Source: Crossaster papposus (taxonomy: Eukaryota; Echinodermata; Asteroidea; Velatida; Solasteridae). Taken from it: 64,000 nt of DNA. The translations under genes and the position numbers were made by a program. The stretch spans positions 186,001 to 250,000 of the forward strand of contig JBAIAA010000409.1 in assembly GCA_037893245.1 (NCBI GenBank), written 5' to 3'. This document shows, one piece after another, positions 1-64,000 of the stretch (positions are counted from its first letter, which is position 1; each line of letters starts with the position of its first letter). The notes under the pieces are model-generated. The model was not told the DNA's origin. It saw only the letters and a program-made list of their open reading frames with translations, and made no database searches.

Positions 1-8
1 AGTCTGAC

Positions 9-392
9 TTTAAAAGGATCGTATACGTTTGGTAATTGGAACCCACTGTTTGTTTCAATCCTATACCATAAAACTAACTAACCTGTAAAAACAATTGTTC
101 AAAAGGCGGTAGCGATTCTGAGATATTGTGGTTATGAATCTGGAGCGGTTATGTCCACGCAAAAATAATCTGCATTGGAATACACAATCTGAGAAACGTC
201 ACCGCAGTAACGCTTCTCAGATTCAAATTTTTGGGGATAAAAAGTGATATCTTTCTTCATAACCGCAGTACTTCGAAGTGAAAAGTTTCTAAAAATGCAT
301 TATATCATCCAAAGCGGCTGTACTTCTTACCAAGTAAGTTTTTATTGCCATTAATTTTTTGAGTAATTACCAAACGTATACGATCCCCTTAA
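9..392. mobile_element. MITE family A, copy 1
   Basis: Non-autonomous inverted-repeat element. Both ends carry the same inverted sequence (AAAGGGATCGTATACGTTTG and its complement). The outer bases are TTAA at the right end and a slightly changed TTTAA at the left. Copies with the same internal sequence lie at 7783-8179, 10112-10507 and 15158-16297. No coding capacity is seen. The TTAA ends suggest piggyBac-type mobilisation (inference). Confidence 0.8.
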
Positions 393-636
393 TTATCAAT
401 GTTTACATACAACATGAGATGTAAGACAGGTGTATAAGTACAAACAAGTATTATTCCTAGACTGATAAAATACACACACAATAAAGTTAACAGGTCTGAA
501 CTCAATATATACCTGTTTGATGACAATCATAAAAAACAACACACTTCAGGAATAGTTAATTATTCCTTTAAAGTGAGTTGCACCCATTTGTGTGAAGGGT
601 ATGAGGTTGCATAGGTATGGGACAGCTCACACACAT

Positions 637-1082
637 TAACCCTAACCCCCTAGGCCTTACTTTGGGCTAAAGAACTGCATATTACAGAATACTACTTAGT
701 ATTTTGTAGCACTGGGTCTCTCCGTGACTGATGATTGGGTGTGTACTGACAGAGTACAGATACTACCAACTACAAAATACTAATAGTGGCAATACAGGTC
801 GTACTTACCTGGCAAAAAATGCAGTAGTCCAGCCTTGACCAATTGCTGTGTCCCAAGTGACAATTTTTGCTGTAGAGTTTAGAACACTCTGCACAGCATA
901 CATGAGCCATGCACACTCAGCAAGCAGAGGGACCCAATGCTATAAAGTACTACGAGTGCAATTAGGGGTGAAGTACCAAATACTAAAAATTACTACAGGC
1001 ATTGCACACAAGTAAGTGAGAGTACTGCATACTACTTTTTACTACTAGTAGTAAAAAGTAGCATTAGGTAGGGTTAGGGTTA
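637..1082. mobile_element. Short inverted-repeat element with TTAACCCTAACC ends
   Basis: The left end reads TTAACCCTAACC and the right end reads its inverse (GGTTAGGGTTAA). The interior is built from repeated TACTA/TAGTA-type words and holds a perfect 30-bp palindrome at 1032-1061. The ends resemble telomere repeats, but with only one and a half units this is more likely a MITE. No gene is seen between 393 and 1206. Confidence 0.45.
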
Positions 1083-1206
1083 AAAGCAATATAGTCTAGG
1101 AGTGCGTTTTGGCATTCACCAAGAACTGAAGGTATTTTTTTATATTTGAAAATTTCAACTGGCGAGAATCACGCACGATCGTGTTACACTTAAATCCCCA
1201 AAACGA

Positions 1207-1414
1207 TTAACCAGTTCGCGCCGGGATTATTTTAACATCACTGAGCCGACGTGCAGGATTATAGTATATCAGGCCAAATAGTACCGCGCATTTCCAGCCT
1301 TGTTCGCTGCTGAGAGACTTTTCCGGCCTTGCTCGTTGCGTGCTTATGCATCAATCGTTTTGAATCTGGGAAAAATTTTACGTTTATATACGTCATCCGG
1401 CACAAACTGGTTAA
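1207..1414. mobile_element. MITE family C, copy 1
   Basis: Bounded by TTAACCAGTTCGCGCCGG and a decayed inverse (CAAACTGGTTAA). The interior is shared with copies at 11400, 30341, 31292, 36850, 47956 and 56264. Full copies are about 230-240 bp, so this one is slightly deleted. TTAA at both ends fits a piggyBac-type target duplication. Confidence 0.8.
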
Positions 1415-1617
1415 CCAAAGAAAACAACAGGATCCAATTGAGTGCCAAAACGCATCCCAAATAAAGAGGCTGTTCAAGACTTTCAAAAATTGTATGTATA
1501 TTAGTGATGGGATTGAAAACCAAATTTTGTTATACTCGATTTCAATTCCACTAATAATAATAAACCTTTACGTATCATCGTAAAGTCCCTTTGTCCCATC
1601 TCAGGTCCCTTCTCCAC

Positions 1618-1770
1618 GCAAAGCAGCTATTAACAACCATCCCTGTCCTCACAGGTACCCATTTTACTCATTGGTGGAGATAAGCAATGAGTGAAAGTGC
1701 CTTGCCCAAGGGCACACGCAACATAGCCCTAGGCCGAAATTGAACCCACAACCTGTAGCTTTACCTAAAG
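1618..1770 (-). repeat. SINE-1 fragment (tRNA-derived head)
   Basis: Read on the minus strand, this matches the middle of the fuller SINE at 10771-11129. It holds a B-box-like GGTTCAA segment and then the shared GCGTGTGCCCTTGGGCAAG block. The A-box side and the tail are missing. It lies in the XPC intron upstream of the first visible exon. Confidence 0.7.
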
Positions 1771-2555
1771 ATGGCGAATTCAACGCTCGAGACCACAACG
1801 CTCGAGACCACGACTAATATCAGAGAGTTCCCATCAATGTTTTTCCCACAGTTTTTTGGTAAAGACCAAGTGGGCACTGAATCCTGCAAACGATACAGAC
1901 TCTGTGGGGAGGCACCTTGCTCATCACTTTTTGTTGGTACGATTGTGAGCTGGATGGGATCTTCCAGTGAAATTAAATAATCGGTATTCGGTTAAAAAAT
2001 AAATGGAAAACATAAATTGAAACATCCAATTTCTCGCATTACTAAAGTATATGTACACGAATACAGACATGTACACACATTCGCATTTGTGTATCACTGT
2101 GGAGACATGGCTTTGTTCTCATGTACAAAATGGTTAGAAAGTCGAGCACGTTTTTCAAAATGCTCCCATTTTAACCATAATTTTTTTCCTGGGTTAAAAT
2201 TTCGACCCAATATACCCTATATTATACTCTAACCCAAACACTAACCCTAACCCACATCCTAATTCTAGTTTTTGAGTAATTTAAGTAAAATCCAAAAATC
2301 TAATTCGTGAAATTCCCAGTGGAGACCTATTTATCTATAGAAATTTACTCTCTGGAGACGTTTTGTCTCCATTGTACACATTGTGTTCATGTCTGCAGAG
2401 GGTACCGTATTTCGCACCATGTGGGAACATGTAAGATGAAAAGTATGTCCTTGTGCCAAATGATGTTCAAACTTTCAATCATAGATGAATAATTATGTAT
2501 TTTCATTTCATTGTATTTTTTCTTCTATTTTTTGTATTATGTTTTATACATGTAG
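1771..2555. other. XPC intron, no recognisable feature
   Basis: About 785 bp of AT-rich intron before the first visible XPC exon. I looked for the preceding XPC exon (the conserved block just before the HGG segment) and did not find it here or further left, so it must lie left of the window. The open frames here look like chance. Confidence 0.5.
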
Positions 2556-2649
2556 TTCCTGGATTAAATCGAGCCGCCCAAAAGATTGGTGTAGACTGTG
2601 CACCTGCTATGGTTGGTTGGGATTTTCATGGGGGCTTTTGTCATCCAGT
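2556..2649 (+). CDS. XPC: XPC exon, part of BHD3 domain (first visible exon)
   Basis: Internal exon of the XPC/Rad4 DNA-damage recognition protein, which opens the duplex opposite lesions in global-genome nucleotide excision repair. The acceptor is ATACATGTAG and the donor is CCAGT|GTAAGT. The exon is 94 nt: 2 nt completing a split codon, 30 full codons, then 2 nt. The translation includes RAAQKIGVDCAPAMVG and WDFHGGFCHPV, matching the vertebrate XPC segment ending in GFDFHGGYSHPV. This is the end of beta-hairpin domain 3, which with BHD2 holds the flipped-out bases of the undamaged strand. The split valine codon GT|A joins exactly to the exon at 5049. Earlier exons lie outside the window. 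Confidence 0.9.
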
Positions 2650-2679
2650 GTAAGTATGGCTTTCTCCATAATTTTGGTG

Positions 2680-3175
2680 TTAATAGAACTAGAGTGAAAC
2701 AGCAAAGATGTGTTTTAATTTATTTTAATAAAACAGCAAGATTAGTCGACTTCCGAATATTTAATGGTAGAGCATTCCATAATTTGGGTGCAGCATACTC
2801 AAAAGCCCTATCACCAAGCGTGATTTTAGTCCGACACACCGGGTAACTAAGGAGCATATCATCCATGGAACTTCTAAGATTGTAATAAGAAGACGCCTTT
2901 TTTAAAAATAAGTTGGCATAAGTATACGGGAGCAAGACCATTTAAAAATGTTATTAACAAAAATTAACACAAATTTTAAATCGATCCTGAACCTAACCGG
3001 AAGCCAGTGTAAATCGATAAACAAGGGTGTAATGTGACAGTACTTTAAAGCATTACAAACCAATCTAGCACAAGAATTTTGAACACGTTGCAGCTGGTTA
3101 ATTTGAATATCAGGCAATTCATAAAGGAGACTATTACAATAATCTAATTGGCTGGAAATGAATGAATGAATTAAA
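2680..3175 (-). mobile_element. LINE relic (CR1/L2-group), RT C-terminal end
   Basis: The minus strand carries typical 3' coding remains of a CR1/L2-type LINE: LQRVQNSCARLVC, ITPLFIDLHWLPV and GDRAFEYAAPKLWNALP. The pieces lie in different frames and are interrupted by stops, so this is a 5'-truncated, dead copy. It starts only about 30 bp after the donor of the XPC exon at 2556-2649. No poly-triplet tail is evident at its 3' side. Confidence 0.8.
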
Positions 3176-4240
3176 GTTAAAGCATGAATTAAAGCATTGC
3201 CTAGATAGGTACCGGTACTTCCTGATATGTCTAATATTATGCAAGTAATAAAAGGCAGTAGTAATACAAAATGATGTATTACAAGAAATAGTTGGTATTT
3301 ATGGTTTAGCTACAACAAGTACCGGTAACACTGAATATGAAAAATCTTTGTTTTTTATTGTTTTTCACATATTTTAATGGTATTTTTCTCAAAATAAGCT
3401 CTGGCGACTTTACAGCCCTTTTGTCATGGATGGTCACATACATTTGTAAAATACATTCTTGGAGCAAATGGGCCGTATAAATAAAAACTAGCAAATGATA
3501 TGTTACAAGTTAATAAGAGCAAAAGCATTTACTTTAAAGTAAAAGCATAATATGAAAATAATAGCAAATGCCTCAATTCGTATAAATTATAGTTTTAGGC
3601 CAACTGTTCACCATTTGCTAATAACTAATGTTGGATTACACAGTGACAATACAGTCTCCATTGTGTGTATACGTGTACAGCCACACACACAGTGAGCTCG
3701 TAATAAGCCACTGTTAATGTGGTAACTAACAGCGTAACACCAACCGATAATGTCACACAATTTTACTGATAGTGCAGTAAAAATGTGTATCCGATAATGT
3801 ATCGCGTGTCGACAGATAATGTATGGTATCAGATAATGTGTCACCACAGAAGAACATAAATACAAAGTGATACTGATACATTTGATTTTTGATATGTTAT
3901 CAGTTGATACAGTATCCGTTCTGTGGTGATACATTATCGGATACATTTTATTTGCAATTACTTTGGGGCGGGTCGGGCGGGTCGGGCAAGTTTTTTCTTC
4001 ATTTCAGTCGGGTCGGGTTGGTTTCGGTTTTGCATTTGTAATTTTCGGTCGGTCGGTTAAGCTATGTTGTGAAAAAAATAAAAAATAAACCAAAAATAAC
4101 CTAAAAAAACACCACGAAACAGGAAATTAACTTGGTGTACTATTCACTTTTTTGACAGCTTCAGATTACACCCAAATTTACAAAAAACGTATACAAAAAC
4201 AAAAAACAAAAAAAACGGTGGACCGGTAATTCTTTACATA
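3176..4240. other. XPC intron with cryptic GATAATGT repeats
   Basis: No gene is seen. Between about 3740 and 3950 the word GATAATGT, often preceded by CC or CA, recurs at least five times in both orientations. From 3967 to 4060 there is a degenerate GGGTCGG simple repeat, which reappears at 4795-4860 and suggests the edges of one decayed element. Open frames here are not credible. Confidence 0.4.
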
Positions 4241-4626
4241 CCCCGGGAGCGATGATTTTTTTTGCAGGTAGGTTGGTACATTAGCCAATCAGAACACGGA
4301 TGGTGTTGACGTCATCGATAATGTTAGAGTTGTCTGGGACAACCCTAATCCCTAACCCCCAACCCTAACCCCCGACCCCGACCACGACCCCTGACCCTGA
4401 CCACGACCCCGGACCCCGACCCCGGACCCCGACCCCGGACCCTGACCCTGACCCCGACCCCGGACCCTGACCCTGACCCCGACCCCGACCCCTAACCCTA
4501 GTCAGATCCCAGACAACTCTAACATCATCGATGACGTCAACACCATCTGTGTTCTGATTGGCTAATAAATGTACACTACATGTATGTACCAACCTACCTG
4601 CAGATAAAATTATCGCACCCCGGGAT
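4241..4626. repeat. Foldback element with GACCCC-type simple-repeat core
   Basis: Arms of about 100-120 bp (4241-4340 and 4503-4626) are inverted copies of each other. Each arm includes TGACGTCA and the word CCAATCAGAACAC, exact or with one change. The core at 4370-4500 is a C-rich array of ACCCCG/ACCCTG units. It can form a long hairpin. No coding capacity. From 4627 to the exon at 5049 I see only a GGGTCGG-type repeat. Confidence 0.65.
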
Positions 4627-5048
4627 GGTAAGTTAAACAGATGAACGTTTCTTGATTGATCGAGCGATATTCATGCGATACTGGTATAATTCAGGCACAA
4701 AACAGACACAATTGTCGTGAAATTTAGGATCATTTGCCCGAGCCAGACATTCAGGGTTTGTTTTTTTCGGGTTCGGTTTCGTTTTTTGTCTGTCCGGGTG
4801 GGTTTTCCCTGAATTGTTGTCGGGTCGGGTCGGGTTGGGTCGGGTCGGGTTGGGTCGGAGAGTTCAGAACGGCTTCGGTTCGGATTCTGTGTATATTTGT
4901 ATCAGGTCAGTTTGGCCTAGTCAACCCAAGTCACATACTGAGGTCAAAGGTCGCGTGCGATGTCAAGTTGTAAAATAGAGTAATTGCAAAAGTAGGCAAG
5001 ACAAGTGATTTGATAACCATAATAAAATGTTAAACTTTTTTACTCTAG

Positions 5049-5142
5049 ATTTGATGGATTTGTTGTCTGCAAGGAATTCACTGAAAGTCTCATGGATATG
5101 TGGGAAAAAGACAATGCAGAGAAAGAGCAAAAATTGCTTCAG
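5049..5142 (+). CDS. XPC: XPC exon, end of BHD3 and linker helix
   Basis: Second visible XPC exon. The acceptor is ACTCTAG and the donor CTTCAG|GTATGT. The length is 94 nt: 1 nt completing valine from the previous exon, then 31 codons. It encodes FDGFVVCKEFTESLMDMW followed by a charged helix. Vertebrate XPC reads TDGYIVCEEF...AWEN at this place. The distance from this tryptophan to the tryptophan of the centrin-binding motif in the next exon is the same as in human XPC, as best I can align it, so no exon seems to be missing. The following intron is 7.85 kb and hosts a GPCR gene on the other strand. Confidence 0.9.
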
Positions 5143-6435
5143 GTATGTCTAAATTAGTCGTGATTCTCTTATTAAAAGGGAATTGTAAAAGTTTGGTTAC
5201 CATACATGTAGCATACATATATCATTGATTTTTCTTGCAGATTAATCTCTCTGACACTTTGGGTGCCTTTTGACACCCCTTTGACACTAAAGCTATTAGT
5301 GAACTTTATACTCTATTATTATACATTATAATGTTATAATGCCATTGGGGATCAAATTATTTCAATCAAGGAATACATTTTTGACCAAATGTATTCATTT
5401 ACAATGTACAAACTTTCATGATCAAATTCCGAAATCAGATAGATCATACAATTATCAGGGGTTATTAGCAAATAATGACAAATCTTTAAAAAGAAAATAC
5501 ACAAACAAATTGGCATTTCATAACAATTAAATAACACATTTTATTGGGATGTATACATACATGTACTTGAGACAGTATACCCATCCCTATTATTTGTGGG
5601 TGGTCATTAGGAGGTGGTTTTAAACACTAATCTGGTGTCACATGAAATTGGACTCCTGTAAAGTCAGATTCATTTTGCTATCTTACCCTTGTTATTGATT
5701 GAACTCATACATGGGTTACATGTGCACTACGTTTTTCATAGTCCTAATTTCACACGTATGTTATACTAGTACCACTGCAGGCCCGTATGCAGGATTTTTT
5801 ATGGGGGGTGCAAATTTTTTAGTTGACATAATCGCCTAAGCCAAGTCCATTTTCGTGTGCTAGTACCGTTATTTCTACATCAAAATACCATTATTTACTC
5901 GAAAAATGTGGACCTTTTGGTAATTTAGGGGGGTGCGTACGCACCCGTCATCCCCCAGCTTATGGGCCTGCTGGGCAACGCGCTTAACACAAAAATGGGC
6001 CTAAAAGTCTTTATTTGAAAGTATCAAGATTGACACTGGATATGCTTAATCTACATGTATGTTTGTACATGGCCTATGATATAACATTATGTAATTTTCT
6101 TTTAAATCGATAGATGCTTTTAAATCATATAATTATTTGACTGGAACTCTTCAGGTGTGTACAAATTCCCTATACCGAGGGGCACATTTGCCCATAGTTG
6201 TATTTTAGCCGGGCACCGGCAAATCACGAAATCATGTAGTTTTGAATAGGACCTGGCAGTCTATGCGTTTATATATAAATGCATAGACTGCCAGGTTCTA
6301 TTCAAAACAGACATACCTCTGTGGTAAAACAGCTGTGTTTCGTCCGTGGACATTTTTTGCAATTATTTCCATACAGTGTACAAAAACTGTTGTCAGTGCA
6401 AAAATATTTCCATGTAGGTGAAAGATTCAATGGTT
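5143..6435. other. Last XPC intron, left part, no gene seen
   Basis: AT-rich intron sequence. A short perfect inverted pair, reading GCATAGACTGCCAGGTTCTA at 6282-6301 and its near-inverse at 6243-6266, makes a small hairpin. No coding similarity recognised. Confidence 0.4.
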
Positions 6436-6511
6436 CCGATAGTATATGTACATCATTATTAACTCCATAAACATGTTAGTGAATAGAAGGAACAAAACAT
6501 TTGTAGAAGAG
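6436..6511 (-). pseudogene. Fragment of a GPCR related to the gene at 8324-9268
   Basis: About 75 bp resemble positions 8677-8754 of the nearby receptor gene, including a 26-base stretch with a single mismatch. Read on the minus strand it gives VLFLLFTNMFMELIMMYIYY followed within a few codons by a stop. The intact gene reads FLFLLFADVIPVLIMMCIYY there, which is transmembrane helix 5. No neighbouring helices are recognisable, so this is a small relic of a second receptor copy or of a partial duplication. Confidence 0.55.
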
Positions 6512-6552
6512 GTGTTCAGTTGTTAGGTAATCAGGAGCGGAGTAAAATGGAC

Positions 6553-6936
6553 TTAAAGTAGGATACACCATTGGTAATTGCTTGAATTATCATGAATGGG
6601 TAGATTTGGGGGGTTGTATTTTATAGTAAGAAACGTTTAACTGACCTTTCCTAAGTTTTCCAATCATGGATGCCGAGAAAAGCACAAAAAACAGAGTTTG
6701 TTTTCAACCAGCGTCGAGCAGTTATTATGTTATCTTTGTTTTTTTGCGATCGCCGTCCGGCGATCGCGATTGTTTTTTTTATAATATTCTATTTTTCGGA
6801 ATAATTACAGGATATCTAGCGCAATCATTTTGCTGGATGCCTAGAATCATTATTTACATTTAAATGAGTAAGATATTTCCTAATAGTTTGATAGTAAATA
6901 TTTTCGATATCTGCAAATGGTGTATCCTACCTTTAA
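6553..6936. mobile_element. MITE family B, copy 1
   Basis: Ends are TTAAAGTAGGATACACCATT and the inverse GGTGTATCCTACCTTTAA. The interior is shared with copies at 14596, 30579, 31905, 38625, 49359, 51989, 55389 and 60060. It includes a GCGATCGCCGTCCGGCGATCGC hairpin in the middle (split here: GCGATCGCC and GGCGATCGC). TTAA ends suggest a piggyBac-type MITE. Confidence 0.85.
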
Positions 6937-7782
6937 GACATAAGAAGACATAAGGAAATTGTATTATTCTCCAGATGAAGAAATTACACTGCTCGCAAAG
7001 CATCAGTTAAAATCTTACAAATACCAAATGCACAAACACCACACGTGAAGGGGAAACCTATACAATCTGTCGCCCTCTGTCTAACCATCCAGATATATTT
7101 TTAAAAGGTATACAAAGATATATACATGTATGTGGGACCTATGTAAAAAGGCAAACATCCAAATTTATCTTTTAAAAACTTCATTGTAAAACTTAATTCC
7201 CATTGGAACAAAATAGTGAAGATGGCGATTAGTTGCGAGCAGCCGGCAGTCTCATTCTTCCACTTTTAGGAATAATGTGTCCAGCAAGCTGGGCGCACTG
7301 TGGATGGCCTTCGTCATCCAAAACACGACCGAACATACCAGTCACTCGCTCTCGGTACAGAGAGTCCACCGACTGCAAGCACAAACCCCTCATCCTCTCT
7401 ACTTTCCTAACTGGTCTATCAATCCGAACTTTATTCTTTTTTTAAAGCATTCCTACCCCATCTTGTCAAACAATAAATAGAATGTGACAAGAATTTCCTT
7501 TCTGACCTTAAAAACATTCATTTTACGGAAACAATACATTGATTCAATACAATTTTCTCAAATACTTTTATTGCGACAGATGTAGAGCAATGGGCCTCAT
7601 ATCATTCATACATTCGATAAGACTTCTTTGGAATTGGAACAATACACAAAGTGTTCAGAGAAAACCAGAGACGATGATGAACGTCTTCATCAGCAGTTTC
7701 TGTCATTCTCGTTAATTCTCCTTAAAATTGTCTTTTGATTAATGATGATGTCGTTCGTAAGCTTTTTATGATTTGTGGAACA
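6937..7782. other. XPC intron between MITEs, no feature seen
   Basis: Short open frames around 7233-7480 do not resemble any family I know and lack supporting splice or codon signals. I treat the stretch as non-coding intron. Confidence 0.4.
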
Positions 7783-8179
7783 TTAAAGAGATCGTACACG
7801 TTTGGTAATTACTCAAAGAATTAATGGCAATGGAAACTTACTTGCTAAGAAGTATGGTAGCTTTGGTTAGTATAATGCATTTTTAGAAACTTTTCACTTT
7901 GAAGTACTGCGGTTCTGGAAAAAGATATCACCTTTTATCCCCAAAAAAATGAATCTGAGAAGCGTTACTGCAGTGACGTTTCTCAGAGTGTGTATTCCAA
8001 TGCAGATTATTCTCCCTGCGTGGACAAAACCGCTCCAGAATTTCGGCAATATCTCAAAATCGCTACCACCTTTTTAAATGAAATTTTCACAGGTTAGTTT
8101 TATGGTATATATGTATATAACTATATAGGATTGAAACAAACAATAGGTTCCAATTACCAAACGTATACAATCCCTTTAA
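7783..8179. mobile_element. MITE family A, copy 2
   Basis: Full-length copy, opposite in orientation to copy 1. It starts TTAAAGAGATCGTACACGTT and ends with the inverse ATCCCTTTAA. It lies 145 bp downstream of the GPCR stop codon (the gene runs on the minus strand), so it could lie in that gene's 3' UTR. Confidence 0.85.
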
Positions 8180-8323
8180 GTTGAATGAAAATCGAAACAA
8201 AATAATTGAGTGTTGTTGCTCTTCTTGCTTCCGGGCCCATTCATGTGCATGCACGCATACATTTGAAGTTATTAGTCAAAAGTCCAATGAGGCTGAGGGG
8301 TAGTTGTAATGGTACCTTACCCC

Positions 8324-9268
8324 TCAAACTTGAATGTTGACTGGCTCCACCGACCCTCTGCAACAGAGCCATCTGTTAGTGATGATTTGCTTGGCCTTCT
8401 GACGGTAGGAGCGATTGAACAGACAGTAGATGAAAACATTGCAGACACTGTTGGATACAACGAGCCATACAACTATAAACTGAAGCCAATGTGCAGCCTC
8501 CACATTGGTGAAAGCCTCAACAGTTCTGGTAATCGCAAATGGAGTAAAACAAACTGCAAAAGCCAGAGTGACGACAGCGAACGTCTTGAGAGCTTTGTTG
8601 TCCTGGATGTTGTTTTTGTTGTTGGGATCGTTCTGGTTGGTTCGTTTCTCATGCTCTCGGCTGATCCTAATGATGCGATAGTATATGCACATCATTATTA
8701 ACACTGGAATTACATCAGCAAATAGAAGGAATAAAAAGGTTGATGCTGCGGGGATGTTTGCATATAAACAAACAGCAACATCGTCAACATATTTAAATGA
8801 TACTCCAGGAGAAGTTAATGTTACAAATTGTGAACTCGGAATGACTATTGCTGCCACAATGAGACTGAAAATAATACGTTGTCGGGTGCACCAAATAGAA
8901 AACTTGAAGGGCCTGGTAACGGCAATGTAACGCTCAACATTTAAACAGATGAGGGAAAATACTGACATCAAAATTGCCAAAAACAAAATGGAGGCATGTG
9001 CCTGACAAGTAATGTCTCCGAAAGGCCACCGGTTTATAGCTGAAGCGACAACACTAAACACAGTCGAAAAGCCAACCGTGAGGTCAGACACTGCCAATGA
9101 TGTCATCAAGATCTTAGTACTGTCTGCCAAGTCTGGTACGCGACGAGTCACGACAATGGAGAGAATGTTTCCAGCTACGATTAACAATCCAAGGAAACTG
9201 ATGAAACAAGTACGGAAAGCAACAAATAATGGGGACATTTCCGAAGGGTCTGGTGATGAATCATTCAT
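8324..9268 (-). CDS. Class A (rhodopsin-like) G-protein-coupled receptor, orphan, single exon
   Basis: Intact 314-residue seven-helix receptor of the plasma membrane. The start chosen is the first ATG (MNDSSPDPSE). The open frame runs 20 codons further upstream without an ATG. Family marks by residue: GN in TM1 (N34); LAVSDLTVG in TM2 (D62); C88 at the top of TM3, pairing with C167 in loop 2; ERY at 112-114 in place of DRY; TM5 at about 177-197 with P188; CFTP at 240-243 in place of CWxP; NVFIY at 277-281 in place of NPxxY. N2 is a possible glycosylation site, and C302/C303 after helix 8 are possible palmitoylation sites. The ligand is unknown. Large lineage-specific expansions of such intronless receptors are known in echinoderms, and this fits one (inference). 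It lies antisense within the last XPC intron. The changed NPxxY proline and the missing TM4 tryptophan are unusual but do not disrupt the fold. Confidence 0.85.
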   Translation of the reverse strand: MNDSSPDPSEMSPLFVAFRTCFISFLGLLIVAGNILSIVVTRRVPDLADSTKILMTSLAVSDLTVGFSTVFSVVASAINRWPFGDITCQAHASILFLAILMSVFSLICLNVERYIAVTRPFKFSIWCTRQRIIFSLIVAAIVIPSSQFVTLTSPGVSFKYVDDVAVCLYANIPAASTFLFLLFADVIPVLIMMCIYYRIIRISREHEKRTNQNDPNNKNNIQDNKALKTFAVVTLAFAVCFTPFAITRTVEAFTNVEAAHWLQFIVVWLVVSNSVCNVFIYCLFNRSYRQKAKQIITNRWLCCRGSVEPVNIQV

Positions 9269-9328
9269 TTTGTCCTTATCAAATTCTTTTAACCAAATTA
9301 CACTGAGTTGACGTAAACCTGACTTCAA

Positions 9329-10111
9329 GATGGAGTGGAGTGGAAGCAGTTTATCAAATGGTTGAATAGGTAGCTGGCCAAAAGGAAAATTGTCCTTTCC
9401 ATGGCCTTATATTACAAATTACCAATCTAGGTTTTAAAGTAACCAGCCTGCTATATGCACGCAACTAGCACACAGCCTCCTTCCGTGATAATGCAATCTT
9501 TGTGCCTGGCTAGGTTTTTTGAATGGTCTCGATTTTTGTCAGCACTCAACAATTGCTTAGATAGCGATGGCTGTGTTTAATATGTCATTATTGTATACTA
9601 GGGTTATGTATTGAACTAGGAGTTGAAAAAAGTGAATGCATGTTTGGATATAGGCAGCCATGGCAGTGAATGCATCTTGGTTGTCAGATGTTATTGAAGT
9701 AATGTCTTCTATTGTGTATCTGATGTTTGGATATAGGCAGGCCGTGGTAGTGAATACATTTTTGTTGTCGGATGTTATTGAAGTGGCGTGTTCTATTGTG
9801 CATGACCAGGTTTTCTTGATGGGCGCAGTCTCTATCAACAGGCAGCGATTGATACTCTAATAAATTGGGAGTTGGGAATCATAGATGAGTGATTGCTGTT
9901 TTGTTTGAAGATAGACGCTGGGTCAGTGAATGCATTTCAGTTATTAGATGTAACGGTTATTATTACGGGCCTGCACTGTGTTCTACCTATTATGCGGTGT
10001 TCGCCAGTCTTCATAATGTACTAGTATGTATACAAATGCACATTAGAGCTCTTATATGAATACGGCTTTTTCCTGACCCAAATATCTTTACAAAATCATA
10101 ACTTACAAAGT
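9329..10111. repeat. GPCR upstream region with an 84-bp degenerate tandem repeat
   Basis: Two adjacent units, at about 9642-9725 and 9726-9810, share TTTGGATATAGGCAG...GTGAATGCAT...GATGTTATTGAAGT. A weaker third unit lies near 9896-9955. No gene is seen. The part next to 9268 would hold the receptor's promoter, but I recognise no TATA box. Confidence 0.5.
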
Positions 10112-10507
10112 TTAAAGGGATCGTACACGTTTGGTAATTGGAACCCATTGTTTGTTTCAATTCTATATAGTTATAGATATATACCATAAAACTAACCTGT
10201 ACAAATTTAATTTCAAAAGGTGGTAGCGATTTCGAGATATTGCCGAAAATCTGGAGCGGTTATGTCCACGCAGGAAGAATAATCTGCATTGGAATACAGT
10301 CTGAGAAACGTCACTGCAGTAACGCTTCTCAGATTCAAATTTTTGGGGATAAAAAGTAATATCTTTTTCAATAACCGCAGTACTTCGAAGTGAAAAGTTT
10401 CTAAAAATGCATTATACTATCCAAAGCTGCTGTACTTCTTACCAATAAGTAAGTTTTTATTGCCATTAATTTTTGGAGTAATTACCAAACGTATACGATC
10501 CCTTTAA
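10112..10507. mobile_element. MITE family A, copy 3
   Basis: Full-length copy flanked by TTTAAAGGGATCGTACACGT and the inverse GTATACGATCCCTTTAA. It is in the same orientation as copy 1 and highly similar to it, so it looks relatively young. It lies upstream of the GPCR, so the receptor gene is bracketed by two family A copies. Confidence 0.85.
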
Positions 10508-10770
10508 GAGCACCCATCACAAACTTTTCCAAGATTGTTGCTATTAAAAACATCATAAACTAAAAATTGAACCCGACACATTTTCATAACTCCAGTTTAA
10601 AGGTAATTTTGTTAAACATATTTTCTCTATGCTTCACACTATAATTTTATTTTAAATGGAGACCATTCAAAGATCTTTAAAATGATGTACAACTTAGCCT
10701 TATACTAAGGTGCTATATTTTTGAGCAAATTCAGCAATTGAGCAATAATTATCCATTGCACAAAGCTAGA

Positions 10771-11129
10771 ATGGCGTAGCCTCGTGGTATGGAGCATTGA
10801 ATTCGCTGCCTGTGGGTAAAGCTGCAGATTGTGGGTTCGAGTCCAGCCTGGGATTATGGTGCGTGTGCCCTTGGGCAAGACACTTTGTCACTTATTGCTT
10901 CTTCCCACCCAGGAGTGAGTGGCTACATGTGAGGGCAGAGATGGTTGATTATTATTAGCTGCATTGCGCCGAAATGGCAGCATCGAGCTGTATACTCCCT
11001 AGGGATCTGAGACGGTATTTAGAATGTTTCGTGAGCCCAGTGAGCAGGGGTAATAATTGTAGTGCTGCGAGCACCAGTATTGTTGGATACGTGCGCTTTA
11101 TAAATAGCAATTATTATTATTATTATTTT
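10771..11129 (+). repeat. SINE-1, nearly full length, tRNA-derived head and LINE-like tail
   Basis: The 5' part resembles a tRNA gene, with an A-box-like TGGCGTAGCCTCGTGGTATG and the B-box GGTTCGAGTCC. A unique body follows (GCGTGTGCCCTTGGGCAAG), and the tail is GCGCTTTATAAATAG with (ATT)n. The tail resembles the 3' end of the L2/CR1-group LINE at 40494-43705 (AGCGCTTTATAAG, then ATT repeats), as expected if that LINE lineage mobilises it. The organisation is that of V-SINE/Deu-SINE-type elements. It sits directly beside the LINE relic at 11130. Confidence 0.8.
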
Positions 11130-12215
11130 ATTTACGCACAACGTGATAAGAGATCTTTTGCTTATTCGTTGGAACAACTCGAGTCGAGTTGTCCCGCAGC
11201 CTCAGAGCTCGAGCGTCTTCCGTATAATTCCTGCAGTTCCGAGAAGAGCCACCTTCTGTAACAATTCAACCTTCACAGTCATGCTGGTCTCGTCGAGATG
11301 TTTTTTTCAAGGACCTGGGAATAGCACCCAGGGCCCCCACAACAACTGGAATGACTTTCACATTGACCTTGCGACTCTCCCTCGCCAAATTCTGGTGCTT
11401 TAACCAGTTTGCGCCGGGATTATTTTAACATCACCGAGCCGAGGGGCAGGGTTATTTTTAACGAAACTTGATCCGAAACTCGATCCAGCCTTGCTCATGG
11501 CGTGTTTATGCGTCATCCGTTTTGAATCTGGGGAAAACTTTGCGTTAATATTCGTCATCCAGCGCGAACTGGTTAACACCTTTTCCTTTTCTTCCCTTGC
11601 AACCCTGGTATTGCCGGGCACTTCCACATCTATAATGTGGCACACCTTCGCATTCTTATCTAGGACAACAACATCCGGCCACCTATGTTCTTCAACATGG
11701 TCAGTCTGAATGTTGAAGTCCAAGAGAACCTTCACCTCCTCTGTTTACAAAACCCTCTCTGGAACGTGCTCCAACGACTTGTCCTTGATCTTGATCCCTC
11801 GTTTCCGGCAAACATCCCAGTGGATAACCCTGTTTAACTTGTCATGCCTCCCTTTATATTCCGTCTGTGCCAACTTGCTGCATTCACAAACCAAATGAAA
11901 TACAGTCTCATCTTTCTGCCTACACATTGGAGATACATTTAGCTCCTTCTATCTTCGTCTTCATCACGTTCGTCCGTATTGCCTGGTCCTGTGCAATATC
12001 AAACCCTCCGTTTTCTTCAATTCACCTCTCTTTGACCATCTTCAAGTCTTGTTCCCTGCTACCTCTTCCGGGTCTCTCAGAGTTTCTTAGCCAATCTCAG
12101 CAATCCATTCTGCACCTGAAAAACATGAAAATCTCTCTTCTTAATGCCAACATAGTCTGTCACTCTTATTAAGCCCCATCTTCCTTCAGTCCTCGGCAAG
12201 TAAAGCCTACTGACG
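11130..12215 (-). mobile_element. LINE relic, RT C-terminal part, interrupted by a MITE
   Basis: On the minus strand, remains of the end of a non-LTR retrotransposon polyprotein run from 12215 down: LPRTEGRWGLIRVTDYVG, then DETVFHLVCECSKLAQTEYK and RHDKLNRVIHWDVCRK, then VLLDFNIQTDHVEEHRWPD and CHIIDVEVPGNTRVAREEKE. After the family C MITE at 11400-11576 come VNVKVIPVVVGALGAIPRSL remains. Stops and frame changes show it is dead. The zinc-knuckle-like CRQKDE...H...C block followed by an IIDVAVPGD-type block is common at the end of many animal LINE proteins. I cannot name the clade. Confidence 0.75.
11400..11576. mobile_element. MITE family C, copy 2 (inside LINE relic)
   Basis: TTAACCAGTTTGCGCCGG at the left end and the inverse CGCGAACTGGTTAA at the right. 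It splits the LINE relic, so it inserted later. It is shorter than full copies because of an internal deletion. Confidence 0.8.
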
Positions 12216-12250
12216 TTATTTATTTTTTTATTTTTTTCACTAAATGAGCA

Positions 12251-12815
12251 CTTAGGGAGACAAATTAGCTTTTTAGGTAATAAGGAGATAGTGACAATTA
12301 GGGAGACATTTTTGTGTCTCCCTAAGTGTCTAGCTACCTTTAAAAAAACGATATTTAGGAGTTATTTTTGCTCTAGAGCGACAGGTTGGGTCTAAATAGC
12401 ATAAATCTCGAAGATCTTAGAGAAAACGGTTAGGGTAAACAAGTTAGAACTGTTTTAAGTTTGTGTACATCCCTATGGTATTGTCTCCCTAAGTGTCTGT
12501 TTTTTAAAAATATTATCAATACTATTATCTTGGAATCAGTACCCTTTATTAGGAGACCAATTAGCGTAAGTTTTACATTATTAAGGAGACTAGTGTCATT
12601 AGGAAGACATTTCAAGGTCTCCCTAACGTTCCAACTACAAGAAGGAGATACATTTTAAAACATTTAACACTCCAGATCGATAGAGCAGGTTCCAAAATGC
12701 ATAAATATGATATTTCGTGGAAAAAGCACTAGGTAAAAACTGGTTAGGTAATACAGTAAAGAACATTTTTTGTGTGCACGTCTCTATGGAGACGTCTTCC
12801 TAATGTACCATTTAC
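12251..12815. repeat. Two degenerate tandem units of about 290 bp
   Basis: The first unit (12251-12540) and second unit (12548-12815) share in order TTAGGGAGAC/TTAGGAGACC, CATTAGG(G/A)AGACAT, GTCTCCCTAA, a GATCGATAGAGC-like block, ATGCATAAAT and a closing GTGTACATCCCTATGG-like block. Complementary GGGAGACA and TGTCTCCC words give each unit small hairpins. Homopolymer C at 12835-12850 follows. Non-coding, just upstream of the last XPC exon. Confidence 0.5.
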
Positions 12816-12993
12816 AATTATTATTATATAGTTGCCCCCCCCCCCCCCTCCCGCCCTACTGTGTGGTACAGGTACATGTATACAGTTAACATGACAATAA
12901 TGTGCTTCATTAACCCTGTCTATAAAACAATTATGGTGGCTGCATATAATATTGAGTTCTCGTTTCTTTTTCTTCTTTCTTTGTGAATATTAG

Positions 12994-13152
12994 AAAAAAA
13001 TCTTCCGGGTTGAGAAAAACTGGAAAACGTTGATTACTGGTGTGTTGATAAGAGAGCGACTACATGAACGTTTCCAAGGACCGTCACCTGCAAGTGATGA
13101 GAATAACATTGATTCGTGGCCACGTAACAAACTCAACCAGCTGAAAGATTAA
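12994..13152 (+). CDS. XPC: XPC last visible exon, centrin-binding helix and C-terminus
   Basis: The acceptor is GAATATTAG, phase 0, with 52 codons and a TAA stop at 13150-13152. It encodes KKIFRVEKNWKTLITGVLIR, continuing RERLHERF and a short tail ending LNQLKD. The NWKTLITGVLIRERL part aligns with the human XPC centrin-2-binding helix (NWKLLAKGLLIRERL). Of its anchor residues, W and the second L are kept and the third position is V instead of L. Human XPC continues roughly 75 residues beyond this helix, a region linked to TFIIH contact; here only about 25 follow. Either the echinoderm-type protein is shorter, or a donor such as CCAC|GTAACA continues the gene (less likely). A long palindrome begins 35 bp after the stop. 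Confidence 0.9.
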   Translation, partial: KKIFRVEKNWKTLITGVLIRERLHERFQGPSPASDENNIDSWPRNKLNQLKD

Positions 13153-13426
13153 GACAAATAGACCAGGTGCCACATGTGCAGTACCGGTAGTCTTGATCCG
13201 AGACCAAGCTAGCCGTTCATTTGTTCTGCGGCCCGCCGTCCGTATATCTCCGGGCTTATTGAGGGCACCCTTAATTATCGCCAGATTCGTTCCCCTAGCT
13301 TGGTCTTGAAGCAAGAGTCACGTGAACCCGTAAAATTTCGAGGACATTTCAAGCATAGCTCAAATAGCTACTCGCCCCCGCATGCGCGCTAAGTCGTTTT
13401 CGTTTAATGTAGTGTACGATTATTAT

Positions 13427-13846
13427 AGTCTGGTTCCCAGACCAAATATTTCTGACTATTTGTGATTTTTCATTTAGTATTTATAGCCGCCAATGTCGCG
13501 TGACCAAAAGCTGGAGGAATTGCTTCAGTTTCCGAAAATGTCAGAAGTTTTCCGAACATGTTCTATTGACGGCCAGGTATTATCGTTAACGTTCGCGATG
13601 TTCGAGTGTTTCCAGGTTTAAAAAAAATAAAACTCGCATTTGCAAAAGTCAACACCAGAGGAAATGCCTAATAATATCACAGTCATTGTGCTATTTTTGG
13701 CAAGAGCCGTTAACATTTGAATTGTTGCGTCGTCATAGCTAAGCTGCTTGTATTGCATCATTATCTATTTGTTGTCGCCGGCGGCTACCTGACATACAAT
13801 TTAGACGTCTAGGCCTAAACAAATTGTCAGGTCGGGGAACCAGACT
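13427..13846. mobile_element. Inverted-repeat element nested in the foldback
   Basis: The ends AGTCTGGTTCCC and GGGAACCAGACT are inverted copies. Comparing the split left arm with the intact right arm shows that this piece is extra sequence inserted near an ATTATTAT stretch. No coding capacity. Confidence 0.65.
13626..13631 (+). terminator. XPC: Candidate poly(A) signal AATAAA for XPC
   Basis: The first AATAAA after the XPC stop, about 475 bp downstream and inside the nested transposon. There is no independent support, and ATTAAA hexamers occur further on. Confidence 0.25.
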
Positions 13847-14595
13847 ACTATTATTATACACGCTGTGTGTTTCCCATAAATTGCACACGGCGCTATTGCA
13901 CAAAATAATGTAGTTTCTTACACGTCTGCAAAAGGCGAACAATTTCTGGGTGTATCATAGTGCCATGGCAGCCATCTTTGCCTTTTGCGGACGTGTAAGA
14001 AACCACATTTGTGCAATGGTGCCGTGTGCAATTTATGGGAAACACACAGCGTGTATCATAATCGTACACTACGTTAAACGAAAACGACTTTAGCGCGCAT
14101 GCGGGGACGAGTAGCTATTTGAGCTATTCTTGGAATGTCCTCGGAATTTTACGGGTTCATGTGACTCTTGCTTCAAGACTAAGCTAGGGAACGAATCTGG
14201 CGATAATTAAGGGCACCCTCAATAAGCCTGGATATATACGGACGGCGCGCCGCGCCGCGGAACAAATGAACGGCTAGCTTGGTCTTGGATCAAGACTACA
14301 TGTGCAGCTAACAAATGTCATGGTCCACTGCAATTAAACACATGTTTTTCTCGTGGGCGCTTAATGACATTTGCTGATGTTTATTTTATGTAAGTTTACG
14401 GGTCGGCAGGTGTGATTCACACCTGCAAAAATAGTAATAAAAACCGTTATGTGTAAAAAAAAGTATACAACATTTGCAAACAACTGTAAGTGAATAACAG
14501 TCTCAAGCATCCTGTGAAATCTTGGCACCTCGTTGGTTTGATGGAATTTTGTGGAACGATTGCCGGCCGACAATCATTGTAAAATCCGACTATAT

Positions 14596-14930
14596 TTAAA
14601 GTTAGGATACACCATTGGTAATTGCCTGAATTATCATTAATGGGTAGATTTGGTGGGTTGTATTCCATAGTAAATATCATTTAACTGACCTGTCCGAAGT
14701 TTTATAATAATGGATGCCGAGAAAAGCACGAAAAACAGCGTTTGTTTTCAACCGGCATTGGGCAGTTATCGCGAAAAAAAAATTATAACATTTAATTTTT
14801 CGGAATAATTGACAGGATATCTAGCGCAATCATTTTGCTGGATGCCTATAATTATTATTTACTTTCAAATGTTTCTTAATAATTCGGTAGTAAATATTTT
14901 TGATATCTGCAAATGGTGTATATCCTACTA
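14596..14930. mobile_element. MITE family B, copy 2
   Basis: Starts TTAAAGTTAGGATACACCAT and ends AAATGGTGTATATCCTAC, with the terminal bases of the right end degraded. It is slightly deleted in the central hairpin compared with copies 1 and 6. Confidence 0.8.
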
Positions 14931-15157
14931 CGTGCTGCCCCCTGTTTTTTTAATTGAATTTGTCTGAAGGAACTCAAGGAAACAGACTGCAAAAACAGCA
15001 CTTTTGTCTTGGTTTTTTGTAACTTATATGAACACAAAACTTTAAATAGATCAGTACCACAATGTTTACTGTAAAATATGATTTCCCTAATTAGCCCTAA
15101 CACATTCTTTTTTTTTTATTACAGCAAAAGCAAATTGTGTATTATACATGTACTACC

Positions 15158-16297
15158 TTTAAAGGGATCGTATACGTTTGGTAATTACTCAAAAAAATAA
15201 TGGCAATAAAAACTTACTTGGTAAGAACATGGAGGAAGGAAACAGTTTTCCTTCCTCCATGGTAAGAACATGGAGAATTTCTCCATGGTAAGAAGAACAG
15301 CAGCTTTGGTAATATAATCCATTTTTAGAAACTTTACACTTCGAAGAACTGCGGTTATGGAAAAAGACATCACTTTTTATCTCCCAAATTTGAATCTGAA
15401 AAGCGTTACTGCAGTGACGTTTCTCAGATTGTGTATTCCAATGCAGATTATTCTACATAAGGGGCCGTCCAAAGTTGTACTTTTCAAGACCCCCCTCCCT
15501 CCCCCCATACTTTTCAACATTTAGTCCGAACACCGTTAGGGCGCGGTGGGCCGGGGCGCGCATTGCGTGCACGATGTCCATGCACAGCTGTGGGAACGAG
15601 TCGCAGTACAGTCGTGTCAAAGGTTATTCATTCACGTTTGGCACATATTCGCGCGCTAATTCAGGGCTAGTATATAATGTACACCGCATGGTTAACGTTG
15701 CGCTATACGAAATCATTGACAACTCGGTCGCCGCGGCATGTAGTGCGGGCGGCGTCAAAAGTATCTCATCCTCGCAATACAAGCTACGTATAGCTAGCTA
15801 GCCATGGACGCATCGGGGTTTTTTCTCGGAGTTGCACAATAGCTGTTAACAAGGTATAACCATAGAGCAAGGAACAGCTCTATGGTATAACCATACCTGC
15901 CGAAGCAATCATTTTTGAACAGCTGACTTTGTATCGCTTCTGATTTTAACGTTGAAAATTCTTTCGAGATAAAAAAAAGAAGGAAACAAAACCAATTATA
16001 TAATTATCTTTTGCTGATTGTACAGTACAAAATCAACATTTTATTCACAATTTAAAGCCGTACGCGGCCTCCGACCCCCCCCCCCCTGTCGTACGCTTTG
16101 TACGACCATTAAAATGTTGAAAACTTTGGACGGCCCCTAACCGCTCCAGATGGTCGGCAATATCTCAAAATCGCTACCACCTTTTTAAATGAAATTTTCA
16201 CAGGTTAGTTTTATGGTAGGCCCCTATATATCTATAACTATATAGGATTGAAACAAACAACTGGTTCCAATTACCAAACGTATACGATCCCTTTTAA
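15158..16297. mobile_element. MITE family A, copy 4, split by a nested element
   Basis: The outer ends TTTAAAGGGATCGTATACGT and GTATACGATCCCTTTTAA belong to family A. The interior matches the other copies up to 15460 and from 16138. A local 24-bp hairpin duplication (GGAGGAAGGAAAC and inverse) lies at 15229-15262. Confidence 0.85.
15461..16137. mobile_element. Nested inverted-repeat transposon, possibly Harbinger/ISL2EU-type
   Basis: The ends GGGGCCGTCCAAAG and CTTTGGACGGCCCC are perfectly inverted, and TAA flanks both sides, a 3-bp target duplication. The family A copies at 7783 and 10112 provide the empty site. A 108-codon open frame at 15475-15801 resembles nothing and I do not call it a gene. 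The interior is C-rich at both ends. Confidence 0.8.
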
Positions 16298-16310
16298 ACT
16301 GAATTCATAA

Positions 16311-16712
16311 ATACCTGCGACAGTTTAGCCATTGCTATTGGTTGAGACGTGAGTATGTTTAAACGCCGATAAAACATGGCACAACAGGTTTAAACATTTT
16401 GTCGGTGTCGCACACAAGTTTGACTCCTATATTAGGAAGTCTAGTTCATGACTTGTCCATTGGTTGAAACCTCCCACAGCACGCGCAGTACAACCAATGA
16501 GTGTGTATAGTCCCAGTGCCATAATTATCATGCTTTCTATCAGTTTATGTGATGCGCGCGTCTATCAACATTATAACGGCACTTGCAGAGGTACATACAT
16601 TTAAAATAGCTGGAGGGGTGTTCCTTAAAAACACGAGGTAAATTTGTTGAACAAAATCATTGATTTTTTTTTTTTTTTGCTTTTTAACCGAAAGGTATTT
16701 ATGAATGGGAAT
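16311..16712. mobile_element. Inverted-repeat element family D, copy 1
   Basis: The left end reads ATAAATACCTGCGACAGTTT and continues through CTATTGGTTGAGACGTG. The right end reads GGTATTTATGAATGGGA. The left-end sequence recurs inverted at 38443-38552 and at 60236-60345. No coding capacity. Confidence 0.6.
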
Positions 16713-17161
16713 AGCAAATAATGGTTAGCCAGTATTAAACAAGTATGGCCGATTTTTAAAATACTTGTTTAAAACTTGCCAACTACATTTTATTCCCTTA
16801 TTAGTGTTATTGCTTTCGTCAACTTGTGTAAATTCAATCGTTTGTGTGTCTGTGTTGCCTCATCATCATTAAGAGTTTATAATGTTCCTTTGCCAAGCAA
16901 TTGTACTATGTAGCACCTAGAGAGCCAGGTTGTAAACCATTTTAGAGCTATTGTTGTAGCGGCTGCGCCTCAGTCACGCCAGCATGGGGATGGGGTCTGA
17001 ACCTCCGTAGGATGAAGAATAAACTTCCAGTAAAGGGAAGGACCGATTGACAGACAGTTGTTGTGGTGTCGTATTACTTAGAAAATTACCATTGGTCATC
17101 GCCCAACCCGGTCAATTATCACACAGTAATAACCGGGTTCTCGCACTGTTATTACCTAATT

Positions 17162-17561
17162 AATAAATACCTTTTTATTTAGGAAATAAACAGTGAATTT
17201 GCTTCAATTTTTGAAAGCCCGGTCAATTACTGCGCGATAATGCCCTCCACGTGATCGAGTCTCGACCAATCAGAAGCTTTGAACTCTCCTAGGTATTTAT
17301 TAAATGTATTTTATTACCCCCCCCCACCCCCCCCCCCCCCCCCCTCCCCCCCCCCCTCCCCCCTCCCCCCCCCCCCCCTCCCCCCCCCCCCCCCCTCCCC
17401 CCCCTCCCCCCCCCTCCCCCCCCCCCTCCCCCCCCTCCCCCGCCCCTCCCCCGCCATCAGACCAAGGGTTATGTTATAGATAATGCCCGAGTAACGCGCC
17501 ATTCGTGGGTCGCCCTAGGCCCATTATTACCCTCGAATGGCGCGTTAACGAGGGCATTATC
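17162..17561. repeat. Poly-C/T tract and adjoining hairpin
   Basis: 17318-17451 is an almost pure C tract broken by single Ts and occasional A or G. 17479-17561 is a hairpin: GATAATGCCCGAGTAACGCG faces its inverse ending GGGCATTATC. TAAATACC and GGTATTTA words at 17165 and 17293 suggest family D ends around the tract. The tract is prone to sequencing and assembly error. Proline- or glycine-rich frames here are artefacts. Confidence 0.7.
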
Positions 17562-17705
17562 TGACTTAAACTCCACCCGTAACCAGGGGCGTCAATCCCA
17601 TTTCAAATGTGGGGGGGACATTACTGAAGTCAAGAATTATTAGAGGGGTTTAGCATGCACATTATACAAACGTCAACCCGAGTGCACAATGTTGGCACAG
17701 CCAGC

Positions 17706-18420
17706 ATATCATGCGGCCGGTGTGAAAGGTAATTATGTCCCCCCCTGGTAAATGTGTCCCCCCGGACAGACTTACCAGGCCGTGACCCGGTAAATCTGTC
17801 CGGGGGGACACATTTACCTAGGTATTTCTGTCCCCCTCCAGGTAACTCTGTCTCCCTGCCCAACGTTAAACGTGTCCCCCTGGTAAAATTGTCCCGTGCA
17901 ACGTCACAAGTCTAGCACCCACTAGACGCAACAACCAGTGTAGTACAGGTTCACCCCTTCATGGTGCATCATTAATTTGTGGCAGACTGTAGGATGTGTA
18001 ACGTACTACAAATTACAGGTGGTCAAAAGTGCTGCCACATTCGTGCTGGGTATACAGAATTTGTACGCGTGCAAGAAGTCTGAAAATACTGATTACTGCT
18101 ATTTTTCCTTTCGCGCAGAAACGTAGATCGGTTGATTTAATTAATACAGTTATTTATATTTTTATTTTTATTTTGATAAATCGATGAAGGGAAGAGAAGT
18201 CCAAATAATAAATACCATGTGGGCTTTTCATTGAAATAACATCAAAATAACCACTTATGTGTGGAACATTGGGGGAAAAAATTACCTAGAGAGGGGAGAG
18301 AATAAACTGGAGGGGACGGAATTAACGGCTCTAGGGGGACACTTTTACCTAGGTAATTCTGTCTCCCCGGACAATTTTACCGGGGGACAGAATTACCGTC
18401 CACACCGGCATAATTATGAC
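17706..18420. mobile_element. Inverted-repeat element with GTCCCCC-rich ends
   Basis: The ends ATGCGGCCGGTGTGAAAGGT and the near-inverse of GTCCACACCGGCATAATTAT match, followed inward by inverted GGTAAnTnTGTCCCCC modules on both sides. The middle, 17890-18240, is plain AT-rich DNA. Non-coding. Confidence 0.6.
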
Positions 18421-18943
18421 AAGCCCAGACGGCGAGCGTCTTCCTGCGAAGACCTAAAGGGGCACTCTTGGAATCCCCAAAAATCTCATGTTTTGGATGT
18501 TTACTTATCCTATTTCAAATGTCTGGTTGAAAGGAAACCAACCTCATGTTTGACCGTTCTCGAGAAAACCCTGTGGTTTACATCGGACACGATATAAGAG
18601 AGAACTTGAAGGGAGAACCACGTGTTTCTGGGGGCCCCATACCCATACCCATACCCGGGGGCGCAGTGGTCCCCTGACTCTAATGCTGCGTTCCAATCGC
18701 GTCGTGTTTATCGTGTTCACGTATAATGGCGTTCTAATTGCCTGGTAACTCGTGTTCACCAGTGGTGAACTCCAGGTGGAATTTGTTTCTCCATGTTCAC
18801 GACTTCATAAACGAATGAAATACTCGCGCATGCGTGTTGGTTCATGTACGAGTTCTTGAGCGATAAAGAATGTCCTTGCCGTACGACTAACTCGACTGTG
18901 CGCGTGCGTCTTGGTGAGTAGCGTTTGGAATGCAACCAAAAAC

Positions 18944-19187
18944 TGGGGCCAATTTCATAGAGCTGCTAAGCAAAAAATATTGCTTAGCACAACAAAGTCT
19001 TGCTCATTAAAAACAGGTTACCAGCCAAAATTATACGTGTTTTTCATGCTAAGCAAAAAACAGCTGATTATCAATCCAGAACAATAAAGATCAGGTGAAC
19101 ATTTGGTCTGTAACCTTGTTTTTGCCAAGGACAAATTGTCATGCTAATCAAATTTGTGTGCTTAGCAGCTCTATGAAATTGGCCCCA
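18944..19187. mobile_element. MITE family E, full copy
   Basis: Ends GGCCAATTTCATAGAGCTGC and its inverse, each preceded or followed by TGGG/CCCA. Partial copies lie at 24420-24477 and 47063-47175. Confidence 0.8.
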
Positions 19188-19188
19188 A

Positions 19189-19778
19189 GGGCCCAATTTC
19201 TTAGCTCTGCTAACCACATAATTCTGCGCTTACGGTCACCATTTTCCGCTAACCGCGCTAGCAGAAAAAATTGCGCTAACCCTGTAAGCACAGAATCCTT
19301 AGTTACGGGATGTACGCATACCCAGAGAACAAAATTCCTCGCTAACGCGAGAAATACGTTTACCATAAGGCATAAAAAATTGTTATGTTGGCGTAACGGG
19401 CCCAAAAAAATAGGGTAGGTAGGTAGGGATTCTTTTTTTTTTTTTTTTTTTTTTTCCCCTCCCAGCAATGAAAATGATATGTTTTCTAATTGTTTAAGCC
19501 GATATACACGATAGCGTGTCCAGGTTCAATATTTTAACAATCCACACACACAACAATGAGAAACGGTCAGAAATGGTTTCAAACGTATTTATAACTAGAT
19601 TTATATCATTAAATTTCGTCCCTTGAAAATTTTTTTATCCAGGGTCGGCTGTATTTTAGGTGTCGGTCGGGTTACGCCAACATAACATATTTTTTTTGTT
19701 ATGCCTAAGCACCGAATTTTCTGCTATAGTAAGCAGGGATTTTTCGCTAACGGTAAGCAGAGCCAAGAAATTGGGCCC
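19189..19778. mobile_element. MITE with GGGCCCAATTTCTTAGCTCT ends
   Basis: GGGCCCAATTTCTTAGCTCT at the left and GAGCCAAGAAATTGGGCCC at the right are near-perfect inverses. It abuts the family E copy directly and is itself split by the element at 19381-19688. Confidence 0.75.
19381..19688. mobile_element. Innermost nested element with TTATGTTGGCGTAAC ends
   Basis: TGTTATGTTGGCGTAAC at the left and GTTACGCCAACATAACA at the right are exact inverses. It includes a GGTAGGTAGGTAGGG run and a poly-T tract. It is the deepest layer of the nest. Confidence 0.7.
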
Positions 19779-20510
19779 CGATCGTGAACGTGGAGAAATT
19801 CACGGTGAACACAATAAAAACGACGCGATTGAAACGCAGCGTTATACTGCGATTTGATTGATTGTCAGCTTTGCGAAGGTTCGCTAGAGTTGAACACGAT
19901 CAAGCACAGCCAATGGCACACGCACTTCACTGAACTTTTGTACACACAAAACTTTCTCAAACTAGGCTACAACTTTACCAAAAACACAGATTTTAACCAC
20001 AGCCGAAGTCCACACACAACCTACATGTTCTACAGTATGAATATGGCTGCAAAACATCATATACTGAATTATCGATTTCAGGGGCTATGTTACAGCAACA
20101 GATAATATAAATTTAGGAACAAGTGAGATTACGTCTGGACGAGATAACGCCTGTTTTCAGGCGAACAGTATGTTCACGTACGTACACGCACACGTACGAA
20201 CTACACGTGAAGATCGAGTTCGCGCGCACACATACGCCTGCATAGGGCGGCCAAACCCGCAGTAGCGCGTTAATTTGTCCGGTTCTGTTGGATCCGCAGC
20301 CGTTGTTGGACTTGGATGGACTCCGTTTAAATCCGTCATCATGCCGCCGCTCCGCTATTCTTGACAGATTCCGCTACAGTACATATTGCCCTATTATGAG
20401 ATACACGAGTTCAAAAACATGGGGGGGACATTTGATATTGTGTCCCCCACCCTTCAAAATATGGGGGGGACGTGTCCCCCTGTCCCCCCCCCAGGATTGA
20501 CGCCCATGCC

Positions 20511-21050
20511 CGTAACGTCACCACCTATTGTCCCAGCGCTCCATTATTTTGCAGGATTGGAGCGTCTTTGTTCAGAAGACAATTAATACTAACCAGTGTA
20601 GTGGTTCGTGATTTTTTTTTTCAGGAGCTGGGTGGTTCGTGAATGTATATTCATGAGAAAGAGCAATGGCAACTCATATACATTAAATAACTATAAAGAA
20701 TTATAAAGAACGGCTTCTCCCACCAACTCATCAATAGCATAGTTGGTAGAGAGGAGAGCTATGGATCGAAAGGTCTGTGGTTCGAATCCGACTGTCGTTA
20801 ACGTTTGTCTTTTTCTTCGACACATTTTCGTATGGGTTAGTTTAACCATAGAACAAGATTGAAGGGAAAACCGGGTTAGAGTACATAGGTTTCTAAAACA
20901 AATACAACAAAAACCGCTATACACTGGTTAGTTTTAGTGACTTTCTCTTTGTTCACTTGCGTTACCTTCCCAAAGGAATGGAGAGATATCGCCTCCAACG
21001 CTCCAGTAGTGCAAAATAATGGAGCGCTGGGACAATAGGGTGACGTCACG
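20511..21050. repeat. Foldback element enclosing a tRNA-like sequence
   Basis: The arms 20511-20575 and 20996-21050 are inverted copies with CCTATTGTCCCAGCGCTCC and an AACGTCACC/GGTGACGTCA border. At about 20741-20803 the core holds an A-box-like TAGCATAGTTGGTAGAG and a B-box GGTTCGAATCC. The T-stem does not pair and there is no acceptor stem, so this is not a functional tRNA. It is a SINE head or pseudo-tRNA trapped in a foldback. Confidence 0.6.
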
Positions 21051-21276
21051 GGTGGAGTTGAAAACATAATCATCACCTCGGGTAAATAAAACACCCTACA
21101 AATCAAAGAAACTTAGGCCCTTAATAATTAGCATAAAGCCATGCGCTACATCGTGCGGGTTTTACAGAGCGCGCGAGTGTTTAACCCTAACCCTTCCAAA
21201 TTCTCAAAAAGCAATCTGATTTTGCACAACGCACGATATCCAATGCCTGTGATCATCTAAGTTCCAGTGTTTCCGC

Positions 21277-21663
21277 AGTCTTGTTTGCAAGATGCGGGTG
21301 CCCTCTAACGTACGCCGTAGACCACGCAATGACTGTCGATAAGGTCGCCTTTATCTCCTATAATCGCTCGGAACATTCCGAGCAGAACTGTGTCGCCTTT
21401 TGCATGCGCGTGTGACGTTGCGTGTATTTATAATTGCGTGACGTAAAATGCATAATCTTTGACTCATTGGTCAAGTTTCTGTTACGCCACGTAATTATGC
21501 ATGCAACGTCACATGCAAATGCTAAACAGTTCTGCTCGCGATTATTATAGCAGATAGACAAGACGACCTTCATGGTGTGGTCTTCGGCGTATGATAGAGG
21601 GCGCCCGCATCGGCGGCCTACGCGCGCTGCATACCGCGATTAGGTCGTCTTTCAAACAAGACT
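21277..21663. mobile_element. Foldback/inverted-repeat element
   Basis: AGTCTTGTTTG at 21277 and CAAACAAGACT at 21653-21663 are exact inverses. Inward, GCGGGTGCCCTCTAACGTAC faces GATAGAGGGCGCCCGC. A second inverted pair with AGCAGAACTGT/ACAGTTCTGCT lies inside. Non-coding. Confidence 0.6.
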
Positions 21664-21767
21664 AGTGCTTCCGAAGCTGACTACGAAAAGATTCAGCAGC
21701 TTGCCCTAGTAACCACGCCCCTAATGAATCACGCAGCCGCTAGGTCAAGAAATTCCTGACTCGGGGA

Positions 21768-22505
21768 ATGGGATCACCTATATCCGACCCCTTCCCCTAC
21801 CCTGAATACCGGGATCTTCTATATCCCTGCGTCCCCCATCCCTCCAGCCATATGAGATGTACCCTCCAGCCATATGAGATGTACCCTCCAACCTGCAACG
21901 TACCAAGCCTAACCTCCGCTCTCAAGAATATTTCACCCGGCACACGTCCCGTAGTCAACCTGAGCCAGCGTACCCTATACCCTTGTCCCTTATCATCTCC
22001 TGTTGAAGAGACCGAGCCCATCCTCCGCGGTCTTGACAAGTCTGCTGCTCGACGAGGGTCATCTGCAGACAAGCCCTCCGCAAACACAAGCCAGCCAAGC
22101 CTAACTTCTCAGACCGGTCAGCCATCACATCACTGCGCTCAGACAAGGTCCATCCACATTCTTCGAGTGGAAAATGACAATGCCACTGCCGTCATGGACA
22201 TGGCTGAGTATGACTGCAAGGTGGCGGACATCCTCAACTCGGACTTCTACTGTGAACTCCAGAAAGACCCCACATCATCCATCGAGAAAACTGCAAGGGA
22301 AGCTCCTGTCCCTCCAGCGGTCTGGAAACATCTCCCAGTCCTTGTACAGACAGCTCCGGCCCGCATCGAGTTCCAAGTGCCCAAGTTTCTTCGAACAGCT
22401 CAAGATCTACAAGAAGGATGTTTACCTGCGCCCCACCGTAACTTCTACAAGAGGCCCCACCTATACGACACAGTAGGCATCTCACTAGGAATTGACCTTA
22501 TATAG
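21768..22505 (+). mobile_element. Penelope-like retroelement relic (N-terminal RT region)
   Basis: A 245-codon open frame whose middle shows marks of the region just before the Penelope-type RT core: AEYDCKVADILNSDFYCELQ, followed by KDPTSSIEK. Further on, the block where the family has its PKIHK segment and sPTY box is recognisable but degraded. It is broken, with one or more interruptions, and the catalytic RT part is absent. It is unrelated in detail to the Penelope-like element at 34455-35982 and older. Confidence 0.6.
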
Positions 22506-22559
22506 TATGTGTACAATAATCGAGGTTGTGGACAGAGTGAATCTTGTTTTGTCTAAGAG

Positions 22560-23480
22560 CAACATAATAGTAAGGGTTGTACAAATACATACATTACTGT
22601 AATCCATATAGTTTGATAACCTCGATCCCGAAGACCCTTAACATACTTGGCCATGCCTTCGGCTTTCCAATGGCAACCATCATGTAGATATTTGGGATAT
22701 TTTACCCTTCTTTGTGCATACACAAAAGTCATGCACATTGAACGTACTGAATTCATCCTACGATCTAAAAATGAATTAAATCTTCTTGCCCGATGATTGA
22801 AAATAGACTACTGCAACCTGTATGCCCGTGCCTTGTAATTCCGGATCTTTGTAAAATATAGGAAGACTACTTTGCGAGGTGATATCCAGTTTGCTTTCAA
22901 TCAGATCAAGGAATGCAAATATCTTTTCCACAAGAACGTTAGGCGTACGTGTAACATCTGAGTTGCAAAGATCATTTTGTTCCTAGGTCGATTAGCAGAG
23001 TAACAACAGGCACCGACTGCATCGCATGGCAATAATGATCACTGGGCCAACAAGTCGGTCATAGCCCAATCCTGGGTGACCATCGACAGTTAATTGGATC
23101 TTTTCCTTCAGTTCGATTAGCTTCTCTAAAGACTGGCGTTCCCTCGAGTTGGGCCTCCTCCAAGTCTCTTACGAAGGAATGCCCGAACAATAAAAAATAA
23201 AAAATTAGTTTCATATACATGTACAACAACCAAAAAAAGAAAGAGGGTGCCAGATAGAGCTCGCATAGCTCTTGCACCAAGACAGTGATTCTGATCTTCC
23301 CTCTATTACAATGAATCTGCGCGGGCACCCCATAACGTACAATTAAACCACTCATTTGGGGACTGTCTGGTCTTTACAAGCCACGGCCGATGTAAACTGT
23401 GTCAATCAATTCGTCATGACTAAAACGTCTTCAAAATGTCCTCGACCACGGTCAAGTTTCAAGAACTCGATAGCCAACCT
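22560..23480 (-). mobile_element. Ty3/Gypsy LTR-retrotransposon fossil (integrase fragment)
   Basis: On the minus strand a degraded piece of an integrase core can be recognised (VRYGVPAQIH and VQELCELY type segments), flanked by weaker remains. No LTRs, protease or RT are seen. It is an old, short fragment with several breaks. The limits are approximate. Confidence 0.55.
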
Positions 23481-23539
23481 TCCCAGCGGACGAAACACCA
23501 GTAGATGTCTCATAGCTCATCGGTGGGCGCACCGTTGTA

Positions 23540-24023
23540 ATGCTGCTCTCACACTGTGGCGAATATGCTAGCGAATGTGCTTATGAATGGAAATATTTGA
23601 CAATCGATCAAAACTTCGCAGCATTCGCCGTGTCTTCGTAAGCGTTGGTAACAAATTCGGAACGTTCACAAGTCATTTTCCACCTCCTTACGAAGATCGG
23701 TCAATTTAGGAAGCGCTTCCTAAATTTCAGCAAATGTTGTGAAGATGGTCCGCCGTCGATTTTCGTAAGCATTGGTAAGCCATTGGTAACGTTGGTAAAG
23801 TGTGCGTAAGCGTTGGCAACGTTCGCTAGCTATTCGTATGCATTGGTAAGTATTCGTTATATATTCGTAATATTTTAAGGAGAGGTCGAGGGACGACCGA
23901 GGACGACCGACGGGTGACCGAGATGAAACTATTCACTATCCAATCGCAATTTTTGGGCGAATTCACCGCGAAATTCAAATATTCATATTCGCAAGAATAT
24001 TCGCCACAGTGTAAGAGCAGCAT
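23540..24023. mobile_element. Inverted-repeat element with CTGTGGCGAATAT ends
   Basis: ATGCTGCTCTCACACTGTGG at the left and the inverse of CCACAGTGTAAGAGCAGCAT at the right match with one change. The interior is cryptically repetitive, with words of the CGTAAGCATTGGTAA type repeated about six times in 23620-23870. Related CGTAAGG-rich sequence occurs near 46720-46990. Confidence 0.65.
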
Positions 24024-25532
24024 AGGCCTAAGTGCCTTGGAAACAGTTCAAGTGCTAGCAGTTGCGAATAATTTATGCTCCCGGACATATATATCCTAGG
24101 CCAGAAGCAACGTCTCCTGGTGAAATTGAGAGTTCGACCAAATAGACCTGGATAATACTAGTTAAAAGCTTCAATCTCCCAACACGGGGTCAACCGGTGT
24201 CGCGGAGGGGGAGGGGGGTTGTAGGCCTAAAGGTATTAGTTTAGGGTCCGATCACCGTGAAACCTTTTTGATGCACATGGCCAAGTGACTATATATATTG
24301 AGGAAAACACATTGATATACCGGTATATACCTGTACAATTATATTTGTTGAGATAATGGACCCCGGCACTGTGAAGGTGTAATGGATTTCTGATGGCAGA
24401 ATCTATATACGTGAAAATTTGATCTGTAACCTTGTTTTTGCCAAGAGCTTATTAGCAGCTCTATGAAATTGGCCCCTGGGGTGAAAATACGTATAGGTGC
24501 ATTACGTATGGTAATGACTACATAGTAAACCCATACATTAGTACAAGACTTCACATTTTTCAATACAACTATATACATGTTACTATCAGTTTTTGATCGC
24601 GTCGGACTTGCGATACAGCCCATAAATTACGACTAACATTAAATGACCAAAATGGTTGTTTAATGGGGTACATTGCTTTGGATTGGAAATTTTTGTATAT
24701 AACATGAAAAATTGTTGTGGATGGGAAGGTTTTTTTTAAAGATAAGGCCGAAAATACATGTGCCCGTTTTCGATCGACGTATTATGCGTTTACAAATTGC
24801 CTATCCGTGATGCGTACTCTTAAATTCAATGCGTACGTACATTAAAGTTGACAAGATTTTTGGTACGAGTTGACTCAAAAGCCCAAAGGGCGTGACTAAC
24901 GTCTAGGAACGCGCGAGTGCATTACATTCAGGCGTGCAGTTTTCGAAATTCGCGCGCAATACGCACTGGATAGCCAGTCAGCAACAGCTCCGTAGTTGCG
25001 TAGTTTACGTATTTTTCACGGCCGGGGTATAGAGGTCAGTGGGTTACGCACACGCGCCAATGGTGGCGAGCATTGATCTCCATTAATGGAGATCAATGGT
25101 GGCGCTGGCAAGGCTGGCGAAAACTGTACACTAGTGCATGTAGCCCATAACCAGGAATGTTTTATTTATTTATTATTATTATTATTATTATTTTTTTTTT
25201 TTTTTTTTTGGGGGGGGGCGCGAAAATGAAAGAAAAAGTACATCGGCGCGTTAGCACCGCCCGTCGCGCAGCGACGCAGGGGGGAGTCTGAGGGATTGTT
25301 TTCAATCATTTCGAACATGCGTAAAATATGGAAAAGGACCGTTGTGTTTGCTGCCACCAATCGTCTCAAAAGTCTCCCATTATGGGCGTACCGGTACCGT
25401 GATGATGGGCTAAAAGCCTAAAGTAGAACACACGTACACGTACCCAGGCTTAAAATGCTGGTTAAAATAGACCATATAGGCCAAGTTCATGTACATGTAC
25501 ATGGAGGAAGAAAATGCATATAGTTACGATGC
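24024..25532. other. Intergenic DNA with a MITE family E remnant
   Basis: 24420-24477 is the right end of a family E element (GTAACCTTGTTTTTGCCAAG and AGCTCTATGAAATTGGCCCC). The rest, including a G-tract at 25209 and a CpG-rich patch at 24880-25060, shows no gene I recognise. Confidence 0.5.
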
Positions 25533-25598
25533 GGTTACGCATGGGCGGATACAGGGGGGGGGTCCAAGGGGTCCAGACCCCCCCTTTTTTCTTGAGTG

Positions 25599-25635
<37 letters not shown>

Positions 25636-26787
25636 TATTTCACCTAACAAGCAACGTACATACATGTACACACACACATACGTGTATTATTCTCAAACCA
25701 CACACACAAAATAACAACCATATAGACTATGATTTGACTTTTTTGGCTTAGTTTTTCGAGCCGCTAGTTTGTTTATTCCTTCTTATTGCATTTTAGGCAA
25801 TTAGCCTACATATTTTAATTTTTTTAACGCTTTCATAAGCTTGAACGGGGCAGGCTTGCCCCAAATGCCATGCTTGGCTCACCACTGGGCCCATTTACTT
25901 GGCAGACTTGCCAATAAAAACACTGGAATTTCACCGTTTGAAGTGACGGTTGAGTAGCCCCAGCAGAACGAGTGCAATAGGCGCTAACCACAGTGTTTAT
26001 ATATTTGTCACGTGACCTAAATTTAAGCTAAATTTATGTAAATTACTAAACACTAAATTGGAACAAACACGCCGCTTTTTCCACCGTTTGTAGAGACGGT
26101 CGGAATAAACCCCGCTAGCACAAGCGGGCGTTTGGCGTGTAGTTTTTTTAAAGATTAAACACAACTTGTAACATTTTATTTTAACATACAACTTTAAATT
26201 AAACTTACTTAATAACTATTAGGGCTTGTAATTTGTTTATTATTTTAAATGGAGTCACTGCCGGTCGCTCCCAGCCAAATCCTGCCTATGTTAAGTATGC
26301 CTAAGGTTTATGACCAATTAACCGTTACCTCATTTTACACGTAGTGTGAGTCAGTGTGCGCTGTTTTTAAATCCAAACTTCCAATACCGGTATCCATAAT
26401 ATACTCCTCTGGTCAAAATTTATTTCAAGTTATCATTCCAGCTAAAAATGGTAAATATTAGATTTTTAAAAAAAATGGTATAAAAATCAGGCTTCATATT
26501 GCCACAACATTAACAAAAAATAGGTAGAAATTGGCCTCAGATTGCGCCAGAGAGCACCTAATAAACCAAAAAATTTCAGGGCCCTTAAGCGGGCCCTGAA
26601 CCCCGGCCGCAGGGACTTCGCGCTACGCGCTCGTGATGTGCGCTTCGCGTACATGCTTCCCAGTTACATGTACTCAAATTGTTACACACCCACATTTTTT
26701 TTTTACACACCCAATTCACAAAATCCTGCCTAAGACCTTGGATGGACCCCCCCTTTAAAAAAATCCTGGATCCGCCCATGGTTACGG
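25533..26787. mobile_element. 1.25-kb inverted-repeat element in the MITF-like 5' flank
   Basis: GTTACGCATGGGCGGATACA at the left and CTGGATCCGCCCATGGTTAC at the right are near-inverses, followed inward by GGGGGGTCC/GGACCCCCC. A poly-A tract of about 34 bases lies at 25599-25632. It contains a perfect GTCACGTGAC at 26007-26016. No transposase frame is seen. Confidence 0.65.
26007..26016. promoter_or_regulatory. Perfect GTCACGTGAC (CLEAR/E-box) site upstream of the MITF-like gene
   Basis: This 10-bp palindrome is the published consensus bound by TFEB/TFE3/MITF dimers. It lies 1.24 kb upstream of the ATG at 27254. By chance a given 10-mer is expected about 0.06 times in 64 kb. Its use for self-regulation is inference, because the transcription start is unknown and the site sits inside a transposon. 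Confidence 0.4.
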
Positions 26788-27253
26788 GCCTGCTTGCTAC
26801 TGTAGCATTTACTTTCTACTTGACAACTGAAATTGCTCATCTGGAGCGTATAATAATTATCGAACGCTTTCGTGTACATGTCATGTTATACTTTCACGTA
26901 TAAGCATATCGAACACACCAAACTGTACCTCGATTAATGACGTCATCATTACTCAGCCTCGTCCCCAGGGCTTGCGTTCTTTCAACCTCGTTTTCAATAG
27001 GGAAATTGTTACTGGTAGGTACTGGTTGACAGCAGGGGCTGTGAGTATGCTCAAAGATCAATACAATATTTGGTGCTGTGCCGCTTGCGTACACCATGGG
27101 AACGAGGTTAACCATAATACATGTTCACAAACATGTAATAAACACATTTTTTGCGTAAGCGATATTACGAAGTGGATGCACAACCTTCACTTTTCAGCTT
27201 TTACTGACTCTTTATGGGTGCTTTTCTGTAATTATACACATTTTTAATCCCAA
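26788..27253 (+). promoter_or_regulatory. 5' flank / possible promoter of the long MITF-like transcript
   Basis: Contains ATGACGTCAT (CRE-type) at 26937-26946, followed closely by ATTACTCAG (AP-1-like). An in-frame TAA lies at 27245-27247, just before the ATG. TGACGTCA occurs at several other places in this window inside repeats, so the CRE is weak evidence. No TATA box is obvious. Confidence 0.35.
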
Positions 27254-27537
27254 ATGGAAGAATCAGGAGTTGATATGGAGTTTGATCTCAATTTAGATGA
27301 CGACGGGACATTTGATTTGTTTGGGGAAGTAAAACAGAACTTGAGTTTACAACAAGATCAACATGATCTGCAAGGACAAGGTGATATTATCATGTCGATG
27401 ATGTCTTCTGTATCAACCCCTGTACCACTACCAGCAGGAAGTGGGATGCTACATGTAGAACAAGAAGAAGATATGAATCCTGTCAGTGGCCTTACCAATT
27501 CAAACTTTTACGAATTACGAAGCACGCCAGTTGAAAG
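27254..27537 (+). CDS. MITF: MiT/TFE transcription factor (MITF/TFEB/TFE3 orthologue), first coding exon of the long form
   Basis: MiT/TFE proteins are bHLH-leucine-zipper activators of lysosomal, autophagy and pigment-cell genes. This exon starts at an ATG with a purine-rich context (CAAATGG) and an in-frame stop 9 nt upstream. It gives 94 codons plus 2 nt and ends at GAAAG|GTAGGC. EESGVDMEFDLN resembles the vertebrate ESGIVPDFEV start. NFYELRSTPVE near the end matches the vertebrate YYELKSQPL block at the same place in MITF-A and TFE3. The middle is acidic and Q/M-rich (EVKQNLSLQQDQHDL) and lineage-specific. The phase fits the exon at 32195. Vertebrates have MITF, TFEB, TFE3 and TFEC; a single ancestral gene is expected here, so the symbol stands for the family. 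Confidence 0.88.
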
Positions 27538-27700
27538 GTAGGCATATATGGCCCTATAGCCTAGCTTGAGTATTAAACCCCAGCTCTAAATAAGTTAAAG
27601 CTCATGACATGAATAAATGTGAGATTTGCATTTAGAGCTGGAGCCACAATTACTACCTAATTATACAATAATAGACGATGTGCCTCTGTTTACATCTGTA

Positions 27701-27834
27701 TAGATCGGGGCGGACATACGTCACAGGTCAGCGCGCCGATGAAAACAATACGTGCTGACACTGCACTGTAGCATACAAGACTGCGCGCGCGATCATCGTT
27801 TTTATGACAGTTCCCGGATGTCCGCCCCGATCTA
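27701..27834. mobile_element. 134-bp MITE with TA ends (Tc1/mariner-like)
   Basis: TAGATCGGGGCGGACAT at the left and ATGTCCGCCCCGATCTA at the right are perfectly inverted, and TA flanks both sides. It lies in the first MITF-like intron, 160 bp after the donor. No coding capacity. Confidence 0.75.
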
Positions 27835-28304
27835 TTAAAATGTTCCCTGTCAATATTTCTTTCAATGATCAAAATCACCAAAATTACAAAACAATGAAAG
27901 CTTGAAAGTGTTCTTTCCCGGACAAGCCCCCAATTTATCTGTTACGAAGTCAACTCAATTCCAGCCGACATCATAACAGACAACAAAACCAAAATTAGGA
28001 ATTGAACACTAAAATGAATAAGGATTGGAATCAAGGGGTTTGAAATGAAATTAGATTATTTTTAATTTACAATTCACCAATACACACATAAACCAGTATA
28101 AGTTAACAGATGCGAAATACAATACTTTTACATTATCCAATACTTTAAATTATACATTTGAATGGCCATGCTGAGAGGGGAGGTACCTCCGGTTGAATCC
28201 TGAAACCAAGTTTGCTGGGGAACAGTTCGGAAGCCGCGAGAGAGTTCTTGTCATGATGGAATCTTGATCGGCGACCTCCGAAACTGAACCTTAGCGTGAT
28301 GATT

Positions 28305-28484
28305 AACGGTACGGGTGCAGAGAACGGTACAGCTGCGGAGAACGGTACAGCTGCGGAGAACGGTACAGCTGCGGAGAACGGTACAGCTGCGGAGAACGGT
28401 ACAGCTGCGGAGAACGGTACAGCTGCGGAGAACGGTACAGCTGCGGAGAACGGTACAGCTGCGGAGAACGGTACAGCTGTAGAC
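28305..28484. repeat. 18-bp minisatellite, ten units
   Basis: Exactly ten tandem units of AACGGTACAGCTGCGGAG; the first and last differ from the consensus. 18 is a multiple of three, so frames stay open: the + frame 28296-28538 reads NGTAAE repeats (an N-glycosylation sequon in every unit) and the minus frame reads PFSAAV repeats. There is no homology or splice evidence for a gene, and it lies inside an intron. Confidence 0.85.
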
Positions 28485-30340
28485 TGGGTCAATGGGGCGT
28501 TTGGGCTAGTCCACCAGTTGACGAAGTGTCATAGCTGAAGGACACACCGGCGGGATCGGCACCATTGCTGGCCCAAGCCAAGCTAGTGGTCATTGTACGG
28601 CCGTCGTGTGAGCAAGAGACCGTGCCCAGTGCAGGTAGCGTTGGGCAAGGCCCCACCAGATCAGTGGCATCAGCCACACAGTCCCACGACCGCACCCAGC
28701 AGACTGAAGATCAGAATTAAAAAGAACAACGAAATTCCAGTGCTTATAAGTCCGGAGGGAAATTCCAATGTCCATTGCAATGCTCCAGAATGTTGCTGGA
28801 CATCTGCGTACATTCTCCAGAACAAGAACAACAGTTTGTCGCAACAAAAGCGGGGGACGTCAGGCGAGCGCGGACTCTCGAACGTTACATAACTCAATTT
28901 ACATAAAACTTTAAATTACTTGAATTACTTTACGAATTCTTAACAGCACGCATCATGTTTTACATAAATGTTGTTAAAAGATGACATCAGAGGTCACATA
29001 ATTCAAAGGCGATCTGACCTGCGACGTCACTCTTTAAGCAAATTGTATGTAAAACATTTGAATACAGATGTAAACATGTGACGTCAGAGGGCACATCGTC
29101 TATACTTATCGACCAGAGTAAAACCACAACGTGTATTGTGGGAGTCGCCATCATTATTTTCGCACTGCGTTTTGTCGTCATGTTTTCGTTGTTTAATACC
29201 CCAAAATTTCCCACAAAATTCTAAACCTTGTCCTTTACTAGATCTGCAACATGTATTGTCAGACCCTCTAAATCCACGCGGTCCTATTTCTACGCATTCA
29301 CATTTCATTTACGTTTGGTAACACGCGTGCGTGCTTGACCGTTTAGGTGCGCAGATTACGGAGGGTCGAGGACACCTGTTGAGTTTTAATGTTGTAAGCT
29401 ACTGTAGTTTGGCAAGTCCAATGATTTCAAATTGGATTTTGTTCCTTAGGAACGAGGCCAATATTAGTACATTGTACACAATCACCAAATTTGTAGCATC
29501 ATGTCATGAATGTCTGAGTACTGGGTTAGTCCGAGTTACTGGACCCTAATTATCGCTTGTTTAACCCTTGGACATGATCTGGCGATAGAGCTCAAGCCAG
29601 GATAACATGCATAGTCCAAATGTCCTAAATGCGGTTCAAAACCATTTACACCACCACAAAAATACTTAACAAAATCGCCTAAATAGCCTTCCATTTCTGT
29701 CTAACATCAACTTCCAGGGCTTCGGAGGAAATCACGATCAATTCTTGACCTGCAAATTTAGGAAATTTGACTCCAGTATTTGAGCGAGTACTGCACTCTT
29801 GCTGTTCGCAATGATGATTTGAGGCTTTTTTAGATGCCCGGTGTTGTCACAGGTCAAAGTGTATCGATCGTGTCGTAAACAACAACAACGTGTTCTGTTA
29901 ACATTATAAATGGACAACTGTACTTTGTTTGTCATTAGAAATCTTTGATGTAAATTTAAGTTTTGGCAATAAATTAATATACTGTTTATGTACTCCCAGC
30001 CACTCTTTTTTTATTTGAAGCACGGTACATATACATCGTCAACCATGGAGCATCAACATTGTGTACATGTACCACTAAATAATGAGTATAGAATAATGCA
30101 AATGGCGCTACAGTATGATGATGCAACAGGATTAGTTTCATGTGCGGCCCTGGTACAATATTTCTATAGTATAAATATTAATTTATTGATTCTAATTTTT
30201 GAAATATTATTTGGTTTCTTAACTTTCTTTTACCTTTTTCCCTTTGGGTCAGAGTTCACATGACATGTAAAGGTTGGTTACACATGTACCGGTACGTGTC
30301 TGAAATCAGACAAAAACAGGTTTTTGTACCAACAGTTTCT
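28485..30340. other. MITF-like intron 1, middle part
   Basis: Several overlapping open frames at 28489-28897 on both strands are more GC-rich than the surroundings. On the minus strand one has a hydrophobic run (GISLFFLILIFSLLGAVVGL) ahead of a stop. I recognise no family and no splice framework, so I leave it uncalled. GTGACGTCAGAGG-type words at 28980-29090 are repeated (GACATCAGAGGTCAC / GACGTCAGAGGGCAC). 27835-28304 shows nothing. Confidence 0.35.
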
Positions 30341-30582
30341 TTAACCAGTTCGCGCCGGATGACGTATATAAATGCAAAAATTTCCCCAAATTCAAAACGG
30401 ATGACGCATAAACACGCCAAGTTCAAGTTCGGAAATGTATCTCAGCAGCGCGCAAGGCCGAAAATGCGTGGGTGTGCTTTCCGGCACTATCAGCCTGAAC
30501 CCGCTTCGGATCGAGTTTCGTTAAAAATAATCCCGCCCGTCGGCTCGGCGATGTTAAAATAATCCCGGCGCGAACTGGTTAA
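30341..30582. mobile_element. MITE family C, copy 3 (full length)
   Basis: TTAACCAGTTCGCGCCGGAT at the left and GCGCGAACTGGTTAA at the right. It is in the opposite orientation to copies 1 and 2. Its right-hand TTAA is shared with the left end of a family B element, so the two insertions are butted at a single TTAA. Confidence 0.85.
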
Positions 30583-31026
30583 AGGTAGGATACAACATTT
30601 GCAGATATCGAACAATTTTACTACTGAATTATTAAGAAATACCTTACTTATTTGAAAGTAAATATTGATTGTAGGCATCCAGCAAAATAATTGCGCTAGA
30701 TATATCCTGAAACCAACTATCATAAAATACGTATTTGGGCCTCCCTGTGTCAAATTTGACCGTTCAAAAACTCGGACAAAACAACATTTTACGGGGAAGA
30801 TTACAGGGAATAAAAACATAAACTCATTCTCAGTATTTTCGTTTTTCTAAAACCTTCGGTAAAATCCCCGAACCCAGTGTTTATCAAACGCCACAAGTGT
30901 GACAACTAATCCTGTAATCCCCTAATTATCAGATGCCTAGATTCATTATTTACTTCCAAATGAGTAAGATATTTCTTAAAAATTCGGTAGTAAACATTTT
31001 CAATATCTGCAAATGGTGTATCCTAC
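30579..31026. mobile_element. MITE family B, copy 3, with internal foreign sequence
   Basis: Starts TTAAAGGTAGGATACAACAT and ends GCAAATGGTGTATCCTAC. The middle, 30720-30930, differs from other copies and seems to be an insertion or replacement. The terminal part 30935-31026 matches family B well. Confidence 0.7.
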
Positions 31027-31291
31027 AAAAAAAGTATCTTTAATTTATGCAAATTATGGGTGTCTGTCTCAATTGTGGCAAGTACAAACTTCAGGCATCG
31101 CTTTTTTTTTAACAAGTAACAACAAGTGAATATCATCAACTTCATTATTCAACATTCGTCTGGCATAGGATTTGCAATACACTGGCATGAACAGCCCCCT
31201 CTATTGGTGTACTTTGTGCAACTAAATGAGGATCAGTGGGATCGGAACAATAAACCCAGTCTTGAGTCAAGTCTAGGCATTCTGTTTCGTA

Positions 31292-31499
31292 AAACCAGTT
31301 CGCGCCGGGATTATTTTAACATCGCCGAGCCCACGGGCGGGATTATTTTTAACGAAACTCGATCCGAAGCGTGTTCAGGCTGATAGTGCCGGGAAGCACA
31401 CCCACGCATTTCCGGCCTTGCTCGCTGCTGACATACATTTCCGAACTTGAACTTGGCGTGTTTATGCGTCATCCGTTTTGAATTTGGGGAAATTTTTGC
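31292..31499. mobile_element. MITE family C, copy 4 (3'-truncated)
   Basis: Begins TAAAACCAGTTCGCGCCGGG, with the first TTAA changed, and runs through the shared interior to GGGGAAATTTTTGCC, where similarity stops. 31500-31904 after it shows no recognisable feature. Confidence 0.7.
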
Positions 31500-31904
31500 C
31501 GGAACAGCCTCCTTGCTCGGTAGCTGGGCTGGTGTGAAAGGACTTTTTGTTACTAGGCAAGCTTACTGAGGGTCCTTTTTTACCGGGTCTAAATGGTCGC
31601 GGTCCCTTAATCCAATATTTATGTAGTATGACACTATACTTCTTAATGTTGGAGTAAGAACTATACAAGCTATACAACATATAACATACATAACTATACA
31701 ACACTATTTTGTCTAGTATCAAAAATGGCTTTTGGCAAACAATCCATAGAAAAATTATTTCTGCTTCCTGAAGCAAAATGAACCGGTGAAACCATTAAAC
31801 AAAAAATGAAATATAATAGCTTATAAATTAAAAAAACAGGAAATACAGTAACAGGAACTACATGTACACGTAATAATGTGTATGTAAAGTGCTTTGATTT
31901 TAGT

Positions 31905-32130
31905 TTAAAGGTAGTATACACCATTTGCAGATATCAAAAATATTTACTACCGAATTATTAAGAAATATTTTACTCATTTGAAAGTAAATAATGATTCTAG
32001 GCATCCAGCAAAATGATTGCGCTAGATATCCTGTAATTATTCTGAAAAATATAATTTTATAAAGAAAAATTTGCGATCGCCGGACGGCGATCGCGAAAAA
32101 ACAAAGATAACATAAGAATAACCGGGACGT
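31905..32130. mobile_element. MITE family B, copy 4 (3'-truncated)
   Basis: Starts TTAAAGGTAGTATACACCAT and includes the GCGATCGCC...GGCGATCGC central hairpin. It stops at AACATAAGAATAACCGGG, so the right half is missing. It ends only about 65 bp before the acceptor of the MITF-like exon at 32195. Confidence 0.8.
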
Positions 32131-32194
32131 AATGTAAGTTACATGTATCTAACTAACCTATTATTATTATTATTATTATTTGAAAAATCTGTAG

Positions 32195-32393
32195 CTCTGC
32201 TTTACAAAAGGAATTTTCACCAGGCGCCATGTGTACAAGAACCAACTTCAAACAGGAACTGATGAGGCAGCATATTCAAGAAATAGAAAAGCATGAACAA
32301 AGACATACTGGTGCGTCACCTATGTTGTCTTCGCCTGCTATAGACCTACCAAAGCTGTCCACGATTCCAGAAGTTCCAACAAACGTTCTGAAG
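32195..32393 (+). CDS. MITF: MITF-like second coding exon, Rag-binding-type region
   Basis: The acceptor is AAAATCTGTAG, chosen because it alone restores phase with the first exon. A nearer CACCAG acceptor at 32222 would shift the frame. The exon has 1 nt plus 66 codons and the donor AAG|GTATGT (phase 0). The split codon gives serine, then SALQKEFSPGAM and CTRTNFKQELMRQHIQEIEK, and it ends IPEVPTNVLK. This matches vertebrate SSSMTSRILLRQQLMREQM...VPMEVLK. In TFEB and long MITF forms this segment binds Rag GTPases and lets mTORC1 hold the factor on lysosomes. LKQQLM-type spacing is kept with conservative changes (FKQELM). An ATG at 32227 aligns with the vertebrate internal methionine and could start a shorter form. 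Confidence 0.9.
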
Positions 32394-32611
32394 GTATGTA
32401 TTTTACACATTAGGGAAGGAATTTAAAACATCTATCAAGTATCATCCACGTGCATACGGTACATGATACATTGTGTGGAATTACTGTATTTCCCAACAAT
32501 ACTTTTAGCAAAACTTTTTTTTAAATGTCAAATATCTGGGCCCAAAAAAATTAAATTTTAGTTGCTTTTGCATGTACATTTGCCCTGCAGGTTCGTGTAC
32601 AAGTCACACAC

Positions 32612-32817
32612 GTTTGTTTATGGTGTAAATCGAGGAGTTTCTTTTGTTCCTCTCGATAATTTCCTTTGTTTGTACTCGTTTTTGTACTCCTTTGTTTTCC
32701 GACGGCTCTCATTGGTTTTGTACACGAATCTCAATCGAGGTCGTCCTCGATTCTAACCCTAACCCCAATTCACCTTCGTGTCGCCAGGCATGTGTCTTCC
32801 ATTTACACCATAAACAA
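32612..32817. mobile_element. Inverted-repeat MITE with TGTTTATGGTGTAAAT ends
   Basis: TGTTTATGGTGTAAATCGAG at the left faces CCATTTACACCATAAACA at the right, with inverted TCGAGG/CCTCGA words inward. About 205 bp, non-coding. It abuts the large inverted-repeat element at 32819. Confidence 0.6.
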
Positions 32818-33483
32818 TAGTCAGGTAGCTTAGGGATGGAATCGTGACCGACTGGCCCAAAGCACCAAATTTGGTAGGTACCTTCTATAGGCCCCAGAAA
32901 TAAATTTTAGAAGGGGTGACACCAAAAAATATTTTTGGAAGGTACCTAATTTGCATAATTTCAAAATGGCTGCAAAATCCTATTCTTAAGCACTAATTTC
33001 GGTACATTTTTATCATTTGAAAGCAAAAGTCATTTTGAAATATTTACTTCGGTGGTTTTGTTTACATATTCTGCACTTAAACAACATTAATTAGCTGATG
33101 ATGTGCCTAGGTAATTATGTTTAGTCAGAAATCCAAGATGGCCACGATAATAATAAATTAAGTATCGTGTTTATTGGGAAGCAGCGTAATCATACATGTC
33201 ACTCACCGTTTTTAAAATTTTTAGAACGATTCTCGGTCACCTGGGAAGGACATTAACGTGAAGGACGTGTAATACTAGATTTTGTGGATTTTTTTAAATT
33301 TTTTCTGTGAGGCTATTAGTTTTTTTTTATTCTAATGGAGTGCTTTTGCAAGAAGGTATAGCTCAGAGAAACCGGTGTATGCAGGCATACTTCAAGGAAT
33401 GATCAGTCATTTTTTGTGTGTTTTTTTGATCAATCTAAAGTTAGCTGCAGTGAATCAGAACTCATTCTATGTGGGACGGGGAC

Positions 33484-34080
33484 GGTGTTTATGGGAGTTG
33501 TCACAAGTCAGAACTTTTTCTCATCGTTTTCGTTATTTTTTGTGGAGATGCTGAAGCAGTTCTGCTGCGTGAAGTATCATTGGATTGTAGGTGTGTGGCT
33601 GGTCTGCAGAGATAGATCTGTATAATTTATGATGTGCTGGTATGCCAGCAGTGTGGTTGCGTAACTATCCCGCCCAGAGCGTAATTATTAATTTAAGGTT
33701 TTTTTTGCTAGTGATATACGCTTCATGGGAGGTCAGTTCAGGCCACATTTTTTTCGCGAGATTACAGTCCGTAGGAATGGGGGGGGGGGGGTTTCTTGTA
33801 CAAGTTTCAAAAGAACCCCCTCCGTGCTTTTCGTTATTTATTTGAGACGCGGAAAAGGGTCTGCTGACAAGTATCATATGGATTGTATTTGTGACTGGTC
33901 TATACAGAGATAGATCTGTAATTGTACGTTAACTAGTGGGTATGCTAGAAAGTGGTGGTTTGACTGGTCTCTCCAGAGCGTAGTTCTTAACTCTTTTTTT
34001 TCTTTTTGTGTGTAAGATACGCATCTGGGGGTAAGTTCTAGCCACATTATCTCTGCTAGATGATAGTCCGTGGTTGGAGT
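33484..34080. repeat. Two degenerate tandem units of 297 bp beside the Penelope-like element
   Basis: AAGTATCAT at 33572 and 33869 start matching stretches. In order these are ATGGATTGTA, GACTGGTCT, CAGAGATAGATCTGTA, GGTATGC, CAGAGCGTA, a T-tract, ATACGC, AGTTC..GCCACAT and CAGTCCGT. They lie on the 3' side of the minus-strand element. Tandem or pseudo-LTR copies next to the coding region are known for Penelope-like elements, so these may belong to it. A GAAACCGGTGTnTGCAGGC word occurs at 33370 and again at 36206, on the two sides of the coding part. Confidence 0.55.
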
Positions 34081-34454
34081 TCGTGGACGGGCAAATACAT
34101 CAAACGTCTGCAGGCCAATTGGGTTAGACATTCCCTAAAATCGGGAGTTTCAAACCCTGTCTCGGGTTTTGGCGACGCGATGACTGGTTTGTGTATTGCA
34201 ACAGTGGTCCCTTTGTTTTTCGTTCACACAGTGATTGATTATTACCGGTGATAATATGCCGTCCCCTCTTTTTTCCCCTTTTTTGGAAGGGGAGCAGGGC
34301 ATATTTTCTGTGCTATATCATGCACTTCATCAGTTATCTTCTTATCATTTTCCCTTCCTTGTTTTTATTTGTGTATCGGTTTATATGACGCGTGGCAAGG
34401 ACAAGAGGGGGGGGGGGGGGGGGGGGGGGGGGGGTTTGACTTTTTTTTTTTTTT

Positions 34455-35982
34455 TTAGTCTTGAGATCCATTTCTTTGATCATTGTTTTGTTCTTTCAAT
34501 AGTTCCAATAGAATTTGCAGATTCTCCTCATCAAGATTTTGTTCCTCTTGGTTGGATTGTGGAGATGCTTTAGTCCTAGATCGAACAAGTTCATCTTTTA
34601 TGTTTTTGTGCCGTTTGTATGCCAGGATGGGTTGGGTATCAAATATCCTATTCAGATATTCGTTTTCGCTAATCAGGGGCCAGTGTTTGAGGGTAGCCCG
34701 TTTGAGGGCTGGGTGCGCGACATGTGGGTAGTATGGTAGGACAAACACCAGTGGGATATTGTTTTTGTTTTTGTCACGCTTAGGGTCCGCGGGAGTCTTG
34801 CCCCTTTGAGAAAGGAGGGCTAGGTCTTCGTTTGTGTATCCGCGCTTTTGAAGTTTGTCTTTGAATAACTCAACCCTCTCCTCAAAGTCTTTTAAATGGG
34901 TACATATACGTTTGTATCTGGTCACTTCGCCCTTGATTAATCCGCCAAATACCGACTTAGGGTGTGCTGAATCTCGAGCTAGGTACTGAAATGTATCAGT
35001 TTTTTTGATAGCGACTCGAGTATCCAATATCCCTTCATGTATAAATCGTTCGCCTTTGTAGATAAGGTCGAGAAAAGTGACTTGGCGGTGCGAGATCTCA
35101 GTGAACTTCAGCGTGGGATGAATTTTATTAAGTGATTGCACTAGGTCAGCAGCCTGCTTTTCATTTCCGTTAAAGATTATAAGAACATCGTCTCTATATC
35201 TCATGTAGCTCACAATTGAGGGATTGTGATGGAGGATGTTGTCTAGTTCGTATTTGAATAGGGTTATGTCACAAATCTCCGGACTGCATTCGCTGCCCAT
35301 GGCCACGCCAATATTTTGTCTGAAAAACTTGCCATTGAATTCAAACGTGTTAATTTCGACGCATAATGAGTTCAAGGAGACTTCGCGCGTGGTCTGTCCT
35401 GGGCTTGGGTATTGCGTATAGTCTGTCGTCGGCCATTGAAAGTGCGTCACAAACTGATTCAATTGCCTCATCTTGTGGGCAGTTAGTGTACATGGATACT
35501 ATATCCAGTGTTATCAATAAGTTATCTTGCTCCAATGTCAGGTTATTTAGCTTTTCAAGCACATGCCCGGAATCGCGTGTGTATCTGCTTTGCTGTTTGA
35601 CAATTGGGAGTAAGAAATAGTCTATGTATTTGGATAAGGATTGAGTCGGTCCTCCGCAACCACTAATGATTGGCCTCCCCACGAACCGTGTTCCTTCTGG
35701 TACTTTTTTGTGAACTTTCGGTAGGAGGTAAAGGCAAGGTGTTTTAATGTCGTGGTTGCGGGTGTTAAGAAACTCAGATATGTCTTTCGATATGAGTCCG
35801 TCCACGTAGAGTTGGCGTATGGCTTGAGAGACTAATTCCGCGGTTTCATCGGTCAGGTCCATGTTAATTTCTTCATAGTGGGGGCCTGTTAATTGTCGTG
35901 TCCCTTCACGTATGTAGTCTTGTTTGTTAAGGACGCACACACTGCGGCCTTTATCGAATTGATGAGTGTATGTTGTGTACAC
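34455..35982 (-). mobile_element. Penelope-like retroelement with RT core
   Basis: Retroelement coding region on the minus strand with a clear Penelope-type reverse transcriptase: LYLLPKVHKKVPEGTRFVGR and RPIISGCGGPTQSLSKYIDY, then LLITLDIVSMYTNCP (first catalytic aspartate), GVAMGSECSPEICD, YRDDVLIIF (catalytic DD) and VTFLDLIYKGERF. The C-terminal region includes FVLPYYPHVAHPALK and YKRHKNIKDELV. It ends in an acidic, coiled-coil-like tail (QNLDEENLQILLELLKEQ) with no GIY-YIG endonuclease following. It is broken in at least one place, and the 5' end is unclear (no good start codon). A homopolymer G run (34408-34434) and T run (34440-34457) lie on its 3' side. It is fairly well preserved, so probably not very old. 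Confidence 0.85.
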
Positions 35983-36849
35983 CCTATGGTATCCATAAGT
36001 GGGGCATATGACACATATTGTTTTCTTCGTTAGGTGATAGTCAATAGGTAAGAGATATAATTACAAGAACATGTGTCGTGGATTTCGAGCTCAAACTGGG
36101 GTTTTTTTTTTGGGGGGAATAGTGTCGTAATCAAAAAGAATGAAACACTAAAGCAATCTCTAAAAAAAAAAAATTATATAATAATTTGTTTTTAAGAGTA
36201 GTGGTAGAAACCGGTGTGTGCAGGCCGATATTAAGAGATATCCTTTGAAGAAGGATAAAAAAGGGGTTTGTGCACGTGTCGGTTGCACCACAATTAACCC
36301 CGTATTTCTTTTGTTTTTTGTTTGCTTTGTATTTAATGGGGGAGGTTCTGCTGAAAAGGGCGCCTTATTAGGATTCCTGATTAAACGTGTGCAACAAGAG
36401 TGCCTTCTTTTTAAGATATTTTTTGTTTTTAATTTTTACCAAAAAAAAGATTGTGTTAAGTAAAGCTGTTGAAAAATAAAACCTTGTTTTTATAATTAAG
36501 GTTATATTGTGTTTCGAGATGTGTGGAGTGGGGAATAGCTATATTCGTTTCTTGTGAGTTTAGGGAATATGGCTACACCAAATATTAATACTGTTTTGGT
36601 CAAGGAAGGGAAACTGAAAAGAAGGTAACATATTGGGTCGAGAGTAAAGAAAGATAATCTCCCCTAGCGATAAGAGAATAACTTTTCCAAACATACGACA
36701 GGAAGGATAAAAACAATTTTTGAATTGGCAAATTGAAGCCCACCTCCAAATTGTAGGTGCAAATAATAAAACAAATATATAAAATTGTACACTGAATCTT
36801 TCTAAATGAATTATTCATCAAATTACTAATAATTATGTTGTAATTAGTC
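35983..36849. other. 5' flank of the Penelope-like element, no gene seen
   Basis: AT-rich with long T and A runs. 36206-36224 carries the GAAACCGGTGTGTGCAGGC word that is also at 33370. Short open frames here have no recognisable homology. Confidence 0.4.
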
Positions 36850-37091
36850 TTAACCAGTTCGCGCCGGATGACGTATATAAACGCAAAAATTTCCCCAGAT
36901 TCAAAACGGATGACGCATAAACACGCCAAGTTCAAGTTCGGAAATGTATGTCAGCATCGGGCAAGGCCGGTAATGCGTGGGTGTGCTTCCCGGCACATTC
37001 AGCCTGAACCCGCTTCGGATTTAGTTTCGTTAAAAATAATCCTGCCCGTGGGCTCGGCGATGTAAAAATAATCCCGGCGCGAACTGGTTAA
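36850..37091. mobile_element. MITE family C, copy 5 (full length)
   Basis: TTAACCAGTTCGCGCCGGAT and GCGCGAACTGGTTAA at its ends. It is closely similar to copy 3 and in the same orientation. It is inserted within the right part of the 4.6-kb inverted-repeat element. Confidence 0.85.
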
Positions 37092-37677
37092 TTAGTGATA
37101 ATTAGTTATAAGCATCAGTCTACTTTGACTTTAAAGTAAAACATACATAACTCGAACCCTATCAATAATTAATATAGGGATGAATACAGCACTCAACTAA
37201 AAAAAAATTTGCCACATAATTTTTAAAAAGATTGTATATGCAAATTAGGCACCAAATTAGATTTATGCAAATTAGGTACCCTTCCAAGATAATTTTCAGG
37301 TGTCACCCCTTCTAAATATCTTCTCTAGGACCAAAAGAATATATCTACCAAGTTTGGTGCTTTGGGCCAGTCGGTCACGGTCTCGTCAAAATTTGGACCT
37401 AAGCAACCTGACTACAAACGCTCGTGTACGTGTACACGTTTTCCTGGACGGGTTGCTCGGCTGGCTCCCTGCATGTACATGGCATCGGTTTCGCCATCCG
37501 CACGTCGCTGCCCAAAACGCCAGTCAGTCAATGTAGTGTTGGAATTTGCAACGATAGGTACCGGTATGGTTCCTAGTAAAATTGCACTAGGGATTTAGGG
37601 TTAGTGGCCTTTTGTTTTGGGTGGACTGCCTTTGTATGGGCTGTTGGCTGCTAGAAATATAGCAATATTTTATTAAG

Positions 37678-37845
37678 GGAATAAATGTGTGTTCGAGAGG
37701 TTTTAATCACTCTGTTTAAGACCACTTGGAGTCTGGGTGCTGATAATTACCCGAGCCGAAGGCGAGGGTAATTATCAGCACCCAGACTCCAAGCGGTCTT
37801 AAACAGAGTGATTAATACTGACCGAACACACATTTATTCCCATTC
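37678..37845. repeat. Near-perfect hairpin with 80-bp arms
   Basis: From GAATAAATGTGTGTTCG at 37679 to its inverse CGAACACACATTTATTC, the arms pair almost without gaps, including GACCACTTGGAGTCTGGGTG and its inverse. The loop is about 11 bp (GAGCCGAAGGC). Weakly similar hairpins are at 17479-17561. It adjoins the family D element. Confidence 0.75.
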
Positions 37846-37850
37846 ATAAA

Positions 37851-38552
37851 TACCTATTTTTTTTTAATTCAGCAAAAAAAGCCCCGAAAATCCCAGAAAA
37901 TTGTCGCAAGTAAATTTTGGTGTTTCGCCATTATATGTGTGTGTCAAATGACATGTTTCCGCCTCTGTCACTCTACACAGTACATGCAATAAAGCATGAG
38001 CCAGACTATTACTCCCATTGGCAACCTCGTTCCCAGGGTGTCGAGCTGTACGCGCCCAACACTACCCGCTCTTACTATCGGAGACAAGGTACAATTGTAC
38101 GGTTGGAAATAAAGTGAGCGCTGGGGACGGGTATAATGCACGATCGCGTGACAGTACACTGTACGTCTACACGCGCAACGTACAGACACTTACTCACGAC
38201 TGATTGACAAATTACACTCAGTTTTGGACCAAATCATCGATAAATATTGGCAAATTATTGCTAAGTGTCATGTGTCAGTGTTTTAAGTTGACGATGGTGA
38301 TGCTCGCGGGGCAATATTCACGACGACGTTGCCATTGAATGAGCAGTTAGCAAAGAGGGCCTGTGCCGACATCGTCAGATTGACGGCCACGTTGTCATTG
38401 TAGCCATTGCAGTTATTGCAGTCATGTGCAGGGGCCACCTTTGTTGCCAGCTGGTCTTAAACACTTCCAGCCATGTCTTTATCATCCGTTTAATACCGGC
38501 CACATGACGGGCTCTCGACCAATAGGAATGCCTAAACTGTCCCAGGTATTTA
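37851..38552. mobile_element. Family D element, copy 2
   Basis: Left end TTCATAAATACCTATTTT; right end CAATAGGAATGCCTAAACTG followed by TCCCAGGTATTTAT. It is inverted relative to copy 1 at 16311. The interior at 38100-38430 is unlike copy 1, so it differs by insertion or deletion. Non-coding. Confidence 0.55.
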
Positions 38553-38624
38553 TAAATTATATTTAAAAAACAAATTGTTTAGGAGGGGGGGCATTATTGA
38601 CAAAAAAAATAGGGCAGAATATTG

Positions 38625-39038
38625 TTAAAGATAAGATACACCATTGGTAATTGCTTAAATTATCAGTAATGGGTGGATTTGGGGGTTGCATTTTATAGTA
38701 CAAGTACATGTAAATATCGTGAAACTGACCTGTTCGAAGTTTTAAAATCATGGATGCCGAATAAGAGAAGTTCGTTTTCAACCGGCGTCTGGCAGTTGTT
38801 CTTGTTGTTCTTGTTGTTCTTGTTGTTCTTGTTGTTCTTGTTTTTTTTGTAATCGCCATTCGGCGATCAATACATTTTTTTAAATTATGTTTTGAACAAT
38901 TACAGGATAGTGCAATCATTTTGCTGAATGCCAAGAATAATTATTTATTTTCAAATTAATAAGATATTTCTTAAAAATTCGGTAGTAAACAATTTCAATA
39001 TCTGCAAATGGTGTATCCTACATGTATGTACCTTTAAC
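38625..39038. mobile_element. MITE family B, copy 5
   Basis: Starts TTAAAGATAAGATACACCAT and ends GGTGTATCCTAC plus CCTTTAA after a short ATGTATGTA insertion. A (TTGTTC)n run at 38810-38842 has expanded within it. Confidence 0.8.
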
Positions 39039-39044
39039 CAAAGG

Positions 39045-39740
39045 TTACCACTCACTCACTCGTTCGCCCACAGGCGGGCTAGTGTATTGCTTTTTCAAGT
39101 AGAACTTTACATGTAGTTCCTGCATGAGAGCGGCCAGTTCATCTGTCGATTCTACAGCAGTGTCCTTTTGCAGCACCCCAGTGTAAGACATCTTCTGTCT
39201 TCCTTGCTTTCCTCTTGTGACCGTGAGTTGGTTGCCAGAAAATGACTTTGTGTGCTTCAGCTCCGGGTACCAATAACAGTGGCCTGCTAACTGCATCCGA
39301 CTGGCTGCGATTTTGTCTCTGACCTTACAGAGGTCGCATTATAGGAGGTCATTGGTTGCGTGTTCCTCCCTGAATACATTGAGTGCCACTCGCAGCATGC
39401 GCATGTTTGACATGCAATAGGGTAGCACTGACTTGATTGTTGCCAAGAAGAGATTTTTACTTGTGGCTCTTGTTAGAGCTTCACCTTTTGTTCATGAATA
39501 TCAGCCAGTGCCCTCTATGTACATGTATTTACTTTTACTGACATTGGTCAATAGAGTTGATCCATGTGTCAAGGTACTTGAACTGGTTGACGTTTGCAAG
39601 TTCAATATTGCCACCGGTGCGAAATTGCAACATGCCATTTGGTGTACTAGAGAACTGCTGCAGAACTTTAGTCTTTTTGCTGTTGATGACGAGTCCAGCA
39701 TGACCTTATACGTCAGCCATGCCATCAAGTAAAGGGAATC
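39045..39740 (-). mobile_element. RTE-like LINE relic, RT C-terminal end
   Basis: On the minus strand from 39740 down: GLVINSKKTKVLQQFSSTPN, ELANVNQFKYLDTWINSI, then after stops MRMLRVALNVFREEHATN, and finally an AGHC-type block (QLAGHCYWYPELKH) with GKQGRQKMSYTGVLQKDTAV. These are in order the end of the palm, the tether and the C-terminal block seen in RTE-like LINEs of marine invertebrates. Several frame changes, so it is dead. Confidence 0.7.
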
Positions 39741-40493
39741 AAGCCGGGGAATGACTTGTGGGAAGGATGTTGGCATCTTTGCAATGTTGAGGCACGCACT
39801 TGGCAGCCCAGACTGAGTGGATGAGGGCGTGCAGCCACAGGAGGAGACAATGTCCACTAAACTTTGGCCGGAGTGCGATCAACGCCGGATGCCAATTTCA
39901 AGCCATTGGCCACGATTCAAACTTCTTCAAATTAAGGCGCAACGTCAAGACAGTCGATGACCGGGAACGTAGGGATACATCCGTAGTAGCTTTCAGTTAA
40001 GTAGGTCATTATTGTATTTTTAGAAACTTTTTAGAAACTTTTTAGAAGCTTTTTAGAAACGGTAGGCAAATTACTTGAGAGGGTTGAACGGTAAGAGCCC
40101 AAACGCTATTAAGCTTCAACCAAAAAAATATGTATGCTTTCGGGAGCACTCCCGTTCCAGTGGTCACTCCCGTTCCAGTGGTCACTACATGTAGGCTGAA
40201 CTTATTGGATTTACCTGCAATTGTGATGACAGTGTGATGAGTCAGAGTGCTGTGAGGCTGCACTGCTTTCCATCTGTTCTTGGGAAAAATTTGAATTTTT
40301 CATCGTACATGTAGCTGTTCCTGATGTGGCTGATTTTTAAAAAAGATGGTCATATTACGAGTACACAGGCTGTTTGACTGAATATTGGTGATAAATCTGA
40401 TTACTACATGTGTGTATGTGGTGGATTTTTCTGGGAATATCCATCGCGATTTTGACTCCGGGTGACTCCAGGGATCAGCCAACCGTGACTGCT
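39741..40493. other. Stretch upstream of the LINE, no clear feature
   Basis: 39760-39960 could be further remains of the LINE relic to its left, but I cannot align it. Short direct repeats occur at 40021-40060 (TTTTTAGAAACTTT) and 40145-40185 (CACTCCCGTTCCAGTGGT, twice). Confidence 0.35.
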
Positions 40494-43400
40494 ATGGGCC
40501 TGACCTACACCCCTGGGAAACTGCTTGAACTACGGCCTGACTCTTGTCGTTTACTTGGCCATGCAGCATGGAAATCGGCCTGCGATGCAGGGATAGCGCT
40601 ACGCTATCCTACACGACGGGGTTGCCGTGGAGGTGCACGTAAACAAAGGAAACTCGCTTCACCTATTGTTACTGGACAATCAGAGGTAACCATTGGCACC
40701 ACTCCACTGCGTACCACCATTGGCCCTATACAAAGCCAAATCACAACTCCAGATACTGAAAATGTGAACTTAGCCCTTCTTAACTGCCGATCTGCAAGGA
40801 ATAAAACTGAACTGATAAATGATTTCATTGTAGATAGCAAATCGGATATTCTGGCACTGACAGAAACCTGGTTTACTGGAACTGAAGACGATCAAAAATA
40901 CATCGGTGAAATTTGTCCCAGTGGCTTCACTTTCACACACGTCCCTAGAACCGGCCGGCGTGGTGGGGGTGTTGCTGTCATCTTGCGTAAAAGCTTCAAT
41001 GTGAAACTCTTGAAAACTCAGTGTTTTGCTTCATTTGAGTACATGATTATTAACATTTCCTCGGGCAACAACAACTCTGCAATAACTTTAACTGTACTTT
41101 ACCGACCACCATCGTCCTCTCACAACAACTTCATGACTGAGTTCTCGACGTTGCTTGAGTCCACGGTACTTGAGAACAACTTGGTTGTGGTTGGTGACTT
41201 TAATTTCAAATGGGCACAGAAAGACAGCAGCACCAAAAAGTTAGACGAACTTTTAGACAGTATGGGCTTACTTCAGTGCGTTGAATCACCTACACATACC
41301 AGTGGCCATATTCTTGACTACGTCATAGGGAGAGCCAGTGATGATGTACTTATTTCATCTTCGGTCAAGGTATCTACCTTTATATCTGATCACCGTAGCG
41401 TGGTTTGTGAACTGAAACTAGGTAAACCAAAGCGCTCTTGGAAAGTAGCTACTTACCGTAAATTGAACAAAGTAGATCTTACTGAGTTCACCAGGGACAT
41501 GACCCATCTACTACAAGTTGCACCAGATTCTAAGCTGTCTGCTCAGGTAGAGTGTTATGAAACTACCCTCAGACAACTAATTGACAGACACGCCCCAATA
41601 CAGAGGCGACTACTACCCGTACGTCCCCATAGCCCTTGGTATACGCATGACATCATGGAGGCCAAAAAGCAAAAGCGGATGTACGAAAAGCAGTGGAGGA
41701 AATCTAGTCTTACTGTTCACCGCCAAATGTTTATAGAGCAAAGAAACCTGGTTCTTCGTTTAATTAGAGATGCCCGACGTGCACATTTCAAACAGAAGAT
41801 ATCAGACAATGCAACAAATCCAAGACAACTTTTCGCTGTTGTTGATGGTTTTCTACACAGTAAACCATCACTGTGTCTTCCTGACAGTTCATCTGCATTA
41901 GACCTCGCGGAAAGGTTTAATGTTCACTTCGAAACCAAAGTTACGCACATCAGGTCGGAGCTTGATGGTCAGATATCATCAGTTGCAGTCTCTGTCCATG
42001 ATACTCATTCTACATCGGTACTCCAACTTTTCGAGACGGAATCGGAAGAAACTGTTGGAAAGCTCATCCGCCGCTCACCCTCGAAATCTTGTGACCTCGA
42101 TCCAATACCCACCTCTTTGTTGAAAACATGTCTGTCATCCGTCCTACCTGCAATTACAAATATTGTCAACTCATCCATAGCAACAGGAATCGTGCCTCAG
42201 CAACTCAAAAAGGCGCACGTCACCCCCATCTTAAAGAACTCAAAGCTAGATAAGAACAAGCTGAGTAACTACAGACCTGTGTCGAATCTGCCGTTCATCT
42301 CAAAAGTTGTGGAGAAAGTGGTAGCTGGTCAACTCAATGACTACCTAACATCTAACAACCTGCTTGAGCTGGCACAGTCAGCATCGTAAACACCACAGCA
42401 CCGAGACTACGCTCCTGTGTGTTCAAAATGACATCCTTGGAGCCATTGACAAGAAACTCTCTGTAATTTTAGTGTTACTTGACCTTTCTGCTGCTTTTGA
42501 CACTATCGACCACCAAATCCTCCTTCAACGTCTTCACTACAATTTTGGTATCACTGGAACTGCTTTGAAGTGGTTTACTTCATATCTGGAAAATCGCACC
42601 CAAAATGTAAAAATTGACGGGTCCTTCTCATCCAACACTACACCACGTTTTGGCGTCCCTCAGGGGTCGGTGCTCGGTCCGGTGTTATTTTCCTTGTACT
42701 TTTCACCTGTTGCGAATATTGCTCGTAACCATGGTCTGTCCGTTCAGCTTTACGCGGATGACGCACAACTATATCTGCCATTTGTCTCCACGGACGCAAA
42801 CACTGCAGTTGCCCGTACAGAAGCGTGTGCTGCCGAAGTTAAGGAATGGATGGTCGCAAACAAACTTCAACTCAATAGCGACAAGACTGTCATCTTCTTG
42901 CTGAACTCCCAAAGTCAACATCGCCACAACACCATTCACAGCATCCTGATTGATGGCCATGTCATTCCTTGTAGCAACACAGCTAGAAACCTTGGTGTCA
43001 TCTTCGACAGGCACATGAACTTCACAACCAACGTCAACAACTCCTCCCGCATCGCCATGTACCACTTGAAAAACATAAACCACATCCGCTCATTGCTCTC
43101 TGACAAAACAGCAGAGCAACTCATTCACGCACTTGTAACGTCTCGGCTCGACTACTGCAACTCACTCTTATAGTTATATGGACTTCCAGCTTCCACCTTG
43201 CATCACCTTCAGAGAATCCAGAACATTGCAGCTCGTATCCTAACACACTCAAAAAAGTTTGAGCATATCACCCCGGTTCTTCAAGCATTACACTGGCTCC
43301 CTGTTGAGCAACGCATCATTTTCAAACTCCTTTGTACAACATATATTGTTGTATGACAGAGACTTCATCCCCGTTGTACTTGCAGAGGCTTCTCCTGCCG

Positions 43401-43670
43401 TATAAGCCCGTTCGCCAACTAAGGTCCAGTGATGCCAACTTGCTTGCCGTTCCACCTTCTAGGTTGAAAACTTATGGGGATAGAAGTTTCTCGGTTGCAG
43501 CCCCCCGCCTGTGGAACGGCTTGCCTCTCACCCTTAGATCACAACCTGATATTTCTTCATTCAAATCCAATCTCAAAACTTACCTCTTCAGTCAAGCCTA
43601 CCATTAATTTTTCCCTTGGTCATTTTTTAGCGCAGTGAATAGTTTTTTCTAGATACCAGCGCTTTATAAG

Positions 43671-43705
<35 letters not shown>
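40494..43705 (+). mobile_element. L2/CR1-group LINE, almost complete but disabled
   Basis: Non-LTR retrotransposon. The long frame starts near ATG 40494 (MGLTYTPGKLLELRPDSCRL). The APE endonuclease follows (LALLNCRSARNKTELINDF, LTETWF, VVGDFNF, ISDHRSVVCEL). The reverse transcriptase has NYRPVSNLPFISKVVEK, DLSAAFDTIDHQILLQRLHY, GVPQGSVLGPVLFSLYF and the catalytic YADDAQLY. A frameshift lies near 42385 (one frame ends LLELAQSAS, the next resumes RKHHSTETTLL). A stop at 43171 interrupts CNSLL/YGLPAS, and another shift precedes the C-terminal SVAAPRLWNGLPLTLRSQPD, which ends at 43607. The 3' UTR ends AGCGCTTTATAAG plus (ATT)n at 43673-43705. The few lesions suggest a fairly recent copy. Nothing upstream of 40494 is recognisably ORF1. 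Confidence 0.92.
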
Positions 43706-43706
<1 letters not shown>

Positions 43707-44159
43707 ATCTTCATAGGACTGGCTGTTGTTGGCATCTGCATATCCTTGGATCTCCAGCGCTTTCGCCGTCCACCAGTTGTTTCGCATTTAACCATTCTTC
43801 TTGGAAGGAGCATGTGGATTTCTGCAGAATTGTCTCGAACCAATCCTGATGACTTTTCTGAACAACTTCGAGGGCAACTTCTGCAGCTGAAGAGATCATT
43901 GTTGCAACAGTCTTCCATTCAGCAGAAAGGGGCTGGAGTGTCCAACGGAGCGTCGACAGCTTTGAAGAAGCTCGTCCAGGTTTTGTTGCAGCAACCTTTT
44001 TAGCTCATGTTGAACCGGCACGACTGCGTAGCATTGACATTGAGTCTTTTACACAACTGGCAATGGATGAGACGATGGTCGGTTCAGCAATCTGCGCTGC
44101 ATCATAGCCCTTGTGATGATTACGTTTCGCAAATCACCGTGACGCATGATAACAATTAT
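43706..44159. other. DNA between LINE copies, no feature recognised
   Basis: Open frames on both strands here (for example 43746-44003) show no family I know. The stretch may be the interior of an old LINE. Confidence 0.3.
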
Positions 44160-44610
44160 GTTTTGATTATTGGTGTATCATCATCATGTCGCCCGCATGT
44201 CTCTATCCTTTATACAGGCAGCCAACTCTGTTGTGGTCTCCGTCCAGGCATCTCTCCTCAGAACACCAACATACATGTAGCTTATCCTCTGTCTTCCCCT
44301 CCGCTTCACCCCATGAGTCGGTTCCCACAGCACCAGACGGCTTGCAGGTAGCTCAGGGTGTCTGCAGCAGTTCCCTGCCATGCCCATTCGCCTGTATGCG
44401 ATCTTCTATGGGATCCGAGCTACATGTAGCATGCCGTAAAGGGTGTTATTAGGTACGTGGTCTCTCCAGTCGATGTTGAGCACCATCCTCAACATTCTGG
44501 TGTAACAACCGTCGAGGGACTTCTGAAGGGTCGTGATTAAGGTCCAGCACTCACATCCCTATAGCAGGATGGACTCCACCGGGGCCTGGAAGAACTGATC
44601 TGGTGTATCA
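44160..44610 (-). mobile_element. RTE-like LINE relic, RT C-terminal block
   Basis: Minus strand: ESILLYGCECWTL and TRMLRMVLNIDWRDHV, then an AGNCCRHPELPASRLVLWEP block with THGVKRRGRQRISY. This is the same protein region as the relic at 39045-39740. Frames are broken. Confidence 0.65.
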
Positions 44611-44694
44611 TACATGTAGATGTTTTGTACCGATCCTTGGCAGGATGAACGATCGCGGGCAATGTCTCTTTGAGTACTGTGCTACCCATAACTT

Positions 44695-44880
44695 TTGTTT
44701 TACAAGCACATTTTTCACAGGTTCACCTCGCTCAAAGATCACCTGAATGCACACATGAACGACATCAACTTGACCATATCATCGCCAGAAGGAGGCGCGC
44801 AGCTGCGCAATGTTAAACACTGTCGTAGCATGCACTCTGCAGACTGCAACACTGACCATGTTCCTGTTCGTTGCTAGCTC
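44695..44880 (+). mobile_element. LINE endonuclease relic (APE C-terminal end)
   Basis: AAQLRNVKHCRSMHSADCNT followed by DHVPVRC resembles the last part of an RTE-like APE endonuclease (HxRSMxSADCxTDHxLVRCKL). It is on the opposite strand to the RT relic beside it, so the two come from different insertions or a rearrangement. Confidence 0.5.
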
Positions 44881-46519
44881 AGCCGAGGCCATCTCCTGCA
44901 GTTGACATCTCGGCTACTCGGGTTCTCGCGTGGGGAACAATGAAAATGGATGTGAAGTACATACATGTACTGTTTAGTGAGTTTATGCACCCATTTTTAC
45001 AAATCAATCTTTGGTGTTATATCCACCAGCTTGCTATGAGTATTTTGCCAGTCACAAGCACACTTTAACTGCGGAGGAGTATTTTATTTGCAGCAAGTGT
45101 TTAAAACCAAGTAAAAACACAAATGGCCGGGGAATTTTTTTAACGATTATCTGACACACTCAGGATTTTTTTCCGATATCATTTACCTACATCAAAATTG
45201 TTAAATTTTGATATGATTTAAAAAGTGCTATTGGCGGTATTGATGTCAAAGTAACACCGAATAATCGAGTAATACAGTTATTGATGCATCGATGGACCCT
45301 GGAACACTGAAAGGACTTGTGACAAAAACGGCTGATTGTTATTAACCTAAGAACAAACAGGTATTGTTTAGTACCAAATCTCTGAGGTTTCCATTTTTTA
45401 GCTACTTGTACAAACAAACGAATACGTGACATCAGAAAACAATTTTTAGATCGTACAGTATCTTCGTAAAAAAAAATCATCATTTAGTTGCCAACATTTT
45501 ATATCTTCCGGGGTGCATTAAATATTTTTGTCAGGGTTTTATATCTGATAATGCTGAAAAACTCCATGAAAAAGAAAACATAAAATGAAATTGGCTCCAT
45601 GACAAACAATATTTAAAATATTAAAGTGCTTCTTAATTACGGAGGCACATGTACTCCTTGCCCGCAAATGACGTACACTGTATACAACTTGCCCTTGGGT
45701 GTACATGTATGTGTACGGGATGGTTTTTTACAATCTGTGAAAGTGATGGCCAATTCCTTTAAGAAATGTTGGGCATGGAACGACCCAATTAATTAGATTT
45801 ATGTACTCGGGCATTATCTAATAAAAATAACATCCCGACCAATTTGAAGAATTACAAAATGTATTTTTGTATCACTGATAACACAGTGCGAATCTTATAC
45901 CGTACGCCCTTCTTGGTCCTTTCTCTTCGACTGTAAAAACATGATTAACTGGCATCACATTGGGTTGCTAGGCAGAACAAACATGATTAAATGTGAGAGG
46001 CATCCAAGCTTTTCCCAGTCTAGTGGGTTGTATTCAAGCCATTCCCAATCTAGTGGGTTGTCTGGAATATGTACGTACCTGTACCGGTACATGTGTAGAT
46101 CATATTAAACACTGACTTTCCATGCAAATAGAAATAATTTAATAACAAATAGCATATTTAAAATATGCTATTATTTTACACTTGCACTTTAAAAATCTTC
46201 AAAAAGCTATTATCTGGATTTCTTTTTCACAGGCCTTTAAATTTATGTTGAAGACTCTTATTTTAACATATGTTCTGTCCAGTCGTTTTGATAATTGTAT
46301 TAATCTGTGTAAAGCGCTTTGGGGCGTCAGTGTGAAGCGTTAAATATAAAAACTGTTTTATGATTATAATTTTTAATATATAAATTACATCTACCGGAAC
46401 CGTAGTACAGTTGTATGCCTGTCAGAACGGGGAAGGAAAATGTAATGGGGAAAATGCGTCTCTTTCTATGAGGTTGGGACACAATGTGTGACATTTTGCT
46501 ACATGCCATCTTAAGCGGA
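44881..46519. other. Long intronic stretch with little structure
   Basis: AT-rich. 46305-46350 (GTAAAGCGCTTTGGGGCG with GCGTTAAATATAAAAACT) looks like the 3' tail of an old LINE or SINE. 46148-46172 is a small palindrome. TACATGTA words are common. No gene seen. Confidence 0.4.
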
Positions 46520-47062
46520 CCTCACACCAAAAAATGTTTTGTTGAGGATATCCCTGATTCACAGCGGTTTATTACGGTTTAGTACGGACTGCTTCGGCTT
46601 CATTGTGGATATACACGGCGGAGATACGTTGCCTCTACGTTTGCTTGCGGTTCCTTATTTAAATAAATGTAGATTTATGGAGAAGTTGACTTGTCGAAAG
46701 CAGCATTCGGAATGTCGTTTCGGGAAGTGCAGGGTTTTATACGTCCGCCGCAGGCACCGCAACGCCACCGTAACGGCATCGTTACGCATCGTTACGAATC
46801 ACAAGGACTGTTGTGGCACCGCAACACTGCCGTAGGAAACGTAAGGAATTGCAGTGTATTCGCAAGGAACCGTTGAGCTTTCGTAAGAAAATCACTGTAC
46901 ATTCTTGGTAATCCCTCACACCCGCAACGCTTCCGTAAGAAATCGTAAGGCAACGTAAGGAAACGTAAGGGACCTTGGGCTTCCTTCAGGAATCGTGACG
47001 CAGCTGTAGTGTACCGGGAGGGAGAATTGTTACGAATCCTTGTTACGAATCTTTATTGGTCT
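46520..47062. repeat. CGTAAGG/CGTTACG-rich cryptic repeat
   Basis: Between 46720 and 46990 variants of CGTAAGGAA and CCGTAACG recur more than ten times in both orientations. This is reminiscent of the interior of the element at 23540-24023, but I cannot define ends. Confidence 0.35.
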
Positions 47063-47175
47063 GGATTGATAATCAGCTGTTTTTTTGCTTAGCATGAAAA
47101 ACACGTATAATTTTGGCAGGTAACCTGTTTTAATGAGCAATTTTTTTTGCTTAGCAGCTCTATGAAATTGGCCCC
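47063..47175. mobile_element. MITE family E, partial copy
   Basis: Matches 18944-19187 in inverse orientation: GATAATCAGCTGTTTTTTTG, AACACGTATAATTTTGGC and the end AGCTCTATGAAATTGGCCCC. The left half is missing. Confidence 0.7.
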
Positions 47176-47368
47176 AGCTCTGAGGAGTCTTTTATCCAAG
47201 TGCCATCTAGTCCACGGGCCAGCTTTGCAGTTAGGGTTTAGGATTCGCATCCGTAGAAAAGACACGACTCTACGGTAGATTCAAAGAGTCTTATTTTTTA
47301 AACCTCGATCGATCTCATTGGAGGTGAGCCATCTACCGGTATCAAGTAAATTATCTAAATACATGTAT

Positions 47369-47588
47369 TTAGTCATTAAATGTCAAATTTCTAAGGAAAC
47401 TGTAATGTTCAAATCGTACAAAACTTGCCCGATTCTGTCCAACATCCAAGTCAAATATCGGCAATAAAATGTATTCCCGATATCCAAGACAAATATCAGG
47501 AGTAAAATTCCTGATATTTGTCTTGGATGTTGGACAGAATTGGACCATTTAAACATTAGTTTACTGAGAAATTTGACATTTAATGACA
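47369..47588. mobile_element. Palindromic MITE, 220 bp
   Basis: TCATTAAATGTCAAATTTCT at the left and AGAAATTTGACATTTAATGA at the right are exact inverses. Inner words TCTGTCCAACATCCAAG and CTTGGATGTTGGACAGA also pair. There is a small central loop. Non-coding. Confidence 0.75.
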
Positions 47589-47955
47589 AATTCTGTACTC
47601 TGATGTAACAGGGGTAGTGGGGCAGATCAATTTGAAAAATATTTGAGAGAATTTTGCCTTTACTCCTTCACGCCCAGGAGTTGCTATGGCCGTGGCCCGC
47701 TAATCCGTCCAGAAATGCGGTTGTCAACTGTGCTACACTGTGTGTGATGAGTGTACGCTCTGGTCCATTGTGCATTGCAGCTCTGCTAGACAAAGGCTGC
47801 TGTGCAGTCATGCGTATAATCTAAGGAGTAAGGAATTAATACTGGCGTCAAGAGGTTAATGATACAACATGAACATGTACACATGTAAGCACACAGTCGG
47901 AGTAATATGCATGTCATGAGAAAGATTGGCTATAGGGCCATCGCTGATTTGTCCT

Positions 47956-48168
47956 TTAACCAGTTCGGCGGCGCGAGGGATTGTTTTTAACGAAGCTCGA
48001 TACGAGGCGGGTTCAGGCCGATAGTACCGGGAAGCACACCCATGCATTTCCGGCCTTGCTCGCTGCTGACAGACATTTCTGGCCTTGCTCGTGGCGTGTT
48101 TATGCGTCATCCATTTTGAATCTGGGGAAATCTTTGCGTTTATACGTCATCCGGCACAAACTGGTTAA
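47956..48168. mobile_element. MITE family C, copy 6
   Basis: TTAACCAGTTCGGCGGCGCG at the left and CGGCACAAACTGGTTAA at the right. Orientation as copy 1. The left end has lost part of the terminal block. Confidence 0.8.
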
Positions 48169-49109
48169 AGAAACATGTGGAATATAACAAGCAATTAAAA
48201 AAAATGTTTGAAATGGCTGCTATTGCTTGCTATTCTACTATAGGTTCTATTTATTCATTGAAGGACAAATCAGTGATGGCTCTAAAGCCAAATATATTTG
48301 TCATGACACACTTTGACTGTGTGCCAAATTTCATGCTTGCACAAATTGTATCGGATGCACATTGTACCGGTACAAATGTATGTATCTGCCGTACTAGAGA
48401 CGTCGCGTCTCTTTTACACTTTATTGTACAAACCTCTGCATACATGTAGATCGGTACTACAGACTAACTGACCACAATATGGAAGTACTGGTACGTATTT
48501 ACATTACAAGAGATGCATGTATACTGAAAAATATCGGTACACCCACAGTACTGTTCATGTACGTACATTGCAATGTCCCAACAAATCACACTATACATGT
48601 ACATGTAGGGTACGCCATGTTAAATTGCATGAGATCTACTCTGTGTTATACAAAGTATATGTGTATGTACTTGGTAAACGTGCATAGTGATACATGAATA
48701 TGTAGAAATACTTAAATTGCCTCACAACTGGTTCTGGACATACTGGTAATACTATACTACGGACGCCATGTTCTAACTTGGTGAAATGACCCATAAAGTA
48801 CTGGTAATTCTTAATGTACCGGTTCACAAAAAGAGTTGTGTCCTTGCTAAGAATGCTTTAGACACAGGATATATATTTAAGGGTTGTGGTAATGCTGATA
48901 ATAAGAGTTTGTAGACAGGAAGATGACATCATCCCAATTCTAATTGCTCCCTCCTCAAACTGCGTACATGTACATGTATACTTGCTGTGCTAGTTGGAAA
49001 AGTCGTCACTCCGTCCCAAGATTGCACAGCGCTGGTAGCTTGTGCTGTCTTGATTTCTACTTTTAAATAGTTTTTAACGGCTGGTCCGTTCAAGTGAATT
49101 TCATTAATA
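48169..49109 (+). promoter_or_regulatory. Region upstream of the alternative MITF-like first exon
   Basis: Must contain the promoter if 49110-49202 is a first exon. TTTAAATAG at 49061-49069, about 45 nt before the ATG, is a weak TATA-like candidate. An in-frame TGA at 49095-49097 closes the frame upstream. TACATGTA/GTACATGTAC palindromes are dense at 48550-48610 and 48960-48985. Nothing else is recognised. Confidence 0.35.
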
Positions 49110-49202
49110 ATGTATGGTGGAATAGCAGTTATGCTTCCATACTATGGACAACAGCCTCATCAACAACAACATCTCCATGCACACCATCATCCCTACCATC
49201 AG
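49110..49202 (+). CDS. MITF: MITF-like alternative first coding exon (31 codons)
   Basis: The ATG has an in-frame TGA 15 nt upstream; 31 codons follow, with a consensus donor CATCAG|GTAAGA in phase 0. It encodes MYGGIAVMLPYYGQQPHQ, then a His-rich stretch ending HHPYHQ. Phase 0 joins it to the exon at 56560 (VTTKLENPTRYY). Vertebrate MITF-M arises the same way: an 11-residue first exon ending NHYQ from an internal promoter is spliced to VQTHLENPTKYH. A product starting here would lack both N-terminal exons, including the Rag-binding-type segment, so it should escape lysosomal retention (inference). No transcript evidence is available, and the His/Gln-rich sequence has no outside match I can recall. 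The gene-model logic is strong; the homology to exon 1M is uncertain. Confidence 0.68.
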
Positions 49203-49358
49203 GTAAGAAAGTCCTATCAATCTGATGCCTAGTACAGGAAGGCACAGTTGTTGTTACAAATAAAAACCCATCAAGGATTCATGTGCCCACTCAAGAAATG
49301 TTGTGGACTTCAAAGAATTTGGAGTGGATGAGATTGGTAGAGATATGATGAAGGGAGA

Positions 49359-49767
49359 TTAAAGGTAGGATACACCATTTGCAGATATCAAAAATATTTA
49401 CTACCGAATTATTAAGAAATTATATCTTAGGCTACTCATCTGAAAGAAAATAATGATTCTAGGCATCCAGCAAAACAATTGCGCTAGATATCCTGTAAAT
49501 ATTCCGAAAAATTAAATTTTATAAAGAAAAATTCGCGATCGCCAGGCGGCGATCGCGAAAAAACAAAGATAACATAAGAATAACTGCTCGACGCGGGTTG
49601 AAAACAAACGCTGCTTTTCGTGCTTTCCTCTTCATCCATGATTGTAAAACTTCGGACAGATCAGTTAAACGATATTTATTATAAAATACATGTACAACCC
49701 CCCAAAATCTACCCATTCATGATAATTTAAGCAAAATACCAATGGTGTACTTGTATCATACCTTTAA
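49359..49767. mobile_element. MITE family B, copy 6 (full length)
   Basis: Starts TTAAAGGTAGGATACACCAT and ends ATCATACCTTTAA. It includes the GCGATCGCC/GGCGATCGC centre. It begins 156 bp after the donor of the alternative first exon. Confidence 0.85.
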
Positions 49768-50634
49768 GCAAGACAATTCACTATTGAAGGTGGCATTCAC
49801 TCATTGAGTCGTTCTGATTAGGAGCTATTGGGGATTATGTTAATTTGACATCGATATCAACATTTCAAAATGTCCGATAATCGTAAAAACAAAATTCCCT
49901 GGCCGATTGGTTTTTACTTTGTTTTAAACATTTGCTGCAAGGGAAATGCTCCTCCGTGGCCAAAGTGTGCTTGCGACTGGCATAAAAAACCTGATCAAAA
50001 CGTGAGGCAGAAGCAGATTGTTCCCGTAAAAAATGTATCCCAAGGACTTAAAAGACTGTGTGCATCATAACATTTTAGATTTAGCGGCTAAAGTGCTACC
50101 GCAGTTGTTTGTTATGATTGCTGGTAAATCCTAAGTTATTTCCGTGTATCGTATTTAGTCCGAAGAGACGAAGTATCGTGATTGCTGAGTTGCAGGGGTG
50201 TCTGCCTCACTATTGTCCGCGAATGTGTCTTGAAACAATGATGCAAAAAGTCTTTTCTTGTGTCGCATCCCTGTCCTGTATCGAGATGGATTCACCTTGC
50301 GATATGCGCTGCTCTTCTACATGTATCGAGTCAGCAACCCTTGCTTTGGCAGAAGCACTTAAAAGAAATGGCAGTATCATCCATCCAAGAAACTAGACAT
50401 AAGAAGAAAATCGCGTATGGCAAAATTCTCTTAATACTGACCCATTTTCTCAGCCACCACATGTTTTACCTTGGTTATTTTGGCGCTATCACTGTCTTTT
50501 TATTTAAGAATCCTTTTGATGTACATGTACCTGACGACAGGTGGCATGCCAGACACCGTAATATATTTTTTTCTCCTGAGAATATCTTATTTTTTAAAGA
50601 TTTTTAAAAAAATTGGATAATGCATTCAGTGTTG
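49768..50634. other. MITF-like intron, open frames without homology
   Basis: Frames at 49870-50070 and 50118-50396 are Cys-rich but resemble no family I know and have no consistent splice context. I do not call a gene. Confidence 0.35.
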
Positions 50635-51415
50635 TAGAACTCATACTCGTACTCGTACTCCTCAAGTACAAGTAAGTACTCGGCCCGTACACGCACCTTT
50701 GTAGTCGGACTCGTACCCAAACTTGGCATTTTGTACTCGATACTCAGTGTACTCGATTATACAATATGAAGAATATCTGTTTTTGATACTAACATTTTGA
50801 AACTAAAAATTCTCGTGCACGCTATACATTTACGTACCATTACATTTTTCTTGATTCTCTGATCATCGAGGCTCTGCGATCGTGACTAGGGCACCTGCGA
50901 TTTGCTATCGCTGGTGTACATATTCGACTGCCAAATTCCAATGCATAGACACCAGTGAAGCATGTTGCACAAACCTGCGCACGGGAGACATACCACCAAC
51001 GTGGCTTGCAGGCATCACCACTGATCTCTACAAACCGTGTAAAAGTGAAATTCAAAATGTCTGCGTCACCGAAAATCATAAGCTGGTGTTTACTTGTTTT
51101 AGAAAATTCAATTATTCTTCAACGTGTAAATAAAAATCAAGGAATCAAAGTAAAATTAGCACTCTCCTTAATTCTTCTGTTTGTTTTCTGATATGCAGTG
51201 TATGCATTGAAAAACAAAATCATAAACATTTCGTACTCGTACACAGCCTGTACTGGACTACTTACATGTATGTACTCGTACTCGGCCAATCCTTGGCCCC
51301 TGAAAAACTCGAACTCAGATTTTTGGCCCAGAACTCGATGACAACGTACTCGGACTTGGCCATTACTCGGCACTAAATGAACTTGGAAAACTTGGTGCTC
51401 GGACTTTGGTTAAAG
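50635..51415. repeat. Element bordered by TACTCG-rich ends
   Basis: 50640-50760 and 51220-51410 are both built from TACTCGTACTCG/ACTCGG/CTTGG words in inverted arrangement: 50640 reads outward ACTCATACTCGTACTC and 51260-51285 reads TGTACTCGTACTCGGCC. The inner 460 bp is plain. Probably an inverted-repeat element with simple-repeat ends. Confidence 0.4.
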
Positions 51416-51659
51416 TAATTAACAAAGTTTAGAAAATGTCTCCAAATGTAATATCCATGACGGTGAAATTGCCCGGGGACAATCCTGTGACTTTAGTAAC
51501 GCTACATGTAGCAAAGGTTTCGTTTACAGCAATTTGACATAATTTACACATTTTCACAATTATGTTATTTCTTTGTACAAATTTGAAACAATTTTTTCAC
51601 AGTCAGTCGGGTTACCGGAAACACAACATTGTTTTGTTTTTGCCCTAACAGCTAAACAG

Positions 51660-51945
51660 CATGCCACCACAATCAGCGCATATATATGCACTATGTACCA
51701 TGACGAACCCGGATGATGTAAAAGAGAAGTTCTTATTGATGATTTGTAACAAGTAATCTTCTAGGTTCCCACAAAAGACAAACTCATAATACTCGGCGAC
51801 TTCAATGCTCGTGTTGGCTCTGACCATGATACATGGCATGGCATATATGGAAACATTATTGGGACATGCAATTCAAATTTTCTTCTCCTCATGAAATTTG
51901 CCGAACACAACCTCACCACCAGCAACACTTGTTGTATTAGGTCTG
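51660..51945 (+). mobile_element. RTE-like LINE relic, endonuclease domain
   Basis: ATTISAYICTMYHDE near 51660, then after stops VPTKDKLIILGDFNARVGSD and TWHGIYGNIIGTCNSN, then LLLMKFAEHNLTTSNTCC. This is the central part of an APE endonuclease, with GDFNARVG as the hallmark. At least three stops, no RT part. A family B MITE follows 44 bp later. Confidence 0.8.
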
Positions 51946-51988
51946 GATTTTAAAATAAATTTTCAACTTTATGCCGCAGCTTTGGAAG

Positions 51989-52382
51989 TTAAAGGTAGGA
52001 TACACCATTTGCAGATATCGAAACAGTTTACTACCGAATTATTGGGAAATATCTTACTCATCTGAAAGTAAATAATGATTCTAGGCATCCAGCAAAATGA
52101 TTGCGCTAGAAATCCTTAAATTATTCTGAAAAATATAATTTTATAAAGAAAAATTTGCGATCGCCATCCGGCGATCGAGAAAAAACACAAACAACATAAG
52201 AATAACGTTGAAAACGCCGGTTGAAAACAAACGCTGTTTTTCGTGCTTTTCTCGGCATTCATGGTTGTAAAACTTCGGACAGGTTAGTTAAACGATATTT
52301 ACTATAAAATTCAACCCCCCAAATCCACCCATTCATGGTAATTCAAGTAATTACCAATGGTGTATACTACATGTACCTTTAA
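51989..52382. mobile_element. MITE family B, copy 7 (full length)
   Basis: Starts TTAAAGGTAGGATACACCAT and ends GGTGTATACTACATGTACCT plus TTAA. Closely similar to copy 6, in the same orientation. Confidence 0.85.
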
Positions 52383-54162
52383 TGGTCAAATAAAATATTA
52401 ACCCGTTTATTTATAGTACATGTAATCCCATGTTTATAATTGCTTCTGTTTTTTTATAAATATAAATATAAGCGCCCCAAGCGTTTACAAAGTATGCGAG
52501 TCTAATAAAAGCACAAACTGGAAGTTGAAATGACTCATGCATCACCCAAGTGACTCTATCGGTACATGCATACACGTAATTCCATCTCGGCCTAATGCTG
52601 AAGGTAACACATGTACTGGTACGGTACCGTACATCCCAAAATACAATGTACATGTACCCGGCCTACCCCTATCTGTTTTATGCGAGCTTTATCTTAACTT
52701 TCAGTAATCATTAAGCATGCTCTTTGCAACTTGTGAGCAATTTACTCCACTTCTTAAATATTTATACTATATAAAAATCATAATTCATTCTGGTCAGTTT
52801 AGCAGTTTATACACTTGGTTACCATCAGATGGTGTACAAAATAACAGGAAATATGTAATTGTGAAAGGTTCAGGAGGTCATCGTGTGGTAAAAGTGAATC
52901 ATTTTCTTTTGGCTACTCCCTGGTCATACTTTGTATGTCTGCTTGTTTTAATAAGCTCTTTTCTTTCTAAACTGAGAAACTCGTAGTGAGGATTAACACG
53001 ACACGTTCTACGGTACATGTAGGTCATGTGGACAATATACAATGGAAAGCCGCTATACCGAACACTACTATACCGAACATTCGGCTATATCAAACACCAT
53101 CCTTGGATGGCAATTTTCGTCTAAAAAAATACTGAACACTTGTTGAAAAAATATCAACGAATTACATTGCATATATTGATCGTCCTTGGCCCCCGATGTG
53201 TCCAAACATATTAAAAATTGGTGTTAAAAATATGTCACAAGAATTTCAAAATCCACTGGGTATGTCAAAACCGCTATTAAGGCCGTTTGTAAATTTTCCC
53301 GAATGTCAATCGGCCAGTGTTTTTGTTAAGACAGGTGGCTATTATTAGCCCAATGAATGGAAGGGAAAGCCAACCATTGCTTTAGAATTTGGGTGATGAA
53401 TAAGCTTAGAAACTTGTAATTGGGTGTGTCCATGAAGTTGGGGCACAAAGTATGACATACATTTTGTAATAGTCAAAATCACTGAATTGTTAATCTTATT
53501 ATATTAGTTTTAGTTAGTGCAACTATCATACTTGTGAAAATAATAAACTTGTTTTTAAACATAAGTTTAAATGAAATCAGTGACTTCAGCATATTTTCAG
53601 GTCATCAATCATAAAAATACGAACATACATGATACATGGACACCATCCTAATAGGTTTCTCCTTTATGATTTAAAAAAAATAGTTCATGTTATTTTTTAT
53701 TTGTGACGTACTTTTTAGGACAAATTAACACAAAAACACCAACAATACTATTTTAAAAAATCGGAGAAAAATAAAATGAGCCATTGAAAATTAAGTATTT
53801 TAGGTAAATGTACAAAATGTAACTTGCAAGATGATGTGGTATGTATACAATTAATTAGGATTATATATTAAAAGTAAAGTAACAAAAGTTTTGGGATATT
53901 TATGTCTTCATTATTGCTTAACCTTTGCAGAAAATGCAAGAAAAGTAAAATCTAATTGCCTTTGCTGCTGAAAAATATTTCTGAGAAATATGGCAATTTT
54001 ACCTACACTACATAGACACCTTGACACATAGACACCTTGACAGGTATAAATATTATCAATTAACTAATATAATGTGTGGTAAGACAATCACTGAATTCTA
54101 GTCTGTCTATTGGCATTCAAATGAATATTACAAAATTAACATTGATACTACATTTTGTAAAT
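52383..54162. other. MITF-like intron, AT-rich, no gene seen
   Basis: A GCCGCTATACCGAACACTAC block at 53050-53090, with CCGAACA repeated, resembles the ends of pogo/Tigger-type MITEs, but I find no matching right end. The rest, to 54162, is AT-rich with no coding or repeat signal I can support. Confidence 0.4.
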
Positions 54163-54607
54163 ATGTGACCCGCTCTGCAATAAAGGGTATTAAGTCGCCC
54201 TGTGCACTATCATGTAATGGACCACTCAAGGTTGAGAGGATAAACATTTCATCAAAATGTGATTTACAGTTTTTGCCATTAATGACATCTTTAACACCAA
54301 TATTTTCAGGTTTCATTCAAAGGAATGTTGATTTTGATGTTTAAAGTGGAATACACGCCCATTTTGTGTTCATCGTTCTGTTGTTCTACAACAAAGCCGG
54401 CTTTTTCAAAGCCTGTTTTTTCAGTTGTGTAATTTGAACTGCAAGGAAGTAATCAAAAGCAAACATGTTATATCTCCAGAACGGGAGTAGCTATGGAGCT
54501 CTATTATATACTAACTGGAAGCTTACGCTGTAGGCATTCTAACCATGTATATAACTCAATTTCATTATTTTGCACCATAATACCCATTTTTGCAGAGCGG
54601 GTCACAT
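54163..54607. mobile_element. Inverted-repeat element with GTGACCCGCTCTGCAA ends
   Basis: TATGTGACCCGCTCTGCAA at the left and TTGCAGAGCGGGTCACATA at the right are perfect inverses and continue inward (GGGTATTA/TAATACCC). TA at both borders would fit a Tc1/mariner-like MITE. 445 bp, non-coding. Confidence 0.75.
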
Positions 54608-54917
54608 ATATAGGTTGTAGATGGATAGCTAACTACATGGACATGTACATGTAGATATAAAGGCTAAGGTACCGTACAAGGACACTAACCTGGAGTGTCA
54701 CACCCATTTCTATTAATAACAAATTTTTAAATCCTGTAAGCTTCTCTCCAGAAAGCCGTGTCCTCGAATAAAAATGAATGTGTTGGTGCATGCATATTTT
54801 GGAATACCGTCAATCGTGGACGTTGTACAAAAGAGGACAATACTTGTACATGTAGGTCCACTGTTAAAGGTGTTTACACACTTGTGTGTATGAACCTTCC
54901 AGGGAACAAAGGATGGA

Positions 54918-55281
54918 TGCAGATTGAGGGTACAGATTGAGGGTGCAGATTGAGGGTGCAGATTGAGGGTGCAGATTGTGGGTGCAGATTGAGGGTGCAG
55001 ATTGAGGGTGCAGATTGAGGGTGCAGATTGAGGGTGCAGATTGTGGGTGCAGATTGTGGGTGCAGATTGAGGGTGCAGATTGTGGGTGCAGATTGTGGGT
55101 GCAGATTGAGGGTGCAGATTGAGGGTGCAGATTGTGGGTGCAGATTGTGGGTGCAGATTGTGGGTGCAGATTGAGGGTGCAGATTGTGGGTGCAGATTGA
55201 GGGTGCAGATTGAGGGTGCAGATTGAGGGTGCAGATTGAGGGTGCAGATTGTGGGTACAGATTGTGGGTACAGATTGTGGG
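54918..55281. repeat. 13-bp minisatellite, 28 units
   Basis: 28 head-to-tail units of TGCAGATTGAGGG in two main variants (GATTGAGGG and GATTGTGGG), interspersed; three units start TACAG, one near the left end and two at the right. Frames on the minus strand remain open and give a 13-residue periodic peptide, but this is a by-product of the period and not a gene. Confidence 0.9.
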
Positions 55282-55388
55282 TACAGAGTTGTAATCGAGT
55301 CATTCACAAGTCAGTTTACAAGTCAATTCACAAGTCATTTTATAAGCATAAAGAGGAACAATAAAGGAATGCTTTTGTCAAAGTTCAT

Positions 55389-55626
55389 TTAAAGGTAGGA
55401 TACACCATTTGCAGAAAAAAAGAACAAGAACAACATAAGAACAACAGCCCGACGCCGATTAAGAACGAATACTGTTTTTCTTGCTTTTCTCAGCATCCAT
55501 AATTGTAAGACTTCGGACAGGTCAGTTAAACGATATTTACATGTACTATAAAATACAAGCCCCCTAATCCACCCATTCATGCTACCGGTAATTCAAGCAA
55601 TTCCCAATGGTATATCCAACCTTTAA
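55389..55626. mobile_element. MITE family B, copy 8 (internally deleted)
   Basis: Both ends are present (TTAAAGGTAGGATACACCAT, and GGTATATCCAACCTTTAA), but the left third of the interior is missing: the sequence jumps from TTTGCAG to AGAACAAGAACAACATAAG. Confidence 0.8.
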
Positions 55627-56263
55627 ATAGCTTGTGAATTGACTTGGGAGTGAATGACTGATTAAATTGTGGTGACTTGTTTCTGACTTGATTACAACTC
55701 TGTCCACAGTTTCCCCCTCTCTGATAAAAAAAGCTTTAGAGGAAAAATGGGGTTTGGGTTTAAAATTGAGAGGAACAATCGAGAAAACCAGAATTAAAAT
55801 TTGGGGTTGACAAAATTTATAGAAGTATTTAAAGAAAAGAGATGTTAACAGTACATGTACAACATAAGACTGTGCGTGCGTCCGTACATTTACAGTCTTG
55901 TGGGATACTGGGAACAAGTATAAAGTGTACATGGAATGGTAAATAATTGTGGTACTCCGTAATTGTGCATTGACATGTGTTGGGGTAGGGAGTATGAATT
56001 TAAATAATTATTCAAAAAAAGAAAAACAAAAAGCGTACCAATTTTTTGTAGAAAAGGCACAAAAGGTTTAACGGACAAAACTATTTTCAAATGAAGTTTT
56101 ACAAATGGATTAAAATTGCTAATGATCTGATTGATTTCAAATAATGGTAACGATTTTGCTTTCACGTCAATTTCATAGCACAAGGCTTGATCCTCAAGGC
56201 CCAGGCAAAGGATTTGGATGCTTGAGGTCTACGGCCCTACACAAATTATGTAGGGCCTGGGCC
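55627..56263. other. MITF-like intron, no feature recognised
   Basis: AT-rich non-coding DNA. Partial direct repeats of CAAGTCA(A/G)TT(C/T)AC type lie just before (55300-55340). Confidence 0.4.
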
Positions 56264-56493
56264 TTAACCAGTTCGCGCCAGGATAATTTTTACATCACCG
56301 AGCCGACGCGCGGGATTATTTTTAACGAAACTATGTTCAGGCCGATAGTACCGGGAAGCACACCCACGCATTTCCGTCATTGCTCGCTGCTGACAGACAT
56401 TTCCGGCCTTGCTCGTGGCGTGTTTATGCGTCATACGTTTTGAATCTGGGGAAAACTTTGCGTTAAATACGTCATTCGGCGCGAACTGGTTAA
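56264..56493. mobile_element. MITE family C, copy 7
   Basis: TTAACCAGTTCGCGCCAGGA at the left and GGCGCGAACTGGTTAA at the right, nearly full length. It ends 66 bp before the acceptor of the MITF-like exon at 56560, so it may overlap the branch-point region. Confidence 0.85.
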
Positions 56494-56559
56494 GCCTTGT
56501 GCAACAACATGTTACAAGCATGTATAAAAGTTTGTTTTCTTGTCTGTCAATGTTTTTAG

Positions 56560-56766
56560 GTGACCACGAAGCTTGAGAACCCTACAAGATATTACATACA
56601 ACAATCTCAAAAACGGCAAGTGGAGCAGTATCTCTCTGCCTCTGCATCGCAAACAAGGATGTCTCCTCACTTATTAAACCCAAGCCCATTGTCCAACTCA
56701 CCGTCACGTAAGCAGAATGGCTCAGTCTCCAGTCTACCGAACAGCCCTATGTCAACAACTCAAGAG
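56560..56766 (+). CDS. MITF: MITF-like shared exon with the LENPTRYY block and PNSP site
   Basis: The acceptor is CAATGTTTTTAG and the donor CAAGAG|GTGAGT, 69 codons, phase 0 on both sides. It encodes VTTKLENPTRYYIQQSQKRQ, then VEQYLSASAS, and ends SSLPNSPMSTTQE. Vertebrate MiT proteins have [21 protein letters not shown] and SAPNSPMAML here. PNSP is the ERK-phosphorylated serine of MITF (S73 of the M form), and it is kept. The exon can be joined by either upstream start: from 32393 (long form) or 49202 (alternative form), both phase 0. Middle residues (MSPHLLNPSPLSNSPSRKQN) are Ser/Pro-rich with two more SP sites. Confidence 0.92.
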
Positions 56767-57378
56767 GTGAGTTCAGAAGCTTTTAATTTAAATACGTAAC
56801 AAGCAAGGTTCTAAGTCTAACAAATCATATCATTTTGTGTAAACTACCGTTATCTCTCTACAGTAGTACAACTACTAATGTATTACTATCATTGAAGTTT
56901 ATTTCCTGCGTTTGAACACAATATACCGGTAAATTAGAGCTACTAGTAATCGTGATGTGCAATTGTATCAATTAGTGTGGACAGACCCGTAGCCAAACTT
57001 AAAAATGGGGTTTTAAGTTTCATTATGTGTGTACGAACCTTGCTATCCTTGTGTGGACTTGGTAACAAAAGATGTCCACACTTTACACAAACCTAAAACC
57101 TTTTGTGGACTTGGCCAAGTCCACACAAGGTTTCCCAAGAAAAATTGAAGAGGATTATCATAGGGTATAACAGTTACAAATGTGGATTGAAAACAACTTC
57201 ACGATGTAAGAAATATTAGTATTTGGTGAAATTCGATCGATGGTTCTTAACTACACAAATACAAAGGAGGATCCACACAGTGATAGTAAGGTTCGTACAT
57301 GTATAATTGGATTTATCTTGTTTGTGTACATGTGCATTAATGCAAAAATGTTTCAATATTTATATTTCTTTGCTAAAG
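56767..57378. other. MITF-like intron, no exon found
   Basis: In vertebrate MITF an extra exon (GFYKFEEQ...) lies between the PNSP exon and the DDVID exon. I see no counterpart here. GTGGACTTGG/GTCCACAC words repeat in both orientations at 57045-57130. Confidence 0.4.
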
Positions 57379-57477
57379 GTGGACGACATTTTAGACGAAG
57401 TGATAAGTTTGGAATCAAGTTTAGGGGAGGATGCTCTGACTCAGTACTTTCAAGAGCCTGTTATGATGCCATCAACG
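57379..57477 (+). CDS. MITF: MITF-like activation-helix exon
   Basis: The acceptor is TTTGCTAAAG and the donor TCAACG|GTAAGA, 33 codons, phase 0. It encodes VDDILDEVISLESSLGEDAL and TQYFQEPVMMPST. Vertebrate MITF has [20 protein letters not shown] at this point. This amphipathic acidic segment is the p300/CBP-binding activation domain. The DDxxDxxxSLESS core is fully kept. The exon follows directly in phase from QE at 56766, as in TFEB, where the two blocks are adjacent. Confidence 0.93.
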
Positions 57478-57554
57478 GTAAGAAGTACATGTACACAATA
57501 ACTTTACTTCTAAATTGAGTCAGTGTCTTTAGTTTATTTTATTCATTCAACACC

Positions 57555-57775
57555 CAACAGCGCTATAGCGTCAATTACAGGATGAAAGAAGATAATGAGA
57601 AGAAGTTAGTTTTTTTTGAGGTGGGAAGAAAACCCCAGAAGAATATTCTGGGGGAAAATCCACGGAATCAGACAGGGACTGAAAACCCATTACGCATATT
57701 GGCCCAGGCGGGATTCGAACCAGGGTCACAGCGGTGAAAGGCGAGGAAAGAACCGCTGCGCCAACCTAACTAGTT
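57555..57775 (-). repeat. SINE-2, tRNA-derived
   Basis: On the minus strand: an A-box-like GTTGGCGCAGCGGTTCTTT and a B-box GGTTCGAATCC with paired flanks, then a body with TTTTCCCCCAGAATATTC and a GCGCTATAGCG tail. It differs from SINE-1. It lies 80 bp after the donor of the exon at 57379. The T-arm is fairly tRNA-like, but there is no acceptor stem, so it is not a tRNA gene. Confidence 0.7.
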
Positions 57776-58329
57776 AGAATTATAAGTGACATACTGGCCT
57801 ACTGAGAATGCCAGTTTTCTGACTATACCGGTATTGGGAATTAGCTTTTTCATGGTTTGAAAACAAATCTGACATGCTATCCCAAATTTCCCATTCTAAG
57901 GTTAACTTTCAATTGCATACATGATATTGTACATGTACATCTGCCATCAGACTATTCCCACCAGTTTGTTGTTATACCGAGATGACGACACAGATGAGGG
58001 GGTGTGTAAACAATTGAGAAAGGAGGTGCACTTTATTCAGAGCAAGTACATGTAAAACACAAATTTGGAAAAAGTGGGCAAAAGTAACACAGAAATGTAA
58101 TCCCATTTCTTACATTGTGAAAGAGTTATCAAAAAAAATTCTTTCAAAATGTAATTGCACCCACCCTTTTAATATACTGTGCGAGTCTAGTTTCATTCAT
58201 CATGCAATACACACCCATTTGTATGGGTTATGCAGACACATATTGCGAATGGGTGCGGATACATACACGTATTGCTACTGCATGTATTGCTCCACAGATA
58301 TTGCGATACATTTATAATTGAAGCAGGCT

Positions 58330-59393
58330 TTATTAACAAGTAGCAAAATCCTTCCTAGTAAACCAGGGTTCGTTTTACAAAAAAAAAGTTGCATGCACTG
58401 GTGCATGTAGACCAAAAAACCTACATGCACCAGCAAAAAGTTACATGCACCATTAATTTTGCAAATCAGCGCATTATTGATATTTCTTTAGGCACACAAT
58501 CAGTGTTTACAATATACTTATTTCCATACATACATCAATTTAAGGATTTTAAGGACACGGTAAATTATGTACATGTATGTTTGTTTCATAATAAAGAAAA
58601 CTTGTGAGAAACCCTTCTTTATGATAGTACAGTGTCATTCTCTCTTGTTTTATGGTGTGGTGGTTATCTGAAAGTTTCCCAACCACGCCCTCTATTGTTT
58701 GATAGTCGTTAGGCGCAGGGGCGCTAAATCGCGATAGTTGCGTGATAATGAACAACAACGTCTTGCAAAAAGACTACAGCGAGTGCTGAGCAAATATTGC
58801 CTAGAGGGGTAGCCACAATTGAGTCAATTACGATAACCCCTGTATGACGTCACTCCCGTAAACAACGTGTACGTACGTACGAATATGGAGGGCTTTCCCG
58901 ATTACAAAAATAGCACTAGCGCTAGAACATGACGCGACGCGACGGCGTGCGCAAGTTTACTGATTCTGAATCTGCTGCAAGGAATAAATTATGGATTTAT
59001 GAAATAAATAACACGTTCGTACATTATCTGGTAAAGTATTCAACCAACTTTATTCGTATTCTCACTGGGGCTGATAAATATATGTCTGAAATGAGTACTT
59101 TGGTGGTCAAAAAGCTACATGCACGGCGTGCACGTGGGGCAGAAAAGTTACGTGCACAAAAAAAAATCTACATGCACTGGTGCATGCGTGCACCCGGGTA
59201 AATCGAACCCTGCTTGTAACAAGTACATATAAACAGTAACAAGTACATATAAACATGTACACAACTACATGTATGAATATCTTTCTCTTAAAGGGATCGT
59301 ACACGTTTGGTATTAACAAGTAGCAAAATTCTTCCTTGTAACAAGTACATATAAACATGTTTAAAACTACATGTATGAATATCTTTCTCTTAA
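58330..59393. repeat. Tandem duplication, first copy split by a hAT-like element
   Basis: Unit: TATTAACAAGTAGCAAAAT...CTTCC...TAACAAGTACATATAAACATG...ACTACATGTATGAATATC. Copy 1 is 58330-58373 plus 59213-59290, with an extra ACAGTAACAAGTACATATAA inside. Copy 2 is 59311-59393 and uninterrupted. Between them, 59289-59310 is a 22-bp end of MITE family A (AAAGGGATCGTACACGTTTG). Confidence 0.75.
58374..59212. mobile_element. hAT-like non-autonomous transposon, 839 bp
   Basis: The ends CAGGGTTCGTTTTAC and GTAAATCGAACCCTG are inverted, and inner TGCATGCACTGGTGCATG palindromes lie near both ends. It is flanked by CTAGTAAAC and CTTGTAAC, an 8-bp duplication with small changes. The uninterrupted tandem copy at 59311 (TTCCTTGTAACAAG) shows the empty site. 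CAGGG ends and an 8-bp duplication are hAT hallmarks. No transposase frame. Confidence 0.8.
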
Positions 59394-59452
59394 ATGTTAT
59401 CTTAATCTGTTCTCTCTTTTTTTACCTCTCATTTTCTTACTGTATTAATAAG

Positions 59453-59633
59453 ATGCCGGTACACACGTACCTAGAGCAGTTGAGCCCTAATGGGGGTATG
59501 ACACCAGTAGCAGTTCCTACCCAGTCTGTCTCTTGTCCTGCTGACCTCAACCAAATTAAACAAGAACCACTTTTAGAAGATCATGTTCGGGCATTTGCTA
59601 AAGAAAGGCAGAAGAAAGACAACCACAATATGA
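59453..59633 (+). CDS. MITF: MITF-like exon leading into the basic region
   Basis: The acceptor is TACTGTATTAATAAG and the donor AATATGA|GTAAGT, 60 codons plus 1 nt. It encodes MPVHTYLEQLSPNG..., SVSCPADLNQIKQEPLLEDH and AFAKERQKKDNHNM. CPADL is as in TFEB. IKQE is a SUMO-acceptor motif at the place of the MITF IKRE site. AKERQKKDNHN is the invariant start of the MiT basic region. The split codon A|TT gives isoleucine into the next exon. The upstream acceptor lies 59 bp after the duplicated segment that ends at 59393. Confidence 0.93.
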
Positions 59634-60447
59634 GTAAGTATACAATGTACATGTACATGTACTACATAACCCCCGAGGACAGAAGCACAATAGGCTAACA
59701 ATAGATCCTTTTAGTCCTCTGGCGTTTGTCTTGTGTTTAATTTTGTCCTCTGCCATTAAAGTGTATGATAAGTCCATGCGGTTAGGTTACAGTACAGGAG
59801 CAAAGGGAAGCACAATACTTGGCGTTTTCATTCAGCTCATTATTTACGTGCCTGTCGTGCACCAAAACGATTATAAACATTAACATGCGCGTGTGTCGCT
59901 CCAATGCCAGTGCGCACCATTTGCGGATTACTAACCAGCTACATACATTGTGTATGTACTAACAGAAATTCCCCAAAACGCATCTTTGAGAAGCATCTTT
60001 GGAATGATGCTTCCATTATTATTTTCTTCAAAATGACAGCATGCCATTTCCACAGGAAGTTAAAGGTAGTATACACCATTTGCAGATATCGAAAATATTT
60101 ACTACCGAATTATTAAGAAATATCTTACTCATTTGAAAGTAAAGTAAGTATTGCGCATGCAACGTGAATGTTCAACCAATGAAACGATAAAAGGCACTAA
60201 ATTTCATTGGAGTCCAAATTTCATGTGACACCGGAAAAGTGTTTAAGACAAGCCAGCCATGTGTTTATCATCCATTTAAAACCGGCCACGTGACAATCTC
60301 TTGGCCAATAGGAATAATAAGTAAACTGTCTTAGAAATTTATGAATGAAGATTTAGAAGTTGCATACATGTACTTAAACAGAAATTCTTTTAGTGGGATG
60401 TGAGAGAATGACCTTGCTACTTTTTTTTCTTTGTCATCAAAATGCAG
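59634..60447. other. MITF-like intron with MITE remnants
   Basis: 60060-60149 is the left 90 bp of a family B MITE (TTAAAGGTAGTATACACCAT onward). 60200-60345 matches the family D end (TTTATCATCCATTTAAAACC, GGCCAATAGGAAT). The rest shows nothing. Confidence 0.6.
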
Positions 60448-60523
60448 TTGAGCGAAGAAGACGTTTCAATATCAATGACCGTATTAAAGAGCTTGGAACC
60501 ATCATTCCAAAGAACCTAGACCC
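60448..60523 (+). CDS. MITF: MITF-like bHLH exon (basic region and helix 1)
   Basis: The acceptor is CATCAAAATGCAG and the donor GACCC|GTAAGT. It has 2 nt completing isoleucine, 24 codons and 2 nt. It encodes [20 protein letters not shown] followed by PKNLDP, essentially identical to vertebrate MiT proteins ([22 protein letters not shown]). The E and R residues that contact CACGTG and the flanking T are all present. The next exon (loop, helix 2, zipper: MRWNKGTIL in vertebrates) was not found before the right edge; the intervening DNA is a DIRS-type fossil. Confidence 0.95.
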
Positions 60524-60929
60524 GTAAGTGAAATCCATTTAGTAATTTGATCACTAGTGTAAACCAATATTACTCAACCATGGTCTGGTTGCTGTGCAAG
60601 AAAATATGAATCAAATTATTTGTATTAAAATAGAGGTCTATGTCATTCATCTTATCTTTAGATCAATCTAAATGCATATTTTTACCTCCTAAGAGTTTAC
60701 ACAATAGTGGCCTCCCACCCATAGTGCCCCGCGGTGCGCCTTGTGCCTTTCCTTTTCTCTTAAAGGCAGGTCCGGTAGGACGCGTTGATAATACTTTAGT
60801 ATTATTTACCCTTTTTCTACTACCGTATCTATTATCGCTGAATAAAACAATTTTTTTACTTAAAGTCAAGTTGTAGAGTTAAATTGGGTAAAGTCAAGTT
60901 GTTTTTTGTCAATTTTTGTTCATGAGAAA
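60524..60929. other. MITF-like intron start, no feature recognised
   Basis: GC-richer patch at 60720-60790. No exon with the second half of the bHLH domain is visible. Confidence 0.4.
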
Positions 60930-63900
60930 TGAAACGTTTTGAGAGCACTTTGTTTTGTCACTGCTGGGGGAACGAACCTTCCCCCAGGTTTTCGGGAGAC
61001 TCTGCCGGTGGCACTAACCTGCTACCATGCCAGCAATCCCCTGTCCGGCACCTGCAGCCACTGTTGGCTACAGCCGCTGGCAGTTCTATTGGCCAAGTAG
61101 AGGACCCCAACCAGTCTCCAAGAATCCATCTCCAGTCAGTTTAAGCGGAACATCCAAACAGAAGGTATGCTCCGGCAAGGTTACTAAACAAAATTAAACT
61201 CCTGTGCCAGAGCCAAACCCTAGAATACTCTGTCCCGTCCCCGAACCTGTGGAAGCCTCGGGGACTGGCCTCCACGTGTCAGTGGGCTTGAATTACCTGT
61301 GTCCCCCAGCACATTTGCAAATACCACAGGGTGCAAGGACAGACTACTGTTACAGGCAGCGTCAGATCATCTCATGAGGCTTGAGGTACTCCAGCAAGAT
61401 TATTGAACAGTGATTTAAATTCTGTGCCGGAGCAACACCCTAAGAAGGATTGGTACCGGTAGGCTGGACGTGGCTCGGACACGAGCTTCACTACACTCTC
61501 CGTCCCATTTCCAAACAAGAGAAAAAGGGACATACTGCACACGGTTAGCCGTGCTCCGGTGTCTTCGGTGCACTGAGCTGATACCCGTCTATTGTGTCCG
61601 AGGAAGTTGCTCGACCACTCACCTGTGGCCCTGTGCAGCCTGCACCTCAGAGCATGCCTTTCCGAGCGAGCCATACGGCTCTCGCACAAGTCAACTCGGT
61701 CCTCACATTTAGTAGGTGGTTTATCCGATGGCGAGGAGGAGGTGGCCCAGTTGCAGCGGCTGTTTATTGGAAACAGAACTCCGTTTGCTGCAAGGGGAAA
61801 TGTTTCTGGTTACAGCTACCCTCCACTGATGAACCCCCCAGCTTAAACATAACATTAACAGGGCGTTCCCAATGCTCTCTTTATACCAGATGGTTATGGA
61901 TCGCATTGATGACGTGATCATTACCGATTTCCCTCTTATCGTTTGTCATGCTTTCCCTCTCCAACGCAACAAAAGGCAATCTGGCAGCCCTTCACAGATA
62001 AAACGCAAGCTTGATGGCACTTTCAAGAAGTGGACTTGGCCTCCTTATTACGGACATATTGACCACTGCTGTTCACTGCCTGGACCACAATCTTCGCTCG
62101 GTGCTCAATCAATTTGCATGAGTGTCGACCCTCACAACAACGGCCCCCCGAGGTAACGTGCTGGATGCACTTTCTCCCATCACGGGGTACCTACATTCAA
62201 GCCGAGACAATGCGACAGTACTTTATTGTGACTGCACTGACATTTCCAGTGCACGGGCCGTGCAGACTCGGACTTTCACCGGACAACAACGGCCCTAACA
62301 CATTCGTGGTTTTCCGGACGCCTATCCCCGTTACACGCAGGCTACTAGGCTTCATGGCCAGCCTGGTGGACTTAATAGATATTGTGCAGGTTATAAGGAT
62401 GTGCCCCATCCAACTGCACCAACTCTTCTTATCCCAGCCTAGTCGTCACCGCATAAATCATCTGGTGCCGAGCACGCCCTATATGATATCACACCCCCAA
62501 TGGTGGCTTGGCATTGCCAACCTCGCGGGGCCGGGCTTTCGCAGACCTCTACCATTGTTGACTGCCACGACAGGGCGCATCACTTGCTGGCTGGAGGCCA
62601 TTCTCCACCCGCGCCAAGTAGTGGGTTGGTGGTGCCCCGGACACTGCTCAGGTCACAGAAACATTCTCTTGATGTTGACAGTCTCCAACGCACTCCAACG
62701 TTTTCAAGTATCAGTGATATGCCGGACAGTCCTGGTTCGTTGTGACATTGCCATGGTAGTGGCTTACATCAACCACCAGGGGGGCACATGGTCTTTCCAA
62801 CTGTGTGTGCTTACACTTAGCCCCCATGTCGCTTATTCACTCTTTCTGCTGATCAACCGACCACATGTCAATTTGTTTGCTGCACGGGCCAGTCGCCTAT
62901 TCCTGGTCTACTACGCGAGAGGGTTTGACCCCTGCGCGTGGCAGACAAATGCACTGACGATTCGTTGGGACAGGCTATTTGCTTTGTTCTCTAGCCAGTG
63001 ATTCTTCCGTGGAGTGCTGATATTCTGTTCCAGCACAGCTCGGGTTCTCCTTTCCCCGGCTCCGCAGAAACTTTACCTCAAGTGCGGGTTGCTGTCACGC
63101 AAACCCTCCGCACGGCTGGCCTTTCTCAACGAGATGCGGCTATTAAAGCCTTAAGTCAAAGAGCATCGACCATAAAGATTTATGATACTAGATTACGCCG
63201 TGTAGAAGCCAATTTCTGCATCCCCCATTACTTTATATGTAGAGGAGGTTGCTAGCTTCCCAGGGTACTTGTTTGAGAATAAACTCGCTATAGCCAGAAT
63301 TATACATTACTGTTTGTCTATAGCGGCTACCCACAGAAGCTTACTGATAGAAATTCTGTGTCAGAGAATCAGGCTCTCAGCACACTAGTCAGGGGATGTT
63401 TGTTTACAAACCCCCGACGTGTAGGCTGGTGCCTGCATGGAACCATTTTAATGTTTTATCTACGTTATCAAGATCTCCGTTTAAACCAATAGACAGTTCA
63501 ACTTTGTTTCAACTATCCATTAAGGTTGCCTTCTTGTTAGCAGTGGCTATGCCTATGGACGGCGTAGCAAAGTGCATTCTCTTTACAGAAGAGATGGGCC
63601 ACATCCGGTGGAAACCGAGAGGTGTTCGTCTGATCCCTAAAGTAGGGTTTTGACTAAGAATCAGTCAGAGTTCTTTTTGCCTCTGGACTTCTTTGTCCAA
63701 GATACCACATTTTTCTCCTTCGTTCCAGAGAACAAATTTGTGTGGCTGGTCAGGGTACTTCGAACCGATCATTTACAGTCATTTGTCCCGACAACCCCGC
63801 CATATCTGCCGGCTTCTCACGACATGATCGTGTGATTGCTATTTTCCTGCCATCCGCTCGACCGCAGACGTACATATATCAGCAGAGGCTGTTGGACTGA

Positions 63901-64000
63901 TCCGCGCACACGATATCCGGGTGGCATCAACTTAGTGAGCCTTTTTAAAGGGTACCTTTTATAGGTGAGATAACTCAGGCAGCATGTTTGAAGATCCCCC
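60930..64000 (+). mobile_element. DIRS-type (tyrosine-recombinase) retroelement fossil, runs off the right edge
   Basis: A degraded element on the + strand. The parts recognised in order are a gag-like 5' region (uncertain), the end of the RT region, an RNase H region with DIRS-type RRLLGFMASLVDLI and VVAYINHQGGTWSFQLC segments (about 62300-63000), and remains of a tyrosine recombinase (about 63060-63830). It is broken by many interruptions. No terminal repeats are seen inside the window. The left limit is approximate. It lies in the MITF-like intron that follows the helix-1 exon. Confidence 0.75.

Follow-up and report, generated by a model that had tools for sequence, protein, structure and literature searches.

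A candidate alternative first exon in the MITF-like gene of the sea star Crossaster papposus

In other animals MITF controls genes for pigment and for lysosomes, and in vertebrates MITF-M is known as a melanocyte form. The window analyzed here, a stretch of 64,000 nucleotides that forms part of contig C409 in the 1.02-Gb assembly of C. papposus, covers much of a MITF-like gene. Profile searches with PF15951 and PF11851 found a single MITF/TFE-like gene in the assembly, present as two haplotypes, one on C409 and one on contig C236; the sole other PF15951 match, on contig C72, was below the cut-off (E 6.78). The joined exons A, B, and LENP (Table 1) cover positions 1–136 of PF15951 with an E value of 1.5e-24 and 87.6 bits (cut-off 27), placing the gene in the MiT/TFE family. 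Matches above cut-off were also obtained with the bHLH profile PF00010 (60438–60512, equivalent to C409:246438–246512; 31.1 bits) and with the C-terminal profile PF11851 (C409:254936–255241; 28.4 bits). PF00010 has 40 matches genome-wide, and the one examined is that of the MITF-like gene.

The exon model comprises two N-terminal exons and a series of exons that the forms discussed below would share. Near the end of exon A lies YELRSTP, a vertebrate-like motif, and SVSCPADL in one of the shared exons is presumably the context of TFEB Ser211. Exon B contains an ATG at 32229, ends with ...EVPTNVLK in phase 0, and scores 26.6 bits against PF15951 when taken by itself and 27 with its neighbours. 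It is separated from the LENP exon by an intron of 24,166 bp, and further exons start beyond the window, at 65952 and 68888 in the same numbering. Upstream of the gene, the reverse strand encodes a rhodopsin-class GPCR in a single frame of 359 codons (8327–9403; PF00001, E 8.2e-37).

Table 1. Features of the MITF-like gene and of the candidate exon region (window coordinates; splice scores in bits)
Feature	Position	Strand	Basis or remark
Exon A, first coding exon found for the long form (MEESGVDMEF...STPVE)	27254..27537	+	From ATG; ends in phase 2
Exon B, second N-terminal exon; MCTRTNFKQELMRQ is the counterpart of the TFEB Rag-clamping helix	32195..32393	+	PF15951
Possible acceptor AG; internal exon 49071-49202 with in-frame TGA	49069..49070	+	4.43, a score reached by 17% of the 1220 AGs in the intron
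In-frame TGA 5' of the candidate ATG	49095..49097	+	Frame 0 stops within 49040-49260: 49068, 49095, 49230
Coding part (31 codons) of the candidate alternative first exon: MYGGIAVMLPYYGQQPHQQQHLHAHHHPYHQ	49110..49202	+	ATG at 49110
CAN-rich His/Gln tract, stop-free in three frames	49152..49202	+	Frame scan
Possible acceptor AG; 48-nt symmetric stop-free exon 49155-49202	49153..49154	+	3.94, against 3.74-8.81 at 7 gene-model acceptors
Splice donor GTAAGA, strong	49203..49208	+	CAG/GTAAGA, 11.2 bits
Shared LENP exon, VTTKLENPTRYY...TTQE, corresponding to vertebrate exon 2	56560..56766	+	Phase 0 at both ends; PF15951 at 56554-56778
Shared exon with VDDILDEVISLESS	57379..57480	+	Starts at 57379; 3' end provisional
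Shared exon with SVSCPADL and the beginning of the basic region	59453..59633	+	Gene model; acceptor scored
Shared bHLH exon	60448..60523	+	PF00010

A sequence-only reading of the window had proposed an alternative first exon in the intron between the Rag-helix exon B and the LENP exon. The features on which it drew, namely a 31-codon ATG-led open reading frame, an upstream stop, a donor, phase 0, and the placement before the LENP exon, are all found where it had put them. Spliced at its donor, the candidate exon would join VTTKLENPTRYY at 56560 in frame and in phase 0. The donor after 49202 scores 11.2 bits, compared with 9.07, 9.19, and 11.69 at three other scored donors of the gene, using matrices of approximate metazoan frequencies rather than ones trained on this genome.

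Such an arrangement could also arise by chance: in an intron of this length, a CAN-rich open stretch may by coincidence stand behind an ATG and run up to a good donor that is not used. We consider this quite possible, if short of an even bet. None of the three frames has a stop within the His/Gln tract (frame 1 is open from 49126 to 49203, frame 2 from 49067 to 49222), so that the openness of much of the candidate frame is little evidence for coding. The 31-residue peptide has no Pfam match, its one match elsewhere in the genome is weak (E 0.128), and it lacks likeness to vertebrate exon 1M (see below), all of which fits an accidental origin. On the other hand, the candidate is the single strongest of its intron and its donor is close to consensus: it is the only open reading frame of at least 15 codons with a donor this good on the plus strand of the intron, and the minus strand has none with an equally good donor. 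Dinucleotide shuffles of the intron (n = 200) yield an equal candidate at low frequency, 3.5% of them with at least 31 codons, 8% with at least 24, and 13.5% with at least 15.

We compared these rates with a control pool of 324,796 bases, made up of both strands of 16 loci and of 8 arbitrarily chosen stretches, together with the minus strand of the window. Four loci of contig C8, which is probably bacterial, were excluded (29,628 bases, 0 hits). The pool gave 4 hits of at least 11 codons and 2 of at least 31 codons, that is 0.30 and 0.15 per 24.2 kb; like the shuffle figures, these flatter the candidate, whose own score served as the threshold. The 16 loci (100,796 bases), a non-random sample drawn by HLH, PF15951, and repeat matches, contributed one hit of at least 11 codons and none of at least 31; the 8 stretches (160,000 bases) contributed two of at least 11 codons, one of which reached at least 31; and the minus strand of the window (64,000 bases) contributed one of at least 31 codons, or 0.38 per intron. 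One control hit, of 54 codons in locus L045, looks like a signal-peptide exon, and hits of the candidate's class are therefore a mixture of probable true exons and noise. With the donor limit lowered to 9 bits the controls hold 1.56 candidates of at least 11 codons per intron, against 1 in the MITF intron, which is therefore not rich in candidates. Three hits of the candidate's strength occur in the window when both strands are counted, namely the LENP exon, which is a true exon, the candidate, and a hit at 809–910 on the minus strand. This last is an ATG-led frame of 34 codons with a very strong donor (12.67 bits) and may be the first exon of another gene. Alone of its strength in the intron but set against these shuffle and control rates, the candidate suggests a first exon at 49110–49202 rather than proving one.

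A further alternative is that the donor at 49202 serves an internal exon beginning after an acceptor at 49154 or 49070, which we regard as unlikely. With the acceptor at 49154 the result would be a 48-nt cassette in phase 0 at both ends, by which the Rag-binding form would gain PHQQQHLHAHHHPYHQ, 16 residues rich in His and Gln; being in frame and stop-free, this cassette would lengthen the protein, not shorten it. The acceptor at 49070 would instead define either a 132-nt poison exon or a start-bearing second exon that follows an untranslated first exon elsewhere. Both acceptor scores (3.94 and 4.43) are comparable to those of exons B, e5, and e6 (3.82, 3.74, and 4.95), but three of the gene's acceptors reach 8 or more, the share of intron AGs that score at least as well as the acceptor at 49070 is 17%, the one at 49154 scores lower still, and the pyrimidine tract before 49154 is weak. 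On the plus strand of the intron, no open phase-0 cassette other than 49155–49202 combines a donor of at least 9 bits with an acceptor of at least 3.7, although one such cassette also occurs on the reverse strand when the donor limit is 9 bits, but not when it is 11.2.

The region 5' of the candidate bears on whether it has a promoter of its own, as the earlier reading had assumed. We found no clear core promoter there, with a weak TTTAAATA at 49062 and no good TATA box, and no CpG signal (CpG o/e 0.60, compared with 0.79 for the intron). A separate promoter thus gained no support, the motif being weak, the CpG ratio lying below that of the intron, and internal exons with acceptors at 49070 or 49154 being allowed.

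In vertebrates, exon 1M sits between exon 1B1b and exon 2, and its peptide is MLEMLEYNHYQ. The candidate had been described as ending "just as" exon 1M does, a likeness that did not hold up: aligned in the register of the junction, 2 of the 11 residues are identical to this peptide, the local alignment score is 15 compared with a shuffle mean of 18.35, and 94% of 2000 peptide shuffles score as high or higher. The terminal Q common to the two is dictated by a CAG/GT donor in phase 0. We therefore rejected homology to exon 1M, since the peptide likeness is no better than that of shuffles. The remaining alternative, an ancestral exon homologous to exon 1M whose internal promoter would be older than the vertebrates, has the same intron and phase and a short ATG-bearing exon in its favor but fails this peptide comparison, and we judge it extremely improbable, the shared intron being weak evidence of ancestry because a first exon that skips exon B falls most naturally there. 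The proposal of an ancestral internal promoter or exon lost its support with the failed homology test, and as far as sequence can tell the candidate arose independently of exon 1M.

The likeness to MITF-M thus has to be read as one of arrangement. According to PMC7470386, MITF-M likewise has a short first exon that is spliced directly to exon 2 and skips the Rag-binding exon 1B1b. The candidate, too, lies between the Rag-helix exon and the counterpart of exon 2 and has the potential for an in-frame join; it differs in length, with 31 codons against 11 in the vertebrate exon, and the two peptides are unrelated by the shuffle test. The parallel with MITF-M that had been drawn stands in part, as an analogy in position, phase, and consequence, and falls as a statement of homology.

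We favor, with a probability of roughly 40%, the interpretation that the MITF-like gene has a lineage-specific alternative first exon whose coding part is 49110–49202; the odds across the four readings are a matter of judgement. Transcription would start a short distance 5' of the candidate and translation at 49110 or at 49131, and the donor at 49202 would be spliced in frame to 56560. The product would lack the acidic N-terminus encoded by exon A and the Rag-clamping first helix encoded by exon B, and would retain the LENP helix, the downstream phosphosite contexts, and the bHLH-zipper. Consistent with this, the predicted short product matches PF15951 from profile position 60, whereas the long form matches from position 1.

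What such a form would lose depends on how the long form contacts the Rag GTPases. The joined exons A, B, and LENP match the TFEB chain of structures 7ux2, 7uxc, and 7uxh in a phmmer search (E 6.6e-08), with the first helix out of register. In the Pfam alignment of the joined exons, profile position 1 of PF15951 corresponds to R110, within exon B. The first helix of TFEB contacts the Rags through R4, I5, L7, R8, M9, L11, R13, and Q15 (PMC9931586). Counting the Met of exon B as residue 1, the residues at these eight positions are R, T, F, K, Q, L, R, and H, three of them identical and two similar. As the first-helix contacts are kept only in part, binding of the long form to the Rags is likely but less than certain. 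TFEB residues 76–83 also touch RagA (PMC9931586), and in the aligned TFEB chain LENP begins with Leu76. This second contact is encoded by the shared LENP exon and would be retained by the short form, which would accordingly be without the RagC clamp and the loop but not without all Rag contact. The earlier statement that the candidate skips the Rag-binding region is hence accurate for the first helix and the loop and too broad for the contact corresponding to TFEB 76–83, which is kept. Its more specific part is borne out conditionally: if transcription starts at the candidate, exon B with the Rag-clamping helix is lost and everything from VTTKLENP onward is kept.

By analogy with MITF-M and with TFEB helix mutants, the short form would be expected to be mostly nuclear and less controlled by nutrients. 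MITF-M is constitutively nuclear, which has been attributed to the absence of a 30-residue domain, encoded by exon 1B1b, through which active Rags are engaged, and Torin-1 still lowers its cytoplasmic part (PMC7470386). The TFEB mutants I5D, L7D/R8D, and M9D are also constitutively nuclear (PMC9931586). The broader proposal, that an echinoderm has convergently evolved, in the same intron, a MITF first exon that removes the Rag clamp and yields a nutrient-insensitive form, perhaps for use in pigment or skeletogenic cells, is in our view doubtful. If true, it would show that dropping the Rag helix is a regulatory switch able to evolve more than once, and it would make the split between nutrient-responsive and constitutive MITF testable outside vertebrates.

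Several other MiT/TFE systems offer partial comparisons. Human TFE3-L and TFE3-S are likewise MiT/TFE isoforms that arise from alternative transcription starts, but TFE3-S loses a degron and still binds active Rags, whereas the candidate form would lose the first Rag helix (PMC12852735). M-like and A-like forms coexist in zebrafish as Mitfa and Mitfb, which are the products of two genes (PMC9363479), compared with the one MITF-like gene found here. The sea urchin Pl-Mitf is an echinoderm MITF orthologue reported from pigment cells and skeletogenic precursors, and the available sections of the same paper do not mention an alternative first exon for it (PMC9363479). For a sea cucumber MITF, the text of PMC9854957 does not contain the terms isoform, alternative, N-terminal, RACE, MITF1, or MITF2. 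Among the matches listed from the openly licensed literature, none described an invertebrate with an M-like first exon.

The second haplotype and the surrounding repeats were also compared with the candidate region. C236 is 98.7% identical to the window over 49176–53622, and its bases corresponding to 49176–49247, which include 27 bases of the candidate exon and the donor, are identical to the window. The comparison of alleles within the exon is limited to these 27 bases because the C236 contig (locus L020) begins inside the candidate exon, at window position 49176, and it therefore lacks the power to reveal selective constraint. The 44 matches listed, with 40 of 1309 candidates scored, included neither a second allele of 48357–49175 nor a copy of 48357–49240; apart from C409 itself and the end of C236, the listed matches all lie in a dispersed repeat at 48184–48356. 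A search with 195 bases around the candidate found no copies besides the allele; this and the listed matches to 48357–49240 make a transposon reading frame unlikely. The repeat-free island around the exon was discarded as a signal, since its 1,009 bp rank sixth in the intron by BLAST against the fetched DNA, a comparison that understates repeats.

Elsewhere in the same MITF intron, a 13-bp minisatellite spans 54918–55287 with 28.5 copies, and the array measures about 1.3 kb in C236 compared with 0.37 kb in the window, a large allelic length difference. The intron also carries two retroelement remnants. One, on the minus strand (34458–36060), has a weak reverse-transcriptase match below the Pfam cut-off, and its assignment as Penelope-like is a guess; the other, on the plus strand (40401–43173), is a LINE remnant whose endonuclease and reverse-transcriptase segments lie in different frames.

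Two observations concern the assembly as a whole. On the mitochondrial contig C1841 (16,330 bp) COX1 has 13 in-frame TGA codons and becomes an open frame of 517 codons under the echinoderm code (AAA=N, AGR=S, TGA=W), with which conserved positions come right. Relative to COX1, the frames taken to be ND1 and ND2 are on the other strand, an order typical of sea stars. Contig C8, more than 5.2 Mb long, carries COX1-family genes without TGA codons at loci L021, L023, and L024.
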